Assembly: GCF_000010345.1 (NCBI RefSeq)
Contig: NC_009663.1
Location: 372,001-436,000 of the forward strand
Direction of reading: 5' to 3'
Source: Sulfurovum sp. NBC37-1
Lineage (GTDB): Bacteria > Campylobacterota > Campylobacteria > Campylobacterales > Sulfurovaceae
Length of the DNA: 64,000 nucleotides
Part shown: positions 1-64,000 of the stretch, in pieces
How positions within the stretch are numbered: position 1 is the stretch's first letter
Layout: every line of letters begins with the position of its first letter
The notes under the pieces: model-generated
Told to the model about the DNA's origin: nothing
What the model saw: only the letters and a program-made list of their open reading frames with translations
Databases searched by the model: none
Translations under genes and position numbers: made by a program

Positions 1-101
1 ACTCAGAGACTTTAGCAAAAATATTTGAAAAACTCTCTGAACCTTTTGATGTGTTTGAAGAGATGGACAGTCAGAAAATGAAGAAGTTAATCAATGGCTG
101 A
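1..101 (+). CDS. C-terminal end of an unknown protein (cut by window edge)
   Basis: An open frame enters from the left edge (first full codon at base 3) and stops at 99-101. It reads as 32 residues rich in Glu, Lys and Phe. Its stop overlaps the ATG of the next gene (94) by 8 bases, so the two are probably translationally coupled and functionally linked. The visible part carries no recognisable motif, so no function can be given. Like its neighbour it is AT-rich compared with glyQ. Confidence 0.6.
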   Translation, partial: SETLAKIFEKLSEPFDVFEEMDSQKMKKLING

Positions 102-630
102 TATAAGTCATTTTATACGAGAATATCAAAATTTTCAAAGTACGTTTAGAAAGACAAGTTTTGATAGTGACAATAGTCAGTATTTGTGTAATGATGAAAG
201 TCAAAGTGTTCTTAACTTCGATAAAGTTTTAGCAGAGAAATATCCAGATAGTAATGTGCGACCTAAATCATTTGATGCTCTTTATGTTTATGAAAATATT
301 ATTTTTTGTATAGAGTTTAAAAATCAAAAACCATCACAAATAAATAACCAAGATATTTGTGAAAAACTAACAGCAGGTAAGGCTGAATTAGATACACTTT
401 TACAATCATTGAATATTCAATCTAACAATTATAATTTTGCTTATTGTGTTGCTTATAAAAAGTGTATTGAGCCACGTGATAGATATAAGTGTGGTATTGA
501 TAAAGGTAAAATATTGTTCGGATTAAAACAATATAAGAATGAAGGACTAGTAAAAGAAATTTTTACACAGGATGTAGATTTTTTTACAAAAGAATTTAAA
601 AAACAATTTCAAAAGGAACTAACGTGTTAA
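94..630 (+). CDS. Hypothetical protein, possible PD-(D/E)xK-type nuclease fold
   Basis: 178 residues, AT-rich, with no signal peptide or membrane segment. Around residues 59-75 an Asp (in SFDALYV) is followed about 11 residues later by a hydrophobic strand ending in IEFKNQ. That D...ExK spacing is seen in PD-(D/E)xK nucleases and related inactive folds. The gene overlaps the preceding partial gene by 8 bases and its stop overlaps the GTG of glyQ by 7. Composition unlike glyQ and the absence of this pair from the usual Campylobacterota gene order suggest an acquired unit. The nuclease assignment is inference from one motif. Confidence 0.55.
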
Positions 631-1508
631 CATTTAGTGATATGTTACTGAAACTTCAGCAATTCTGGGCAGAGCAGGGATGCAACATTGTCCAGCCGTA
701 CGACATTCCGGCGGGAGCGGGAACCTTTCATCCTGCTACACTGCTTAGAAGCTTGGATTCAAAACCGTGGGCAGCTGCCTATGTAGCACCGTCGCGTCGT
801 CCAACCGACGGACGTTACGGAGAGAACCCGAACAGACTTGGTGCCTACTACCAGTTCCAAGCATTGATCAAACCGAGTCCGGACAATATCCAGGAGCTTT
901 ACCTTAAATCTTTGGAGTATCTTGGCCTCAACCTCAAAGAACATGATATCCGTTTTGTCGAGGATAACTGGGAATCACCGACACTGGGTGCCTGGGGCCT
1001 TGGTTGGGAAGTCTGGCTTGATGGTATGGAGGTGACGCAATTCACTTACTTCCAGCAGGTAGGAGGGATCGCCTGTGATCCGGTAGCCGTGGAGATCACT
1101 TACGGTACCGAGAGACTGGCGATGTACCTTCAGGGTGTCGAATCGGTGTTCGACATTGTGTGGAACAGGAATGGTGATGAAGTGACGACCTATGCGGATG
1201 TGCACAAAGAGAGCGAATATGAATTTTCCAAATACCACTTTGAAGTGGCAACGGTAGAAAAACTTTTTCAACATTTTGAAGATGCCAGTAATGAGTGCAA
1301 GCTTTGTCTTGAAGTAGGACTACCGCTTCCTGCCTATGACCAGTGTATGATCGCATCGCATGCTTTTAATGTTCTGGATGCCAGAAAAGCGATCTCTCAG
1401 GCGCAGAGACAGAACTACATTCTGAAGGTGCGTGAGCTTTCCATCGGATGTGCGCAGTTGTATAAAGCGCAGGAAGAGGAGCGTAACCAAAGAGTACGGG
1501 GTACATAG
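624..1508 (+). CDS. glyQ: Glycine--tRNA ligase alpha subunit
   Basis: 294 residues, the usual length of the alpha chain of the bacterial alpha2-beta2 glycyl-tRNA synthetase, which charges tRNA-Gly. The N-terminus carries the family signature [16 protein letters not shown], followed by [14 protein letters not shown] and [16 protein letters not shown]. The start is GTG at 624, chosen because the family begins almost at once with TFS(D/E) and the GTG gives exactly that. The beta subunit gene glyS is not adjacent, as in Helicobacter where the subunits are also unlinked. The next gene (Nif3) follows after a REP-like repeat. Confidence 0.95.
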
Positions 1509-1521
1509 ATTGCGGATTATT

Positions 1522-1597
1522 GTAGGGTGCTGTCCCCTGACGGCACCAATGAAATAATATATCAATAGAAAGGTGCTGTGAGGGCACAGCACCCTAC
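1522..1597. repeat. REP-like palindromic repeat, copy 1 (two arms)
   Basis: Two imperfectly inverted arms, 1522-1548 (beginning GTAGGGTGCTGT) and 1572-1597 (ending ACAGCACCCTAC), separated by an AT-rich spacer. Each arm is itself a small hairpin (GGTGC pairing with GCACC). Very similar arms occur at 57379-57456, and a shorter relative sits at 42448-42468, always between genes. This is the form of REP/BIME elements. No RAYT transposase gene is in the window. Transcribed, the paired arms would form a long stem between glyQ and the Nif3 gene. Confidence 0.75.
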
Positions 1598-1608
1598 GAA
1601 GGAATAAT

Positions 1609-2337
1609 ATGAAGCTACAAGAAGTATATGATTTTCTGGACAAACTTTCCCCCTTTGAACTCCAGGAGAAATGGGACAACTCCGGACTGATCGTCGGTGA
1701 GATGAAGCGTGAGGTCCCGCAGATCGTCGTCTCACTGGATATAGACAGTGATATGATAGAAGAGGCCAAAGAAGGTACCCTTTTCGTGGTACATCATCCG
1801 CTGATATTCGGTAACCTTACGCAGCTTGATTTTGCCAAGTATCCCTCCAACCTCCTTGAGAAGATGATACTGAAAAAACAGTCACTTATCGCACTGCATA
1901 CCAACTTTGACCAGACACATCTGAACCGTTATGTTTTCGAAAAAGTCCTTGGGTTTGAAATGGCATCCCAGGAACCTTTTGTCTGTATGGCAGTAGGTGA
2001 ATGGCATTACCATGAACTGCTTGCTTTGCTTAAAGAAAAACTGCAGCTTCCGACGCTTAAAGTGATCGGCAAAAAAGAGAAGATAACATCCATTGCGATG
2101 ACTACGGGAGCGGGTGCTTCACTCATGGATGAGGTTGAAGCAGACTGCTTTCTGACGGGAGATATCAAGTACCACGATGCGATGAAAGCTATGAGCGAAG
2201 GGCTGATGATGGTGGACATCGGACATTATGAAAGTGAGCGCTTTTTTGCCGAGATACTTTTGGCTGAATTGAAAGTTTTACCTATTTTGGCTATAATTGC
2301 GAATTCTAAAAACCCGTTTCATATGGAAACACTTTGA
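1609..2337 (+). CDS. Nif3-like dinuclear metal centre protein (DUF34/NIF3 family)
   Basis: 242 residues, the length of the short Nif3 form without the central PII-like insertion. Family marks include KWDNSGLIVG (about 21-30), the metal-binding HHPLIFG (62-68), HTNFDQ (97-102) and C-terminal DIGHYESE (203-210), giving the His/Asp/Glu ligand set of the two-metal site. These proteins form hexameric rings; a GTP cyclohydrolase-like role has been proposed but the physiological reaction is not settled. Gene order glyQ, Nif3, zinc-ribbon protein, waaA matches Helicobacter pylori HP0960-HP0957. Confidence 0.9.
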   Translation: MKLQEVYDFLDKLSPFELQEKWDNSGLIVGEMKREVPQIVVSLDIDSDMIEEAKEGTLFVVHHPLIFGNLTQLDFAKYPSNLLEKMILKKQSLIALHTNFDQTHLNRYVFEKVLGFEMASQEPFVCMAVGEWHYHELLALLKEKLQLPTLKVIGKKEKITSIAMTTGAGASLMDEVEADCFLTGDIKYHDAMKAMSEGLMMVDIGHYESERFFAEILLAELKVLPILAIIANSKNPFHMETL

Positions 2338-2368
2338 AAAAACCCTCAAAACCCCCAAAGGATAGAGA

Positions 2369-3088
2369 TTGAACAAACATTTACAAGAGCTGATAGAGCT
2401 TTCCAAAATAGACAAAGCGATCGACAGTTACAACCCACAGCTGGAAGCAGCTGACAAAAAAGTAGCAAAAGTACAGAAGAAGATAGATGCTGCTCAGTCT
2501 GAATTGGATGAGCTTGCTTCTGCTATTGCCGATAATGAAGAGAAGATTACAGCGTTTGAAGAGCAGCTGACGCTTCTTAACGAGCAATTGGCTTCCAATG
2601 CGAAAAAATCCAAAGAGATCTCGACTGAAAAAGAGATGAAAGCACTTTCTCTTGAAGAAGACATTGCCAAAGAAAAGATGACCTTTGCCAATGAAGAGAT
2701 CGAAAGACTTCAGGGTATCAATGAAACGAAAAAAGAGTTGCTTGCCGAAGCAGAAGCTAAAGTGAATCTTCTGACGGCAGAACTCTCAGAGATCAACAGT
2801 GTTGTTTCCGTTGAAAAGGCCGAGATCGAAAAAAGCAAAAGCGATCTTTTCATTCAGAGAGAAGAGCTTAGCAGAAACATTGAACAGAAGGTACTTTCAT
2901 TTTATGAAAAGATCCGTATCTGGGCAGGTAATACGGCAGTAGTTCCTGTAAAGAAACAGGCATGTTACGGATGTTTTATGAAACTCAATGACAAGACCTA
3001 TTCTGAAGTGATCAGAGGTGACGAGATCGTGAACTGTCCTCACTGCGGTCGAATTCTTTATATTGAAAAAGTTACTGAAGAGGCGTAA
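2369..3088 (+). CDS. C4-type zinc-ribbon coiled-coil protein (HP0958-like)
   Basis: 239 residues with a TTG start at 2369. Residues about 10-175 are almost continuous heptad-like Glu/Lys/Leu coiled coil. The C-terminus is a zinc ribbon with Cys pairs at about 199/202 (CYGC) and 223/226 (CPHC). The family includes H. pylori HP0958 (FlgZ), which stabilises RpoN and binds flaA mRNA, and it sits in the same place between Nif3 and waaA. The protein is also kept in non-flagellate relatives, so a flagellar role here is not implied. A TATAAT box at 2292-2297 inside the Nif3 gene could give it its own promoter. Confidence 0.85.
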   Translation: MNKHLQELIELSKIDKAIDSYNPQLEAADKKVAKVQKKIDAAQSELDELASAIADNEEKITAFEEQLTLLNEQLASNAKKSKEISTEKEMKALSLEEDIAKEKMTFANEEIERLQGINETKKELLAEAEAKVNLLTAELSEINSVVSVEKAEIEKSKSDLFIQREELSRNIEQKVLSFYEKIRIWAGNTAVVPVKKQACYGCFMKLNDKTYSEVIRGDEIVNCPHCGRILYIEKVTEEA

Positions 3089-3092
3089 TTTA

Positions 3093-3120
3093 AAGCGTGA
3101 AGCGTTAAGCGCTGAGCGTT
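3093..3120. repeat. Short degenerate heptamer tandem repeat
   Basis: Four consecutive seven-base units, AAGCGTG, AAGCGTT, AAGCGCT and GAGCGTT, lie just before a GAGAGAG run in the 70-base gap between the zinc-ribbon gene and waaA. The unit differs by one or two bases per copy. It does not code in the downstream frame and has no obvious hairpin. Confidence 0.5.
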
Positions 3121-3159
3121 GAGAGAGGAGTGTTGTGGCACTCCTTATCCGGAGGCAGC

Positions 3160-4335
3160 TTGAATTCTCTATTTTTTTTCTTTTATACTTTAATCCTCTC
3201 TGTAGTTTATCTTATAGCACTTCCTTTTTTATTCTTTTATTCTTTTAAACCTAAATACCAACGATCCATTCCCGCACGATTCTTTCTATGGAAAAATAAA
3301 CCTTTCAAACCAAATGGTGTCTGGTTCCACTCATGTTCTTTCGGGGAAGCCAAAGCGATCAAACCGCTTGTGGATGCATTGCCCGAAGAATCTTTACGTA
3401 TGAGTACGACCACCCAGACGGGTTTTGATGCTATACGCGACTATACTCAAGAAAGCAGGTATCTTCCCTTTGAACCGCTGCTCTTTTTCTGGATGAAGCC
3501 CCAGAAGGCACTGGTGGTCATGGAAGCGGAGTTCTGGTATCTTCTTTTTGCCCTTGCAAAGCGAAAAGGAGCCAAAACACTGCTCATCAATGCGCGCATG
3601 AGTGATCGCTCTTTTCCCAAATATCAAAAGATGGCATGGCTTTACAGGCAGATATTCAAACATATCGATGAAGTCTATGCGCAGACCTCCCAGGACAAGG
3701 AACGCCTTGAGTCACTGGGGGCCAACAATGTAACGGTCACGGGAAATATTAAACTCTCGAAGCTTCCTTCCCCTACAAAGCAGTTGAAAAAACCAGAGGG
3801 TCTGCTTCTGTGCGGGGCAAGTACGCATGAAGGTGAAGAAGCACTGGTCCTTGCAGCGTATCATGCATTAAAAAAACAGGAAGGAAGTGTAAGGCTGCTT
3901 CTTGTACCGAGGCATCCCGAGCGTTTTGATAAAGTAACACAGATGGCTGAAGCCTTTACCGAAGCACATGGCCTGAGTATGCAGAGGTATTCTCAGAATG
4001 AAGCAATAGAGAGTGATATCGTAGTCGTAGATATGTTGGGAGAACTGGTCAACCTCTATGCAATCTCCGATATAGTCATACTTGGAGGAGCTTTTGAACC
4101 CATAGGCGGGCACAATGCGAGCGAAGCGGCGCAGTTCAGATGTAAGATCATTTCAGGGAAATATTATTTTAACCAAAAAGATATTTTTGAAGCGGTGGAA
4201 GGCATTGCTGTTGTAGAAGCTTCGAATCTCTCCAAGCGGCTGTTGCAACATGCACTCCTAAAACCTGCAAAGATCAAAGTACGTACAGATATCACACCTA
4301 TACTTAAAAGTATTGAAACTGCATTGGAAAGATAA
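3160..4335 (+). CDS. waaA: 3-deoxy-D-manno-octulosonic acid (Kdo) transferase
   Basis: About 391 residues from TTG at 3160. This start is chosen because GGAGG lies at 3151-3155 with ideal spacing; an in-frame GTG at 3130 would add ten residues but has no comparable ribosome site. An N-terminal hydrophobic anchor (about residues 2-26) is followed by a GT-B glycosyltransferase: HSCSFGEAK near residue 55 (family HxVSxGE), EAEFWY, and the donor-site motif GGHNASEAAQF near 320. The enzyme adds Kdo to lipid A precursor at the inner face of the cytoplasmic membrane. Synteny equals HP0957. Confidence 0.9.
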   Translation: MNSLFFFFYTLILSVVYLIALPFLFFYSFKPKYQRSIPARFFLWKNKPFKPNGVWFHSCSFGEAKAIKPLVDALPEESLRMSTTTQTGFDAIRDYTQESRYLPFEPLLFFWMKPQKALVVMEAEFWYLLFALAKRKGAKTLLINARMSDRSFPKYQKMAWLYRQIFKHIDEVYAQTSQDKERLESLGANNVTVTGNIKLSKLPSPTKQLKKPEGLLLCGASTHEGEEALVLAAYHALKKQEGSVRLLLVPRHPERFDKVTQMAEAFTEAHGLSMQRYSQNEAIESDIVVVDMLGELVNLYAISDIVILGGAFEPIGGHNASEAAQFRCKIISGKYYFNQKDIFEAVEGIAVVEASNLSKRLLQHALLKPAKIKVRTDITPILKSIETALER

Positions 4336-4363
4336 AGGCGGAAGCGTTCCGCCTTATATTATT

Positions 4364-4666
4364 TTACTGGTAGTAGCGTCTTCCGTCACTGCCGATGTAG
4401 TAGGTATATCCACGCTCATCTCTGTAGTATCTTCTGTCTTTCTTCTCTTCGTTGTTACCGATAGCTGCACCCGCAAGTCCACCTATGGCAGCACCTGCAA
4501 GCGTTGAACCGGTATTATGTCCGATCGCTTGTCCTACCAATGCACCGCCAGCTGCACCGATCAATGCACCATCTGTCGTTTTACTTGTCCCTGTCGAAGC
4601 ACAACCTGTCATTGCGATCATAGATGCTCCGGCTACCGTCAGTATTGCCATATGTAATTTTTTCAT
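4364..4666 (-). CDS. Small glycine-zipper lipoprotein
   Basis: 100 residues from ATG at 4666, with GGAGG eight bases upstream; an ATG five codons earlier lies inside that ribosome site and is unlikely. The signal peptide ends in a lipobox (AMTGC, acylated Cys near residue 21). Residues about 33-72 contain repeated GxxxG/AxxxG turns (GALIGAAGGALVGQAIG, then a second copy), a glycine-zipper hairpin like those of SlyB/OmpA-like lipoproteins. The tail is rich in Tyr and Arg. It probably sits in the outer membrane; its role is unknown. It is transcribed against waaA. Confidence 0.8.
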   Translation of the reverse strand: MKKLHMAILTVAGASMIAMTGCASTGTSKTTDGALIGAAGGALVGQAIGHNTGSTLAGAAIGGLAGAAIGNNEEKKDRRYYRDERGYTYYIGSDGRRYYQ

Positions 4667-4793
4667 TTGAATTGCCTCCATATTTAGTTATAGTTACATT
4701 TTAATTGTAGCATAAAATTCAATAGAATGTTCATTTTTTTGGATGTTAACTGTTTTTTGCTATTGTAGGTACAAAAATCGCAAGGATTCCAAA

Positions 4794-5081
4794 ATGTTCT
4801 ATGAAATTCACGATACAAAAGTCAGTATGCGTATCAAAGCTCAGCCTGCAGCGAGCAGGAATGAATTTTGCGATATCTACGGGGAAGATGCCATCAAGAT
4901 ACGCATCAAGGCACCGGCAGTCGAAGGTGCGGCGAACAAAGAGCTGATGAAATTTCTTGCAAAAAGTTTCAAAGTTCCAAAAAGTGATATAATTTTCAAA
5001 TCAGGACAGAACAGCAAGATCAAAATAGTTGAGTTTCCATTGACTGAAAAATTTCAAAACTGGGTTGAAACTGTGAAATAA
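4794..5081 (+). CDS. DUF167 / YggU family protein
   Basis: 95 residues from ATG 4794, with AAGGA just upstream (a longer in-frame reading from 4743 lacks family similarity and a ribosome site). Family pattern: V.MRIKAQPAASRNEF at the start, IRIKAPAVEGAANKEL in the middle, then a Lys-rich segment ending IKIVE. This small alpha/beta protein is widespread in bacteria and archaea and has no assigned function. The structured repeat element begins directly after its stop codon. Confidence 0.85.
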   Translation: MFYEIHDTKVSMRIKAQPAASRNEFCDIYGEDAIKIRIKAPAVEGAANKELMKFLAKSFKVPKSDIIFKSGQNSKIKIVEFPLTEKFQNWVETVK

Positions 5082-5146
5082 CAATACTCCGGCGTGAAGC
5101 AAATGGTATATCCACCCCTTCGGGGATAGTGCTTCTTGTCGTATTG
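5082..5146. repeat. Structured repeat element A, copy 1
   Basis: A 65-base element immediately after the YggU stop. Nested pairings can be read: CAATAC (5082-5087) with GTATTG (5141-5146), GAAGCA (5096-5101) with TGCTTC (5130-5135), and a central CCC-TTCG-GGG tetraloop hairpin (5116-5125). A second copy at 15709-15795 keeps the core (CTCCGGC, CAAATGG, CCACCCCTTCGGGGA, TTGTCG) but has GATGCA paired with TGCATC: both sides of the stem changed together. This supports selection or mechanism acting on the folded form. Nature unknown: mobile palindromic element, small RNA or mRNA processing signal. Confidence 0.75.
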
Positions 5147-5201
5147 TGGTTATACATAACATATGGAAAAAATGCAATAAAATAAAGAAGGTTATATAGA
5201 A

Positions 5202-5939
5202 ATGGCTACAGATAAAGCATACAAAGTACTGGCCCAACAGCAGGGTATCTCCAATAAGAAGGCAAAAGAGCTGATAGATAGAGGGCTCGTATTTGTGGAT
5301 GACCGAAAGGTCAGGATCGCAAGGGCTGAGATCAATACGGAGACGACATTCCGTATCGAGTACCCTGAGGACATAGAGATCCTCTACGAGGATGAAGATA
5401 TCATCGCTGTGAACAAACCGGCACAAGTGGACAGTTACGAGATCCAGGATGCTATTGAAGGCGCGGAACTTCTGCACAGGCTCGACAGAGATACAAGCGG
5501 TGTGCTGCTTCTGGGCAGGAATAGAGAGTTCATAGAGAGAGCCATCAAGGAATTCAAGAACAGAAGGGTAGAGAAACATTATGTAGCCTGGGTCGATGGT
5601 GTGATCTATGAGACTGTGGAGATCGATGAACCGATCTTCACCGTCAAGAAAGGTAAAGCCTTCTCTATGATAGACCCGGTACGGGGTAAAAAAGCACATA
5701 CGGTCGTACATCCCGAAGAGGTACAGGGGAAAAAGTCCAAAGTGAAGATCGATATCACGACAGGGAGGACACACCAGATTAGAGTGCACCTGGCGCATAT
5801 AGGCCATCCGATCGTGGGCGACGAGCAGTATGGAAGCCGTACACAGGCCAAGCGTATTCTACTGCATTCGGCCAAAATGAAGATACTCGACTATGAATTC
5901 AATGCGAAAGAGCCTAAAGATATCGCAAGATACAAATAA
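5202..5939 (+). CDS. RluA-family pseudouridine synthase with S4 domain
   Basis: 245 residues. An N-terminal S4 RNA-binding domain (about 1-55, GISNKKAKELIDRGLVFVDD) precedes the RluA catalytic domain. The active-site motif HRLDRDTSG is at 92-100 with Asp96 as nucleophile; RTHQIRVHLAHIGHPIVGD follows near 190, and the length is typical. It isomerises uridine to pseudouridine in rRNA or tRNA; the exact target cannot be read from sequence. It corresponds by position to H. pylori HP0956 next to waaA. Confidence 0.88.
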   Translation: MATDKAYKVLAQQQGISNKKAKELIDRGLVFVDDRKVRIARAEINTETTFRIEYPEDIEILYEDEDIIAVNKPAQVDSYEIQDAIEGAELLHRLDRDTSGVLLLGRNREFIERAIKEFKNRRVEKHYVAWVDGVIYETVEIDEPIFTVKKGKAFSMIDPVRGKKAHTVVHPEEVQGKKSKVKIDITTGRTHQIRVHLAHIGHPIVGDEQYGSRTQAKRILLHSAKMKILDYEFNAKEPKDIARYK

Positions 5940-5979
5940 ACTTAAAGAGAAGTATAGAGGTAAAATAAAAATAATAATA

Positions 5980-6025
5980 CTAGCGATGCCAATCCAACAG
6001 GTGGAACACGCCAACTGCTAGCATC
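5980..6025. other. Possible RNA structure or palindrome before the L,D-transpeptidase gene
   Basis: In the 119-base gap before the L,D-transpeptidase gene, CTAGC (5980-5984) can pair with GCTAG (6017-6021), or GATGC (5985-5989) with GCATC (6021-6025). The two pairings cross and so exclude each other as a simple stem. A small inner hairpin GGTG/CGCC with loop GAACA sits at 6000-6012. Two competing stems just ahead of a start codon could be a leader switch, or a decayed palindromic repeat. No known riboswitch class was recognised. Confidence 0.35.
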
Positions 6026-6058
6026 ATGATATAAAAAAGTAAGGAAGCACAATAAAAT

Positions 6059-8197
6059 ATGGTATCAAAACAGATGATGACAATAAAAGTAATGCTTATG
6101 GCGCTGATGATGGGTTTTATCTCATTGTCTGCTGCGGATTTGGAAGGGTATGCGGAAGTAGAGAGACAGGATCAGGAAGCATTCAATAAAGAGATGTCTG
6201 TAGAGATAAAGAAACAACTTAAAGATGCTTCCAAATATGTAAACTACCTCTATAAGGTCATCGATTATCAACCGGTCTGGGTAGATAAAGATTACCTCTC
6301 TTACCATACGGAAATGTTGATCTCCGAACTTAAAGATGATTTTAAAAAGGGCTTACACAAAGATCTTGTTGCGCAGTACAAAGCATTGATGCCCAACGAA
6401 AACCATGCATTTGCTTCAGACTCCATCGAAGACAGGGCAAAAGTTGAAATAGGAATCATGAAACTCTATGCAAAGCGCATTGATGACATTTTGAAAAACA
6501 AAAAGAGCAAATATGATGCCGTGACCCTTTTGAAAAAAGCGGTGGCAGAGAAAAGTATTATGTCTGCGATCGATGAAATTGCAGACGAGAGGATCATCGA
6601 TACAACGTTCCAGCGTGACCTGAATCTGACAGTATCGGAAGCCAAGCAGGCCAAATACAGAGCACTGGCTGCAAGACTCATCGGCAAAGACAAAGATGAC
6701 AGACTCAAAGCGATGTACGAGCTGCTGAACTATCAGCCTATCTGGATCACGGAAAAAGGTTTGACCGACTACAGCAAAACACTTTTTTCCGAGATAGAGT
6801 CGGATATTACTCTGGAGAAGAATTCTACTATCTACAAGGAGTATGAAGCCATTAAAAATGCGGAAGTACCAACACAGAAGAAAGAGATCGCTGCCATGGA
6901 GTTCAAGATCGGCAAGCTGTACCAGAAGTTCATGGCACATAAACTGTATGGCGACATAGACTGGAAAAAATTCCAGCATACCATTCGGACAACTATGAGA
7001 CATGGCGTATGGACAGTGCATCCTATTTTGGAGACGCCTGAGGGATTACTCATAGAGTCTATGAAACACAAGTCTCTGGAGTACGCATTCAAAAAGGCAA
7101 AACCGGTATTCAACCACTATGACAGAATGCTACAGGCGTTGAAAAGATACAAAGAGATCGCTGAAAACGGCGGTTGGAAAAAATTGCCTGAATTTAAAAA
7201 CCTCAAACCCGGAATGAGTTCTTCTGTTGTGCCTGCTTTAAGAGAGAGACTGGCCATAGAGGGTGACTATGTCTGTGACAGCAATGAAACAGGCAATCGT
7301 TACAGAGGATGCCTGGTAGATGCGGTAAAGAAATTTCAGGCAAGACACGGTCTTGAAGCAGCAGGATTCATAGGAAAAATGACACGTAAAGCTTTGAATG
7401 TCAGCGCTGAAGAGAAGGTAAAAAAACTGAAGCTCAACCTTGACCGGATCAAGTGGATCAAACGTGACAATGAGAGGTATCATATCTATGTGAATATTCC
7501 TTCATTCCATATGTATATGTATGACGACAAAGAGATGATTCGCACCATGAGGGTCATTACGGGAAGAAAAGGGCATGAGACACCAATCTTTTACGGACGG
7601 GTCAGAACCATTGTACTGAACCCATACTGGCGTATACCGCCAAGTATCATCAGGCATGAGACTATTCCCAAACTGCAAAAAGATCCGGGCTATACCAATA
7701 AGAAGAACATTGAGATCCATACCGGATATTCTGAACACTCTCCAAAGGTCAACCCGTACAAAGTGAACTGGCACAAGTACGGAAGAAAATTGCCTCCATA
7801 CAGATTTATGCAGTCTCCGGGTGAAAAAAATGCTTTGGGAAAGGTGAAATACCTTTTCCCGAACAAGTACTCTGTTTATATGCATGATACCAATCAGCGC
7901 TATCTGTTTGTAAAAGATTACAGAGCATTGAGCCACGGTTGTGTCAGACTGCAAAAACCCTTTGAATTACTTGAAACCTTTGCAGAGATAGAGCCGAAGA
8001 TAGATTATGAAAGATCTAAAGAGATCCTGGATGAAAATAAAAAAACGCCGTACAGATTGTCAAAGTCGATTCCAGTCGATATTGTTTACTTGACCGCTTT
8101 GGTCTCAAAAGAGGGTACTGTGATGTTCTATGATGATGTCTACGGCTATGACAGGATGCAGATGGCTATGCGTAGGCAGGGACCCAAGAAGGACTGA
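6059..8197 (+). CDS. Large periplasmic L,D-transpeptidase (YcbB/LdtD-like)
   Basis: 712 residues with an N-terminal signal peptide ending near SLSAAD. A long helical region contains two similar segments (near 60-110, around IDYQPVW, and near 218-270, around LNYQPIW), suggesting internal duplication. A peptidoglycan-binding domain (about 390-450) and a YkuD catalytic domain follow. The active site is SHGCVR at 625-630 with Cys628 as nucleophile. Such enzymes make 3-3 crosslinks in peptidoglycan or attach proteins to it. The architecture resembles YcbB (scaffold, PG-binding, YkuD). It stands alone before ffh. Confidence 0.88.
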   Translation: MVSKQMMTIKVMLMALMMGFISLSAADLEGYAEVERQDQEAFNKEMSVEIKKQLKDASKYVNYLYKVIDYQPVWVDKDYLSYHTEMLISELKDDFKKGLHKDLVAQYKALMPNENHAFASDSIEDRAKVEIGIMKLYAKRIDDILKNKKSKYDAVTLLKKAVAEKSIMSAIDEIADERIIDTTFQRDLNLTVSEAKQAKYRALAARLIGKDKDDRLKAMYELLNYQPIWITEKGLTDYSKTLFSEIESDITLEKNSTIYKEYEAIKNAEVPTQKKEIAAMEFKIGKLYQKFMAHKLYGDIDWKKFQHTIRTTMRHGVWTVHPILETPEGLLIESMKHKSLEYAFKKAKPVFNHYDRMLQALKRYKEIAENGGWKKLPEFKNLKPGMSSSVVPALRERLAIEGDYVCDSNETGNRYRGCLVDAVKKFQARHGLEAAGFIGKMTRKALNVSAEEKVKKLKLNLDRIKWIKRDNERYHIYVNIPSFHMYMYDDKEMIRTMRVITGRKGHETPIFYGRVRTIVLNPYWRIPPSIIRHETIPKLQKDPGYTNKKNIEIHTGYSEHSPKVNPYKVNWHKYGRKLPPYRFMQSPGEKNALGKVKYLFPNKYSVYMHDTNQRYLFVKDYRALSHGCVRLQKPFELLETFAEIEPKIDYERSKEILDENKKTPYRLSKSIPVDIVYLTALVSKEGTVMFYDDVYGYDRMQMAMRRQGPKKD

Positions 8198-8215
8198 GTG
8201 GGAATTAAGTCCAAG

Positions 8216-8230
8216 TAGGGTAAAATCGCG
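8216..8230 (+). promoter_or_regulatory. Putative ffh promoter (-10 region)
   Basis: GGGTAAAATCGCG 41 bases before the ffh ATG. The same TAAAAT followed by CGCG occurs before rpsP (9671-9685), and a TATAAT version precedes hisG (57918-57932). A GC-rich stretch just after the -10 box is typical of stringently controlled promoters. No convincing -35 box is visible, as is usual for Campylobacterota sigma-70 promoters. Confidence 0.5.
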
Positions 8231-8270
8231 GCAGTATTAGTAAAGAAAAAGATAAAAAATAGGGTAAAAG

Positions 8271-9629
8271 ATGTTCGATACGTTAACCGACAGTTTTAAA
8301 AATGCCATTGGAAAGATCCGTTTTCACGATGATGAAAAGGCACTGAAAAAAGCCACTGCAGAGCTTAAAAAATCACTTTTGAAAGCAGATGTACATCACA
8401 AAGTGGTCAAAGATCTCATCTCCAGCGTTGAGTTGGAGACGAAAAAGAACGGTGTTGGGAAAGACAATTTTCTCAAAGCGCTTCAGGACAAACTGACAGA
8501 TATACTGACCATAGAAGGTGCACCGAAAGGTTTTACTTTCGCTTCCAAACCACCGACCGTTGTATTGATGATCGGTCTTCAGGGATCGGGTAAAACAACC
8601 ACGACAGGTAAATTGGCTTATTTTCTCAAAGAGCAGAAAAAGAAAAAAGTGTTGGTGGTTGCAGCGGACCTTCAGAGGCTTGCGGCTGTAGAACAGCTCA
8701 GGCAGATCACCTCGCAGATCGATGTGGATCTGGTAGCCGATGAGAATGCTACACCGACAGAGATCGTTAAAAGAGCTTTGAAGAAAGCGGAAGATGAACT
8801 GTATGATGTCGTACTCATAGATACGGCCGGCCGTCTGGCTATCGATGATGAGTTGATGGATGAGCTTGCCGAGGTGAAAAAAGTCGCCAATCCGGACGAA
8901 CTCTTCTATGTGGCGGATGCCATGACGGGGCAGGATGCTGTCAGAACGGCACAGACCTTTAAAGATAAGATCGGTATTACCGGTGTGATCCTCACCAAGT
9001 TCGACGGTGACTCCAAAGGGGGCGTGGCACTGGGGCTCACACAGCAGGTAGGTGTACCGCTCCGCTTTATCGGTGCAGGTGAGAAGATGCCTGACCTCGA
9101 GCAGTTCATCCCTGACCGTATCGTCAGCCGTCTGATGGGTGCAGGAGATGTAGAGTCTCTTGCGGAGAAAGCCGCCGCTGCGATCGACCCAAAAGAAGCC
9201 AAACGTATGACGCAGAAGATCAAGAAAGGTCAGTTTAACTTTAATGACTTCCTTGATCAGATGGAGCAGATGAAAAAGCTGGGAAGTATGAAGTCCATTA
9301 TGGGAATGATTCCGGGTATGGGTAACATGGCTAAGCAGATCGGAGACATGGACCTTGAGAATTCAGATGAGATCAAAATGATCAAAGCGATGGTCTCCTC
9401 CATGACGCCAAAAGAGAGAGAAAATCCGGACCTTCTCAACAATACACGTAAAAGACGTTTGGCAGCAGGTTCCGGTCTAAGTCAAATGCAGGTCAACCGC
9501 CAACTCAAGCAGTTCAAGTCTGCTGCTAAAATGGCAAAGAAGATGTCAGGTAAGGGCGGTATGAAGCAGATGCAGGATATGATGAAGCAGATGCAGGGCG
9601 GTGGCGGCTTCCCGGGAATGACACGTTAA
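8271..9629 (+). CDS. ffh: Signal recognition particle protein Ffh (SRP54)
   Basis: 452 residues. Domains: N helical bundle (1-85), GTPase G domain with P-loop GLQGSGKTTTTGKL near 102-115, DTAGRLAIDDELM and TKFDGDSKGG, and a Met-rich M domain from about 300 ending in a run of KQMQ repeats and Gly. It binds 4.5S RNA and signal sequences of nascent membrane proteins and hands them to FtsY. It leads the cluster ffh-rpsP-khpA-rimM-trmD-rplS, a classic arrangement. Confidence 0.97.
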   Translation: MFDTLTDSFKNAIGKIRFHDDEKALKKATAELKKSLLKADVHHKVVKDLISSVELETKKNGVGKDNFLKALQDKLTDILTIEGAPKGFTFASKPPTVVLMIGLQGSGKTTTTGKLAYFLKEQKKKKVLVVAADLQRLAAVEQLRQITSQIDVDLVADENATPTEIVKRALKKAEDELYDVVLIDTAGRLAIDDELMDELAEVKKVANPDELFYVADAMTGQDAVRTAQTFKDKIGITGVILTKFDGDSKGGVALGLTQQVGVPLRFIGAGEKMPDLEQFIPDRIVSRLMGAGDVESLAEKAAAAIDPKEAKRMTQKIKKGQFNFNDFLDQMEQMKKLGSMKSIMGMIPGMGNMAKQIGDMDLENSDEIKMIKAMVSSMTPKERENPDLLNNTRKRRLAAGSGLSQMQVNRQLKQFKSAAKMAKKMSGKGGMKQMQDMMKQMQGGGGFPGMTR

Positions 9630-9670
9630 ACACCGGGATAAGACCAGTTTAATAAAAACTTTATAATCAT

Positions 9671-9685
9671 TATGGTAAAATCGCG
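9671..9685 (+). promoter_or_regulatory. Putative rpsP operon promoter
   Basis: TATGGTAAAATCGCG lies 133 bases before rpsP in the 188-base gap after ffh, so the ribosomal genes can be transcribed separately from ffh. A TATAAT at 9662-9667 is an overlapping alternative -10. The long leader between this box and rpsP could hold control elements; no clear hairpin was seen in it. Confidence 0.5.
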
Positions 9686-9817
9686 TTCCAAAAGAATTTA
9701 CAAAGTTTTGATGAGTACTTTACGTCATTAAAAAGTAGTTGTCAGAACTTGTTACAAAAATGTATGACTTTTCCTCGAGACATGCATAAGCAAAAGAAAA
9801 AACATTAAGGATATAAC

Positions 9818-10048
9818 ATGACAATGATCAGAATGACAAGAATGGGTAGAAAAAAGAAGCCATTTTACAGAATCGTAGTAACAGACAGTAGAAAAAGAAG
9901 AGACGGTGGCTGGATCGAAGCGATCGGTCACTACAACCCGGTCTCTGAGAACAAAGAGCTTACGCTTGATGAAGAGAGATTGAACTACTGGCTTTCTGTC
10001 GGTGCACAAATGAGCCCGACTGTAAAAAGACTTGCAGGTAAAAAATAG
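9818..10048 (+). CDS. rpsP: 30S ribosomal protein S16
   Basis: 76 residues, typical S16 beginning (M)[17 protein letters not shown] with [18 protein letters not shown]16 binds 16S rRNA in the body of the small subunit and helps assembly. The ATG at 9818 gives the standard family N-terminus and is preceded by AAGGATAT. It is followed after 5 bases by the KH-domain gene and then rimM, whose product also acts in 30S maturation. Confidence 0.97.
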
Positions 10049-10053
10049 TCTAA

Positions 10054-10296
10054 ATGGTAAGAGACTTTCTTCTTGCCTATACTAAACTTCTCGTGAACAA
10101 TCCGGAGGATATCTCTCTGGAGATCACAGAAGTGGATGAAGGATTCGATGAGATCACCATCTTCGCCAACAGTGAAGATATCGGTAAGCTCATCGGCAAA
10201 GAGGGAAGAATGATTAATTCCATTAAAACAGTCATCTCCGGCTGTAAAGCAAAAGGCGGTAAGAATTACCGTGTCAATGTCAAAGCAGCAGGCTGA
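10054..10296 (+). CDS. khpA: KH-domain RNA-binding protein KhpA (YlqC family)
   Basis: 80 residues made of a single type II KH domain, with the GxxG loop in IGKLIGKEGRMINSIKTVI (about 45-63). The family binds RNA and in Firmicutes partners KhpB. Its position between rpsP and rimM is highly conserved in bacteria and is part of the identification. The role in Campylobacterota is not established. Confidence 0.9.
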   Translation: MVRDFLLAYTKLLVNNPEDISLEITEVDEGFDEITIFANSEDIGKLIGKEGRMINSIKTVISGCKAKGGKNYRVNVKAAG

Positions 10297-10307
10297 AACA
10301 GAACTTC

Positions 10308-10844
10308 ATGCAAAAACCAATCAATGAAAATTTTTTTATCGCTCAGATCGGGCGAACCGTAGGACTCTGGGGCGACCTGAAACTCCATCTTCATACCGAT
10401 TTTCCCGAACAGTTCAAAGTGGGGAACAGCTATCAGAGCAACCGCGGTGAACTGACGATATCCGATATCAACTTCAAACGCGGGACCATCCGTTTCCAGG
10501 GCTATGAAAGTATTGATGCGGCTAAAAAACTGACCAATACAAAACTCTATGCCGATGAAGCGCAAACCAAGGAACAATGCCCTCTTGAAGAAGGACAGCA
10601 TTTCTGGTTCAATGTGATTGGATGTACGGTAAATCAGGGTGATGAGTTACTGGGTGTGGTGGATGATATCCAGCGTCTGGCGGATGTTGATTATCTTTCC
10701 ATCAAAACTGATAAGGCTTTGGTAGATACAGGTCTTCCCAAGAATTTCCTTGTACCCTATATCGACCGTTATGTGATCAATACAGATGAAAAAAGCAAGA
10801 TCGTTCATGTCAAAGATGCGAAAGACATTTTGGAAGCAAGTTGA
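10308..10844 (+). CDS. rimM: Ribosome maturation factor RimM
   Basis: 178 residues. The N-terminal RimM beta-barrel ([26 protein letters not shown]) is followed by a PRC-barrel domain containing the family motif [14 protein letters not shown] near 144. It acts in 16S rRNA processing and 30S head assembly, partnering S19. It starts 11 bases after khpA, and its TGA overlaps the first base of the trmD ATG. Confidence 0.93.
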
Positions 10845-11527
10845 TGCACTTTTCTTTCGTAACACTTTTCCCCAATATCATTGAGGGGTATTTCTCAGAT
10901 TCCATTCTCAAACGTGCTATTGATGACGGCAAGATCTCCATTGATTTTTATAATCCCCGCGATCTAACTACAGATAAACATAACCGTGTCGATGCACCGA
11001 TGATCGGTGGTGGTGCAGGAATGCTGATGACCCCGCAGCCTTTGATGGATACACTTTCAAAGATCAAAGAGGAATCTCCTGAAGCGCATATCGTTTTTCT
11101 CTCTCCTGTAGCCAAACCGTTCATACAGAACGATGCAAAACGCCTGGTAAAAAAAGAGCATATTGTTTTTGTCAGCGGTCGTTACGAGGGGATAGACGAG
11201 CGTGTCATCGAGAGGCATGCCGATGAACTTTTCTCCATCGGTGATTTCATCCTGACCGGAGGTGAACTGGCAAGCATGGTGCTCTGTGATGCCGTGGCAA
11301 GAAATGTGGAAGGAGTACTGGGGAACAGCGTTTCTCTGGAAGTAGAGAGCTTCGAAGCCTCGCTGCTTGAAGCCCCTTCTTTTACAAAACCGATAAATTA
11401 CGAGAATAATGAAGTTGTTTCAGAGTTCTTAAAGGGTAATCATAGTAAAATCACGGACTTAAAAAGAGGGTTGGCTTTGTGCAAAACAAAGTTCTTTCGA
11501 CCAGACTTATACAAAAAGAAGGTATAA
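10844..11527 (+). CDS. trmD: tRNA (guanine-N1)-methyltransferase TrmD
   Basis: 227 residues from ATG 10844, which overlaps the rimM stop (TGATG); a TTG one codon upstream is unlikely to be used. SPOUT-fold knot motifs are present: [24 protein letters not shown] and [13 protein letters not shown]. The enzyme makes m1G37 in tRNAs reading CNN codons and so prevents +1 frameshifting. Fifth gene of the ffh-rplS cluster. Confidence 0.96.
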
Positions 11528-11530
11528 CCG

Positions 11531-11890
11531 ATGAGAAATAAATATATTGAAAGCTTTGAAAAAGCTCAATTGGAAAACAGAAACATTCCCGAATTCAGAG
11601 CGGGTGACACTGTAAAAGTGGCAGTAAGAATCAAAGAAGGTTCCAAAGAAAGAGTACAGAACTACGAAGGTCTTTGCATTGCGATCAGAGGTCAGGGTAC
11701 AGGCAGAACTTTCATGGTAAGAAAAATGGGAGCGAACTCTGTAGGCGTAGAGAGAATCTTCCCGCTTTATTCTGACAGCATCGAGAGTATCGAAGTACTC
11801 AGAAAAGGTAGAGTAAGAAGAGCGAAGCTGTTCTATCTTAGAGAGCTTAAAGGTAAAGCTGCCAGAATCAAAGAACTCCGAAGAAAATAG
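11531..11890 (+). CDS. rplS: 50S ribosomal protein L19
   Basis: 119 residues of typical L19: [20 protein letters not shown] near 23-42, then [11 protein letters not shown] and [20 protein letters not shown] at the C-terminus. L19 lies at the subunit interface. The start follows trmD by 3 bases, and a TAGTAAAATCACG sequence inside trmD (11443-11455) could be an internal promoter. Last gene of the cluster. Confidence 0.96.
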
Positions 11891-11905
11891 TTCTTTTGTT
11901 CGATT

Positions 11906-11950
11906 TGCACTCATCTTTTCGGAATGGGTGCAGTCACTTACTTTCGTAAG
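11906..11950 (+). terminator. Two hairpins after rplS (possible transcription end)
   Basis: TGCACTCAT (11906-11914) pairs with ATGGGTGCA (11924-11932) with one G-T wobble, followed closely by CTTAC-TTTC-GTAAG (11937-11950). They lie just after the rplS stop. Neither is followed by a T run, so they are stabilising or Rho-type ends rather than classic intrinsic terminators. Confidence 0.4.
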
Positions 11951-12118
11951 CTCCTTTACCCAAACCCGCAAATCTAAGTACAACTCAAACAAAATAATCT
12001 ATTTTACATTTTTTAACTACAGCAAACCAAAAAAATCTTTATTTCCTTTAATCCCAAAATTTTAAACAATAAATCAGATATAATATCTTTTTTCAAAACC
12101 AATCAGGATATTATTAAG

Positions 12119-12694
12119 ATGCTGTCAACCATTAAACACAAACTCATTACACTGTTGCAACTGCTGCTTGTCATTATCTTTATACTTTTTGAAGAGATAA
12201 TTTGGGAGGGAGTAGCCTACCCGGTCTATAAGTATGTACATTCGCTGAAGATCCTTCAAAAGGTCGAAGCAAAATTGCATGGGGTCAACCGATATGTGAT
12301 CCTGGTCATCTTTGTAGTTATGCTGGCTTCTGTTGAAGCGTTTGGACTCTATGCAGGGTATATGTTTGTGAGCGGGCATATTCTTATGGGGCTTGCGCTC
12401 TATCTTACCAAGATCCCCATTGCGGCATTTACCTTCTGGATGTTCCGTGTGACCGAGGACAAGCTGATGCGTTTCGGCTGGTTCAAGTGGATCTACGAAA
12501 AGATCATGGCTGCGATAGACTGGCTGAAGTCACTGGATATATACCAAAGTATGATGTTGAAAATCAAAATGACCAAAGAGAAGATCAGGCAGTTCTGGCG
12601 GTCTGTCAAAGTAAAATATTTTAGTAAAGAATCTCCTTTTGTCACAAGGCTCAAAAAGCTCTATTACAGTGTCAAGCAAGCGTTGAAGAAGTAA
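12119..12694 (+). CDS. Membrane protein of unknown function
   Basis: 191 residues. An N-terminal membrane segment (about 8-27, LITLLQLLLVIIFILF) is followed by an amphipathic part and two more hydrophobic segments (about 59-80 and 84-107). The last 70 residues are strongly basic and probably cytoplasmic. The protein resembles no family I recognise. It has its own TATAAT at 12079-12084. The next gene starts 6 bases after its stop, has the same layout (membrane helices, then a basic tail) and is probably a functional partner. Confidence 0.75.
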   Translation: MLSTIKHKLITLLQLLLVIIFILFEEIIWEGVAYPVYKYVHSLKILQKVEAKLHGVNRYVILVIFVVMLASVEAFGLYAGYMFVSGHILMGLALYLTKIPIAAFTFWMFRVTEDKLMRFGWFKWIYEKIMAAIDWLKSLDIYQSMMLKIKMTKEKIRQFWRSVKVKYFSKESPFVTRLKKLYYSVKQALKK

Positions 12695-12700
12695 GCAGGC

Positions 12701-13627
12701 ATGGGAAAACGACCGGTCTGGTTCTGGCTCTTTACGGCCTTCGTCATCATTGTTGGATTGGTCATAGAGGTCAGGCCCCTGCATGATGTGGTGTGGAAAT
12801 GGGTAGAAGATATATACCATTTCGCCAAAGAGAACCTTGTCGCTATCCTGGCGGCGTTCTTCCTTGTCAAAGGTAAGTTCATTCTCAAGATATTTTTGAA
12901 GAAGATCCTTTTTCTTTCCGCTACAGGGCTTGGAAAGCGTTACCTGATAGAACGTGTATTCACCTACCATTTCAAGATACATTTTCTCAACCACATCGCA
13001 CTGGACCTGAAACGTCTTCTCAACCATGTCAAAAAGAATTTCATATCATTTCCTATGACAAAGAAGATCATTACAGCTTTTGCTTTTTTGGGCTCATTGG
13101 GTTATGTAGGTAAATTTATGGGTACGATGCTGGCATTGAAAGTATTCATTGCCAAGATTTGGTCATTTCTTTTGGCTATTGTACTCAAAACAGGTGCATC
13201 CATACTTTATTTTTTTACGGATTATATTTGGGGAAGCTGGTTGGCACCTATTATCGAGGTAGTGATATTCTCATGGCTGTTGGATATGCTGGAAAAAGTC
13301 CCTTTCCTGACGAACAGTATACGCTGGATGTATCATACGGTACGAAAGAGTTTCAGGTGGTTTGAGGAGCGTGTGGGCAGACTTTTTCATTATCCTGTAC
13401 AAAGGGGCCTGAAGTGGCTGTTGGGAAAGACACGCAGGATGATCTATAAATTCATAGGATATAAAAGAGTGCCTGCCTACAAACAGTTAAGGGAGCTTCG
13501 TGCCTTTGAACCTAACAGGCAGCAGCAGTTGAAGCAAAAACGGGAAAAACAAAAAGATAAAAGAAGCAAACGTATTTCGAGATACAATCGATTCAAAAAA
13601 GAAAGAAAAAAATACCAGGCTCAGTAG
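12701..13627 (+). CDS. Membrane protein of unknown function with basic coiled tail
   Basis: 308 residues. Hydrophobic segments near 5-24, 44-72, 120-145, 150-180 and 185-200 suggest four or five membrane passes. The C-terminal 60 residues are very rich in Lys, Arg and Gln (QQQLKQKREKQKDKRSKRI) and would be cytoplasmic, possibly binding nucleic acid or acidic lipid. It forms a pair with the preceding gene. It overlaps the convergent smpB gene by 7 bases. No family recognised. Confidence 0.75.
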   Translation: MGKRPVWFWLFTAFVIIVGLVIEVRPLHDVVWKWVEDIYHFAKENLVAILAAFFLVKGKFILKIFLKKILFLSATGLGKRYLIERVFTYHFKIHFLNHIALDLKRLLNHVKKNFISFPMTKKIITAFAFLGSLGYVGKFMGTMLALKVFIAKIWSFLLAIVLKTGASILYFFTDYIWGSWLAPIIEVVIFSWLLDMLEKVPFLTNSIRWMYHTVRKSFRWFEERVGRLFHYPVQRGLKWLLGKTRRMIYKFIGYKRVPAYKQLRELRAFEPNRQQQLKQKREKQKDKRSKRISRYNRFKKERKKYQAQ

Positions 13628-14082
13628 GAGCGGTTCTTCATCGCCGTTTTGGCTTCCCTGTCGAGTGTTTTTGCTTTCATGTCCGCGCGCTTGTCGTGTA
13701 GCTTCTTCCCTTTGGCGATGGCAATGCTCACTTTGGCGTAGTTACGCTCATTGAAATAGATCATCAGGGGCACAATGGTCAGGCCGTCCTTGTGTACTTT
13801 GACATAAAGTTTTTCCAGTTCTTTTTTATGCAGAAGCAGTTTTCTTGGGGCACGGGTATCGGGGGTGAAATATTTGTTGGCGGTTTCAAGATGGGCGATA
13901 TGGGCGTTCATGAGGTAGAGTTCACCCTTGATGAAACGGCAGAAAGCATCGGAAAGGTTGGCGCGCTTGGCACGCAGGGCTTTGACCTCCGCACCTGAGA
14001 GTACGATGCCCGCCTCGAACTTTTCAAGTATCTCATAATCGTGTCTGGCTTTTTTGTTCTGTGCTACGATATTGATGGCCAA
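13621..14082 (-). CDS. smpB: SsrA-binding protein SmpB
   Basis: 153 residues: AQNKKARHDYEILEKFEAGI with LSGAEVKALRA, then NAHIAHLE and the basic C-terminal tail KGKKLHDKRADMKAKTLDRE. It binds tmRNA and delivers it to stalled ribosomes for trans-translation. In other Campylobacterota smpB lies next to ispE, csrA and truB; here ispE and truB lie 3-5 kb away with other genes inserted. No tmRNA gene was seen in the window. Confidence 0.95.
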   Translation of the reverse strand: MAINIVAQNKKARHDYEILEKFEAGIVLSGAEVKALRAKRANLSDAFCRFIKGELYLMNAHIAHLETANKYFTPDTRAPRKLLLHKKELEKLYVKVHKDGLTIVPLMIYFNERNYAKVSIAIAKGKKLHDKRADMKAKTLDREAKTAMKNRSY

Positions 14083-14171
14083 TGTCTGCCTTTACTTTGT
14101 TTTTCCGGAATTATAGCATATGGGCACCTCTAATAACTATAGATGTTCATAACATTGCCAGCTTTTGTCTA

Positions 14172-14199
14172 GGCTAGGCACTCTTTTGAAGGCCTAGCC
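14172..14199. other. Perfect 8-bp inverted repeat between divergent genes
   Basis: GGCTAGGC (14172-14179) and GCCTAGCC (14192-14199) flank a 12-base loop in the 161-base gap between divergent smpB and the VF530-like gene. It could be an operator or a small hairpin. There is no T run on either strand. Confidence 0.45.
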
Positions 14200-14243
14200 G
14201 TAGCTAAGTCCCATTTTTGAGTCTATTAATGGTATGATGTCAC

Positions 14244-14477
14244 ATGGAAAAAAATGAACACGGGAACAATCCGCTGCACGGTATCAACCTCAAACAGATA
14301 GTGAACGAACTGGTAGAGGAGTTCGGCTGGGATGCGTTGGCCGAACGAATCAATATCCGCTGTTTTAAACATGACCCCTCCGTCAACTCCTGTCTGAAAT
14401 TCCTTCGCAGAACACCCTGGGCACGTACCAAGGTGGAAAATCTTTATCTCAGAACAATTGTGAAAGAGGGAGAATAG
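14244..14477 (+). CDS. VF530-family (DUF2132) DNA-binding protein
   Basis: 77 residues with the signature of the VF530 family: [20 protein letters not shown] followed by [14 protein letters not shown] and [18 protein letters not shown]. These small double-stranded DNA-binding proteins occur in many proteobacteria; their cellular role is unclear. The stop (TAG, 14475-14477) directly abuts the ATG of the Crp/Fnr regulator, so both are probably translated from one mRNA. Confidence 0.85.
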
Positions 14478-15146
14478 ATGTCAAAGTACGAACTGCTTCC
14501 TTTTTCCGGTCTGGATGAGGTGACCGTCAGCGAGATCAGCCGCCATACGAAGCGTATTATGTTCAAGAAGGGTGAAACGCTTTTTACGCAGGGTGAGTTG
14601 ATGCGTTATTTCTACATTGTGATCCGGGGGAAGATCAAAAGCTACCAGCTCAATCTGAACAATGCCAAAGAGCAGACGATCTTCATTTTCCGAGAAGGTG
14701 ATATGTTCGATACGATCGTGCTGCTTGACGGTCAGGAACATGATGTAATGTATGAGGCGCTTGAAGAGAGTGAAGTGCTGCAGATGCCCATAGAATTTGT
14801 CAGGGAACTCATTTCTACCAACAAGGAGTTCAATAGCAAATTCTTCCCCTATCTGGCGCGGCAGATGCGGCAGATGGAGGAACTGGCAACGGATCTCTCC
14901 CTCTTTAGTACATCAGAACGGCTCATCAAATTGTTGCTGCAGAATCTTGACCCCAATAACCTTATGAAGTACAATCTCATACAGGGACTTTCCCATACGG
15001 AGATCGCGAAACTCATAGGTACGGTGCGGCATGTGGTCGAACGACATCTCAAAGCGCTGAAGGCAGATGGCACCATAGAGACGAAGAACAGGAACATACA
15101 GATTGTCGATGCAAGAAAACTGCTGGATAAAATAAACCTTTTTTAA
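14478..15146 (+). CDS. Crp/Fnr-family transcriptional regulator
   Basis: 222 residues. A cyclic-nucleotide-binding-type beta-barrel (about 15-120, with GETLFTQGELMRYFYIVIRG) and a dimerisation helix lead to a winged helix-turn-helix at about 165-205 (LSHTEIAKLIGTVRHVVERH). The protein contains no cysteine, so it is not an iron-sulfur FNR-type oxygen sensor; the effector is unknown. Two hsp20 genes follow 125 bases downstream with their own promoter. Confidence 0.9.
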   Translation: MSKYELLPFSGLDEVTVSEISRHTKRIMFKKGETLFTQGELMRYFYIVIRGKIKSYQLNLNNAKEQTIFIFREGDMFDTIVLLDGQEHDVMYEALEESEVLQMPIEFVRELISTNKEFNSKFFPYLARQMRQMEELATDLSLFSTSERLIKLLLQNLDPNNLMKYNLIQGLSHTEIAKLIGTVRHVVERHLKALKADGTIETKNRNIQIVDARKLLDKINLF

Positions 15147-15189
15147 AGTTTCTGCTCCAAATTTTTATAAAAATGCAACCAAAGTAGCA

Positions 15190-15217
15190 TTGGATTCTCC
15201 ACTATACCCTTTATAAT
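15190..15217 (+). promoter_or_regulatory. Sigma-70-like promoter of the hsp20 pair
   Basis: TTGGAT (15190-15195) and TATAAT (15212-15217) are 16 bases apart, unusually close to consensus for this phylum. Transcription should start near 15224, directly ahead of the inverted repeat at 15227-15245. Confidence 0.6.
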
Positions 15218-15226
15218 TCATTTAGA

Positions 15227-15245
15227 TTTAGTCAAAGAGACTAAA
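15227..15245 (+). promoter_or_regulatory. Inverted repeat at the start of the hsp20 mRNA
   Basis: TTTAGTC-AAAGA-GACTAAA is a perfect seven-base inverted repeat with a five-base centre, a few bases after the predicted start of transcription. It could be a repressor operator or a weak 5' hairpin of the transcript. It does not match the CIRCE (HrcA) or HAIR (HspR) consensus. Confidence 0.5.
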
Positions 15246-15270
15246 AGTATGAAGCATAAAGGAGTCAAAA

Positions 15271-15708
15271 ATGTTAGTAACAAAATACAACCCATATAAT
15301 GAAGTGAAAAAAAGTTTCGATCTGTTCAATTCTTTAGTGCAGAATTTCGATGTAGCACGAGAAGAGGGGGCGATCGCCTCTTTTGTACCGAGAGTGAATA
15401 CAAGAGAGGGTGAGGATGCCTACCATGTAGAGATTGACCTTCCCGGTATCAAGAAAGAAGATATCGAGATCACCACAGAAGACAATGTCCTGACCATTTC
15501 CGGTGAGAGAAAGATGAAGGATGAGGTCAAAGAGGAAGACTACTACAAAGTAGAGAGTGCCTATGGGAAATTCTCGAGAAGTTTCACGCTTCCGGAAAAA
15601 GTGGATATAGAGAACATTCATGCCGAATCCAAAGACGGTGTGCTTGAAGTGGTCATTCCAAAACTCAAAGAAGAAGAGAAAAAACCTAAGAAAATAGAGA
15701 TCAAATAA
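15271..15708 (+). CDS. Hsp20 / alpha-crystallin small heat shock protein 1
   Basis: 145 residues with a central alpha-crystallin domain (about 45-140): VEIDLPGIKKEDIEITTEDN, LTISGERKM, and the conserved GVLEVVIPK near the end, followed by a Lys-rich tail. Small heat shock proteins bind unfolding proteins without ATP. ATG 15271 has AAAGGAG upstream. A second hsp20 gene follows after structured element A. Confidence 0.93.
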   Translation: MLVTKYNPYNEVKKSFDLFNSLVQNFDVAREEGAIASFVPRVNTREGEDAYHVEIDLPGIKKEDIEITTEDNVLTISGERKMKDEVKEEDYYKVESAYGKFSRSFTLPEKVDIENIHAESKDGVLEVVIPKLKEEEKKPKKIEIK

Positions 15709-15795
15709 GTTTTTTAAACTACACTCCGGCACGATGCAAATGGCAAAGCCACCCCTTCGGGGACGGTGCATCGCTTGTCGCATAGTTTAAAAAAC
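15709..15795. repeat. Structured repeat element A, copy 2 (between hsp20 genes)
   Basis: Bounded by a perfect 13-base inverted repeat, GTTTTTTAAACTA (15709-15721) and TAGTTTAAAAAAC (15783-15795). Inside, GATGCA (15733-15738) pairs with TGCATC (15767-15772) and a CCC-TTCG-GGG hairpin is at the centre. The core matches copy 1 at 5082-5146 while flanking stems differ but still pair. It sits directly after the first hsp20 stop, so it may modulate or separate expression of the two genes. Confidence 0.75.
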
Positions 15796-15841
15796 AATGA
15801 AACTGAATAAAAAAAGAAAGAAAAAGAGAAAGGAGCCAACA

Positions 15842-16267
15842 ATGGATGTAGTAAAAACAGCAAAAGATGTAGCCAATACAGTTGAAGAGAAAGTGGAGCA
15901 CGGACTTGAAGTTGCAAAAGAGAGTTTTGCCAATGTGGCCAGCCATCTTCCTTTTGCCAACCTTGCCAAAAAAGGGAGTGATACTTTCCGTATCGAGATC
16001 GATCTTCCCGGGGTTGACAAGAAGGATATCGAGTTGAAAGTGGAAGATAATATACTGACAGTTAAGGCGACGCGCAAAATGAAGAATGAAGTGAAGAAAG
16101 AGGATTATTATCTCTGTGAGAGCAATTTCGGCCTTATCTCACGTTCGTTCGTACTGCCGGAAGGCATCGACAAAGACAAAGTGGATGCCAAATATGAAGA
16201 CGGAAGACTCTACATCACCCTTGAAAAAGAGGAATCCAGAAAAGCGAAAAGCATTAGCGTAAAGTGA
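15842..16267 (+). CDS. Hsp20 / alpha-crystallin small heat shock protein 2
   Basis: 141 residues from ATG 15842, which has AAAGGAG at suitable distance; an upstream in-frame ATG at 15797 would add a Lys-only leader and has no ribosome site. The N-terminal 45 residues form a helical segment unlike copy 1. The alpha-crystallin domain (FRIEIDLPGVDKKDIELKVE, LTVKATRKMKNEVKKEDYY) and YITLEKEE follow. The two proteins share the domain but differ in their N-termini, so they are old paralogues and may form mixed oligomers. Confidence 0.92.
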   Translation: MDVVKTAKDVANTVEEKVEHGLEVAKESFANVASHLPFANLAKKGSDTFRIEIDLPGVDKKDIELKVEDNILTVKATRKMKNEVKKEDYYLCESNFGLISRSFVLPEGIDKDKVDAKYEDGRLYITLEKEESRKAKSISVK

Positions 16268-16275
16268 TAGGCTTA

Positions 16276-16291
16276 GGGAGACTGTTCTCCC
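16276..16291 (+). terminator. Hairpin after the second hsp20 gene
   Basis: GGGAGA-CTGT-TCTCCC, with outer TAGGG/CCCTA pairing across one unpaired base, lies 8 bases after the hsp20 stop. No T run follows, so termination is likely but not certain. Confidence 0.45.
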
Positions 16292-16354
16292 ACCCTATCA
16301 TCAGCTAAGATGTACTATACTCTCTACACTACTCTCCCATAAGGACAATTACAG

Positions 16355-16930
16355 ATGCAAAAATGGTTTGAAAACAACAAAGTAATGATGCTGATGAGTG
16401 CGGTTGTCTTTATTGGAGGCTATTTCTTTCTTCGTCTTGCCTATCATATGAGTGACAAGATGCCTTTTACACAGGAGATCATTCTGATAGTCCTGGGGAC
16501 ACTGGCGACCATTCTGATCACGGCACTCCTGCTGAACAAGCAGACTTCCGTGGAGCTGGAGAAAGAGCAGAGCATCAAGTTCATCGAGCTGAAAACCGAG
16601 ACCTATGAGAAGCTCATCGATACCATCGAAGAGATGGTGATCCACAAAGACATCACTGCCGATGACCTGATACGTTTGAAGTTCCACACGCACCGACTCG
16701 CCATCTTTGCTTCACCTGCCGTACTGGAAGAGTATGAACATTTTCTGGATATTTTCAATAAAATGATCGCAGAAGACAGGCATGTAAGCATGAAAGATGA
16801 AGACATTCTCTCAGAAGCCCTGGCAAAGCTGACGGTCTATATACGCGCTGATCTGGTCGGTGAACTGGATGAAGAGAGTGGTCATACGGCCAAAGAGATC
16901 AGAGATCAGATCATCGCGAACGCGACCTAA
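16355..16930 (+). CDS. Inner-membrane protein of unknown function
   Basis: 191 residues with two membrane helices (about 10-30 and 40-60), a short loop between them, and a soluble helical C-terminal part of about 125 residues with a coiled-coil start (VELEKEQSIKFIELKTETYE). Both ends are probably cytoplasmic. No family recognised. It overlaps the end of convergent ispE by 4 bases. Confidence 0.75.
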   Translation: MQKWFENNKVMMLMSAVVFIGGYFFLRLAYHMSDKMPFTQEIILIVLGTLATILITALLLNKQTSVELEKEQSIKFIELKTETYEKLIDTIEEMVIHKDITADDLIRLKFHTHRLAIFASPAVLEEYEHFLDIFNKMIAEDRHVSMKDEDILSEALAKLTVYIRADLVGELDEESGHTAKEIRDQIIANAT

Positions 16931-17694
16931 TCCTTCACTCGAAAGAACGTACTGCCGCTACCGCTGAAGAACCACCCTTTGGTATCGAGTTTTTCCAGTG
17001 CGGGGCAGGTGGAAAGTGCTGCAGGATAGAGGTCATTGAGGGCGACGGGGTCTGCAATGAGCTGTAGGAGTGTTCCTGAATCCATGTTTTCCCATCCGAA
17101 GAAGGATTTTGGGTCCAAAGTTCGCAAGAGGTACTTGTGGTAGGTTTGGTAGACTTTGGCTGTGTCACATCCGATATCGGGTGTAAAAAGCTCCAGTTTG
17201 AGGGGTGTTTCCCTGAATGGCTCGACGATCTCTCCAAAACCGCGTACATTGGCACTGGGATAGTTGTAGACAAAAAAGGGAACATCCGCCCCGATGCTGC
17301 TGCCCAGTTTAGCCAGTGCATCGGTACTGAGAGGATTCTGTGAAAGCGAATTTATAAGACGCATGAACGCCCCTGCATCAGAGCTGCCTCCGCCAAGCCC
17401 CGCCTGTGAGGGGATGGATTTTTCCACCACGACTTTATGCGACTTGAAGAAATCTTCAAGTTTCGGGAAGGGTTCGAGCAGTGCTTCATACGCTTTGTAT
17501 ATCGTATTGAAATGTAGAGGCACCCCTTTACATCCTTCCAGTGTAAAACTGTCAAATGTTCCGGGAACAAGAGTGATGGTATCGTAAAGGTCATCCACGC
17601 GCATGAAGCGGGAGAGCAGGGTATGATAGCCGTTCTCATGGCCGGTAATTTTGAGGAAAATGTTAACTTTTGCGTGGGCATTGATGCTGTACAT
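16927..17694 (-). CDS. ispE: 4-diphosphocytidyl-2-C-methyl-D-erythritol kinase
   Basis: 255 residues, slightly short for the family. GHMP-kinase motifs: AHAKVNIFLKITG at the N-terminus and the ATP-binding PSQAGLGGGSSDAGAFMRL near 95-113. It phosphorylates CDP-ME in the methylerythritol phosphate route to isoprenoids. In most Campylobacterota ispE is flanked by csrA-truB and smpB; here a ferredoxin-thioredoxin-reductase-like gene separates it from truB and no csrA is present. Confidence 0.95.
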   Translation of the reverse strand: MYSINAHAKVNIFLKITGHENGYHTLLSRFMRVDDLYDTITLVPGTFDSFTLEGCKGVPLHFNTIYKAYEALLEPFPKLEDFFKSHKVVVEKSIPSQAGLGGGSSDAGAFMRLINSLSQNPLSTDALAKLGSSIGADVPFFVYNYPSANVRGFGEIVEPFRETPLKLELFTPDIGCDTAKVYQTYHKYLLRTLDPKSFFGWENMDSGTLLQLIADPVALNDLYPAALSTCPALEKLDTKGWFFSGSGSTFFRVKD

Positions 17695-17932
17695 GTAGGA
17701 CCTTGGGAGATGAGTTTTTAGTGTTGGGAATGATTATAGCATGGAGAGACTTTTAAGTCATTGTTTTATAGTGTTAGACAAAATGTGAGCCCTGTCTGTG
17801 GATATAAACACCAAATGGCCGGAAACAAATATATTTCTTGGAATAATCTGGTACAATCTGAAAACAATGAGGAATAATTTAGAGAAAAATTTTGACGTTT
17901 TGCTTAAGGGAGAGTATCTTCCTACTTTTAGT

Positions 17933-17949
17933 CCCCCCCCAAAAAAAAA
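17933..17949 (+). other. C8-A9 homopolymer tract upstream of the FTR-like gene
   Basis: Eight C (17933-17940) run directly into nine A (17941-17949), ending 24 bases before the ATG at 17974, in a 279-base gap between divergent ispE and the FTR-like gene. A TACAAT (17852-17857) is a possible -10 upstream, which would put the tract in the leader. Long homopolymers before genes are typical slipped-strand contingency sites in Campylobacterota. It is also a place where sequencing errors are likely. Confidence 0.6.
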
Positions 17950-17973
17950 TTATATTACTACAAGGAAAAACCA

Positions 17974-18597
17974 ATGATCAATATGATGATCGGATTTTTT
18001 AAAGACTATTTCAAATACAAAGAACCCGCCAAGAAACAGCAGCGCTGGATGGAAAAGTACTGTGAACAGAACGGCTACACCATCAATCCCAGTTGGATGA
18101 TGGCTACCAACCTCAAAAGCAACCTATGTGAAATGGAAGAGACATTCGGCAAGCGTTACTGCCCTTGTTTCGAACCGTCTGGAGATAAGGAACTGGACAA
18201 GAAGATGATGTGCCCGTGCGACTATGTCGAAGATGAGATCAAAGAGTACGGTACCTGCCACTGTGCTCTTTTCGGACCGGCAGATCTGAGCAAGGCAGAG
18301 TGGAAGGCTTCGTCCAAGCGTCTGATGGAAGAGTATCAGGTACCAAAGAACCTTAAAAACGGTGTACTCGACACCCGCGGTATGCCACTGGACCATCGAC
18401 GCGGATTACCGGTACCCGATATGATGCATCAGGTCAAAGCGGTACTCAACGGCTACAAAGGGAATACGCTTATAGTGATCGTTGAGCGCGAGCAGGAGGC
18501 ACTCAATCTGGAAAAAATCGCCCAGTACAGAGGGTATAGGTGTTCATGGGAACAAAAAGATGGATTTATCGAGGCGGAACTTATATTAAGAGCTTAA
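17974..18597 (+). CDS. Ferredoxin-thioredoxin reductase catalytic-chain-like protein with TusA-like C-terminus
   Basis: 207 residues. The N-terminal half has the Cys pattern of the FTR catalytic chain: an isolated Cys (SNLCEM, about 50), CPC (about 62-64), CPC (about 79-81) and CHC (about 94-96), which in the plant enzyme hold a [4Fe-4S] cluster and an adjacent redox disulfide. From about residue 130 the sequence LDTRGMPLDHRRGLPVPDMM, followed by K.V and GNTLIVIV, resembles the TusA/SirA fold, but the TusA active Cys is absent. Presumably it moves electrons from ferredoxin to a thiol protein. It occupies the place where relatives carry csrA. Confidence 0.75.
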   Translation: MINMMIGFFKDYFKYKEPAKKQQRWMEKYCEQNGYTINPSWMMATNLKSNLCEMEETFGKRYCPCFEPSGDKELDKKMMCPCDYVEDEIKEYGTCHCALFGPADLSKAEWKASSKRLMEEYQVPKNLKNGVLDTRGMPLDHRRGLPVPDMMHQVKAVLNGYKGNTLIVIVEREQEALNLEKIAQYRGYRCSWEQKDGFIEAELILRA

Positions 18598-18610
18598 TGG
18601 CTGCCTGCAA

Positions 18611-19444
18611 TCAGGGTGTATCCTCAAATTTGGGTATGCGGTTAAATCTGTATTTCACTGCTTCCCCAACGATTTCAATAATGGAGAAAAAGTTTGAAGT
18701 CTCTATGAGGTAGATACCATTTTCTTTGGCCTCAAAATAATCGACAGAGAGTTTTTTCCCCAGCTCCAGATACGCTTCATCACCCGTGTATATATTGGAA
18801 GGGATGGCCAGATGTGTAAAAGGGTCAAGTGCTTTTTCATTTTCATAATGGAACTGTCCTTCATGGATACGGTGTAAAGAAGAGAGTGTTGCATCGACCC
18901 TGAGCCTGTCGGCGATGAGAGCTCCGAGACTCCGGATGTAGGTGCCTTCGCTGACCGTGGCTTCAAAATGTATGAAAGGATGGTTATAGTTGATCAGCGT
19001 GATCTCATAAATGGTAGAGGTGATCTGCTTGAGGTCTATCTCTTTCCCTTCACGTGCCAGTTCATAGGCCCGCTTTCCGTTGACCTTTTTTGCCGAGAAC
19101 CTGGGGGGATAGTAAGTTAACTCCCCTTTGAATGATTGCAATACCTCTTCTATAGTTTTCTGAGAAAAAGGTGCTACCTCACGAATGGAATCCACTTTTT
19201 CGATATCGAGACTGGGAGAGTTTGCGCCCAGCCATAAAGTCGCTTTATAGCTTTTAGGTGTTTTGTTGAGGTATTGGAAGAGTTTGGTGTACTGTCCGGT
19301 GGCTACGATTAGACAACCCGTGGCAAAAGGGTCCAGCGTACCGGAAAACCCCACTTTTTTTGTGTTGTATTTTCTTTTGACATATCCCATATAGCCGTTG
19401 GAAGTGCGGAAAATGGGTTTGTTGACGACGAATAATCTGTTCAT
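18611..19444 (-). CDS. truB: tRNA pseudouridine-55 synthase TruB
   Basis: 277 residues from ATG 19444 (an upstream reading from 19465 overlaps uvrD and lacks family sequence). Catalytic motif VGFSGTLDPFATGCL with Asp38, then YYPPRFSAKKVNGKRAYELAR and VSEGTYIRSLG. It makes pseudouridine 55 in the T-loop of tRNAs. It starts 4 bases after the uvrD stop, so it is cotranscribed. Confidence 0.96.
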   Translation of the reverse strand: MNRLFVVNKPIFRTSNGYMGYVKRKYNTKKVGFSGTLDPFATGCLIVATGQYTKLFQYLNKTPKSYKATLWLGANSPSLDIEKVDSIREVAPFSQKTIEEVLQSFKGELTYYPPRFSAKKVNGKRAYELAREGKEIDLKQITSTIYEITLINYNHPFIHFEATVSEGTYIRSLGALIADRLRVDATLSSLHRIHEGQFHYENEKALDPFTHLAIPSNIYTGDEAYLELGKKLSVDYFEAKENGIYLIETSNFFSIIEIVGEAVKYRFNRIPKFEDTP

Positions 19445-19448
19445 TAAA

Positions 19449-21515
19449 TCAGATCGACTGCACAAAAGAACTCAATATCTCTTTCTTGTTCCCGCCGAAA
19501 TTGATGAGCAGTTTATACTCTTTGCCCGATTTGGTCGCAGCCTGGACCCGTCCGATACCGAAGATCTTGTGTTTGACGAGATCGCCTTTTTTGAACGCGG
19601 CCTGTTTGGTGATCTTGAGCGAGGCATCCTGGATGAGGCCTGCTTCTCCGAGGAAACGGCTTTTGTCTATCATCTTTCTGCGGCCTTTGTAGAATCGGCT
19701 GTCGACGTAACATAGTGTCAGGTCGGACTTGGCCCGGGTGATGGCGACATATCCCAGACGACGCTCCTCTTCCATGTTGCTGCCTTCACCGAGCAGTGGG
19801 AAGAACTCCTCTTCAAGCCCGATGACGAAGAGATGTTCGAACTCCAGTCCTTTGGCGGCATGGATGCTCATGATGGTGATGGCATTCTCTTCTATCTGGT
19901 CCTGGTCGCTCTGCAGGGAGATGTCATTGAGGAACTCTTCGAGTGTAAGGTCTGGGTTCTTGATGACAGCGTCACGGAAGTAGCCGTAGAACTCATCGAT
20001 GTTCAGAATGCGGTCGAAGCCGTCCACCATAGCGGCATAATGGTCTTTGAGTTTGATGCGTTCTTCAAAGAGAGTGATGAAGTTGCCCAGGGAGGTCTGC
20101 ATCTCTTCACGCAGTACCTCTATGTCCTCCAGCAGGTTTGCCAGTGCGGCCGATACTTTTTTACTGACCACATTCGGAAGTTTCCCGTTGCTACTCTGTT
20201 CGATATATTCATAGAGTGAAAGATGGGAATCGAACGCAGCTTTTTGCAGTTTCTCAATGGAAGCTTTTCCTATACCGCGTTTCGGCTTGTTGATGATGCG
20301 GATAAGAGAGAAGTCATCATGGGGGTTCGTCAATACCCTGAAATAAGAGATGATGTCTTTGATCTCCGCACGTTCATAGAAGCGCATGCCGCCAATGAGT
20401 TTAAAGGCAAGTCCCTCTTTGGTAAAGCCCTCTTCAAGTGAGCGTGAAAGTGCATTGATACGGTATAGTACGGCGATCTCGTCAGGGTCCACGCCGGAAT
20501 CGATGAGCTCATGTATCTCGTGGGCAATGGCTTTAGCTTCCATAGACTCATCCAGTGAGTGCAGCAGTTTGATCTCTTTGCCTTCTCCTTTATGTGAAAC
20601 AAGCTTCTTCCCCAGCCTGGTAGAATTGTGTTCGATGAGTGCATTGGCCGCTTTCAGAATGGGCTCTGTGGAACGGTAGTTCGTTTCGAGTTTGACTGTT
20701 TTCGTATTTTCAAAATGATCTGCGAATTCAAGAATATTTCTTATGTTCGCACCCCTCCAGCCGTAGATACTCTGGTCGTCATCTCCTACCACACAGAGGT
20801 TGTTGTGTTCGGAACAGAGATGTTCAAGCAGGCGGAACTGCAGCTCATTGGTATCCTGGTATTCGTCCACCATGATGTACTTGTAGCGGTTGCTGGTCTC
20901 ACGTCTGAGTTCTTCATTCTCATCGAGGATCCTGTATGTCAGCATCAGGAGATCATCAAAATCGACCAGGTTATTTTCTTCGATGTTTGCCTGATACTGT
21001 TCGTAGATCCTGGCGACTTTCTTGTAATCGGGAAGTTCCGCTTTTTGAATGACCACCTCAGGGGTGAGCAGTGAGTTCTTGTATTTGGAGATCTCAGAGG
21101 CAATAAAAGAGAGGTTCAGGTCGATCTTCAGCTCTTTGGCAATGGAACGTAACAGCCTTTTTTTGTCATCGCTGTCGATGATCACGAAGTTATTGCTTCT
21201 CCCCAGCTTTTCGATATGGAATTTGAGAAAGAGCAGGCCGAATTTATGGAATGTACACAAAAGCGGAGGGTAGGAGACCTTTGTCGGCATCAGTTTGAGA
21301 GCACGTTCACGCATTTCTGCAGCCGCCTTGTTGGTAAAGGTCAATGTCAGGGTATTTGCAGGATCGATGCCGACCTCTCCGACAAGGTAGGCAAGTCTGG
21401 CAGTGAGTGTTTTGGTCTTCCCGCTGCCGGCACCTGCAAGTATGAGCATAGCACCGTCTATATGTTCTACCGCTTCACGCTGTGAGGGATTGAGTTCGTT
21501 CGATATCTGTTCCAT
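19449..21515 (-). CDS. uvrD: UvrD/PcrA/Rep-type superfamily 1 DNA helicase
   Basis: 688 residues. SF1A motifs in order: LNPSQREAVEH (Q motif), LAGAGSGKTKTLTARLAY (I), TFTNKAAAEMR (Ia), VDEYQDTNELQ (II), DDDQSIYGWRGA (III), LETNYRS (IV), SIHAAKGLEFEHLF (V) and VAITRAK (VI). A C-terminal extension ends with the KHKIFGIGRV tudor-like element found in UvrD/PcrA. It unwinds DNA 3' to 5' in repair and replication restart. Divergent from the LysR gene with a 220-base AT-rich gap. Confidence 0.95.
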   Translation of the reverse strand: MEQISNELNPSQREAVEHIDGAMLILAGAGSGKTKTLTARLAYLVGEVGIDPANTLTLTFTNKAAAEMRERALKLMPTKVSYPPLLCTFHKFGLLFLKFHIEKLGRSNNFVIIDSDDKKRLLRSIAKELKIDLNLSFIASEISKYKNSLLTPEVVIQKAELPDYKKVARIYEQYQANIEENNLVDFDDLLMLTYRILDENEELRRETSNRYKYIMVDEYQDTNELQFRLLEHLCSEHNNLCVVGDDDQSIYGWRGANIRNILEFADHFENTKTVKLETNYRSTEPILKAANALIEHNSTRLGKKLVSHKGEGKEIKLLHSLDESMEAKAIAHEIHELIDSGVDPDEIAVLYRINALSRSLEEGFTKEGLAFKLIGGMRFYERAEIKDIISYFRVLTNPHDDFSLIRIINKPKRGIGKASIEKLQKAAFDSHLSLYEYIEQSSNGKLPNVVSKKVSAALANLLEDIEVLREEMQTSLGNFITLFEERIKLKDHYAAMVDGFDRILNIDEFYGYFRDAVIKNPDLTLEEFLNDISLQSDQDQIEENAITIMSIHAAKGLEFEHLFVIGLEEEFFPLLGEGSNMEEERRLGYVAITRAKSDLTLCYVDSRFYKGRRKMIDKSRFLGEAGLIQDASLKITKQAAFKKGDLVKHKIFGIGRVQAATKSGKEYKLLINFGGNKKEILSSFVQSI

Positions 21516-21735
21516 TGGGTCGTTACTCTCCTATATATAGTATATATTATATCGTTTTATCTTTAATCATGATATATGTGTCCTATAGCGTATGCCTGAT
21601 GTCAGTAAGTTAACAAAAAAGCATTTTTAAAGTTAATATAATATTAATAAGTCCAGCTTATGTATTTTAAGGAAACTGCGTTATAATTCATTTATAAATA
21701 ATTAAATGAATAAATTAATACAATAAGGACAGATA

Positions 21736-22638
21736 ATGTTAAAGGATTTTGTAAAACTCGAAACATTCCTCACGGTAGCCCGTGAAAGAAGTTTTTCAAA
21801 AGCATCGGCAAAACTGGGTATCTCCCAGCCGGCAGTGACACAGCAGATCAAATTCATTGAGAAATATCTGGCGGTCAAGGTTATTGAAAGAAAAAAGAAC
21901 GGTATCAAATTGACCCCTGAAGGTGATGAGCTCTACAAGATCGCTACAAGACTTGAAAAAGAGATCCATGCGGCGGAAAAAGATATTTTGAAGATCATCA
22001 ACAAAGAGATGACGTTCAGACTGGGTGCTTCCTATACCATCGGAACCTATGTTATTCCCGGAGAGTGTCTCAATGCCATGAGTCAGGCTATCAACAACGA
22101 TGTCAACCTCAGTATCGATATGAGTGCGAATATCATTGAAAAACTCAAAGAGAGAAAACTTGATGTCGGTCTGATCGAATCTCCTGTGATGGACAGCGAT
22201 GTGATCTACAGAGAATGGATTGAAGACGAATTGGTCGTTGTCAGTAATGTGCCGATCCCGAAGATACTTAAAACTGAAGAGCTTTATAATTACAGATGGG
22301 TCTGCCGTGAAGAGACTTCGCATACCAGAAAGGTCGTCTCAGAGGTATTTGAAGACCTCGGTGTCTCCTGTAAAAGTTTTGATGTGGTCTCCGAAGTGAG
22401 TAATACAACAGCGGTACTTCAAACGATCAAGAAAAGTAAGAAAAGTACGGATAAACCTGTGGTTTCCATTATTTCAAGGCATGCCATCGCAGATGAAGTA
22501 GCTAACGGTGAACTCTTTGAAGCGAGAATCAGAGGGTATACTATGACACGCAAATTCTACATAGTATACTCAAAAGAGAACAAACACAATGCCTATGTGG
22601 ATAATGTGGTAGATTACATCCTTGCAGGCCGCTGCTAG
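21736..22638 (+). CDS. LysR-family transcriptional regulator
   Basis: 300 residues. The N-terminal winged helix-turn-helix (about 3-60, VARERSFSKASAKLGISQPA) is typical, followed by a periplasmic-binding-like effector domain (from about 95). Target and effector are not evident. The nearest metabolic genes, a minus-strand run including cysK, converge on it. The 220 bases upstream, shared with divergent uvrD, are AT-rich. Confidence 0.93.
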   Translation: MLKDFVKLETFLTVARERSFSKASAKLGISQPAVTQQIKFIEKYLAVKVIERKKNGIKLTPEGDELYKIATRLEKEIHAAEKDILKIINKEMTFRLGASYTIGTYVIPGECLNAMSQAINNDVNLSIDMSANIIEKLKERKLDVGLIESPVMDSDVIYREWIEDELVVVSNVPIPKILKTEELYNYRWVCREETSHTRKVVSEVFEDLGVSCKSFDVVSEVSNTTAVLQTIKKSKKSTDKPVVSIISRHAIADEVANGELFEARIRGYTMTRKFYIVYSKENKHNAYVDNVVDYILAGRC

Positions 22639-22652
22639 GGATCGAAGAAGCG

Positions 22653-23105
22653 TTACTGCTTCTTCTTGAGAAGTTTTTTATTCTCGGGATTGTTGAGCAG
22701 GGCTTCCATGGAATTCTTTGTTTTGTCTGCCTGCTTTTGTGGTATCACCGGATCAGCAAGATTGATAACGATGGGATGCTCTCCCACGAAAAGCTGTTTG
22801 ATCGCAAGCAGCGGTACCTGCACGGTTGATCCGAAATTCTCGCTTCCGAACCCCGCTTCAAATACAAAATACTCATCATCGACTTTAGCACTTTCATATG
22901 TATAGCCGCTTATGACGAAAAGTACGGTCTCATTGAAACTTTCCCTGATGTCGGAGGGTAGTTCAGGCTCGAATGTGATATATTCCGTTTCACAGGCGAT
23001 GGCGAACTCCTGGTTCTTTTCAAAAAGATAGATGATCGTTTTGGCAATATGGTCTTTCATCAGTGTTCTGTACTGGGGTGTCTGGAAAAGGTTCATTGTC
23101 ATCAT
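22653..23105 (-). CDS. Uncharacterised protein with an SspB-like pattern
   Basis: 150 residues, cytoplasmic. The middle reads FVFEAGFGSENFGSTVQVPL then LAIKQLF, recalling the FNARFGG...V.VPL.AVLAIY core of SspB, the adaptor that hands ssrA-tagged proteins to ClpXP. The C-terminus is basic and Asn/Lys-rich (NNPENKKLLKKKQ) rather than the acidic linker of E. coli SspB. Last gene of the minus-strand run, 6 bases after the class IV PLP gene. The SspB link is a weak pattern match; otherwise unknown. Confidence 0.5.
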   Translation of the reverse strand: MMTMNLFQTPQYRTLMKDHIAKTIIYLFEKNQEFAIACETEYITFEPELPSDIRESFNETVLFVISGYTYESAKVDDEYFVFEAGFGSENFGSTVQVPLLAIKQLFVGEHPIVINLADPVIPQKQADKTKNSMEALLNNPENKKLLKKKQ

Positions 23106-23111
23106 ATCCCT

Positions 23112-23702
23112 TTAAGTTCGTATATCATAGTGGTTTAGAATTTTAAATCCTATCATAGCATTGATTAAAGCTACATGTGTGTACTTGTGCAATGCTTCTT
23201 TCGTAATATCTGCTGTTGCTAAAAACCCTTCATCGATCAGTTTGCTTCTCATAGTCCCCTGAAGCAGAGGTTTTACGGGGGTGACCCACTTTCCCCCATC
23301 ATAAAAAGCGATATTGGAGATAGTGGTATCGGTCAGCAACCCCTCTTTTTCAATGATGATCTCATCGACATTACTGTTCATTCTCAGGAGGGTATCGAAA
23401 GCCTCCCTGTCGGCATATTTGTGGGCATACTCAATGTTTGAGGGGATGATCCTGAGTGTAGTGATCTTTTTGGGTACATAGGGAATGTACTCAATGGAAT
23501 GCAGTTGGGTATCGTAAAGGATGCGGCATCGGTAGAGACCCTTTTGGGGTGCTTCTATGATCTTGGAAAGTGAAAGGGGGTCTTCGGCATTAAAGAGGGT
23601 GCTTCTGCTGTGGTCAAGCCGTGCCTGATGGTAGGGAAGGTTAAAGACTTCCCCCTCTTCTATTTTAATGGTTTCAAGGAGAAGAGGGGAAGCAGGGTGC
23701 AT
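23112..23702 (-). CDS. pabC: Class IV PLP enzyme, aminodeoxychorismate lyase-like
   Basis: 196 residues, shorter than typical PabC (about 260). Fold-type IV features: R.RILYD near 60, a likely PLP-binding Lys in AHKYADREAFD near 93, DEIIIEKEGLLTDTTISNIAF and LLQGTMRSKLI. The best-known role of such short proteins is release of 4-aminobenzoate and pyruvate from aminodeoxychorismate for folate, but branched-chain or D-amino-acid transaminases share the fold. No pabA/pabB gene is adjacent. 17 bases after cysK. Confidence 0.75.
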   Translation of the reverse strand: MHPASPLLLETIKIEEGEVFNLPYHQARLDHSRSTLFNAEDPLSLSKIIEAPQKGLYRCRILYDTQLHSIEYIPYVPKKITTLRIIPSNIEYAHKYADREAFDTLLRMNSNVDEIIIEKEGLLTDTTISNIAFYDGGKWVTPVKPLLQGTMRSKLIDEGFLATADITKEALHKYTHVALINAMIGFKILNHYDIRT

Positions 23703-23719
23703 ATTCGTTGCGATACCAG

Positions 23720-24640
23720 TTAAATGTCGAATAACTCTGTAGAGAGATAGCGTTCTGCAGTGTCGCAGAGAATGGTTACGATCGTTTTACCTTTGTTCTG
23801 TGGCCGTGAAGCGACAAGAGAGGCGGCATAGAGATTTGCCCCTGACGAAATACCGACCAGAAGACCTTCTTCTCTTGCCACTTTTTGTGCCATATTGAAT
23901 GCATCTTCATTGCTGACAGAAACAACCTCGTTGTAGATATGTGTGTTGAGTATTTCCGGAATGAAGCCTGCACCGATCCCCTGTATTTTATGGGCGCCTG
24001 CAGGTCTGCCTGAAAGGACGGCAGAGTTTTCAGGCTCGACTGCAATGGCTTCAAGCAAGGGGATCTCCGCCTTGAGAACTTCCGAAGTTCCGGTCAGTGT
24101 CCCGCCTGTACCTACAGCGGCGACAAATATATCGACCTTTCCTTCCGTATCGTGAAGGATCTCCTTTGCTGTGGTCTTTCTGTGAATATCCGGATTGTCC
24201 TTGTTGCTGAACTGCTGCAGAACGATGGCGTCATCGATCTCTTTTTCCAGAGAAAGGGCTTTGTCAATAGCACCGTTCATCCCGTTCGCCGCAGGGGTCA
24301 ATACCAGTTCAGCCCCAAGGTAGGTCAACAGCTTTCGCCTCTCGATACTCATGGAGTCAGGCATGGTGAGGATCAGTTTCAAGCCCCTGGCTGCACAGAT
24401 CGCGGCCAGACCGATGCCGGTATTTCCGCTGGTAGGTTCGATGATCGTACTTTCTTGGGTGATATGGCCTTGCTTCATGGCCTGATTGATCATATTGAAT
24501 GCAATCCTGTCTTTGACCGAAGAGGTAGGATTCATGAATTCACATTTTCCAAGGATCGTTGCACCCGTTTTTTCCGAAAGGGAATTGATCTTTACAAGCG
24601 GAGTGTTGCCTATGAGTTCTTCAATATTGTTCGCGATCAT
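23720..24640 (-). CDS. cysK: Cysteine synthase (O-acetylserine sulfhydrylase)
   Basis: 306 residues, family length. IGNTPLVKINSLSEKTGATI at the N-terminus, PLP-Lys43 in NPTSSVKDRIAFN, EPTSGNTGIGLA substrate loop, and GTGGTLTG phosphate-binding loop. It makes cysteine from O-acetylserine and sulfide in the cytoplasm. It lies between carbonic anhydrase and the class IV PLP gene on the minus strand; no serine acetyltransferase gene is nearby. Confidence 0.95.
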   Translation of the reverse strand: MIANNIEELIGNTPLVKINSLSEKTGATILGKCEFMNPTSSVKDRIAFNMINQAMKQGHITQESTIIEPTSGNTGIGLAAICAARGLKLILTMPDSMSIERRKLLTYLGAELVLTPAANGMNGAIDKALSLEKEIDDAIVLQQFSNKDNPDIHRKTTAKEILHDTEGKVDIFVAAVGTGGTLTGTSEVLKAEIPLLEAIAVEPENSAVLSGRPAGAHKIQGIGAGFIPEILNTHIYNEVVSVSNEDAFNMAQKVAREEGLLVGISSGANLYAASLVASRPQNKGKTIVTILCDTAERYLSTELFDI

Positions 24641-24679
24641 TTAATCTCCTGATTTATCATATAATATTATACGACATTA

Positions 24680-25324
24680 TTACTTTTGGCTTAATGACTT
24701 GAACTCGAAATTTTCATCGTCATAATAGACGATCTCTCCATTTTCGATGTTGTAATGCCAGCCATGGAGGAAAAGGGTTCCTTCCTCGACACGTTTTTTG
24801 ACACCGGGATAGCTAAGAAGGTTGTCAAGCTGGAAGACAACGGAGATCTTTTCCGTGTAGCGCTGCAAAACTTCTTTTGTGCTGTCCCGATGGGCAAGGA
24901 GGGCCACTTTCTTCGCTTCCTGTCCCAGTTCGAGCCATTTGATAGTATGGATATTCTCCGGTGTCTGTTTGATATCTTTGTAGAGTGCCGAAATGGCACC
25001 GCAGTCCGAATGTCCGCAGACAATGATGTCGGAGACTTCCAGAATGCTCACGGCATATTCTATAGCAGAGGCCGTTGCATGGAAATCGGCATCAGGGTTG
25101 AAGGGAGCTACGAAGTTGCCGATATTTCTGACAATGAAGAGGTCTCCCGGTCTGGAGCTGGTGATCATGGCAGGCATGACCCTGGAGTCACTGCAGCCTA
25201 TGAAAAGGGCTTTGGGATTCTGCCCTTCATCGACCAGTTTTCGGAAACGCTCTTTGCTTTTGTTGAAAGCGATCTTTCTGAAGGCTTCATGCCCTGTTTC
25301 AAACTCTTTGAGACGGTTATCCAT
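24680..25324 (-). CDS. Beta-class carbonic anhydrase
   Basis: 214 residues. Zinc and active-site residues: Cys44, Asp46 and Arg48 in [11 protein letters not shown], then His105 and Cys108 in CGHSDCGAI, the standard beta-class set. It interconverts CO2 and bicarbonate; in an autotrophic relative it may feed bicarbonate-using carboxylations. The ATG overlaps the pyrC stop by 8 bases, and pyrimidine synthesis itself needs bicarbonate upstream (CarAB), which may explain the pairing. No signal peptide, so cytoplasmic. Confidence 0.94.
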
Positions 25325-26339
25325 GTTTGACTTCTTTGATGGAATAGGCTAATGTTTCTCCTGCATACATGGGGACTACGTCATTGTAGTCTGCCGGAAC
25401 TATGAAAGGTTTTTTCTCCAGAATGACTTCTTTTGCAACCGGGCTTATACCGTAGATACTTTGGGCATTTCCCGAAATGAATGCCTGCAGGTTGTCAAGT
25501 GCATCATGTGTTTCAAAAAGTTCGGTGAGTACCTGCAGGGCAATGGGTGCGGTAAAGACACCTGCCGCACAGCCGCAAGCCTCTTTGGCATGTTTTGGGT
25601 GCGGTGCGGAATCTGAGCCGAACATCACTTTGGGATGGGCTTTCAGCGCAACGTTCAGCAGTGCTTCCCTGTCCTCGGGACGCTTGGCGATGGGTTTGCA
25701 GAAGAGATGCGGCTGCAGCATGCCTCCTGCTACGTCATCGAGGGTAATGAGAAGGTGGTGTAAGGTGATCGTGGCATAGAGGTTGTCAAACCTCTCAAGC
25801 GCCTCTACGCTCTCCTTGGTCGTGATATGCTCCATGATGATCTTGAGTTTCGGGAACGCAGCAGCGAGTTTTTCGTAAATGGAGACGAACTCCATCTCCC
25901 GGTCCATAACGAAACCATTGGTCTCTCCGTGAATGCACAATGGGATATTCAGATCGCTCATCGCTTCAAGCGTTGGCCGCAACTCCTCTACGTCAAAACC
26001 GCTTACACCCCCTTCGGAATTGGTCGTGATCCCGGCAGGGTATAGTTTGATAGCCGTAAGTTCTTCTCTGAGGGATTCAAGAAATTTTCTATCATAATCA
26101 GGTTTGAAAAAGAGTGTCATGTAGGGGGTGAATCTTTCCTCGCCTACAGCTTCCATAATACGCTCTCTATAGGCAACGATCTCTTCTTCACTACTGACAG
26201 GCGGTACGAGATTGGGCATGATGACGGCACCGCTGAAGGTATGGGCGCTCTCTTTGGCAATATTGCTGAGCATCTCACCGTCTCTGAGGTGCAGGTGCAT
26301 ATCTAACGGGGCATCAAGTCTCACTGTTGTTGATGGCAT
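25317..26339 (-). CDS. pyrC: Dihydroorotase
   Basis: 340 residues from ATG 26339, preceded by AAAGGA at 5 bases (a TTG one codon upstream is less likely). Metal ligands: [10 protein letters not shown], the likely carbamylated Lys in [11 protein letters not shown] near 138, HITTKESVE and [14 protein letters not shown]. Class II dihydroorotase like E. coli PyrC. It cyclises N-carbamoylaspartate in pyrimidine synthesis. Its start overlaps the end of yidD by 26 bases in another frame. Confidence 0.96.
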
Positions 26340-26694
26340 CAAAATCCTTTATGACGTAATATTGCGAACGGGTTTCATCTTTGGGAACGAACCAGTAGAT
26401 AATTTTCATTTTGCCACAAAAAGCATTAAGGTTGCGTAAAGCATCGGGTTTTGGGGGTGCAAATGTAACGACCGGATAGTCTATGCCCCCGGGGAAAAGC
26501 TGGTTGCATCTCAAAACGCGCAGGGTACTGGCCGTCAATGCCTTATGGGGGGCATTGAATTCGAACTGCCACTTGGCATACTCGGAACAGGTAGGATAGT
26601 AGCGGCAGTTTGCCGGAAGCATTTTGGAAATGTACTGATACCCCCTGATCGGAGCCGTCCAGAATTTGCTGTTTTTTGGTCTGCTGTTTGCTAT
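26314..26694 (-). CDS. yidD: Membrane protein insertion efficiency factor YidD, probable AUA start
   Basis: Family core [17 protein letters not shown] then [10 protein letters not shown] and [18 protein letters not shown]. The first ATG in frame (26622) falls inside the conserved core and would delete the APIRGYQ.IS segment. The frame upstream contains no ATG, GTG or TTG before it runs deep into lnt. AAGGAG lies 6 bases before an ATA at 26694, which overlaps the lnt stop as ATAG, just as ATGA overlaps do. The gene probably starts at this AUA, giving 126 residues. The C-terminal 45 residues extend beyond the usual YidD length. YidD helps YidC/Sec insertion. Confidence 0.8.
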
Positions 26695-27992
26695 GGAATA
26701 CTCCTTGTCCGTCCGTTCTGTACGATGTATGACTCTGCCATATTGACAGCATGATAGATAGTGGTACCGTATTTTCTGCTGTAGTATTGTAACAGCAGTT
26801 TCTGCAAAGTTGGCTCAATGGATGGGGTGAACCAGCCGTTGTTGCTGAGAACGATCATATTCCTGGGTCGCCCTTCATAAAGTTTTTCAGAAGTCGCTTC
26901 AAAACAGATAGCGTTTCTATAGGTTATGTCGTTGACGGTGTAGTCGGTTACGTTGCTGTCTGCCTTGTAGTCCACGGCTCCGTCATAAAAGACTTTATTG
27001 ACCCAGTCACTGAGAAAGTCGGGCAGGGGGTTGCTCTCTCCAAAAGGGACCAGCAGGACCTTGTTGGCGATCCGGACCGTGCTGTCGGTAAAGATATAGG
27101 TGGAGTTTCTGGGGGTTTTGCCGTCCCAGTAAAGTCCGCCTGCAACGATAGATATCTTTCCCGACCTTTGTTCGAGTGCCTGCATCAAAGATGCCGAGCG
27201 TTTGAGGAATACCGGAAAGACCGATTCGGGCAGGATCACCAGACTTTTGTTCTCATCTATAGCTTTATCGATGGCGGTAAACAGGGTATTGAACTGTTGA
27301 GGATGCAAGGTTTTGTCCCATTTCTCTTCCACGCTGGTGTATGTCGTGACAATGCGAATATCTTGAGGAAGATTTATTGCTGTTGTGGACAGAGGCTGCC
27401 AGGCGAAAAGTACAAGAAACAGATAGACATACTGTTTTTTCCATAACGTCAATACAATACCGGCAAGGATAATCGCAAATTGCCACTTCTGTATACCGAA
27501 ATAGCTTTCAACGAAGATCAGTTCGGGCTTGAACCAGTCGAAGCCGAAAGGGTGGATGTAGCTTAGTCCCAAAAGGCCGAGGGCTTTCAGGCTCAGAGTG
27601 AAGAGTGTCGGTTTGAGTTGCATTGCAACACTTTTATTGATAGTTGGGATTTTTTCTGCCAGAAAAGCAATGGCCCAAAAGAGCGTGCCATAAAGCAGTC
27701 CCGTGACAATCACAACGATCGGAACAGCCCAGGGCATGTGGTAGTGGTTGAAGCTCAGGGCGATCCACCAGAACCAGAAAATACCAATGAAAAACCCCGT
27801 GACCGGCCAAATGGTTCTGTCGGCGGAGAGGAGCAAATAGAGAAAAGAAATCCCCAAAATCGAATTGAGCCAGAAGAGGGAAAATCCCCAGTGATCAAGG
27901 TAGATGAAGGCGGAACCGAGAAGAGCGGTGGTCAAGCCTCTTGTTAGTACAAAGGTGCTAAAATGTCTACGAAAATTTCTCAATTTACTCAA
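26691..27992 (-). CDS. lnt: Apolipoprotein N-acyltransferase
   Basis: About 433 residues. Several N-terminal membrane helices (to about residue 190) precede a nitrilase-like periplasmic domain with Glu in LPESVFPVFL, Lys in IANKVLLVPFGE and Cys in AICFEAT, the Lnt triad. It adds the third acyl chain to lipoproteins. The start is taken as TTG 27992, with AGGA six bases upstream and a normal basic-then-hydrophobic N-terminus; an in-frame ATG at 28025 would lie inside yajC. Divergent yajC begins at 28003, the same order as in Campylobacter jejuni. Confidence 0.88.
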   Translation of the reverse strand: MSKLRNFRRHFSTFVLTRGLTTALLGSAFIYLDHWGFSLFWLNSILGISFLYLLLSADRTIWPVTGFFIGIFWFWWIALSFNHYHMPWAVPIVVIVTGLLYGTLFWAIAFLAEKIPTINKSVAMQLKPTLFTLSLKALGLLGLSYIHPFGFDWFKPELIFVESYFGIQKWQFAIILAGIVLTLWKKQYVYLFLVLFAWQPLSTTAINLPQDIRIVTTYTSVEEKWDKTLHPQQFNTLFTAIDKAIDENKSLVILPESVFPVFLKRSASLMQALEQRSGKISIVAGGLYWDGKTPRNSTYIFTDSTVRIANKVLLVPFGESNPLPDFLSDWVNKVFYDGAVDYKADSNVTDYTVNDITYRNAICFEATSEKLYEGRPRNMIVLSNNGWFTPSIEPTLQKLLLQYYSRKYGTTIYHAVNMAESYIVQNGRTRSIP

Positions 27993-28002
27993 AAGGATTC
28001 CT

Positions 28003-28293
28003 ATGGGAGCAGAACAAGGAAGCATGATAGGTTCGTTTCTACCGCTTATCATCTTATTCGCAATTTTCTATTTTTTGATCATCAGACCACAGCAAAAGCA
28101 GGTCAAAGCACACAAAGAGATGCTTACAAGCCTTGAAAAAGGTGACAAGATCGTTACCAGTGGCGGGCTTATTGCTACTATCGTTAAAGTTGAAGAAGAT
28201 TTTATCAAAATCAAACTAAATGATGACACTGTTGTAAAACTCGACAAAGCATATGTGGCAAAAAAGGTTGAAACAGGTAATGAAAACGCTTAA
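28003..28293 (+). CDS. yajC: Preprotein translocase subunit YajC
   Basis: 96 residues from ATG 28003 with AAAGGAT upstream. One membrane helix (about 8-28, [18 protein letters not shown]) is followed by [12 protein letters not shown] and [17 protein letters not shown], the YajC signature. It associates with SecDF. Its start is 10 bases from the predicted lnt start on the other strand. It overlaps secD by 14 bases. Confidence 0.95.
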
Positions 28294-29860
28294 TTTCAGA
28301 GTTATACTCTTTATTTTCGCACTGATCTTCGGTGTGGTATTCTCCATTCCTTCCCTCACCCAGAGCGAGAGCGGGAAGAAGATCACCCTTGGGCTTGACC
28401 TGCAGGGCGGACTTCATATGCTCCTTGGGATCAAAAGCGATGTTGCCATCGCATCCCGTACAAAATCGATAGCCGGAACGGTCAAATATATTTTTGACGA
28501 TGAAGAGATCATTTTTGACGACCTTCGTATGGTTGACGGTGACAAGGTGACTTTCGAACTGCTTGACAGTGACGATGTGGCCAAGGCGACCGCACTTTTG
28601 AAAAAAGAGATCCCGGGGATCGTTATAAACCAGAACGGTATGAAATTCACTGTTCAAATGACACCCGAAGAGATGGCAAGGACCAAACAGAATGCCATCA
28701 AGCAGGCGGTCGATACCATCAGGAACAGGCTGAATGAGTTTGGCCTGGCCGAGCCGACAGTGGCGAAACAGGGTGAAGACAAGATTCTGGTTGAAGTGCC
28801 GGGTATCAAGACACAGGCAGACGAGCAGCGTATCCGTGAACTCATCGCCAGAGCGGCACACCTGCAGCTGATGGCTGTGGATGAAGACCGTGCAGCAAGA
28901 GTGTCGACCATGAGCGCTGCTGAAGCAAAGAGTTATGGTGATGTGATCCTCAAGGATGTCAATACCAACGAAAAGTATCTGCTTCGACAGATCCCTGTAC
29001 TTGACGGTTCGATGCTGACCGATGCCAAAGTGGGCTTCGACAAAAGTAATATGCCAGTGATCAATTTCTCACTCAATGGACAGGGTGCCAAGATATTCGG
29101 TGACTTCACTGCCAAAGCGGTGGGGAAACGTATGGCCGTCGTGCTGGACAATAAGGTCTATTCGGCACCTGTGATCCGTGAGAGGATCGGTGGCGGGCAT
29201 GTGCAGATCTCGGGTAACTTCAAGCTTGAAGAGGCACACGATATCGCGATCGCACTGCGTTCCGGGGCTTTGCTCGCTCCGGTCTTTGTGATGGAGAAGC
29301 GTTCAGTCGGCCCAAGCCTTGGTGCAGACAGCATCAAGGCAAGCTCTATAGCATTGGCACTCGGTTTCATTCTGGTCATCGCCTTTATGGTGATCTACTA
29401 CAGTATGGCAGGAGTCATCGCAAATGTGGCCCTCGTAGGGAACCTCTTCCTGATCCTCGCGATCATGTCGCTCTTTGGTGCGACACTGACACTGCCGGGT
29501 ATGGCGGGTATCGTCCTGACGGTCGGTATGGCGGTGGATGCGAACGTTATTATCAACGAGCGTATCCGTGAACTACTGCATGAAGGGAAGTCCATAGCCA
29601 AAGCGATAGAAGACGGTTATGACAATGCCTTTACGGCCATTCTGGATGCCAACGTGACCACGCTGATCGCAGCGGTCGTACTCTATGCCTACGGTACGGG
29701 AGCCATTAAAGGTTTCGCCCTTACGATGAGTATCGGTATCCTTGCTTCGATGCTGACAGCGATCGTCGGAACACACGGTATCTACCAGTGGCTGCTTCCG
29801 AAAATGCGCAAAGAGAGATTGAACTTCTGGTTCGGTATTAAAACTGAGGGGGCAAAATAA
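28280..29860 (+). CDS. secD: Protein translocase subunit SecD
   Basis: 526 residues from ATG 28280 (an earlier in-frame ATG at 28253 lies well inside yajC). First membrane helix, then [15 protein letters not shown], a large periplasmic domain, and five C-terminal helices with [17 protein letters not shown]. With SecF it uses the proton or sodium gradient to pull proteins out of the Sec channel. TAATG junction with secF. Confidence 0.97.
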
Positions 29861-30831
29861 TGGAACTGTTCAGACTGAAAAAACCGCTCTCCTTGATGAG
29901 CCAAAGCAAACGTTTCGGTATTCTTTCCGTGGTGGTTGTGATCCTTTCACTGGGACTCATCCTCACCAAAGGATTCAACTACGGGATAGACTTTGCGGGC
30001 GGTACGCTCGTACAGGTGAAATACGAGGGCAAAGCCCCCATTGAGAAGGTGCGTAAAGCCATCAGTGTCGACAAGAATTATGAAAGCGCGACCGTGACCT
30101 ACTTCGGCAGTGACGACGAAGTCGTGATCCGTACGAAAATGAGTTCGAAAGCACTGGGTGAAGATCTCAGTGACAAAATGACGCAGCTCCTGAAAGGTAC
30201 AGGCAAGTTCGAAGTAAGAAGGGTGGATATGGTCGGTGCCAAAGTCGGTTCCGAACTTCGTGAAAAAGGGCTCATGTCCATGTTCCTTGCGATCCTCGGT
30301 ATTCTCATCTATGTCTCATTCAGGTTCGAGTGGCGATTCGCCGTGGCATCGGTCATGGCTTTGATACACGATGTTACCATTGCTATGGGAGCGGTAGTGC
30401 TTTTCGGCATCGAGGTGAATCTCGATACCCTTGCAGCGCTCCTGACCATTCTGGGGTACTCCCTGAACGATACGATCATCGTCTTTGACCGTATCCGTGA
30501 AGGGATCAGGACGATTAAAAAACCTGATCTTGCATCGATCATCGACGAGTCGGTCACGCAGACACTCTCAAGAACGACACTGACTTCACTGACGACTTTC
30601 TTCGTTGTCTTTACATTATGGATGTTTGGAGGTGAGATCATTCACGGATTTGGATTTACGCTTCTTGTCGGTATTGTTGTGGGTACCTACTCATCGATAT
30701 TTGTGGCGTCTCCGATCCTGATGTGGCTTGGATTCGATGTTTCCAACTTTAGAGAGAAAGAGGCGGAAAAGCTCAAAAGAGAGAAAGAGAAAGAGAAAAT
30801 GCGTGCCATGTACGAGCAGGGGACGGTCTAA
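29860..30831 (+). CDS. secF: Protein translocase subunit SecF
   Basis: 323 residues, six membrane helices expected. FNYGIDFAGGTLVQVKY near 38-54, and the helix-4/5 region GYSLNDTIIVFDRIREG typical of SecF. The ATG overlaps the secD stop by one base. The C-terminus is a charged coiled tail (KLKREKEKEKMRAM). An intrinsic terminator follows at 30885-30909. Confidence 0.97.
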   Translation: MELFRLKKPLSLMSQSKRFGILSVVVVILSLGLILTKGFNYGIDFAGGTLVQVKYEGKAPIEKVRKAISVDKNYESATVTYFGSDDEVVIRTKMSSKALGEDLSDKMTQLLKGTGKFEVRRVDMVGAKVGSELREKGLMSMFLAILGILIYVSFRFEWRFAVASVMALIHDVTIAMGAVVLFGIEVNLDTLAALLTILGYSLNDTIIVFDRIREGIRTIKKPDLASIIDESVTQTLSRTTLTSLTTFFVVFTLWMFGGEIIHGFGFTLLVGIVVGTYSSIFVASPILMWLGFDVSNFREKEAEKLKREKEKEKMRAMYEQGTV

Positions 30832-30884
30832 AAGCGGCATAGCACTTTTAGGCCTGAAGCATTAAGAGTAGAGAGTTATGGTAT

Positions 30885-30909
30885 GCTTTTCTTAACGAAA
30901 AGCTTTTTT
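30885..30909 (+). terminator. Rho-independent terminator after yajC-secD-secF
   Basis: GCTTTTC (30885-30891), loop TTAAC, GAAAAGC (30897-30903), then six T (30904-30909). This is the clearest intrinsic terminator in the window, 54 bases after secF and 15 bases before the next gene. It may act partly, since the following small gene could be read through. Confidence 0.75.
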
Positions 30910-30923
30910 AAAGGAGCAGAATA

Positions 30924-31262
30924 ATGCAATGGGGCAAGGTTTTTTATATCTTTTTTACGCTGATGTCACTGACGACATCGGCGGCGTTCTTGTACGAGAA
31001 TTCAACGGTAGCACTCTTTATCGCCGGTTCGGTGAATGTGGTCTCGACCATTCTGAAGATCGGAGTGCGAAATATCCTTTCTGCGGAACTCCTGGCCGGC
31101 TCACTGGTCGCTGACCTTCACCTGATACCGGCGTTCTTTGCCCTGCAGTTCTATGATAACGACAAGATAGCTGTCGGCCTGGTCATTGGTGCTGTGATCG
31201 CCAATCTCTATACGATATTCGTTTCCATGATCGAGAGTGCGAAAGAGAAAGCCGATTTTTAA
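30924..31262 (+). CDS. Small conserved membrane protein (possibly DUF6394)
   Basis: 112 residues with about four hydrophobic segments (7-25, 28-48, 55-75, 82-103), so an integral inner-membrane protein. A protein of this kind stands directly after secF in other Campylobacterota and I believe it is catalogued as DUF6394; this is from memory and tentative. No function known. AAAGGAGCAG precedes the ATG. Confidence 0.75.
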   Translation: MQWGKVFYIFFTLMSLTTSAAFLYENSTVALFIAGSVNVVSTILKIGVRNILSAELLAGSLVADLHLIPAFFALQFYDNDKIAVGLVIGAVIANLYTIFVSMIESAKEKADF

Positions 31263-31283
31263 GAACATGTCGGGGATCGGTAT

Positions 31284-33401
31284 ATGGAACTTGTAATTCA
31301 GATGCCGGCACTTACAGGGGATGACAGTGAGCTGAAACGCTCTGAGATCAAACACTATTTTCAACACTGCTTTAAACGATACGAATCACTTTTTGAAACT
31401 GTAGCCAAAGAAGAGGCTTACTTCATCAAGGCGGATCCTCTCCGCCACCCGATCATTTTTTATTACGGCCATACCGCTACATTCTTCATCAACAAACTCA
31501 AACTTGCCAAGATCATTGACGAACGCATCGATGCCGGACTGGAATCCATCTTCGCGGTCGGAGTGGATGAAATGAGCTGGGACGATCTCAATGAACAACA
31601 CTACAACTGGCCGACCCTTTCACATACACAGGCATACAGGGAGGAGGTCTATACCCTGGTTTCCGAACTGATCGACACCCTTCCTTTGACACTGCCCATT
31701 ACACAGGATTCGCCCTGGTGGGTGATTCTGATGGGGGTCGAGCATGAGAATATCCATCTGGAGACTTCTTCCGTTCTGATACGTCAGCTTCCTCTTGAAA
31801 TGCTACAGGAAACGGAACTTTGGAACACTTGTGAAGCATCCGGTGAAGCACCGGAGAACGAGTTGCTTGATGTAGCAGGCGGCAGGGTGCTTCTCGGTAA
31901 AGGAAAAGATGCCGCCTATTTCGGATGGGACAACGAATACGGCCACCACCAGGCGGATATCCCCGCATTCAAAGCTTCCAGATACCTTGTTTCCCATGCC
32001 GAGTATCTGGAGTTCGTAAAGGCTGGCGGCTATGAGAATGATGCCCTCTGGAGTGAAGAGGGTGTTGCCTGGAAAGGTTATATGAAAGCGAAGCATCCTC
32101 TTTTCTGGATAAAAGACAAGAGCCAGACAAGCGGTTACCGTCTGCGTACCATGCTCTCGGAGATCCCTCTGCCGATGAACTGGCCGGTAGAGGTAAACTG
32201 TCTGGAAGCGGAAGCCTTTTGCCGGTGGCTGGGAGAAAAAGAGGGCAGGAATATCACTCTTCCTACGGAAGATGAGTATATGCGTCTGCGGACCGTTACG
32301 AAGGTACCCGGGTATGCCAAATGGTCTTCCAGTACTTCGGTACCGGGAAATATTGACCTGAGGGCTGCCGCCTCTTCCGTACCGGTCGACCGGTATGAGC
32401 ATAACGGATTTTACGATGTCATAGGGAATGTATGGCAGTGGAGCCGTACGCCGATCTATCCTTACGAAGGATTTGAGGTACATCCGGTCTATGATGATTT
32501 TACTGTACCGACTTTTGACGGGAAACACAATCTCATCAAAGGCGGTTCGTGGATCAGCTGCGGCAATCTGGCACTGGAGAAGAGCCGCTATGCATTTCGG
32601 AGACACTTCTATCAGCATGCAGGTTTCCGTTATGTCGAGAGCCGCTACGAAGAGAAGGTGACGACAAACCCGTACACGACCGACAGAATCATTTCGCAAT
32701 ATTGCCATTTCGGCTGGGGGGAGAATAGGCTGGGAGTGAAGAACTACCCTGCCAAATGTGCTGCACTGATCGTTGAACATATGCAGGACAGACCCAGAAG
32801 ACGTGCCTTTGATATTGGTTGTGCTATTGGAAGAAGTACTTTTGAACTGGCACGCTACTTCGATGAAGTGATCGGGGTGGACTTCTCAGCACGATTCATA
32901 CAGGAGGCAGAGAAACTCAAAGAGAGTGGCACGCTGCGTTATGTGATGCCTGCAGAGGGTGAACTGGAATCATTCCATGAAGTATCGCTTGCACAGCTTG
33001 GTCTGGACAAAGAACGGCAGAAGGTCGATTTTTGGCAGGCGGATGCCTGCAACCTCAAACCAATTTTCGATGACTTCGACCTGATCTTTGCGGGGAATCT
33101 GCTGGACCGGCTGTACGACCCGAAAAAATTCCTCAATTCTATCGCGCCGCGTTTAAATGAGGGAGGCCTGTTCGTTCTGACTTCTCCCTATACCTGGCAG
33201 GAAGAATCCACGCCCAAAGAGAAGTGGATAGGAGGATACAAAAAAGACGGAGAAAATGTGACCACCTTTGAGGGACTTAAAGAGATACTGGAGAAAGACT
33301 TCAAACTGATAGACAGAAGGGATGTTCCCTTTGTCATTCAGGAGACAGCAAGAAAACACCAGCATACCATTGCCGAGATGACCGTATGGGAAAAGAAATG
33401 A
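31284..33401 (+). CDS. ovoA: 5-histidylcysteine sulfoxide synthase / ovothiol synthase OvoA
   Basis: 705 residues in three parts. A DinB-like N-terminal domain has iron ligands HENIHLE (His154, His158, with His63 earlier in YYGHTATFF). A formylglycine-enzyme-like sulfoxide synthase domain spans about 190-440 (AGGRVLLGKG, NVWQWSRTPIYPYEGF, KGGSWISCGN). A C-terminal SAM methyltransferase begins near 500 (AFDIGCAIGRSTFELA). OvoA joins cysteine to histidine at C5 with O2 and later N-methylates the product. The 3' neighbour is the matching C-S lyase, overlapping by 4 bases. Confidence 0.92.
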   Translation: MELVIQMPALTGDDSELKRSEIKHYFQHCFKRYESLFETVAKEEAYFIKADPLRHPIIFYYGHTATFFINKLKLAKIIDERIDAGLESIFAVGVDEMSWDDLNEQHYNWPTLSHTQAYREEVYTLVSELIDTLPLTLPITQDSPWWVILMGVEHENIHLETSSVLIRQLPLEMLQETELWNTCEASGEAPENELLDVAGGRVLLGKGKDAAYFGWDNEYGHHQADIPAFKASRYLVSHAEYLEFVKAGGYENDALWSEEGVAWKGYMKAKHPLFWIKDKSQTSGYRLRTMLSEIPLPMNWPVEVNCLEAEAFCRWLGEKEGRNITLPTEDEYMRLRTVTKVPGYAKWSSSTSVPGNIDLRAAASSVPVDRYEHNGFYDVIGNVWQWSRTPIYPYEGFEVHPVYDDFTVPTFDGKHNLIKGGSWISCGNLALEKSRYAFRRHFYQHAGFRYVESRYEEKVTTNPYTTDRIISQYCHFGWGENRLGVKNYPAKCAALIVEHMQDRPRRRAFDIGCAIGRSTFELARYFDEVIGVDFSARFIQEAEKLKESGTLRYVMPAEGELESFHEVSLAQLGLDKERQKVDFWQADACNLKPIFDDFDLIFAGNLLDRLYDPKKFLNSIAPRLNEGGLFVLTSPYTWQEESTPKEKWIGGYKKDGENVTTFEGLKEILEKDFKLIDRRDVPFVIQETARKHQHTIAEMTVWEKK

Positions 33402-34555
33402 TGTTCGAAGCCGTTGACAGAAGCGGTACCTATACGACCAAGTATGAAGATGCGGTCAAGAAGTTCGGTACAGATGATCTCCTGCCTCTGTGGGTAGCAG
33501 ACATGGACCTTGCTTCTCCGGCCTGTGTACAGGAAGCACTGGTCAAAAGAGCGAAGCATCCTCTTTACGGCTATACGGTCTACCCGGAACGCTATTATGA
33601 AGCGATAGAAAGCTGGTATGAAAGGGCGTACGAATGGCGGATAGCGCGGGAATGGATCGTACCGTGCTATGGGGTCGTTCCCTCTATGAACTTTGCCATT
33701 GAAGCCTATACGAAGGCGGGAGACAGCATTCTTATTCAGACACCTATCTACCCGCCTTTTGTCTCTTCGGTGAAACACCGGAAACGCAAAGTGCTTGAGA
33801 ACACTTTGGTATATCAGGATGGAAAATACAGGATCGATTTTGCAAATTTTGAAGCAAAAGCGAAAGAAGCAAAACTTTTCCTGCTCTGCTCTCCGCACAA
33901 CCCTACGGGACGAGCATGGGACAGGTCCGAACTTGAGCAGATCATTGATATTTGTATTGAGAATGAAGTCCTGATCGTTTCGGATGAGATCCATGCCGAT
34001 ATGGTATATCGGAAAACACATCATGCGCTGGGCAGTTTCGAAAAGATCCGGAAGTATTGTGTCATACTCAATGCACCTTCCAAAACCTTCAATGTTGCAG
34101 GTCTGAATACCTCTTTTGCCATCATCCCCGATGCCCGTATGCGAAGAGCTTATAGACTCGAGCAGGACAGGTCGGGCATTACCAACGGCAACCCGTTCGG
34201 CATAGAAGCATTAATGAGCGCCTACGAGGAAGGCGAAGCATGGCTCAAGGCTTTGAAAGAATATTTGCAGGGAAATATCGATTTTGTCAAAGAGTATTTG
34301 AAAAAACATCAGATTCTTATTGTCCCCGTAGAGACCGAAGCGACCTTTCTGATGTGGCTTGACTGCCGGGCGATGGGAATGACTCATGAAAATTTGGTAC
34401 AATTCTTCATTCAGAAAGCCAAACTCGGTCTCAATGACGGAAAGAGTTTTGGAGAATGCGGAGACGGTTTCATGCGTCTGAACATAGCGACATCCAGAGA
34501 AGTTTTGCAGGAAGCGATGGAGAGATTAGAAAAAGCCTACAGGGAAAAGAAGTGA
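33398..34555 (+). CDS. ovoB: PLP-dependent C-S lyase, ovothiol step (OvoB), MalY/PatB family
   Basis: 385 residues from ATG 33398, whose ATGA overlaps the ovoA stop (an in-frame ATG at 33386 is possible but not needed). Fold-type I features: PLWVADMDLASP, HPLYGYTVYPERYYEAI, CSPHNPTGRAWDR, SDEIHADMVY and the PLP-Lys region APSKTFNVAGL. By family it would be called cystathionine beta-lyase; fused context with ovoA makes cleavage of the histidylcysteine sulfoxide to 5-thiohistidine the likely job. Confidence 0.88.
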   Translation: MMFEAVDRSGTYTTKYEDAVKKFGTDDLLPLWVADMDLASPACVQEALVKRAKHPLYGYTVYPERYYEAIESWYERAYEWRIAREWIVPCYGVVPSMNFAIEAYTKAGDSILIQTPIYPPFVSSVKHRKRKVLENTLVYQDGKYRIDFANFEAKAKEAKLFLLCSPHNPTGRAWDRSELEQIIDICIENEVLIVSDEIHADMVYRKTHHALGSFEKIRKYCVILNAPSKTFNVAGLNTSFAIIPDARMRRAYRLEQDRSGITNGNPFGIEALMSAYEEGEAWLKALKEYLQGNIDFVKEYLKKHQILIVPVETEATFLMWLDCRAMGMTHENLVQFFIQKAKLGLNDGKSFGECGDGFMRLNIATSREVLQEAMERLEKAYREKK

Positions 34556-34560
34556 GTAGA

Positions 34561-36294
34561 ATGAAGAGAAGTATCGTATGGTTCTTTGCCTTGACAATGT
34601 ATATACATGCATTGCCTGCCGGGATCAACCAGATCATCGGCAAATCGGGGATCCCGAAAAAAGATATCAGTATCTATATCAAAGAAGCAGGGAACAGTAA
34701 CCGTGTAGTCGCTTCGCTCAATGCCGATAAATCACGTACACCGGCATCTGTGGTTAAAGTTCTGTCTACTTATGCAGCTGTGCTGAAACTTGGGTTTGAC
34801 TATCGCTGGCCCACAAAATTCTACAGCACGGGGAAGATAAAAAACGGGGTACTCTACGGTGATCTTCTGATCAAAGGGTTCGGCGACCCGACACTTTCTG
34901 ACAAGGACCTTCCGGAGATCGTAGCGAAGATCAAGGCCAAAGGAATACGGCAGATCACCGGCAATATCGTGATTGACAGAAGCTACTTCAAGGTGGGGAC
35001 CAAAGACAACTCCGGTTTCGACCAGCATACCTACAGCCCCTACAATGCCATGCCGGATGCCATGATGTTCAATGAGCGGATCAGTACTATTTGCGTCACT
35101 CCCAAAAAAAATGTAGTGACGAAGCAGACCCCGGATGCAAGCTACAGGGTGGTGAACAAGCTCAAGCCGGTCAACAAACCCTGCAGGGGACGCTACTCCT
35201 GGCCTTCATTCAAAGTGGATAAGAAACAAAATCCTACAACGGTACTGTTGAAAGGACCCATTTCAAAGCATTGCGGTACACGCAAGCTTTGTCAGGTCAT
35301 TACCAAACCCTACAAATCGTTTTATTATGCGCTGAAGGATGCGTTGCAAAAGTCCGGTGTCTCTGTAAAAGGTGGCTTCCGACTCAACAAGATCCCGAGA
35401 GATGCCAAAGAACTCTTTACTCACTATTCCCAGCCACTGGAAAAGATCATCTCCAAAACCGCGAAAAAATCCAACAATCTATACGCGCGTCATATCATGC
35501 TTTTTCTGGGTGCCAAGATGTACGGGGCGCCTTCGACACTTTCCAAGGGGAGACAGGCCGTAGAGTACATTCTCAAAAGCAGGGGAGCGCTCAAGAGCGG
35601 TCCTCTGCATATCGACAACGGCTGCGGACTCTCACGCAGCTCAAGGATCACAGCAAAGATCCTGGCGGGTGTCCTTGACGATGCCTATACAAGATACGGG
35701 ATGAGATGGATGAAAACACTCTCCATTGCAGGAGTGGACGGTACAATCAAAAGACGTTTTCGCGGTACCATTGTCCGAAACCGTGCCTGGATGAAGACAG
35801 GTACACTCAAACGTGTCAAGAATATCAGCGGATATGTCAAAAGCAGAAACGGCAGGGTCTACACAACGGTGATCTTGGTCAATACCAAGAAGGGCAGATG
35901 GAAAGCGGCGCAGCTGCAGAACAACATCATCAAATGGCTTGTGACCTATAAAGGCAGGGGTACCTATGTGGCAAGGACAGAACCAAAACAAGTTTCCGTG
36001 TCTAAAAAAACAGAGAAAAAAACATCTCCGATCCAGACAGAAAATGTACGCTACAGTATACAGGCAGGCTCCTTTTCCAATCCACCCAATGCCTATTACC
36101 TTTCCAACATTTCCAAACTGGGACTGGAATACAGGATAGCAAAAGAGAACGGCTACAAAGTTTTCATCGGTGATTACAAAAGTAAAGATGCTGCAGGTGT
36201 AGTGCTGAAGAAAGTCAAAGAAAATATCTCTTCAGGTGCCTTCCTTGTGGAAGAGAGCAACACAACACCAAGCAAAGCAGCAATACTTTACTGA
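34561..36294 (+). CDS. dacB: D-alanyl-D-alanine carboxypeptidase/endopeptidase (PBP4, DacB) with SPOR domain
   Basis: 577 residues from ATG 34561 with a signal peptide (FALTMYIHALPA). Penicillin-binding motifs in order: SVVK (SxxK nucleophile, near 63), SNN in KKSNNLYARH (near 305) and KTG in WMKTGTLKR (near 412); the large insert between SxxK and SxN is typical of class C type 5 enzymes. After a linker, residues about 500-570 (YSIQAGSFSNPPNAYYL) form a SPOR domain, which binds denuded glycan at the division site. It trims peptidoglycan in the periplasm. Six bases after ovoB. Confidence 0.9.
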   Translation: MKRSIVWFFALTMYIHALPAGINQIIGKSGIPKKDISIYIKEAGNSNRVVASLNADKSRTPASVVKVLSTYAAVLKLGFDYRWPTKFYSTGKIKNGVLYGDLLIKGFGDPTLSDKDLPEIVAKIKAKGIRQITGNIVIDRSYFKVGTKDNSGFDQHTYSPYNAMPDAMMFNERISTICVTPKKNVVTKQTPDASYRVVNKLKPVNKPCRGRYSWPSFKVDKKQNPTTVLLKGPISKHCGTRKLCQVITKPYKSFYYALKDALQKSGVSVKGGFRLNKIPRDAKELFTHYSQPLEKIISKTAKKSNNLYARHIMLFLGAKMYGAPSTLSKGRQAVEYILKSRGALKSGPLHIDNGCGLSRSSRITAKILAGVLDDAYTRYGMRWMKTLSIAGVDGTIKRRFRGTIVRNRAWMKTGTLKRVKNISGYVKSRNGRVYTTVILVNTKKGRWKAAQLQNNIIKWLVTYKGRGTYVARTEPKQVSVSKKTEKKTSPIQTENVRYSIQAGSFSNPPNAYYLSNISKLGLEYRIAKENGYKVFIGDYKSKDAAGVVLKKVKENISSGAFLVEESNTTPSKAAILY

Positions 36295-36319
36295 GAATAT
36301 CATTGTATTCCTTATTTTG

Positions 36320-36595
36320 TTAATTGGTTGAATCTAAATCTAAAAGTTTGGATTTTTTAGAACTTATATAGAGTACTAACCCAAAAATAAATATGACTAC
36401 CAGAGAAAATGCAAGATGCATATCTGTATTAAAACCATAAGACATATCGCCTACCACACCATTAACGGGTCTCATATAGTCATCTCCATAGAGTATTTGA
36501 CCTAATATATTAGAAATGACCCCTGTCGTTCTATTGAGTATCCAGATAAAAAGAGAGCTGAAAATAAGTATCTGTCCAGTTTTACGTTTGTTCAT
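36320..36595 (-). CDS. Small hypothetical membrane protein
   Basis: 91 residues from ATG 36595. Two hydrophobic segments (about 6-26 and 62-84) with a polar loop containing GDDYMRPVNGVVGDMSYGF between. AT-rich. No family recognised. It follows the DUF805 remnant on the same strand after 5 bases, at the edge of the accessory region that begins after dacB. Confidence 0.6.
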   Translation of the reverse strand: MNKRKTGQILIFSSLFIWILNRTTGVISNILGQILYGDDYMRPVNGVVGDMSYGFNTDMHLAFSLVVIFIFGLVLYISSKKSKLLDLDSTN

Positions 36596-36600
36596 GGTGT

Positions 36601-36775
36601 TTATTTGCTTTTTTGCACAAAGAAATAGATGAGTACCAGTCCACCCAAAATAGGGATAAGACCAAGTAAGAGCCACCATCCGCTTTTTCCAATGTCATGT
36701 AATCTTCGTACACCTATAGCTATAGAAGGGATGAGAAGTGCCAAAGCAAATATCATCTGCAATAATCCTCCCCTG
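36601..36775 (-). pseudogene. DUF805-family membrane protein remnant (N-terminus lost)
   Basis: On the minus strand this stretch reads as the C-terminal part of a DUF805 (YhaH-like) protein: PSIAIGVRRLHDIGKSGWWL, then LIPILGGLVLIYFFVQKSK and TAA at 36601. The family normally has about 60 further residues before this; they are absent, and the frame meets unrelated sequence near 36775. An internal ATG (36756) could give a 51-residue product, but a decayed fragment is more likely. Confidence 0.65.
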
Positions 36776-37060
36776 GAGGCTTCTTGCGCACTCTATGTAC
36801 ATGCGCTGTATGGAAGAAGCCCAAAAATAGCTGCCGAACTTAATGTTAAAGCGTATTTATACCTTTTTGTGCATATGGATACCACCGATAACGTGATGAT
36901 ATTCAGTAGCAGAACAGATGGTGTATTGCTCACTAAAGACTATGGTATAAAAGTGATCGCAAGTGGTGAAGATGAAGAATACGGGTTTGAATGGCACGGT
37001 ATGCTCTCACCTGTGGAAGATATTTTATTTTCAGATACTGTGCTAAAGTTGACTTTTTAA
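36776..37060 (+). pseudogene. Orphan C-terminal gene fragment of unknown family
   Basis: From about 36776 a plus-strand frame with protein-like composition (ALYVHALYGRSPKIAAELN, then GIKVIASGEDEEYGFEWHGM) runs to a stop at 37058-37060. Upstream the same frame only reads through the antisense of the DUF805 remnant, so its own 5' part is missing. The two fragments meet head to head at a junction near 36770, as expected for a deletion or recombination. Family not recognised. Confidence 0.5.
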
Positions 37061-37086
37061 ATATATCAATCACATATTTATCACTT

Positions 37087-37110
37087 CAAAATAAAATATA
37101 TTTTATTTTG
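37087..37110. promoter_or_regulatory. Perfect 24-base palindrome upstream of the CPBP gene
   Basis: CAAAATAAAATA followed by its exact reverse complement TATTTTATTTTG, 87 bases before the CPBP protease start in an AT-rich 136-base gap. Perfect symmetry of this length suggests a dimeric regulator's site or a recombination or termination hairpin; AT-rich sequence makes chance more likely than for a mixed sequence. Confidence 0.5.
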
Positions 37111-37196
37111 ATAATTTTTTAAATATTTTATATAAAAATATGTTTCCCTAATATCTAGCATGCTATTATTCTTATTGTTAGCAAAGGAAACAATAC

Positions 37197-38093
37197 ATGT
37201 TAAAAAAATTTAGAGATAACCCACTATCTACCGCTTTTATTATTATAGGTATTTATGGATTTTGGTTCATCTCTCCCGTTCTGTTTGGATTCTATAATCC
37301 CGACAAGCCTGTTTTAGATGGTATTGCTGGAGGTATTTCACAATGGAAGAACCAACTTATTATTGGTTTTGTTCTTGTGGGTATACTTACTGTTCTGGGA
37401 TGGTGGAAGACCATCGGCTTTACAAAAATGAATCCAGGAAGCATCAAGTTCTTATTGCCGATTTTTATACTTGCCATGCTCATGCTTATCACTGCCTGGA
37501 TGCTGAATGACAACCAACAGAATTGGTTTGCAGGGTTTAGTAGTTCTTCAGAGTTTTTTATACTTCTTCTGGTTATGCTGATTCTTGGTTTTACCGAAGA
37601 AGGAATATTTAGAGGCATACTCTTTTACGGGCTTGGGTCAAAATTCACCCCTCTGTATACCGTACTTTTATCCGCTGTTATCTTTGGATTGTTTCACTAT
37701 ATCAACATACTGGCAGGTAAACCCTTTGCAGCAACTTCCTATCAAGTGATCCATGCCATGGGTATGGGCTTTTTGTATGCTTCTTTGCGTTTACATATAG
37801 GTGCTATCTGGCCACTGATGATACTGCATGGTATTTGGGATTTTTCACTCTTTACACTGGTTACAGTACTTGCCCAAAACAATCAGGGGGCTACTGAACA
37901 TATTACACAGTTCTCTGCACTTGGCGCAGGGGCAGTTGCCTTTCCTGCGATCAGTTATGGAATATTTATCTATTGGCATTGGCATAAGACCCACCATATC
38001 ATGACACAAAGAAAAAAGTTTAACTGCATAAGGAGCAATAATGAATACAGTTTTTATGGAAATACTCCCATTTTTCATCGTTGGTTTATTTGA
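37197..38093 (+). CDS. CPBP-family (Abi) intramembrane metalloprotease
   Basis: 298 residues with about seven or eight membrane helices. CPBP motif 1, TEEGIFRGILFYGL (EExxxR, near 136-149), motif 2 with FGLFHYIN (near 162-169), and motif 3 with LMILHGIWDF (near 206-215), providing Glu and His metal ligands. The family includes Rce1-type proteases and bacteriocin self-immunity proteins. The last 25 residues are atypical and overlap the start of a small downstream gene. AT-rich, in the accessory region. Confidence 0.85.
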   Translation: MLKKFRDNPLSTAFIIIGIYGFWFISPVLFGFYNPDKPVLDGIAGGISQWKNQLIIGFVLVGILTVLGWWKTIGFTKMNPGSIKFLLPIFILAMLMLITAWMLNDNQQNWFAGFSSSSEFFILLLVMLILGFTEEGIFRGILFYGLGSKFTPLYTVLLSAVIFGLFHYINILAGKPFAATSYQVIHAMGMGFLYASLRLHIGAIWPLMILHGIWDFSLFTLVTVLAQNNQGATEHITQFSALGAGAVAFPAISYGIFIYWHWHKTHHIMTQRKKFNCIRSNNEYSFYGNTPIFHRWFI

Positions 38094-38211
38094 GTTATCT
38101 CTACTACTTTTAGTGATTAGTTTTATGGTTGAAATTATTAATTTAAATCATTCAGGGGCAGGATATATTGACTTTCAAGGAGGTGGAGAGAAAGTATTTT
38201 CTCTCCTTTGA
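38041..38211 (+). CDS. Small membrane protein, 56 residues
   Basis: ATG 38041 has an excellent ribosome site (AAGGAGCAAT) inside the 3' end of the CPBP gene, in another frame. The product has one strong membrane helix (about 6-33, FFIVGLFELSLLLLVISFMV) and a short polar tail. Its last codons lie within a nine-base hairpin (38185-38206). Composition and ribosome site support a real gene; no family recognised. Confidence 0.55.
   Translation: MNTVFMEILPFFIVGLFELSLLLLVISFMVEIINLNHSGAGYIDFQGGGEKVFSLL
38185..38206 (+). terminator. Hairpin at the end of the CPBP/small protein unit
   Basis: GGAGAGAAA (38185-38193), loop GTAT, TTTCTCTCC (38198-38206): a perfect nine-base stem followed by TTTG. It overlaps the last codons of the small ORF. 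Probable transcription end before the lipoprotein gene; the T run is short. Confidence 0.5.
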
Positions 38212-38288
38212 ATTTAAAGTATTTTTCTTTAGTTGCTTCTTTATAGCAACTTGAAAAGAATATTAATTCGACACATAAGGAAACATCA

Positions 38289-38564
38289 ATGAAACAGACA
38301 AAAATGCTTCTCAACACTGCGCTTATCACTACTGGACTGTTACTGACGGCTTGTACGTCTTCTGGGATTTCTATGGAAAATGCCTATATCTATAATGACA
38401 TAAACTTTGGGTCCGATCGTGATGCAAGTTTTAAACATGGCGTAAGGGATGCCTGCAAAACAGCGGCTGGTGAGTATACAAAAGACCATAACCTCTTTAA
38501 CAATAACGAGAGTTACCGCAGCGGTTGGGAAGATGGAAGACTTCAGTGTAAGGGGAAAAGATGA
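38289..38564 (+). CDS. Small lipoprotein of unknown function
   Basis: 91 residues with a lipoprotein signal peptide (LITTGLLLTAC, acylated Cys near 22). The mature part is charged and contains two further Cys (RDACKTAAGEYT and GRLQCKGKR) that could form a disulfide. No family recognised. First gene of a four-gene same-strand cluster (lipoprotein, L,D-transpeptidase, LprI-like, outer membrane protein) with short gaps or overlap. Confidence 0.7.
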   Translation: MKQTKMLLNTALITTGLLLTACTSSGISMENAYIYNDINFGSDRDASFKHGVRDACKTAAGEYTKDHNLFNNNESYRSGWEDGRLQCKGKR

Positions 38565-38597
38565 TAAGTGTTACAGTAAAATACAGTGAGGTACAGA

Positions 38598-39251
38598 ATG
38601 ATAGATCTTAAAAAAACAGTTTTAGGCATACTGGTTATGCTTTTTGCGGTAAGTACAGCAGAAGCAACAGAGTACAGAAAGCACAGAGTCAATATCAAAG
38701 CACTCTCGGCAACAAAATTTGAACTGACCGATGTTAATTTTAAGAATCCAAAAATAGTAGACCTTAAAGGGAAAGATTTTTTTGTAGTCTCTGTAAGAGA
38801 ACCCGGAAGTGACGGAAGAGTGTATGCTGTAGACAAAGATGGTACTATTTGGTGGAATGGACGAATCTCTTCGGGTGCAGGCGGTGGACGCTTGGTGGAA
38901 AAGGGAGGAAAAAGTGTTCCACGAGGTGGACATGAAACAAATAATGATCTTTTTCATGTCTTGGTAAAAAGACGCTTTCATATGTCAAAAACACACCCTT
39001 CCGCCAACGGTGTAAATAATATGGATTTTGAAATTCAGTTTACCCCTGATGGACAGGCACTGCATCTTGGTAATATAGCGGCAATGTCACATGGGTGTAT
39101 TCATGTAGGACGACAAGATATTGCTCCACTCTTTAAATGGGCTAAAGTGGGCATGCCAGTAGTCATTATGAGAGGTCATTACTCACAGTTCTTAAACCAG
39201 GAGCTTAACTCTTTCCAAAACGATATAAAAGCCTATGACAGATCACACTAG
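38598..39251 (+). CDS. L,D-transpeptidase-like (YkuD) periplasmic protein
   Basis: 217 residues from ATG 38598, with GTGAGG at suitable spacing. Signal peptide ending near STAEA. The C-terminal half carries LHLGNIAAMSHGCIHVG, matching the YkuD active site (HxxxxxxSHGCxR) except that the Arg after Cys-x is His, so activity may differ. It probably crosslinks or trims peptidoglycan, or attaches a protein to it. Its end overlaps the next gene by 17 bases. Confidence 0.75.
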   Translation: MIDLKKTVLGILVMLFAVSTAEATEYRKHRVNIKALSATKFELTDVNFKNPKIVDLKGKDFFVVSVREPGSDGRVYAVDKDGTIWWNGRISSGAGGGRLVEKGGKSVPRGGHETNNDLFHVLVKRRFHMSKTHPSANGVNNMDFEIQFTPDGQALHLGNIAAMSHGCIHVGRQDIAPLFKWAKVGMPVVIMRGHYSQFLNQELNSFQNDIKAYDRSH

Positions 39252-40104
39252 AAAAGATACAATAAAATTAACGAAAACGGTTTTATCTGTAGCCATACTA
39301 TTGACATCAACATTGTATGCAAATCAACCCAGTTTTGACTGCTCTAAAGTAGAAAAGAAGAGTTCTGAAGGTCTGATCTGTAGCTCGGATGAACTCATGG
39401 ATATAGATAGAGAGCTGGCAACTGTATATAAACAGGCTTTGGCAAAAGCATCTGAAGAAGATATGCTAAAAGCACATCAAAGAGGCTGGATAAAAGGGCG
39501 TAATGACTGTTGGAAAGCAGAAGATGAAAAAGCCTGTATGTTAGATCAGTATCAACTGCGTATCAAAGAGCTTAAAGAGAAATATGGGCTTTCAGATACC
39601 CTAAATGGTTTTGACAAAGTGCTAAAACTTCAAGGCATAACCTTTCATGTTCAAGCGACAAATGAAGGTTCTCTCAATCAACTCACTATCACACCTAGTG
39701 GTTTGGAGATCGACAACAGAGTGATTGAACAAGAGATCGATGGTTCGGTAACAGGTGCTGAAGTAGCAGATATCAATGGAGACGGCTCCCCGGAAATTTA
39801 TGTTTATGTAACCTCTGCAGGTTCTGGCTCCTATGGTACACTGGTTGCCTATAGTGCCAATAACAAAAAATCACTCTCCGGTATCTATCTGCCACCATTG
39901 GAAGATGATAAGAAAAACAGTGTCGGCTATATGGGGCATGATGAATTTGCTGTTATTGAGAATAGTTTGGCAAGACGCTTCCCTGTTTACAACAAAGAGG
40001 ACAGCAATGCAAAGCCAACAGGTGGAACAAGACAGTTGGAATATAAGCTGGTTCCGGGTGAAGCTTCCTGGCAATTAAAACTAGTGAACAGTACAACATA
40101 TTGA
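39235..40104 (+). CDS. Periplasmic protein with LprI/DUF1311-like lysozyme-inhibitor domain
   Basis: 289 residues with a signal peptide ending near TLYANQ. Residues about 33-105 follow the DUF1311/LprI pattern: FDCSKVEKKSSEGLICSSDE, ELATVYKQAL, RGWIKGRNDCW and a final Cys, giving four Cys for two disulfides. The C-terminal half (from about 130) resembles no family I know and contains an EVADINGDGSPEIYVYV calcium-binding-like FG-GAP element. LprI-type proteins inhibit lysozyme. Overlaps the L,D-transpeptidase gene. Confidence 0.7.
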   Translation: MTDHTRKDTIKLTKTVLSVAILLTSTLYANQPSFDCSKVEKKSSEGLICSSDELMDIDRELATVYKQALAKASEEDMLKAHQRGWIKGRNDCWKAEDEKACMLDQYQLRIKELKEKYGLSDTLNGFDKVLKLQGITFHVQATNEGSLNQLTITPSGLEIDNRVIEQEIDGSVTGAEVADINGDGSPEIYVYVTSAGSGSYGTLVAYSANNKKSLSGIYLPPLEDDKKNSVGYMGHDEFAVIENSLARRFPVYNKEDSNAKPTGGTRQLEYKLVPGEASWQLKLVNSTTY

Positions 40105-40117
40105 AAAAAGGAAACTT

Positions 40118-41032
40118 ATGAACAAAAGAATACTTTTACCACTACTGTCAACAGCACTACTTTCGCAAGCTCAGGCAGGTTTTCAAAATGAAGTAGAAAA
40201 TGTGTATGTAAAAGCAGCCAATACACTGCTTTTCTTTACCTCGGAAAATATTATCTCTTCGGGGTCGTATGAGTTTGGAAGTGAAAATGAAACACTGGAT
40301 ACCACTTTCTTTCCTCTCACCTATCATTTTGAAAATGATTCAGATTTTTATAACTTTTATGTCAATGGGAGTATCGGTTATAGTAAGTATAAAGAAAATA
40401 ACATTGAGTTCAGAGGCAGTTTAGATGAGATAGATATCAAAACTTATGCTTTGAAGTTAGGTGGTGGTGTGCGTATGAATATATTGGAAGATACAGATAT
40501 GATGATCGGTGGATCTTATATCTATTCCAAAGTAAACAGTGACTATGTTACGCCTCAACCATTAAGTTCCTCTGATCCCATTGACAGAGCATTGGATTAT
40601 GTGTTTAACAGTGATAATGATTTTAACACGTATGAGCTCTTTACCTCCATAGGGTATCATCCAACAATCAATGAGTATGAACCTTATGTTCGTGGTGATA
40701 TTAGATATTTCGATACAAAAATAGATGACCCTTTCGCTACGATATCAGACACGACTTCCACTATCTCCAAGTTAAAAGTAGGTGTGATCACACCAGCTGT
40801 TACTTCTATCGTTGGCTTGCCTCTTAAGCTTGAATTTTATGCCTCAGATGTCTTGATCTCGGGAGATATGAAAGAAGCCTTGGATACCAACAACTTTTAT
40901 GTTCTTGGTTCAACATTTCATCTGGGTACGACTTCATTGAACGATTGGGTGAGTGAAGTATCATTTGATATTAATATTGTTAGGGGGGATAACCTGGATG
41001 GATTTAACTGGGGATTTGGATTTAGTTTTTGA
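40118..41032 (+). CDS. Putative outer-membrane beta-barrel protein
   Basis: 304 residues with signal peptide (LLSTALLSQAQAGF). The rest alternates hydrophobic and polar residues with aromatic girdles (FYNFYVNGSIGYSKY and similar). It ends in GFNWGFGFSF, with the terminal Phe expected by the BAM machinery. Eight to twelve strands are likely. No Cys or enzymatic motif. Family not recognised. Last intact gene of the envelope cluster; its stop overlaps the ATG of a broken small gene. Confidence 0.7.
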   Translation: MNKRILLPLLSTALLSQAQAGFQNEVENVYVKAANTLLFFTSENIISSGSYEFGSENETLDTTFFPLTYHFENDSDFYNFYVNGSIGYSKYKENNIEFRGSLDEIDIKTYALKLGGGVRMNILEDTDMMIGGSYIYSKVNSDYVTPQPLSSSDPIDRALDYVFNSDNDFNTYELFTSIGYHPTINEYEPYVRGDIRYFDTKIDDPFATISDTTSTISKLKVGVITPAVTSIVGLPLKLEFYASDVLISGDMKEALDTNNFYVLGSTFHLGTTSLNDWVSEVSFDINIVRGDNLDGFNWGFGFSF

Positions 41033-41206
41033 TGCTAAAAAATATTTACTTCTTCTATTTGTTGTCAGTGGCAGTCTTAATGCACTGGAGTGTGAAATGC
41101 AGATCAAAAAAGTAAAACATGATACCAATGTATTCACACCCTGACCCTTACCCATGATAAAAACTGTGAAGTGGTCCAGTATCTTGATGCAGTGGAAAGC
41201 AAATAA
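41032..41206 (+). pseudogene. Broken small exported protein gene (two frameshifts)
   Basis: ATG 41032 overlaps the previous stop, but its frame ends after 27 codons. Adding one A to the A6 run at 41037-41042 restores M-L-K-K-Y-L followed by a good signal peptide (LLLFVVSGSLNALEC) and VKHDTNVFTP. A second shift near 41142 is needed to continue into TLTHDKNCEVVQYLDAVESK and TAA at 41204-41206. The restored product would be a 57-residue periplasmic protein with two Cys. Either decayed or switched by the A run. Confidence 0.5.
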
Positions 41207-41310
41207 AATAAATCCCCTCCAATTAACTATCAGATAGATGCCTTATGCATAATATTTTTTCAAATTTTAACCCCATCTTCGCTATAATCTTCTAAAAATA
41301 CAGGGCATAT

Positions 41311-42444
41311 ATGAATTTCGAAACCTACCCCTTTGAAAAACTCAACCAACTTCTTGAGAACGTAACGCCAAACAATGATTTTGCGCCATTGAGCCTGACC
41401 ATAGGTGAACCGCAGTTTGCAACGCCACAGTTTATTTTGGATGCGCTCTGTGACAATGCATCGCTGCTGAACAAGTACCCCAAAACCGCAGGCGAAGCAG
41501 TTCTGCGCGAAGGGATGCTGACCTATCTGCAAAAGCGTTTCGGCCTGAGTCTGGACAATACACAGATCATTCCGACTTTCGGTACCCGTGAAGTACTTTT
41601 CAATTTTCCGCAGTTCCTGCTGCATGATGCCGAGAGAGCCCTGATGGTCTTTCCCAATCCTTTCTACCAGATCTACGAGGGAGCGGCAAAAGCGAGCAGG
41701 GGAGATGTGGTCTACCTGAACCTGAACAAAGACAACGATTTTCAGCCGGAGGTGGATGAGTTTATGCTGGCCGAGGCGAATCTGGTCATTCTCAACTCCC
41801 CTAACAATCCGACCAGTTCGGTCATGGATATGGAGGAGATGATAAAGTGGGTCAAACTCGCCCTTAAGCATGAATTCGTTCTACTCAATGATGAATGTTA
41901 TGCCGATCTTTACCTCAATGAACCCGTACCTTCCCTGCTCAATGCCAGTATCGAAGCGGGCAATGAGGATTTCAGGAATATCCTGGTGATCAACTCCATC
42001 TCGAAACGCTCTTCCGCACCGGGGCTTAGAAGCGGTTTTATTGCGGGAGATGCAGAAATACTCAAAGCCTATATGGTGTACCGCACCTATGTGGGGTGCG
42101 CTTCTCCCTTGCCGTTGCAGGAGGCTGCTGCGGTGGCATGGGCCGACCAGGAACATGTGGATGGATTTAGACAGAAGTATAGAAAGAATTTTGAGATCGC
42201 CAAAGAGGTCCTGGGTGTGGAAGCACCCGAGGCCACCTTCTACATTTGGCTTGAAGTTGATGATGAGATAGATTTTACCGTCAAACTCTATGAAAAGTAC
42301 AATCTCAAAGTGCTCCCCGGATCGTTCCTGGGACGTGAAGGAGAAGGCAAAGGCTATGTCAGGCTGGCACTTGTCTATGAAGCGGACAAAACAAGAGAAG
42401 CACTGCAGCGCATCGCTGCTTTGCAGGCTGAGCTGAATCAATAA
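41311..42444 (+). CDS. Fold-type I aminotransferase, probable succinyldiaminopimelate transaminase (DapC-like)
   Basis: 377 residues. LTIGEPQFATPQFI near the N-terminus, NSPNNPTSSVMDM, the LLNDECYADLY Asp/Tyr pair and PLP-Lys in INSISKRSSAPGLRSGF. Related Campylobacterota proteins next to murC (HP0624) are assigned as N-succinyl-LL-DAP aminotransferase in lysine and peptidoglycan synthesis. The murC link here supports that, but aspartate transaminase cannot be excluded. TATAAT at 41283-41288 is a likely promoter. Confidence 0.85.
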   Translation: MNFETYPFEKLNQLLENVTPNNDFAPLSLTIGEPQFATPQFILDALCDNASLLNKYPKTAGEAVLREGMLTYLQKRFGLSLDNTQIIPTFGTREVLFNFPQFLLHDAERALMVFPNPFYQIYEGAAKASRGDVVYLNLNKDNDFQPEVDEFMLAEANLVILNSPNNPTSSVMDMEEMIKWVKLALKHEFVLLNDECYADLYLNEPVPSLLNASIEAGNEDFRNILVINSISKRSSAPGLRSGFIAGDAEILKAYMVYRTYVGCASPLPLQEAAAVAWADQEHVDGFRQKYRKNFEIAKEVLGVEAPEATFYIWLEVDDEIDFTVKLYEKYNLKVLPGSFLGREGEGKGYVRLALVYEADKTREALQRIAALQAELNQ

Positions 42445-42447
42445 ATG

Positions 42448-42468
42448 TAGGGTGCGCAAACACGCACC
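42448..42468. repeat. REP-like repeat, short copy
   Basis: GTAGGGTGCGCAAACACGCA and the following CC: a hairpin GGTGCG-CAAACA-CGCACC in the 38-base gap between the aminotransferase gene and the next. It shares the GTAGGGTGC start and GCACCA end with the arms at 1522-1597 and 57379-57456 but has a different loop and only one arm. Confidence 0.6.
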
Positions 42469-42482
42469 AAAAAAGGATAAAA

Positions 42483-43082
42483 ATGGAAATGCCGGAAATA
42501 CACGTAGAAGAGCTCAAAAAAGATCCTGAGTTTCTTGCCAATATCAAACGTTTGGAAGAGGAGTGCAAAGCAGAAGAGAGCATTGCCAAAGGGTATCAGT
42601 TACTCGATGCACAGCTTGTCATCGAAGCGGATGAAGATGAGATCAATGAGATCTTTACCTATATTGTCAACACCGCTTTTGACAAGCTTTCCCAATATCT
42701 GGTTGAACACAGATCTTTCGACATGAACGATGAAGAAGAGAAGGCTATTGCCAGAGCGATCTATGAACATGCCATTCAGCGTTACAGCGAGAATGACCAG
42801 AAGGCAGCCAAAGAGATGTTCCTTGTGCTGCATCATACCATAGACCACCCGGGACTCAAAGATGCCATGATGATCCATGCAGCAGCCGTGATGTCGGGAA
42901 TGGGCTTCGATGACTTCATAGACAACCTGGTGGATGTGGGTGACATTGACCCCAACGATCCGCTGGCGCTTTTCATCCAGAGTTTCGTGCAGCCAAACGA
43001 CATTCTTCTGACGATGTATGCCAAGTATGTCGCGCAGGGGAAAGAGGAATTGAAAGTGCTTGAAAAAGATCAGAACGCGTAG
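42483..43082 (+). CDS. Conserved hypothetical protein upstream of murC
   Basis: 199 residues, acidic, predicted all-helical and soluble, without Cys or motif. Its C-terminal part contains GMGFDDFIDNLVDVGDIDPN. It lies between the aminotransferase gene and murC on the same strand, with ATAAAAATG start context. H. pylori also has a conserved hypothetical gene beside murC, but I could not confirm that they correspond. Function unknown. Confidence 0.75.
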   Translation: MEMPEIHVEELKKDPEFLANIKRLEEECKAEESIAKGYQLLDAQLVIEADEDEINEIFTYIVNTAFDKLSQYLVEHRSFDMNDEEEKAIARAIYEHAIQRYSENDQKAAKEMFLVLHHTIDHPGLKDAMMIHAAAVMSGMGFDDFIDNLVDVGDIDPNDPLALFIQSFVQPNDILLTMYAKYVAQGKEELKVLEKDQNA

Positions 43083-43126
43083 GATGCTGTATCTCCACAG
43101 TAGCAAATAAGAATAGAAGGACTAGG

Positions 43127-44440
43127 ATGAAAATACACTTTATAGGCATAGGCGGTATCGGTCTTTCTGCACTGGCAAAATTCCTATACAATGACGGACA
43201 TAAGATCTCCGGATCAGATATCAGACAGACTGAGATTACCAATGATCTTGCAATGAATTTCGATGCGAAGATCACTATTCCTCATTATGCAGATGCTGTA
43301 GAAGGGGCAGACAGGGTCATTTACTCTGCAGCGGTACGTCCGAACAATCCGGAATACCAAAGAGCCAAAGAGTTGGGAATAGAACTGCTTTCCCGTAAAG
43401 AGGCACTGAAGTTCATTCTGGATGACAAAGAGGTCTATGCCGTAGGCGGTGCGCATGGGAAAAGTACCACATCCTCTATGCTGGCATCGCTCATCCCGGA
43501 GTCCAATGCCCTCATAGGAGCGATCTCAAAAGAGTTCGGTTCCAACGTGCGCAACTTCCCCAACGACAAAGTGGTCTTTGAGGCAGACGAGAGTGACGAG
43601 AGCTTTCTGAACTCCAATCCGACTTTGGCTATCGTAACCAATGTGGAACCGGAGCATATGGAGTATTACGAGTATGATGAAGAGCGTTTTTACAATGCCT
43701 ATAAAAATTTCCTCTCATTGGCAAAAACACGTATCATCAATGCCGAAGATGAATTTCTTGCTTCACTCGATATGGAGAGTATCAAGCTTTATCCTTCCAG
43801 AGATATCAGCAACATAGAGTTTGTACTGGTCAACGGTGAGCCGCATACACGATTTGAACTGCTGGATCTTGGAGCCTTTGAAGTCTTCGGTTTTGGGGAA
43901 CATATCGCCCTGGATGCGGCTCTGGCCATACTGGCCGCACTGGAACTTGGGGAAGAGCTCGAGCCGATCCGTACGCGTCTGCGCAATTACAAAGGGATCA
44001 AAAAACGTTTTGATATCGTACAGAACCAAGAGAGCTGTGTGGTCATCGATGATTACGGACATCACCCTACGGAGATCAAAGTGACCATGCAGTCCCTCAA
44101 GACCTATGAAGCACTGCGCGGCTTTACGCAGCTCAACGTGATCTGGCAGCCGCATAAGTATTCAAGGACCATTGACAACCTTCCTGCTTTCGTGGAATGC
44201 TTCGAGGGTGCAAATGAACTGGTCATTCTGCCTATCTGGTCTGCGGGAGAACTGGAAGTGGACATTGACCTCAAAGGGGCGTTCAGCCGTTACACACTGC
44301 TGATGGCGGACTCAGTGACAAAAGAGGACGGCATTGTCAAAGTTTTCAAGGATGGTTATATTATACGGGAGTACAGTGAAGGGCTTGTAGCAACATTCGG
44401 AGCGGGAGATATCACTTATCAGATACGCGGTGAAGCGTAA
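43127..44440 (+). CDS. murC: UDP-N-acetylmuramate--L-alanine ligase
   Basis: 437 residues. N-terminal Rossmann motif KIHFIGIGGIGLSALAKFL, ATP-binding VGGAHGKSTTSSMLAS near 106-121, EADESDESFL, and HHPTEIK in the C-terminal domain. It adds L-Ala to UDP-MurNAc, the first peptide-forming step of peptidoglycan in the cytoplasm. AAGGACTAGG upstream. Convergent with adk. Confidence 0.96.
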   Translation: MKIHFIGIGGIGLSALAKFLYNDGHKISGSDIRQTEITNDLAMNFDAKITIPHYADAVEGADRVIYSAAVRPNNPEYQRAKELGIELLSRKEALKFILDDKEVYAVGGAHGKSTTSSMLASLIPESNALIGAISKEFGSNVRNFPNDKVVFEADESDESFLNSNPTLAIVTNVEPEHMEYYEYDEERFYNAYKNFLSLAKTRIINAEDEFLASLDMESIKLYPSRDISNIEFVLVNGEPHTRFELLDLGAFEVFGFGEHIALDAALAILAALELGEELEPIRTRLRNYKGIKKRFDIVQNQESCVVIDDYGHHPTEIKVTMQSLKTYEALRGFTQLNVIWQPHKYSRTIDNLPAFVECFEGANELVILPIWSAGELEVDIDLKGAFSRYTLLMADSVTKEDGIVKVFKDGYIIREYSEGLVATFGAGDITYQIRGEA

Positions 44441-44449
44441 AACAATAGA

Positions 44450-44472
44450 GCGTGACCTTTGACAGGCCACGC
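44450..44472. terminator. Convergent hairpin between murC and adk
   Basis: GCGTG...CACGC outer stem with CCT/AGG continuation around one mismatch, in the 43-base gap between convergent genes. No strong T run on either side; probable shared end of both transcripts. Confidence 0.4.
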
Positions 44473-44483
44473 AATAACAGGGC

Positions 44484-45038
44484 TTAGATCTTATCCTGGA
44501 TGATCACTTCGATCTGCCTGAAGGTCTCGTCAAGCGGAGCTTCTGCGTCAACAACTTTGAGAAGGTCATGTTCTTTATAGTATTTTTCTACTTCGGCAAT
44601 GGTTTCTTTGTATGCCTGCAGTTCATTTTCATATATCTCTTCAGAACCGGTAAATCTTTCTTTTCCTGCAATGTCACTTACTGAGAGTTCGATCACATTG
44701 ACGAGTTCGATATCTTTGTGGGAAAAGAGTACGTCGCCGAACAGTTTGACCTGTCTCTCTTTTCTCGGGAACCCGTCTATGACTACTACATCGGTCGGTG
44801 CCGCTTTGATGGCATCAAGTACGACATCGATGATGATGGTGGAAGGTACGAGATGACCTTTATAGAAATAGTCACTGATGATCCTCCCGACAGCTGAACC
44901 ACTCTGGGTCTCTTTTTTCAACAGTTCACCTGTAGAATAACTTGTGATCTTTTCAGGGTATTTCTGGGCAAGCAGTTCTGCTTGAGTTGATTTTCCTGCT
45001 CCGGGTGCACCGATGATCAATATAAGTTTTTTTGGCAT
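44484..45038 (-). CDS. adk: Adenylate kinase
   Basis: 184 residues from ATG 45038 (an upstream open frame to 45209 is AT-rich non-coding leader). P-loop IIGAPGAGKSTQAELLAQ at 8-25, SYSTGELLKKE, and VIDGFPRKERQ. It is a short-lid adenylate kinase without a zinc finger, as in Campylobacter. It balances ATP, ADP and AMP. AAGGAGAA precedes the ATG. Confidence 0.93.
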   Translation of the reverse strand: MPKKLILIIGAPGAGKSTQAELLAQKYPEKITSYSTGELLKKETQSGSAVGRIISDYFYKGHLVPSTIIIDVVLDAIKAAPTDVVVIDGFPRKERQVKLFGDVLFSHKDIELVNVIELSVSDIAGKERFTGSEEIYENELQAYKETIAEVEKYYKEHDLLKVVDAEAPLDETFRQIEVIIQDKI

Positions 45039-45181
45039 AAATTCTCCTTTGTATTGCGATATTATATCAAATTGTAGGGTTAAAAGGGGCTTATTATCAG
45101 GAGAAAAGAATAAAAAGAAAAAAATAGATGCTAAAGCATATTTTATCGATTTTTTTAACGTATCGATATCTATTGTTTTGA

Positions 45182-45187
45182 TATAAT
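45182..45187 (+). promoter_or_regulatory. -10 box of frdCAB
   Basis: A perfect TATAAT 31 bases before the frdC ATG, within TTTGATATAATATAAAC; no clear -35 box, as is normal here. The divergent adk promoter must lie in the same 179-base gap. Confidence 0.5.
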
Positions 45188-45217
45188 ATAAACTATTATT
45201 GCATACCAAGGAAAATC

Positions 45218-45976
45218 ATGTTGAACCGGGAATATACTACGGAACTCCTCACGGGGAAGGACAGTACAAAACGCAAAAGCAGGATGCCTGCAAGGATCGA
45301 TTTCCTGCAAAGTGTTTCAGGGCTTTTTTTGGCGCTCTTCATTATGTTCCATCTTCTGTTCGAGTCCTCTATCCTTCTGGGAAAGGAAGCGATGTACAGA
45401 CTTACTAAACTCTTCGAAGGAGAGCCCTTTATCGAGGGGGGAGAACCGTTGATTATCTCTGCACTGGCAGTGATCATCTTTACACTTTTTGTCGTACATG
45501 CGGGTGTAGCGTTGCGCAAGTTTCCCTCTTCTTACCATGAGTATCGCCGTTACATAGAACACAAAGCGCTACTGAAGCATAATGATACGAATCTCTGGTA
45601 TGTGCAGATCACTACAGGGTTCATCATGTTCTTTCTTGGCTCCATCCATCTCTATATGATAATGACACAGCCGGAAAATATCGGGCCCTATGCTTCGTCG
45701 GACAGAATTTACAGCGATCTGATGTGGCCGATGTATCTGGTGTTGCTGATCTCGGTCGTGCTGCACGGGGGTATCGGTATGTACCGCCTGATCATAAAAT
45801 GGGGCTGGTTCGACGGAACGGACCCGAGAACCAACAGGAAAAGAAGCAGGGTGATCATCAAAGTGCTTGTTGGCGCCTATCTCCTTCTGGGGCTGGCCTC
45901 TTTGGGCACCTATATGAAGATCGGTTACGAGCATCAGGGTGAATACGGAAAAAGATATGTGGAGCAGCAGAAATGA
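45218..45976 (+). CDS. frdC: Fumarate reductase cytochrome b subunit
   Basis: 252 residues with five membrane helices. His residues in helices ([11 protein letters not shown]... and [35 protein letters not shown]) match the four ligands of the two hemes in Wolinella FrdC. It links the membrane quinone pool to FrdAB. Gene order C-A-B is that of Wolinella and Helicobacter. The frdA start overlaps its stop by 4 bases. Confidence 0.95.
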
Positions 45977-47958
45977 AAATAATATATACCGATGCATTGA
46001 TCGTAGGCGGAGGCTTGGCAGGACTGCGTTCCGCTATTGCCGCGAGGGACAAGGGGCTTGATACCATCGTGCTGAGTATGGTGCCGGTGAAACGTTCCCA
46101 CTCGGTAGCGGCACAGGGTGGCATGCAGGCGAGTCTCGCCAACTCTGTCAAGGGGGAAGGGGACAATGAAGATGTCCACTTTGCCGACACTGTCAAGGGA
46201 AGCGACTGGGGATGTGACCAAAAGGTTGCACGTATGTTTGTGACCACTGCACCCAAAGCGATACGCGAACTGGCGGCATGGGGCGTGCCGTGGAGCCGTA
46301 TAGGCAAGGGTGGCCATACCGTGGTCATTAATGGGAAAAAAGAGACGATCATGGAGAGGGAAGAGGCGTACGGCCTTATCAATGCGCGGGATTTCGGCGG
46401 AACGAAAAAGTGGCGTACCTGTTACACGTCCGATGCTACAGGGCATACGATGCTCTATGCCGTGGCGAACGAAGCGCTGAAGCGTGATGTAACCATCCAC
46501 GATAAAAAGGAAGCGATCTCGATCATTCATGATAAGGGTGTCTGCCACGGTGTCGTAGTACGTGACCTGATCAATGGAGAGCTGATAGCCTATGTGGCGC
46601 GCGGAACGATGATCGCCACGGGAGGATACGGACGTATCTACAAACAGTCGACCAATGCGATCATCTGCAAGGGGATTGGTACGGCCATTGCGCTTGAAAC
46701 GGGGATCGCTGAACTGGGCAACATGGAAGCGGTGCAGTTCCACCCTACACCGATCGTACCTTCGGGCATACTGCTGACAGAAGGGTGCCGCGGGGACGGT
46801 GGCGTGCTGCGTGACAAGGATGGGTACCGTTTTATGCCCGACTACGAACCCGAAAAGAAGGAGCTTGCCTCAAGAGACGTGGTGAGCCGCCGGATGATAG
46901 AGCATATCAGAAAAGGCAAAGGGGTCAAATCACCGTATGGCGATCATCTGTGGCTTGACATCTCCATCCTGGGACGTGAACACATAGAGAAGAACCTGCG
47001 TGATGTCCAGGATATCGCCATCAGTTTTAACGGCATAGACCCGGCGGATGAAGGTGAGAAGGGCTGGATGCCGGTACTGCCGATGCAGCACTACTCCATG
47101 GGAGGTATCCGGGTCCAGCCCAGTGGGGAAAGTACGACTATGAAAGGGCTTTTCTGTGCGGGAGAAGCGGCCTGCTGGGACTTGCATGGTTTTAACAGAC
47201 TGGGCGGGAACTCGGTCAGTGAAGCGGTGGTCTCGGGTATGATCGTAGGCGAGTATTTTGCACAGTATTGCGAAGAGACCCATCTCAACACCAACACTTC
47301 CGTGATCGAGGAGCATCTCCAGAAACAGGTGGATTACCTCAAGGAGATACTGGAAAGGGACGGCGGACTGAATATATTCGATATCAAGGATGAGATGCGT
47401 ACCATCATGCAGGATAAAGTAGGAATATTCAGGAACGGTGACGACCTGCTCGATGCGGTGCACCAGCTTGAAGAGCTGCTCAAAAAGACCAAAGAGATCA
47501 CGGTTGAGTCCAAAAGCATGGGGAACAACCCCGGGCTCAATGAGGTTTACCGGGTCACCAAAATGCTCAAGCTGGCCCTCTGTGTGGCCAAAGGTGCCCT
47601 GCAGCGTACCGAGAGCCGTGGTGCGCACTACCGGGAAGATTTCCCCAAGCGAGACGATATGCACTGGCTCAAGCGTACCATCACTACCTGGCCGAATGAA
47701 GAGGATACACTCCCGACCATACACTATGAAGAGATCGATATCATGGAGATGGAGATGCCGCCGGCTTTCAGGGGGTACGGAAGGAAAGATTCTCTTATCG
47801 AAAATCCTTTGAGCGCACAGAGAGAAGCGGAGATCGAAGCGATCAAAAAAACACTCGATACAGTCGACCGTTTCACCGTTCAGGAAGCACTGCTCGATTA
47901 TGAACTGCCGGGGAACCTGAAACATAAAAATGAAAGAGTAGGAGTAGGCTATGCCTGA
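45973..47958 (+). CDS. frdA: Fumarate reductase flavoprotein subunit
   Basis: 661 residues. FAD-binding [20 protein letters not shown] at the N-terminus, covalent-FAD His in [15 protein letters not shown], active-site residues around [19 protein letters not shown], and [13 protein letters not shown] near 375. It reduces fumarate to succinate in anaerobic respiration, or works in reverse; relatives with a reductive TCA cycle need it for carbon fixation. Overlaps both frdC and frdB. Confidence 0.97.
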
Positions 47959-48685
47959 GAATGAAAATTACAGAGAGATAGAGATCACCGTTTTCCGGTA
48001 TAATCCTCAGGACAAGGATTCCAAACCGGAGTACCAGACCTATACGCTGACCGAAACACCGGGTATGACGCTCTATATCGCCCTGATACAGATATGGTCG
48101 AAGATGGACCATGACCTCAGTTTTGACTTTGTCTGTCGCGCGGGGATCTGCGGAAGCTGCTCCATGGTGGTCAACGGAAAGCCCAGGCTGGCATGCAAGA
48201 CACGTACAAATGAATTCGAGGATGGAAAGATTACCCTGCTGCCTCTGCCGGTCTTCAAGCATATTAAAGATCTCTCGGTCGATACGGGTAACTGGATGAA
48301 CGATATGAGCGTGAAGGTGGAAAGCTGGATCCATACGCAGGAAGAGACGGACCTTTCACGCATCGAGAAGCCGGTCGATCCCGAAGTGGCTGATGAGGTC
48401 TTCGAACTTGACCGCTGCATCGAGTGCGGTATCTGCCTGGCGAGCTGTTCGACGAAAGTGATGCGTGAGGACTTCCTCGGTGCAGTAGGCCTGAACCGTA
48501 CGGCACGTTTTCTGCTCGACCCGCATGACCAGCGAACCGATGCGGACTTCTATGAACTGGTGGGGGACGAGAATGGCGTGTTCGGCTGTATGAGCCTCAT
48601 GGGCTGTGAAGACCACTGTCCGAAAAACCTTCCTCTCCAGACCAAGATCGCCTACATGCGTCGTAAAATGGTCAAGGTCAAGTAA
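47951..48685 (+). CDS. frdB: Fumarate reductase iron-sulfur subunit
   Basis: 244 residues. [2Fe-2S] site [15 protein letters not shown] near 57-71 with a later Cys (LACKTRTN), then [15 protein letters not shown] and [14 protein letters not shown] for the [4Fe-4S] and [3Fe-4S] clusters. It passes electrons from FrdC to FrdA. Overlaps frdA by 8 bases. Last gene of frdCAB; convergent dgkA ends 3 bases on. Confidence 0.97.
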
Positions 48686-48688
48686 CGT

Positions 48689-49078
48689 TTAGAGCGATAT
48701 TCTGAAAAAAAGCTCGTAGGCTTCCACGGCAAGGACGATGAGCCAGGCGACGATCATAATGGTCGTAGCGGCCGCGGAAACATCTTTGATGATCTTTATT
48801 TTCGGGTCGAATTCACTTTGCATATAGTCGCAGAGCGCTTCAATGGCCGTGTTGAAAAGTTCGGCTGAAACCATCATGGCCGTGGCCAAAATGATGACGG
48901 AAGTATCTATCCACTGGTGCAGAAAAAGGCTCGGAACGATCACAAAAACAGAGAGAATGATCTTATAGCTTACCGCTGTATCCGCCATGGCAAAACGTAG
49001 TCCGGAGAGGATCACTTTGAGTTTCCGTACAGGGTGGTAGCCGTCTTTCAGGCTTTTATGGAACTTGTTTTTTATCAT
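48689..49078 (-). CDS. dgkA: Diacylglycerol kinase
   Basis: 129 residues with three membrane helices and the DgkA signature in SAELFNTAIEALCDYMQSEF (Glu, Asn and Glu active site). N-terminal KNKFHKSLKDGYHPVRKLK precedes the first helix. It phosphorylates diacylglycerol (or undecaprenol) to recycle membrane lipids. Divergent from mutS2 with a 122-base AT-rich gap. Confidence 0.92.
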   Translation of the reverse strand: MIKNKFHKSLKDGYHPVRKLKVILSGLRFAMADTAVSYKIILSVFVIVPSLFLHQWIDTSVIILATAMMVSAELFNTAIEALCDYMQSEFDPKIKIIKDVSAAATTIMIVAWLIVLAVEAYELFFRISL

Positions 49079-49200
49079 TTCCGTCCTTTGTCAGGCAATG
49101 CTTTTTTATTCATTTAAATTACCTTGTTGCCTCTCGCTTCTTTATGCTATTATAGTATAATCCTATTAACAAAATCAGTGAAACATATGTACGGAGAACA

Positions 49201-51417
49201 ATGCAGCAGACAAACGAAAAGACCATTATACAGAAACTGGATCTTGACGGATATATCCAACAGTTCAAACAGTTTTTCGCACGTGAAAAAAACGTGGCGA
49301 TGATGGGAGATATCAATCAACATTTCCGTTATATCAAAGCGCTTTCCAATGTACAGTTCCCTGCACCCGCGCCTGTGCCTAACCTTGACAGGGAACTGAA
49401 CCTTCTGAGGAAGCAGGCTGTACTTTCCCTCGATGAAATTTATGCATTCGTTACGATGATCTCCTATTTCAATACCCTGAAGAACGTCGCATTCCCCGAA
49501 CCCGTTGTTTCATGGATACAGGGGATAGAGATCCATGAAGAGATTCTTGAGATATTGGGTTATTTTACGGAGGAGGGAGACATCAACCCCGAGCGTGACC
49601 CTGAACTTTATAAACTTGAACGGGCTATCAAGCAGAACAAGATTGACATCAAGGAGACACTCTACAAGTTGGCGCATTCCAGCAGGCTCAGAGACTATCT
49701 GGTCGATACACAGGTGCATTTCAACGGCGGGGAGGAGACATTGCTGGTACGCGGCGGTTTCAACAATGCCATCAAAGCGACGGTGGTGGCGCGGAGTTCG
49801 GCCGGTTTCTTTTACATACTCCCCCAGGGTATCTCCCATCTCAAAGAGAAAGAGTCGGCATTGCTGAGCAATAGAGAGGAGCTTATCTACCGTTACTGCA
49901 AATCGATCTCAGCCACTTTCTTTAAATGGGAGCGTTTTTTGGCCTACATCAACAAAGAGTATGACAGGGTTGACCACTACCAGGCACGCGTAATGTTCGC
50001 CAGGGCCAAAGAGTACGAGTTCATACTGCCCGGCAAACAGAAGCGTATCAAACTTCAGGATTTTGCACACCCTGCCATAGAAGATCCCGTACCCGTTACC
50101 ATCGACCTCTCCAAACAGATCATGCTGATCACCGGAGTGAATGCCGGGGGTAAAACGATGCTGCTCAAATCGATGCTTTCAGCGGTCTATATGAGCAAAT
50201 ATCTGCTGCCTTTCAAGTGTGATGCCTCCAAAACGGAAGTGGGGCACTATAAAAGTATCGAAGCGGTCATCGACGATCCGCAGTCGGTCAAGAACGACAT
50301 TTCCACCTTTGCAGGGCGTATGCAGGAGTTCGCCAAACTCTTTACCAAAGAAGATGCCATCGTGGGTGTAGATGAGATAGAACTGGGAACCGATTCCGAC
50401 GAGGCAGCAAGCCTTTTTCGTGTCATGCTCGATGAACTTCGTAAAAAAGGTATTACTTTCATCGTCACCACACACCATAAACGTTTGGCTTCCCTGATGG
50501 CAAGTGATGATGAGGTCGAACTCATCGCGGCACTCTATGACGAAGAGCGCAGGGTGCCGACCTATACTTTTCTGCAGGGAAGCATCGGGAAAAGTTATGC
50601 CTTTGAGACGGCACAGCGTTATGGTGTACCTGTGGGTATTGTGAACAGGGCAAAAAAAGTCTATGGTGAGGACAAAGAGAACCTCAATGAGCTCATAGAA
50701 CGTTCCACGTCGCTTGAACGGGAAATGCGTATGAAGATTGCAAAGGTGGACGAAGAGCTTAACGCAGTAGAAAAGCAGAAACAACGGCTGGAAGAGGAAG
50801 AAGAAAAACTGAAAGAGGCGCACAGAAAAGCGATCGCTACGCTGGAGAACCGCTACAATGCTGCCACCAAGAAAGCGCGTGAGGCACTCAAGGCCAAAGA
50901 GTCCACCGAGGGGCGAAGGCTGCTGAACATTGCCCATCAGCGCAAGGATTTCAAACAGAAAGAGATCAGGAAAGTGCAGGAGGAACCGCTCAAAGAGGGA
51001 GACAAGGTCAAGTACCGTTCCCACAAAGGCGAACTGCTCTCCATACGGGGGAAAGATGCCACGATCATCGTGGATGGACTGAAGATGCGTGTACCGCTTT
51101 CCCAGCTTAAAAGAAGAGGAGATACATCTCAGATAAAAATGCCGCAGAAACCCAAGGAGGCAAAGGTGAATGTGGAGAAAAGTGGTGCTTCGGTTTCTGT
51201 CAAACTTATCGGGATGTACGGCGATGAAGCCATCGATACTGTGGACAAATTTCTTTCCGATGCACTGGTAAACGGTTTGTCCGAAGTACAGATCATCCAC
51301 GGTACGGGCGGAGGTGTTCTCTCCAAACTGGTCACGGACTATCTCAAACGACACCCGAAGATCCAGAAATTCTACCGAATGCCGGGCAATCTGGGGATCA
51401 CGGTAGTCGAGTTGTAG
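49201..51417 (+). CDS. mutS2: Endonuclease MutS2
   Basis: 738 residues. MutS-like core and lever domains, ATPase Walker A GVNAGGKTMLLKSML near 312-326, VDEIELGTDSDEAA (Walker B), a coiled clamp (about 500-590), a KOW-like segment (EGDKVKYRSHKGELLSIRGK) and a C-terminal Smr nuclease domain with IHGTGGGVLSKLV near 700. MutS2 suppresses recombination or rescues collided ribosomes; Campylobacterota have it instead of MutS1-MutL. TATAAT near 49156. Confidence 0.95.
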   Translation: MQQTNEKTIIQKLDLDGYIQQFKQFFAREKNVAMMGDINQHFRYIKALSNVQFPAPAPVPNLDRELNLLRKQAVLSLDEIYAFVTMISYFNTLKNVAFPEPVVSWIQGIEIHEEILEILGYFTEEGDINPERDPELYKLERAIKQNKIDIKETLYKLAHSSRLRDYLVDTQVHFNGGEETLLVRGGFNNAIKATVVARSSAGFFYILPQGISHLKEKESALLSNREELIYRYCKSISATFFKWERFLAYINKEYDRVDHYQARVMFARAKEYEFILPGKQKRIKLQDFAHPAIEDPVPVTIDLSKQIMLITGVNAGGKTMLLKSMLSAVYMSKYLLPFKCDASKTEVGHYKSIEAVIDDPQSVKNDISTFAGRMQEFAKLFTKEDAIVGVDEIELGTDSDEAASLFRVMLDELRKKGITFIVTTHHKRLASLMASDDEVELIAALYDEERRVPTYTFLQGSIGKSYAFETAQRYGVPVGIVNRAKKVYGEDKENLNELIERSTSLEREMRMKIAKVDEELNAVEKQKQRLEEEEEKLKEAHRKAIATLENRYNAATKKAREALKAKESTEGRRLLNIAHQRKDFKQKEIRKVQEEPLKEGDKVKYRSHKGELLSIRGKDATIIVDGLKMRVPLSQLKRRGDTSQIKMPQKPKEAKVNVEKSGASVSVKLIGMYGDEAIDTVDKFLSDALVNGLSEVQIIHGTGGGVLSKLVTDYLKRHPKIQKFYRMPGNLGITVVEL

Positions 51418-54260
51418 CTATTTGTACAGATTTCCACATTTATAGCGTTTGAACTCCTCTTTGCTCACTTTTTTTGCAATGACGCTGTTTCTCAGGTCGA
51501 GATAGTTTATCTTGGAGCAGTCATCGAGTCTGTTGAGTGCCGTGATCGTTTGGGAAATGACGGGCGCATCGTATTTCAGTAGTGCGCTCAGAGCATTGTT
51601 TCTAAGCATAGCATCATCGGAAGCAAGATATTCAAGCAGTACAGAGATGAACTTTTCACTTTGAGTACCTATACCTATAATATGGTTACCGTCCATATTG
51701 TAAAGCACGCTTGAGCGTACAGCACGCTCTGGGCTTTTGGAGAGGGTGACCATGCTGTCGATAACAAAATCCCGCCGGTAGGGAAGGTAAGCTTTGAAAA
51801 GTCCCATAACAAGATAGGGACTTTTATTGGTCTTTGACATATAGTGAAGTACAAAGATCTCTATTCTGGTATGGAGTATCTTCTTTTGGAGACTGCCTGC
51901 ATACTTCATCACAAAGTCAATATAAACCTTCGGTGTACTTGATGCTAGTTTTGAATCGTCCATATACGCCTGCAAGCGCTGCATGGCTATATCGAGTTCT
52001 GTAGAGAGGTTCACGGTCACATTGAGGTCATATAGTGTTTGAAAAGCTTTTTCTATCTTTGTGTTTACATTGTCCCTTTCATTGGTATACTGTTTTGTAT
52101 TCAGCAGTTCTTTGCGGCCTTGTAAAATAATTTTTTTTGCTTCTGCTGTTTTGAATGTTTTATATGCGAGCATCGCTTTTTTTGCGCGTTCTGGATCCTG
52201 TTCTTTCAATAGCGGAAAGATCTTTTCCCGAAGATAATGCAAGCTTTCCAAACTCTTCCAAAAAAGATCTAAATGTTTCTTTGCATCATCATAGGGCATT
52301 TTTTCTGCTGAGACCAGAAGGGCGTCATCATTGAGCGCATAGTGATCGATGATCTCCATGGCATACTTGTGACGTACTTTCTTACTCCTCTTAAGCCTCC
52401 GTGCCTTGCTGTAGAGGAATGTCAATAACGGTGCCGTTTCCAGAGAGCGGTCTTTCAAACTGCTTATGCGTGATTCAATAAATTTTCGGATCGATCTTGT
52501 AAAGGGGTAAGCACTCAGTATTTTGTAGTAGGCATTGTAGGCTTCTCCTGTTTTTGCCGTTTGAATGCCTTCAAAGAAGAGCGCCAGATCTTTTCTCGAT
52601 TTATTTCTGCTGAAACGCTTTAGCAGATCATAACGGTGCTGTATTGTGATCTGCTGCAAAAGACTGTTTTTGAACTGGTTGTTATCCTTCGGCTTAAGCG
52701 GCAGAGTAAATGTGTTGCTTTTTTGTTTCAACATTACCGTATTTTTGTCAGACAACAATGCCTCTACAATGTCAGGCCGGTACCATTTTTTAATGAGCTT
52801 ATCTGCTTCATCTATGTTTATTTTTTTGTTCTGTATTTTAAGGATATTGGGAATTACATTCCTCGAAGAAGCATTAAAGTATCCCTGGGGAGTCATTACG
52901 GCCCATTCCCCGTTTATAAAGTGATGAAAGGTTGCAAGTCTTACATTGTCTTTTTTTCGAAAAAGTATAAAATCTGTATTATTGTATGATGCAGTATATC
53001 GTGTTGCATGCTCACTGCGTGCAATTTTGAAATCGGAAGGATCATAGTGTGGCAATCTTTTCCATGTATCTATTTGAAAATAGTGTGTTTTGAGTGGAAA
53101 AGGTTTTTTTGTTCTGTAGCGGTCAGGCTGAGCACGCTGTTGTCCTCACTGAGTGCAATACTGTGATAAGCTACGATATCCTTGTATTTTGGTAGGTAGC
53201 TGAACAGTCCGGTTGTGATGTTGAAGTCCAGAATATTGTCCGTAAAGCCGGCAATAACAATGGCTCTGTCCTGATCTTTGAAAAAGTACATGCCGCTGGA
53301 CGGCACGGAATCGAACTCGGCGGAAACAGTCTGCTTCTGCCGTATGCTCCATATCTGTTCACCCTTGAGAAGGTTCCACCCGAAATACTGCTGTGTCGTT
53401 TTGCTGATGAGGTAGGGCATTTTGAATTCTGATTCATAGAAATATTGTGCTCTGAGTGGTCTTTGGTGCATATAGGTGATCTTTGGTGTAACCGATCTGC
53501 TTGCATTGAGTTCGGTTCTTGTCAGGTCTCCCGAGGCAAGGGAGTATTTGATGTCACCGCGCACCGTGCATATTTTGGTTTTTGGGGAGGTTTGGGAGCA
53601 GTCCCACCATCCGCGGATATCCTGCCACAGTTTGATCTCTTTCTTGTCACCTTCGGTCTCTTTGTTGCTTTGAATATCGTAAACGAAGATCTTCTGCTGG
53701 ATTCCGTCGTAGGTGTAGAGCCTGTCTTGCATGAGTTCACTTGAAGCGGAACGCTTTACAAAAGAGCTGATCTCTTTTCTCTGTCCCGTTCGTATGTCGA
53801 AGCGGTAGAGTATGGGTCTGCTGTATCCGGGTTTTGTCTGAGTATGTTCAAAAGAGTTGATGTATTTCCCGTCTTCGGAAAAGGAGGCGGACATTAATGA
53901 GTCATTGCGTCTTTTGTTTGGAATGGAAAAATCTTTAATATGTTCTCGTTTCCGAAGGTCATAGAGATAGACTTTGTGCATATCCTGTACGAGATAGTAA
54001 CGGTCATCTGCACTGAGGTCACACCCGTACCCTTTGTTGACATGTTTGATGGTTCTCATATGTTCAAGGTCCGATGCGTGCCAGAGGTCTATCCGGTCGT
54101 ATGTTCTGGTAATAACTGTTTCCCCGTCCGAAGTGATATCAAGACAGACCTGCTGCATTTCGTATGGTTTTAGCTGCAGTTGTGCCAGATGTGTCGTTTG
54201 CTGTTTTGCAGAAAGGGGTACAGCCAGGATGAAAAACAGAAAAAGTGAAATATATTGCAT
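51418..54260 (-). pseudogene. Beta-propeller (WD40-like) exported protein, split by a one-base frameshift
   Basis: Two minus-strand frames, 54260-53070 (396 residues, signal peptide ending at VPLSAK, YVTN/WD40-like blades such as GYGCDLSADDRYYLV) and 53055-51418 (545 residues). The second has no proper start. Its frame is open upstream to the A7 run (53104-53110) and reads KKPFPLKTHYFQIDTWKRL before PHYDPSD. With A8 the two join into one protein of about 947 residues. The second part begins with the element NGEWAVMTPQGYFNAS, then KKWYRPDIVEALL, which normally follows WD40 domains in one chain, then a helical repeat region. Frameshift, phase switch or sequencing error. Confidence 0.75.
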
Positions 54261-54419
54261 AAATGATCCTGACGATAAAATTATTTTTTATTAACGTTAG
54301 TATAGCACGAAGATATATTTTTTGTATGCATAGTAAGAGCGGAATATTTTGAATATATCTATATTTTTAACTCCAAAAGGTATAATATATCCAATATAAA
54401 TATCCCTGAGGAGAAGTCG

Positions 54420-54998
54420 GTGAGTATTCAAGATGATGTAAAGTATGTCAAGAGTGAATTGAGTGGTGATGAAAAGATATTGGAGAGCGCCTTCAAGCTT
54501 GAGACACTCTACAAAAAATATAAACTTCTGATCTGGGGTGTTGCAGCGGCAGTGCTTCTGTTCTTTGTCGGAACCACGGCGATGGAAGCCATTCGTGATG
54601 CCAGGCTGGAAGATGCGAACAATGCATTTTTGACACTGCAGAAAAAACCTGATGATGCTTCCGCACTTAAGACACTCAAAGAGAAAAACCCTGAGCTTTT
54701 TGAACTGTTCACTTTTTCGCAGGCAGCCAAAAAACAGGATGCCGGAGCATTGAAAGCATTGACTTCAAGCAAGAATGAGGTCATTGCCGATTCCAGCAAA
54801 TATGTGACTGCAACGCTTGAGAGGAAAGAGGCAGAGAGTAAACTTTACAAAGAAATGGCTGACCTTGATGATGCGTATCTCGCACTGAAAGCCGGAAACA
54901 TTGCCCATGCCAAAGAGAAACTGGAACTGATAGACGAACGTTCCGCTGTTGCGCCGATCGCAGCACTTCTGAAACATGCAACACTAAAGGTAAAATAA
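54420..54998 (+). CDS. YfgM-like membrane-anchored TPR protein
   Basis: 192 residues from GTG 54420 with GAGGAG upstream. A short cytoplasmic N-terminus, one membrane helix (about 36-57, LLIWGVAAAVLLFFVGTTAM) and a helical periplasmic domain. The layout is that of YfgM/AncA, which associates with the Sec translocon and periplasmic chaperones. It is followed without a gap by a BamB-like gene, the same pairing as yfgM-bamB in E. coli. Sequence similarity alone is modest. Confidence 0.65.
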   Translation: MSIQDDVKYVKSELSGDEKILESAFKLETLYKKYKLLIWGVAAAVLLFFVGTTAMEAIRDARLEDANNAFLTLQKKPDDASALKTLKEKNPELFELFTFSQAAKKQDAGALKALTSSKNEVIADSSKYVTATLERKEAESKLYKEMADLDDAYLALKAGNIAHAKEKLELIDERSAVAPIAALLKHATLKVK

Positions 54999-56008
54999 TG
55001 AAAGGATTTTCACTTCCGATACTGGCTGCAGCGGCACTGCTTTTTTCGGGGTGTAGCTCCAAACAGTATTTCGAACCGGAACAGGCCTTTTCAGCCGGCA
55101 GTGCTGTTACTGCATACGGCAGCAAGATCGTATCACTGACCCGTGACGGTGCAACACTGGAAAATGGACAATATATCGGTAAAAAAGGCATCGGTAAGAT
55201 CAATCTTGGAAAGGGATACACTTTTCTAAGTGAAAATGGTGCCTATGTACTTGCCGGCGATGTTGAAGGAAAATTGAAGATCATTAACAAAAGAAGCGGT
55301 AAAGTACTTCGTACCGTTGATTTTGAAGTGCCGATCGTTTCCGCTTCCATCCATAACGGTATCATCGCCTATATACTGAACAACAATGCTTTTGGACTCT
55401 ATCGTGTTAGTAGTGATAAAAAGATCATGGAGAACCAATCAGATACGGCTTATGCTATCGATACAAGGGCGGCAAGTCCGATGTTCATTGACTCTTTAGT
55501 CGTTATACCAACACTTGATGGCAAACTGGTTGTACTTGATTCACAGGATCCTGTCGATGCAAAAGTAATCTATTTGAGCAGCGATCCGATATTCAACAAT
55601 GTGATCTTCTTGTCACGTTCCGGTGATACACTGGTTGCCGCAACGCCTAACAAACTGATCACGGTCGCTGTGGACGGGCAGTTGGAATACCGTGCCAATA
55701 TTTCTGATCTTGCCGTATCCGGCAGCACGATCTATGTGTTCACCAAAGAGGGTGATATAATAAAACTCAACAGAATATTGGAAGAGCAGGCCAGAAAAAG
55801 ATTCAAATATGCACATTTTGCTGCATCGACCGTCGTGGGCGGAAAGGTATATGCACTTGACCAGCAGGGATTGCTCATCGTCCTTTCACTAGACTTGAAA
55901 AAATATAAAGTATACGACCTTGGTCAACCGGAAAGTCCTGTATTTATCAGCGGTACTAGACTCTATAAAGACGGGAAGATCGTCGATCTTTCCAAGTTGA
56001 ACTATTAA
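54998..56008 (+). CDS. bamB: BamB-like beta-propeller lipoprotein
   Basis: 336 residues with a lipoprotein signal (ALLFSGCSS, Cys near 19). The mature part is a run of beta-propeller blades of PQQ type, for example AYVLAGDVEGKLKIINKRSG, then VVIPTLDGKLVVLDSQDP. BamB is the lipoprotein scaffold of the outer-membrane protein assembly machine; partnership with the YfgM-like gene (overlap of one base) supports this. Shorter than E. coli BamB (392). Confidence 0.75.
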   Translation: MKGFSLPILAAAALLFSGCSSKQYFEPEQAFSAGSAVTAYGSKIVSLTRDGATLENGQYIGKKGIGKINLGKGYTFLSENGAYVLAGDVEGKLKIINKRSGKVLRTVDFEVPIVSASIHNGIIAYILNNNAFGLYRVSSDKKIMENQSDTAYAIDTRAASPMFIDSLVVIPTLDGKLVVLDSQDPVDAKVIYLSSDPIFNNVIFLSRSGDTLVAATPNKLITVAVDGQLEYRANISDLAVSGSTIYVFTKEGDIIKLNRILEEQARKRFKYAHFAASTVVGGKVYALDQQGLLIVLSLDLKKYKVYDLGQPESPVFISGTRLYKDGKIVDLSKLNY

Positions 56009-56028
56009 TCTTTCTATGCAGAGCGGTC

Positions 56029-56844
56029 ATGAGTGATCTGCTTGTTGCATTCGAAGAGTATATCAGTGTCACCAAGGCACTGGACGCCCTAACCATCTCC
56101 TCTTACCTTGGTGACCTCAGACAGCTTGAGGAAGCGGTACAGAAACCGCTTACCAAGCTCGATACGACGGATGTACTGAAATTCCTTTCCACTTTTGAGA
56201 ACAAACGCACGCTCAACAGAAAACTCTCATCCATCAATACCTTTTTTCATTTTTGCCACCTGCAGAACTTCACCCATGAGAAGATCAGGATCCCTATGGC
56301 AAAAGTACCGAAGAACCTTCCGAAATACCTCTCTCCCGAAGAGATTATGGAGGGGATATCACTCATAGACAGAAGCAGTACCATAGGACTGCGTGATTAT
56401 GCGCTGATACTCTTTCTGTATGCCAGCGGCTGCCGTATCTCTGAAGCGCTGAATGCACAGCGAAGCGATATTCTGGAAGGATGGTTGAAGATCCGTTTTG
56501 CCAAAGGGGAGAAGGAGCGTGTCGTGCCGCTTGCTCCTATTGCCATAGAAGCAGTTGAAGCCTATCTTCAGGCACAGGATATGAGCAGTTCCTATCTCTG
56601 GCTCAATTACAGAGCTGAACAGCTAAGCCGTATTTCCGCCTACAAGATCGTCAAGAAGTACCTTGGGGTCTCCCCGCATGTGCTGCGCCACTCTTTTGCC
56701 TCATCCCTTATCATCGGTGGAGCAGACCTGCGTGTGGTGCAGGAACTGCTCGGGCACAGTTCGCTTGAGACGACACAGATTTATACGCATATACAGAAAC
56801 AGAACTTGCAGGATACGATGATACATTACCATCCGTTGAGTTAA
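56029..56844 (+). CDS. xerH: Tyrosine recombinase of XerH type
   Basis: 271 residues. N-terminal SAM-like core-binding domain (about 1-90), then the catalytic domain with Arg in GCRISEALN (near 136), Lys in AKGEKERVV, HVLRHSF (His-x-x-Arg, near 218-221), LGHSSLETTQIYTH (His near 243, Tyr near 251). Campylobacterota use a single XerH acting on difH to resolve chromosome dimers. It is chromosomal beside bamB and coaX rather than beside phage genes, favouring that role. 20 bases after bamB. Confidence 0.85.
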   Translation: MSDLLVAFEEYISVTKALDALTISSYLGDLRQLEEAVQKPLTKLDTTDVLKFLSTFENKRTLNRKLSSINTFFHFCHLQNFTHEKIRIPMAKVPKNLPKYLSPEEIMEGISLIDRSSTIGLRDYALILFLYASGCRISEALNAQRSDILEGWLKIRFAKGEKERVVPLAPIAIEAVEAYLQAQDMSSSYLWLNYRAEQLSRISAYKIVKKYLGVSPHVLRHSFASSLIIGGADLRVVQELLGHSSLETTQIYTHIQKQNLQDTMIHYHPLS

Positions 56845-56857
56845 ACCCAGATCCCGA

Positions 56858-56998
56858 AATAGAAATTCAGTACTCCTCACCATCATCGTATCCATGGACT
56901 TTGCTTCATATTTATCACCGCACCTACGGGTGCGCCTCAAACATGAAAACAAACCCCATGTACACGAGCATGGTAAAGATTACAAGAATTCTATTTCG
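56858..56998. repeat. Palindromic element with terminal inverted repeats (MITE- or REP-like)
   Basis: Ends are CGAAATAGAAATTC (near 56858) and GAATTCTATTTCG (near 56984), inverted with one base difference, about 140 bases apart. Inside are two hairpins, CGCACC-TACG-GGTGCG (near 56925) and CCATG-N8-CATGG (near 56955). The GGTGCG/CGCACC core resembles the REP-like copy at 42448-42468. It lies directly after xerH. No coding frame fits. Could be a non-autonomous element. Confidence 0.5.
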
Positions 56999-57049
56999 AT
57001 ATTTGGATTAAATTAGATTATTATAGTTGAATTAGGTTATGATAATAAA

Positions 57050-57373
57050 ATGAAAGATATCGTAGAGTTTTTACAGCATAAAAATATTGTTTTTAAATCT
57101 TTGAAAGAGATCCCGCCAAAAGAGCTTGGCAGTCGAAAGAAAATAGCACTCTATGTCGGTGTGGACCTGAAGGACTATTACGCCCTGGTAATGCAGATAG
57201 AGAAAAAAAGCCGTATCCTCAGAAAAGAGGCAATGGAATTGATGCAGCTTCATGAGAAGCTCGAGAAGTATATCGATGCGAAGATCACCAGAAAGTATAT
57301 CATCATTAAAGCACCGCTTTGTTCCAAAGCAAAAGCCTTGCTCGAAGAGAATGGGTGGAATGTATGGCAGTAG
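57050..57373 (+). CDS. Conserved hypothetical protein
   Basis: 107 residues, basic (many Lys), soluble, with a central helix rich in Lys/Arg/Glu (IEKKSRILRKEAMELMQLHE) and a short beta-like end (KYIIIKAPLCSKAKALLEEN). No motif or family recognised. The leader just before the ATG has TTATTAT/ATAATAA inverted repeats (57018-57048). REP-like copy 3 follows. Confidence 0.65.
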   Translation: MKDIVEFLQHKNIVFKSLKEIPPKELGSRKKIALYVGVDLKDYYALVMQIEKKSRILRKEAMELMQLHEKLEKYIDAKITRKYIIIKAPLCSKAKALLEENGWNVWQ

Positions 57374-57378
57374 ACCGC

Positions 57379-57456
57379 GTAGGGTGCTGTGCCCTCACGG
57401 CACCAATCACATTACACATTCAACAAAAAGTGGTGCTGTCAGGAGAGAGTACCCTG
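57379..57456. repeat. REP-like palindromic repeat, copy 3 (two arms)
   Basis: Arm 57379-57405 begins GTAGGGTGCTGTGCCCTCAC and ends GGCACCA; arm 57432-57456 is its imperfect inverse (GGTGCTGTCAGG...TACCCTGC). The first arm is nearly the exact reverse complement of the right arm of copy 1 at 1572-1597, 56 kb away. It lies between the hypothetical gene and coaX. Confidence 0.75.
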
Positions 57457-57470
57457 CATGAGGAGGATGA

Positions 57471-58091
57471 ATGTTGTTAGCCGATATAGGGAATACCCAT
57501 TTTCATATCTATGACGGTACTCATGTGGTGCATCTTTTTTATGAGGATACAATCAGAAAATATGCCGATGTTCCGTTGAAATATATTTCAGTAAACAATG
57601 ATATCAAACAAAAGATCGGCCATATAGAAAATTGGGAGAATGTATCCGGGGTGATATCCCTGCCCAACGAATACGAAACGATGGGGGTGGACAGAAAAGC
57701 CCTCTGCCTAAGTCATGACAATGGTATGTTCATCGATGCAGGCTCAGCGATTACGGTGGATGTGATGGAAAGAGGTATCTATAAGGGAGGGTATATCTTA
57801 CCGGGCATCAAAGCAATGCTGGAAAGCTATAGGCAAATCTCTCCGGCTTTGGATGTTTCCCTGGATGAACACATTGATCTTACCAAGCTTCCTCTTACAA
57901 CAAAAGAGCAGATAAGCTATGGTATAATCGCGTCTATCAAAGCACTCATAGAAAAGCATAAAGACAAAAAAAGACTCTACTTCACCGGTGGAGATGGCCA
58001 AATGCTTGCCGGATTCTTTAGAGATGCGGTCTATGATGAAGCACTTGTTTTTAAAGGCATGCAGTATGTATTGCAGGCAAGTGAAAAATGA
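57471..58091 (+). CDS. coaX: Type III pantothenate kinase
   Basis: 206 residues, short as in Helicobacter. ASKHA-fold motifs: LLADIGNTHFHIYDG at the N-terminus, GVDRKAL, FIDAGSAITVDVM near 85-97 and GGYILPGIKAM near 106. It phosphorylates pantothenate in CoA synthesis and needs a monovalent cation. AGGAGG lies at 57461-57466 before the ATG. A promoter for hisG lies inside its 3' half. Confidence 0.92.
   Translation: MLLADIGNTHFHIYDGTHVVHLFYEDTIRKYADVPLKYISVNNDIKQKIGHIENWENVSGVISLPNEYETMGVDRKALCLSHDNGMFIDAGSAITVDVMERGIYKGGYILPGIKAMLESYRQISPALDVSLDEHIDLTKLPLTTKEQISYGIIASIKALIEKHKDKKRLYFTGGDGQMLAGFFRDAVYDEALVFKGMQYVLQASEK
57918..57932 (+). promoter_or_regulatory. Putative hisG promoter inside coaX
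   Basis: TATGGTATAATCGCG, the same 15-base pattern as before rpsP (one base differs), 183 bases before hisG. It is embedded in coaX codons (SYGIIASIK), so transcription of hisG from it would carry part of coaX. Confidence 0.45.
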
Positions 58092-58114
58092 GAAATTTAA
58101 AATTAGGGTGAACC

Positions 58115-58735
58115 ATGTTAACAGTTGCACTTCCAAAAGGAAGAATTGCAGAGCAGACTTTGGAGATCTTTGCAGAGATCTTTGGCGGAGAATTCAAGTT
58201 CGAAGGGCGAGAGCTCATTATGGAAAAAGAGGGCTTCAAATTCCTCAATGTACGTAATCAGGATGTACCGACCTATGTGGAACATGGTGCGGCAGACATA
58301 GGTGTGGTCGGTCTTGATGTCATTACCGAAAAAGAGCTCGACATTATCCAGCTTCTCGATATGCAGCTGGGTAAATGCAAAGTGGCCATCGGTATCAAAA
58401 ATGAAGATGAGCTTGACTGGAACCGTCCGAATATCAAAGTAGCTACAAAAATGGTCAACATAGCCAAAAACTATTTTGCACAGAAAGCGGTCGGTGTAGA
58501 AGTGGTGAAACTTTATGGTTCCATCGAACTTGCTCCTCTTGTCGGTCTGGCAGATGCTATCGTGGATATTGTCGAGACGGGCAATACGATGAGAGAGAAC
58601 GGACTGAAGGTCGCCGAGGATATTATGGATTCCTCCGCACATCTCATTGCCAATAAGAACAGTTTTTACGGTAAAAAAGAGGAGATACTCTCTCTTTATG
58701 AAAAGATCAAAGCCGTTGTAGAAAGTCGTGGATAA
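58115..58735 (+). CDS. hisG: ATP phosphoribosyltransferase, short (HisZ-dependent) form
   Basis: 206 residues. LTVALPKGRIAEQTLEIF at the N-terminus and EVVKLYGSIELAPLVGLADAI near 128, then DIVETGNTMRENGL, the PRPP-binding loop. It lacks the about 80-residue C-terminal regulatory domain of the long form (about 290 residues), so it should need the HisZ subunit, not in this window. First step of histidine synthesis. Confidence 0.95.
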   Translation: MLTVALPKGRIAEQTLEIFAEIFGGEFKFEGRELIMEKEGFKFLNVRNQDVPTYVEHGAADIGVVGLDVITEKELDIIQLLDMQLGKCKVAIGIKNEDELDWNRPNIKVATKMVNIAKNYFAQKAVGVEVVKLYGSIELAPLVGLADAIVDIVETGNTMRENGLKVAEDIMDSSAHLIANKNSFYGKKEEILSLYEKIKAVVESRG

Positions 58736-59474
58736 TAATTCATCAGACTCCCTTGACCTCTACGCCAAAGTAGAGGACCTTCTCGGTGTCAAGGAGGCCG
58801 CTCCGAGCCTCTACGCATACTATCTCCTTTTTCTTAATGCTGTTGAATTCGATTCACTGCTTGATGTAGGCTGCGGCTCGGGGGATTTCCTTCGCCAGAT
58901 GCAGGATGCCCTGCAGATCCACAAAGTCAAAGGCATAGACCTCAGTCCTCTTATGGTGGCACAGACACAAGAACAGGGCTGTGATGCAGAGTGCATCGAC
59001 CTGTGTGACCTGAACGGTACTTACGATGTGATCACGGCTGTTTTTGATATGCTGAACTATCTCACCAAAACACAGATGGAGCAGTTTCTATCCTGCGTCA
59101 GAGAGCATCTTAATGAAGGCGGGTATTTTCTCTGTGATATCAACACGCTGTACGGCTTTGAGAATGTAGCGGTAGGTTCCTACATTGTCGATGATGATGA
59201 GAGGTTTTTGACGGTGGACAGTGATTTTGAAAAGAGTGAGTATATTTCGGAATTCACACTGTTTGAAAAAGAGGGAGATTGCTTTAACAAGTCTCAGGAA
59301 ACGATCCGGCAGTATTATCATACGGTGGATAAGATAGTTGAATTAAGTGGTTTGGAATTGGTGAGTTGTGATGGTGTGACTCTATATGATATGGATAGTG
59401 CGGATAAATCGTTTCTTGTCTTCCAAAAAGTTAGGGAAAAATGGGGAGGAGTTCAAAGGATGCATCCGGAATGA
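58728..59474 (+). CDS. Class I SAM-dependent methyltransferase
   Basis: 248 residues from GTG 58728, overlapping hisG by 8 bases. SAM-binding motif I LLDVGCGSGDFLRQM near 45-59, then KGIDLSPLMV and YDVITAVFDMLNYL. Substrate unknown; the overall pattern is that of small-molecule methyltransferases. Coupling with hisG may only reflect operon packing. It converges on rpsR. Confidence 0.85.
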   Translation: MDNNSSDSLDLYAKVEDLLGVKEAAPSLYAYYLLFLNAVEFDSLLDVGCGSGDFLRQMQDALQIHKVKGIDLSPLMVAQTQEQGCDAECIDLCDLNGTYDVITAVFDMLNYLTKTQMEQFLSCVREHLNEGGYFLCDINTLYGFENVAVGSYIVDDDERFLTVDSDFEKSEYISEFTLFEKEGDCFNKSQETIRQYYHTVDKIVELSGLELVSCDGVTLYDMDSADKSFLVFQKVREKWGGVQRMHPE

Positions 59475-59496
59475 ACCGGATACGTTAATTATAAAA

Positions 59497-59760
59497 CTAT
59501 TTGATCAGTTCAAATGGGTTTTCAACAACATTCTTTCTATCTACGATATACGGAATAAGTGCTGTCTGTCTTGCTCTTTTGATTGCTACTGTTACCATTT
59601 CCTGGTGACGTTTACAGTTACCTGTCAATCTTCTTGGCATGATCTTGAATCTTTCGCTCAAGCTGAACTTGAGTGAATTCAGATCTTTATAGTCGATAAA
59701 ATCAACTTTCTGCTCACAATATTTACAAAATCTCTTTTTAAATTTTCTTCTTTCTGCCAT
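59497..59760 (-). CDS. rpsR: 30S ribosomal protein S18
   Basis: 87 residues. [20 protein letters not shown] at the N-terminus with Cys15/Cys18, a possible zinc pair, then [20 protein letters not shown], and [12 protein letters not shown]. It pairs with S6 in the 30S platform. Third gene of rpsF-ssb-rpsR, 11 bases after ssb. Confidence 0.96.
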
Positions 59761-59771
59761 GGTATGTTCTC

Positions 59772-60269
59772 CTAAAACGGTATTTCATCTTCGTTGATGT
59801 CTATTTCCGGGATGTTCTGTGCAGGTGCCTGCTGTTGCTGTGGCTGCTGAGGGGCTGCATTCTGAGAAGACGCCGGCTGGGAGTAAGTGTCCTGCTGCTG
59901 GGGTGCGTTGTATCCGCCCTGCGCAGCCATCTGCTCACTCTCTCTCTTTGTATCGAGCATCTGCAGGTTCTCTACAGTGACTGAATGCTTGCTTCTCTTT
60001 GTGCCGTCCTGTGCTGTCCACTGGTCAAGCTTTAACCTGCCATCCACTAAAACTTTGCTTCCCTTACGTAAGTACTGGTTGGCAATTTCAGCAGTTCTAC
60101 CGAAAAATGTCAAGTCGACAAAAAGTACTTCCTCTTTCTGTTCGCCTGTCTGAGACTTGAATTTACGTGAAGTGGCGATTGCCGTACTTCCGATGGCCGA
60201 GCCACCCTGTGTATATCGTATCTCTACATCTCTGGTAAGGTTTCCTGCTAAAATTATCTTGTTGTACAT
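59772..60269 (-). CDS. ssb: Single-stranded DNA-binding protein
   Basis: 165 residues. OB-fold domain (about 1-110) beginning [20 protein letters not shown], with [11 protein letters not shown]; a Gln/Ala/Pro-rich linker (about 118-152), and the conserved acidic tip ending DINEDEIPF that recruits repair and replication partners. Its place between rpsF and rpsR is nearly universal in bacteria. Confidence 0.97.
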
Positions 60270-60290
60270 AAGGTTTCTCCTGTGGGCCGA

Positions 60291-60674
60291 TTACGCCTCA
60301 GTTGTTTCTGCTTTTGGCTCAGCCGGTTCAGCGTCTTTGCTTTTGTTCGCTGCTGCAACAAGCTTGTCAAACTGTGCGATCTCTTTGTTTTTCACATATT
60401 TTACAGTTAAAAACTTAATGACCTCTTCGTTGATCTTGAGGTTTCTTTCGATCTCTGCGATCGCTTCGCCGTTTGCTTTGTAGAAAAGCACAGTGTAGTA
60501 CCCTCTGTCGTTTTTCTGTACAGGATACGCAAGTTTTCTCATACCCATGTCATCAGTAGCAAGAAGTTCTGCGTCTACTTTGGCAAGAACGTCTTTGATC
60601 TTCGCGATCTCAGCTGCTGTCTCTTCTTCTGTCAATGTAGGTTTAACTACAAACAGTGTTTCATAACAATTCAT
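60291..60674 (-). CDS. rpsF: 30S ribosomal protein S6
   Basis: 127 residues. NCYETLFVVKPTLTEEE at the N-terminus, MGMRKLAYPVQKNDRGYYTV near 63-82 and LKINEEVIKFLTVKY. The C-terminal 25 residues (KSKDAEPAEPKAETTEA) are an extension rich in Glu, Ala, Pro. It binds S18 and 16S rRNA. First gene of rpsF-ssb-rpsR. Confidence 0.96.
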   Translation of the reverse strand: MNCYETLFVVKPTLTEEETAAEIAKIKDVLAKVDAELLATDDMGMRKLAYPVQKNDRGYYTVLFYKANGEAIAEIERNLKINEEVIKFLTVKYVKNKEIAQFDKLVAAANKSKDAEPAEPKAETTEA

Positions 60675-60812
60675 GTTGTTCCTTTTGGTTTAATAGCCCA
60701 TATAAATGCGGATATTTCCTATCCGTCCAAAAATGAGCAAGAATTTTGGAAGCAGTATATTACAGTATTTTTGCTTTGTTTTTGTTGAATTGTCTATCTA
60801 TGTATACCGTAG

Positions 60813-62720
60813 TTATTTTTCTTTCAGTAGGCTCTCAATATCCTCTTTAGATATGGCTTCATAATGAAGATAACCTTGAATATAATGGCAACCTTGCTTA
60901 GTCAAATAAATCTCCTGCAAAGACGTTTCTACACCTTCAGCAATGACCTGTAGCCCAAGACTGTTACCAATATGAATAATTGCATTGGTTATTGTCATTT
61001 CCACAGAATTGTTAGGTATTTGTTCTATAAAGGATTTGTCTATTTTAAGTTTATCTGCAGGCAAACGTTTTAAATAAGTAAGAGAAGAGTACCCTGTACC
61101 AAAATCATCGATAGCAATGGTAATGCCCAAGTCTTTTAGGGCTTGCAATACCCTGATAGCCTCATCAATATTTTCCATAATATGACTCTCCGTTATCTCC
61201 AGTTCTATCCACTGTCCTTTACATCTTGTCTCAGCCAAAAGAGTCTCTATGAACTCAACAAACCCTTTTTGTTGTAAATGTTTTGTTGAAAAATTAAAAG
61301 AGATACGAGGGATTTTTAAACCTTGCTCTTTCCATGTAACTATCTGTTTCATACCTTTTTGTAAGATAAAATAATCTAAGGCAATAATCACACCCGTCTC
61401 TTCTGCATAAGGGATAAAGGCATCAGGATAAATAAACCCTAAGGTAGGGTGATCCCACCGTACCAAAGCTTCAAGTCCAACAATCGCATTGGTACGCGTA
61501 TCTATTTGAGGTTGGTAATAAAGAAGGAATGTATCCGATGCAAACGCAGCATGTATATCTGAATCCATCAACACTACCTCATTAATATGATGCGTCATCT
61601 CCTTATCATAAAACTTATAGGTACCCCTACCTACTTTTTTTGCTTCAAACATTGTGGTGTCTGCATATTTTATAAGGTCTGCATAATATATACTATTTTG
61701 AGGATAGCAGCTGATACCTATACTCGCAGAGAGATAGAACGTATGATTTTGAAGAGTAATAGGTTCTTCTATCACAGCAATAAGTCTTTTTGCCATCGCT
61801 TTTACTTCATGCTTATCTTCTCCGTGAGGGAAGAGAATCGTAAATTCATCACCACTGATACGTGAAAAAAAGGCTTTTTTAGGGATATTTTTCTGTATCC
61901 TTCTGCTAATTACCTTTAGCACATTATCGCCTACATCATGTCCTAAAGAGTCATTCACTCTTTTAAATCTATCTAAATCTATAAACATGAGAGCAAACTG
62001 TAACGTATGTGCCGTATCCTTTTGAATCCACTGCTGTATTTCTGAATAAAATTTATTTCTATTGGGTATATCGGTTAAAAAATCATAATGCGCTTGATAG
62101 TCAAGTTTTCTTTTTTCCTCTTCGATATCTTTTGTTCTTGCTTTGACTCTTTCTTCCAGGTTTTTATTTGATTCTTCCAATAGAAATATAGTTCTAAGAA
62201 ATTTTTTCTCAATCATCGCCACAAGTCCAACAGCAATAATCACAGGACTTATTTTTAAAAGAATAAATTCTAGAGAGTTATACCCTAAGATAGAATTCAT
62301 CATTACTACGTAGGTAGAAAAAACAATGGTGATGAGTATACCCAGCCTTATATTGAGTACTAAAAAGGATGCTAAAATTTGGATAATTATCCATGCAGAG
62401 ACAGGGTCCATAGTAGGGGAAAGATAGTAAGCATACATAGTGAGGAGTAAAAAGAAAACTGTCATCACGTAGACAAGTTTTGCGTAATTGTTTTTACCTA
62501 CTTTTCTTGCAAGATAAAGAGAAATAAGTGTCAACAAGACGCCTGTACCATGTGCCATGGTATTAGTATAATCACCAAGTATATAATACATCAGTGTCAT
62601 TATCATAAGGAAAACACTAATTATAGCTAGTGCTGCAGTGGTGAAAACATACCGTGTTTCTAACTCATATTCATCCGGAGTAAAGGTATAACCACAACGT
62701 AGAAAGCTATTCAACTGCAT
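60813..62720 (-). CDS. Membrane GGDEF-EAL protein (cyclic di-GMP turnover)
   Basis: 635 residues. Six or so membrane helices (about 28-175), a coiled linker (180-208), a GGDEF domain whose signature is SGDEF at 289-293 without an RxxD inhibition site nearby, and an EAL domain with EALVRW (417-422), ELEITESH, DDFGTGYSS, KIDKSFI and AEGVET, all needed for phosphodiesterase action. Likely a c-di-GMP phosphodiesterase, possibly also a cyclase. AT-rich compared with neighbours. Confidence 0.92.
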   Translation of the reverse strand: MQLNSFLRCGYTFTPDEYELETRYVFTTAALAIISVFLMIMTLMYYILGDYTNTMAHGTGVLLTLISLYLARKVGKNNYAKLVYVMTVFFLLLTMYAYYLSPTMDPVSAWIIIQILASFLVLNIRLGILITIVFSTYVVMMNSILGYNSLEFILLKISPVIIAVGLVAMIEKKFLRTIFLLEESNKNLEERVKARTKDIEEEKRKLDYQAHYDFLTDIPNRNKFYSEIQQWIQKDTAHTLQFALMFIDLDRFKRVNDSLGHDVGDNVLKVISRRIQKNIPKKAFFSRISGDEFTILFPHGEDKHEVKAMAKRLIAVIEEPITLQNHTFYLSASIGISCYPQNSIYYADLIKYADTTMFEAKKVGRGTYKFYDKEMTHHINEVVLMDSDIHAAFASDTFLLYYQPQIDTRTNAIVGLEALVRWDHPTLGFIYPDAFIPYAEETGVIIALDYFILQKGMKQIVTWKEQGLKIPRISFNFSTKHLQQKGFVEFIETLLAETRCKGQWIELEITESHIMENIDEAIRVLQALKDLGITIAIDDFGTGYSSLTYLKRLPADKLKIDKSFIEQIPNNSVEMTITNAIIHIGNSLGLQVIAEGVETSLQEIYLTKQGCHYIQGYLHYEAISKEDIESLLKEK

Positions 62721-62916
62721 GGGCCTTACTCCTTTTTTATAGCAATGGTACTATAAAACCTATTATAAATAGACATAATATATTTGTGTTCCTCTGGTTC
62801 AGAATAATTCGATAGGCACCATTATTACTTCACCGACATTGTCACAGCATAATACTTATAAGGCACACAGGGAGAAAAAAACTTTTCTTCTTTGAAAGAT
62901 ATTGGTTGATGATGAA

Positions 62917-63894
62917 TTATAGATACCCCTGTATCTTGATCAGTATACTGTAAAGCAGCACTTCCCTCTGGGTCGCAGGGGCTTTTTTCATCTCTATTTC
63001 ACTCTCCAAAAGGTGTTCGAAAATCTTGAGCAGGGAAGCGGACTTGACACGCAGGGCAAGCTGGGCTTTCTGATCTTCTATCTGTTTTGGAAGTTTGTAG
63101 CCTAGGATGGCTGCCGAATCTACATGCCCGTGAAGCTTGATGTAGGCATGGAAAAGAAAGATCTGGTTGACGAAGAATTGAGTCGATCGCAGCAGGTCGT
63201 TCTCGTTCTCTCCGAGGTCAAGCAGTTTGGTGATGGTGGCCGTGATGGGCTTTTTGTTGAAAAGGTCTATAAGCAGTTGTTCCGTAGCAAGCGGTGCAGT
63301 GGAGTAGACAAGTCTGTCAATGTCCTTGCTGGTGACAGGAGTGCGAAGAATGGCAAGCTTGTCCAGTTCGTTGGAGCAGAGTGCGATGTTGTTGTTGAGC
63401 AGCAGCATCAAGTGCTGGAGTGCATAGTGGTCGATGTCAAGCCCGATACGCTGGGCTTTCTGCTGCAGTATGGCCACGCCCTCACGTATGTTCGCTTCGA
63501 AAAGACGTACCCAGACACCGCCTTTTTTGTCGGTAAATGCCGACTGCATGCTTTTGGCATCTTTGGCCGTGCCGTCATAGAGATAAAGGAAATAGTTGTC
63601 ACTGTTCCTGTTTGCAAGAGCCACCAGGGCATCCAGCTCTTTTTTGGGGATCTTCTTGTCATGTTTGACCACGACCAGGTTGGTACCGCCAAAGAGCGAA
63701 GTCTGCGAAAGGAAGTTCTTCGCCTGTTCGAAATTCCATTCGTCATAATAGAGGTTCAGCGCACTCTCTTTGGCATCGAGCTTGGTTCTGTAGAGTTCGA
63801 CATAATGGTCCATCATATACTCATTTTCACCAAAGACAAGTACGGCTTTGGGGAGTCCCTGGTTGAGACGCTGGTCGAATTCTCTTTGGTACAT
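62917..63894 (-). CDS. holA: DNA polymerase III delta subunit
   Basis: 325 residues. YQREFDQRLNQGLPKAVLVF then GENEYMMDHYVELYR, AAA-like core with YLFLYDGTAKDAKSM, and LLLNNNIALCSNELDKLAIL, the typical delta-subunit segment, plus helical C-terminal collar domain. It opens the sliding clamp as part of the clamp loader. Its ATG overlaps the stop of the upstream gene by one base, as in H. pylori and C. jejuni where rnr precedes it. Confidence 0.85.
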   Translation of the reverse strand: MYQREFDQRLNQGLPKAVLVFGENEYMMDHYVELYRTKLDAKESALNLYYDEWNFEQAKNFLSQTSLFGGTNLVVVKHDKKIPKKELDALVALANRNSDNYFLYLYDGTAKDAKSMQSAFTDKKGGVWVRLFEANIREGVAILQQKAQRIGLDIDHYALQHLMLLLNNNIALCSNELDKLAILRTPVTSKDIDRLVYSTAPLATEQLLIDLFNKKPITATITKLLDLGENENDLLRSTQFFVNQIFLFHAYIKLHGHVDSAAILGYKLPKQIEDQKAQLALRVKSASLLKIFEHLLESEIEMKKAPATQREVLLYSILIKIQGYL

Positions 63895-64000
63895 TACAGC
63901 TCCGTCTCCTCTTTGCTCAGCTTATTGACCAGTTCCGCCATAATGATGGCTTGAGGGATGTTCACTTCCGTGATCATGATGCGTATTTTGTCGAAGAGCA
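63894..64000 (-). CDS. C-terminal end of the gene upstream of holA (possibly rnr, ribonuclease R)
   Basis: A frame from the right edge encodes about 34 residues (FDKIRIMITEVNIPQAIIM, then AELVNKLSKEETEL) and stops at 63894-63896, overlapping the holA start. In other Campylobacterota the gene before holA is rnr. The visible part has no S1-domain mark, so the name rests on synteny only. Confidence 0.45.
   Translation of the reverse strand, partial: LFDKIRIMITEVNIPQAIIMAELVNKLSKEETEL

Follow-up and report, generated by a model that had tools for sequence, protein, structure and literature searches.

The minus strand of Sulfurovum sp. NBC37-1 (source genome a complete single contig of 2,562,277 bases) carries, within the 64,000-nucleotide stretch analysed here (the window), two coding frames, A and B, which overlap at a run of seven adenines (A7, Table 1). 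The frames are open together for 73 nt (53145–53073), in which the A7 run is the sole homopolymer of five or more bases; frame A stops 10 codons past the run, and the TTG at which frame B could first start lies 14 nt beyond that stop. Read through into B, with an X placed at the joint, frame A yields a chain of 947 residues, confirming the claim of an earlier note on this DNA that the two minus-strand frames join into a protein of this length across the A7. The note had also held that frame B is open through the joint and codes ahead of its TTG, and this is borne out, the segment in question encoding QIDTWKR.

Table 1. Features of the split gene and its site (positions in the window)
Feature	Position	Strand	Remarks
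Frame A	53070..54260	minus	396-aa ORF from ATG; signal-peptide-like start (by eye), WD40/propeller-like
Frame B from first start codon, TTG	51418..53055	minus	545 aa; GEW..TPQGYFNAS..WYRPDIVEALL module, then long predicted-helical region
Frame B, part upstream of TTG	53056..53145	minus	open back to TGA at 53148
A7 run at the joint	53104..53110	minus	exact sequence position
In-frame heptamer A_AAA_AAC	53103..53109	minus	frame A codons CAA AAA AAC
Weak 8-bp hairpin directly after the heptamer	53055..53102	minus	−5.9 to −7.0 kcal/mol alone
Stretch that most relatives examined lack between mutS2 and the gene after it	51418..54361	no strand	locus comparison

Codon usage favours frame A in all 150-nt blocks of 54260–53211 and in the 30-nt blocks of 53180–53121, and clearly favours frame B from 52910 onward. 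In the intervening blocks the signal is ambiguous or close to zero, such that codon usage alone places the shift site no better than to about 200 nt. At −3.3, the energy of the ribosome site at the TTG falls short of the −3.6 reached by the best quarter among 3000 random positions. The window holds 48 A7 matches, the run at the joint among them, where 31 are expected; as A7 or T7 occurs in 4.3% of the window's 73-nt stretches, the presence of such a run in the shared stretch is only moderately unlikely by chance. The window has 51 same-strand neighbour pairs, and in 21 of them the open frames overlap in different phase. A run of seven or more within the overlap occurs in the A/B pair alone, which also has the latest downstream ATG or GTG (173 nt past the upstream stop). 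Elsewhere in the window, the minus-strand frame at 26314–26720 (102-aa ORF from ATG), which we take to be YidD-like, seems to code upstream of its first ATG, GTG or TTG, overlapping the end of the preceding gene.

Further A-runs lie within the same gene. The longest, an A8 (52131–52138), exceeds the A7 of the joint and is undisturbed inside frame B. Six runs of A7 or more, one of them the joint, fall within 51418–53118, against a mean of 3.08 in synonymous shuffles (61 of 2000 shuffles equivalent, P 0.03). An exact 15-nt direct repeat links the joint (53104–53118) to 52821–52835, 283 nt away, with an A7 in each copy and no occurrence elsewhere in the genome. Shuffles of the region held an exact repeat of this length in 0 of 300 (dinucleotide), 14 of 2000 (codon) and 1 of 500 (synonymous) cases; as a clue to the origin of the break the repeat was set aside, 20 of 123 window stretches of equal length holding one.

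An accessory site beside mutS2

The split gene is accessory. In tallies that count the source genome itself, frame B has matches in 2 of 60 relatives, a two-row profile in 2 of the 78 genomes in the genus and 3 of 398 from the order (a drawn sample), and frame B alone in 3 of 397 phylum genomes (also drawn). Beyond the relative in Sulfurovum sp. AR described below, the order and phylum matches cover the module region only; plasmid records gave no match.

The neighbouring mutS2 was matched in 38 other genus genomes, of which 29 loci were compared. The gene at 54420 lies within about 110 nt of mutS2 in 21 of these, is separated from it by 205, 384, 632 and 1226 nt in four, and is absent from the fetched flank in the other four. 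Eleven junctions were read as sequence, and in ten a stretch like TTTTTAACTCC..GGTATAATAT, ahead of the 54420 gene, closely trails mutS2; in the window this stretch picks up again near 54362, once the insert has ended. At the eleventh junction (L042) there is another insert. Three relatives have inserts other than the split gene at this place (384 nt in L042, 1226 nt in L046 and 632 nt in L047), so that the mutS2 junction may take up DNA repeatedly.

Relatives of the two frames

The sole relative found over the full length of frame B forms the C-terminal portion of one 1020-aa frame in Sulfurovum sp. AR (L015:7868–10930; the same match recurs in L050, NZ_AJLE01000001.1). A tblastn search of genome contigs with a two-row alignment found Sulfurovum sp. 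AR alone (E 4e-27), and frame B by itself found no relative in those contigs. Identity to the C-terminal half of the AR protein is 27% over module and helical region, and the B-like part is preceded by some 470 residues, a length in keeping with frame A. Frame A resembles the AR protein only weakly, not enough to make it a proven relative: a forced alignment gives 23%, a single comparison gives pieces of 37 and 45 residues (E 8e-4 and 0.014), and a search with frame A among 60 relatives returned its own genome alone and not that of AR. Near the AR homologue, L015:4168–6291 encodes a 707-aa protein with, by eye, a kinase-type domain followed by Sel1-like repeats.

The module offers a second view of the arrangement. 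A same-order genome holds two intact WD40-caspase genes (L013:3844–7020 and L014:3746–6880, PF00656 over cut-off) in which WD40 repeats are followed, in one chain, by GEW..TPEGYFNAS..(Y/F)RPDIV, as the earlier note had anticipated for its TPQGYFNAS and YRPDIV elements. Over the module, frame B matches them at E 1.7e-9 and 5.1e-9 (four-sequence database) and at E 8.1e-9 in the genome search. Together with L012, a WD40-like gene ending soon after the module's first part, these intact genes indicate that the module's place is after a WD40 region of the same chain. We also noted module matches in a third gene of the genome G410 and in G587, and, in the order-level search, further matches with stops nearby; a second WD40-like gene beside a WD40-caspase gene (L013:1–2451, cut by the locus end) carries, by eye, the variant GFFTAS..FYRPDLI, and the L012 gene (7768–9630), which ends just inside the module, sits between large genes with RTX-like repeats (by eye).

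Similarity across the joint itself adds nothing to the score. The BLAST alignment of the read-through chain with L013 does cross it (residues 368–507, joint at 386), at 48.9 bits against 49.3 for frame B alone; with a profile of four relatives the read-through span scores 61.7 bits against 61.9 for the start of frame B, such that the end of frame A contributes no gain. Shuffled versions of that end scored at least as well as the real one in 24 of 200 cases, and 7 of 200 spans with it shuffled reached the real span; Pfam matched neither a fragment across the joint nor either of its halves. One chain is hence the best reading on grounds of layout, not of similarity at the joint. As the counterpart of B lies within a single AR frame and the module follows WD40 repeats in one chain, one gene has very probably been broken into A and B, and we infer that the two formed one chain in this strain's ancestor. 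The earlier note's suggestion of a single protein is in this respect supported by the AR frame; homologues encoded as two genes at this joint, which it named as the contrary case, were not seen, one full-length relative of B having been found.

Causes of the break

Frame B is reached from frame A by a −1 step (the A7 being phased CAA AAA AAC), so that a DNA indel, a ribosomal −1 slip or an RNA polymerase slip could each bring it about. To the following account we give roughly an even chance: a one-base change at the A-run, most likely from slipped-strand replication, put an accessory gene whose product was probably exported out of frame, and the gene is now off or dying. An ordinary one-base slip is favoured because the AR relative carries the second half inside one unbroken gene. 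Slippage during replication of the run would have left a one-base indel and with it the loss of frame; ribosomes translating the gene as sequenced would make a 396-aa propeller piece ending at the frame A stop, and frame B, given its lack of a signal peptide by eye and its poor TTG start, would probably hardly be translated. The gene would then be switched off, or be a young pseudogene that has yet to gain a second lesion. MutL was not detectable (no PF01119 match in the genome, against matches in 11 of 14 controls). The genome does have a MutS_I match over cut-off (L053, G000:C1:45422–45757), in a 421-aa open frame, a length that looks short for a MutS. Counting against a slip are this MutS_I match, the weak similarity of frame A to the AR protein, the absence of a profile gain from A's end, the undisturbed A8 and the expectation of PMC3711429 discussed below, as well as a sample of one sequence of the split gene, owing to which the slip was not itself observed. 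The earlier note was right to point to a homopolymer at the joint; the causes it listed (phase variation, transcriptional slippage, sequencing error) lacked both the plain one-base mutation favoured here and ribosomal −1 frameshifting.

A sequencing or assembly error, with a tract of another length and an intact gene in the living strain, is unlikely: the genome is complete in a single contig and was, we presume, obtained by Sanger sequencing, which seldom errs at an A7. On the other side, the break is a single lesion in 2.84 kb of otherwise open coding frames, and we rank error first among the rivals because, for singletons of this kind (unclustered frame transitions validated by BLASTp), PMC3711429 expects sequencing errors and not indels. 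Reversible phase variation, in which the run would change length within the population and switch the full protein on and off, appears less likely still. A change of length at this position, within the 73 nt of shared open frame, does alter the frame; MutL is not detectable, short poly-A tracts vary in Campylobacter (PMC5133587 and PMC5530802), and runs of A7 or more are in excess in the frame B stretch (six against the shuffle mean of 3.08, P 0.03), although these may simply reflect lysine-rich, A-rich coding. Seven is short, however, and the unusually long tract of slipped-strand phase-variable genes was not found in this gene, in which the joint has one of the window's 48 A7 matches and the longest run, the A8, lies elsewhere; nor was a second sequence with another tract length found.

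Recoding, by which a ribosomal −1 shift on A_AAA_AAC or an RNA polymerase slip on the A-run would yield a useful amount of the 947-aa protein, we consider very unlikely. The heptamer stands exactly in frame, a −1 step from it enters frame B, and an insertion sequence with A_AAA_AAC is a proven case in PMC4066793; the heptamer, however, arises automatically once one A is lost at this phase. No SD-like motif lies 6–17 nt upstream (the nearest ends 34–35 nt away), and the hairpin of Table 1, at 0 nt after the heptamer, falls outside the rules given in PMC4066793 (4–10 nt, 7.6 kcal/mol); with flanks it reaches −7.6 (z −1.66), and 12 of 200 shuffles fold as well. According to the same source, such stimulators (SD-like motif, downstream structure) do not accompany every known −1 frameshift, and A_AAA_AAC is inefficient in E. 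coli, despite which IS elements use A_AA.A_AA.C. PMC5009743 ranks A_AAA_AAC well below A_AAA_AAG and reports efficient slippage at runs of nine. The AR relative moreover needs no shift: conservation of the frame change was not seen, the one full-length relative of B examined being a single frame. Two genuine genes, with B translated from the TTG and perhaps coupled to A, are the most remote of these explanations. They would accord with the 14 nt between the frame A stop and the TTG and with a profile match that begins at frame B residue 22, which is the TTG residue itself; BLAST similarity to L012 nevertheless begins at residue 12, the relative of B is fused behind some 470 residues, the ribosome site at the TTG is poor and B has no signal peptide by eye.

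The intact protein and known systems

Frame A scored below the cut-offs of the Pfam propeller models (best E 1.5e-4), and neither frame matched the PF00656 caspase domain at E up to 1. The helical region of frame B matched no Pfam, NCBIfam or PADLOC model above cut-off, and no defence-system model was hit at E up to 0.1 by the window halves or the AR relative; the sole match among solved structures, Filamin-B at E 0.14, we take as chance. With AlphaFold2, the alignment of the AR relative and both window halves gave a mean pLDDT of 46.2, and that of frame B and its relative 53.5 (strands then helices, at low confidence); the two models were of too low a quality for fold searching, and only the order of strands followed by helices was used. 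The signal-peptide-like start (by eye), the WD40-like repeats below Pfam cut-offs and the low-confidence helical region suggest that the intact protein may be an envelope scaffold that binds other proteins.

A one-base slip would make the broken gene an ordinary one, such changes in A-runs being documented in this phylum. For annotation, the finding is useful as a correction: what is predicted as two proteins should probably be treated as the halves of a single one. It also points to a small family of probably exported proteins (two genomes here) whose linker module is shared with WD40-caspases. Should the tract prove to switch, a free-living bacterium would have a poly-A contingency gene, and such switching could then be studied outside pathogens. 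A bolder reading, which we regard as very unlikely, makes the A-run a two-state device: in one state the exported propeller stands alone, and in the other, reached by DNA slippage or by a −1 shift at A_AAA_AAC, it carries the module and a long helical arm in the same chain; were this true, it would define a family in which a helical solenoid replaces the catalytic end of a WD40-caspase-like layout.

A DNA indel has the best precedent among the causes considered. In Campylobacter pgp1, from the same phylum, one-base changes of an A7–A9 tract break the gene: across 859 genomes the tract is A8 in 830, A9 in 20 and A7 in 9 (PMC5133587), and one mutant went from A8 to A7 (PMC5530802). For pgp1 the tract was compared over those genomes and the phenotype was tested, whereas the split gene is represented by a single sequence and showed no switching. 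The bacterial −1 frameshift genes (X_XXZ_ZZN) of PMC4066793 likewise have an in-frame heptamer and a −1 step, but here neither stimulator fits the rules of that paper and the shift is unconserved. The uncharacterised AR protein resembles A+B in overall length and order, in an unbroken frame where ours is split, its N-terminal part weakly similar to frame A; its gene sits at a different genomic site, the mutS2 site of that genome being empty (L035). WD40-caspase (Peptidase_C14) genes carry WD40 repeats and then the module that frame B shares, where in A+B the repeats ahead of it are WD40-like below Pfam cut-offs; they differ in that they end in a caspase domain where frame B has a helical region instead, such that the module would link the propeller to a catalytic end in those genes and to the helical region, standing in that place, in this one.
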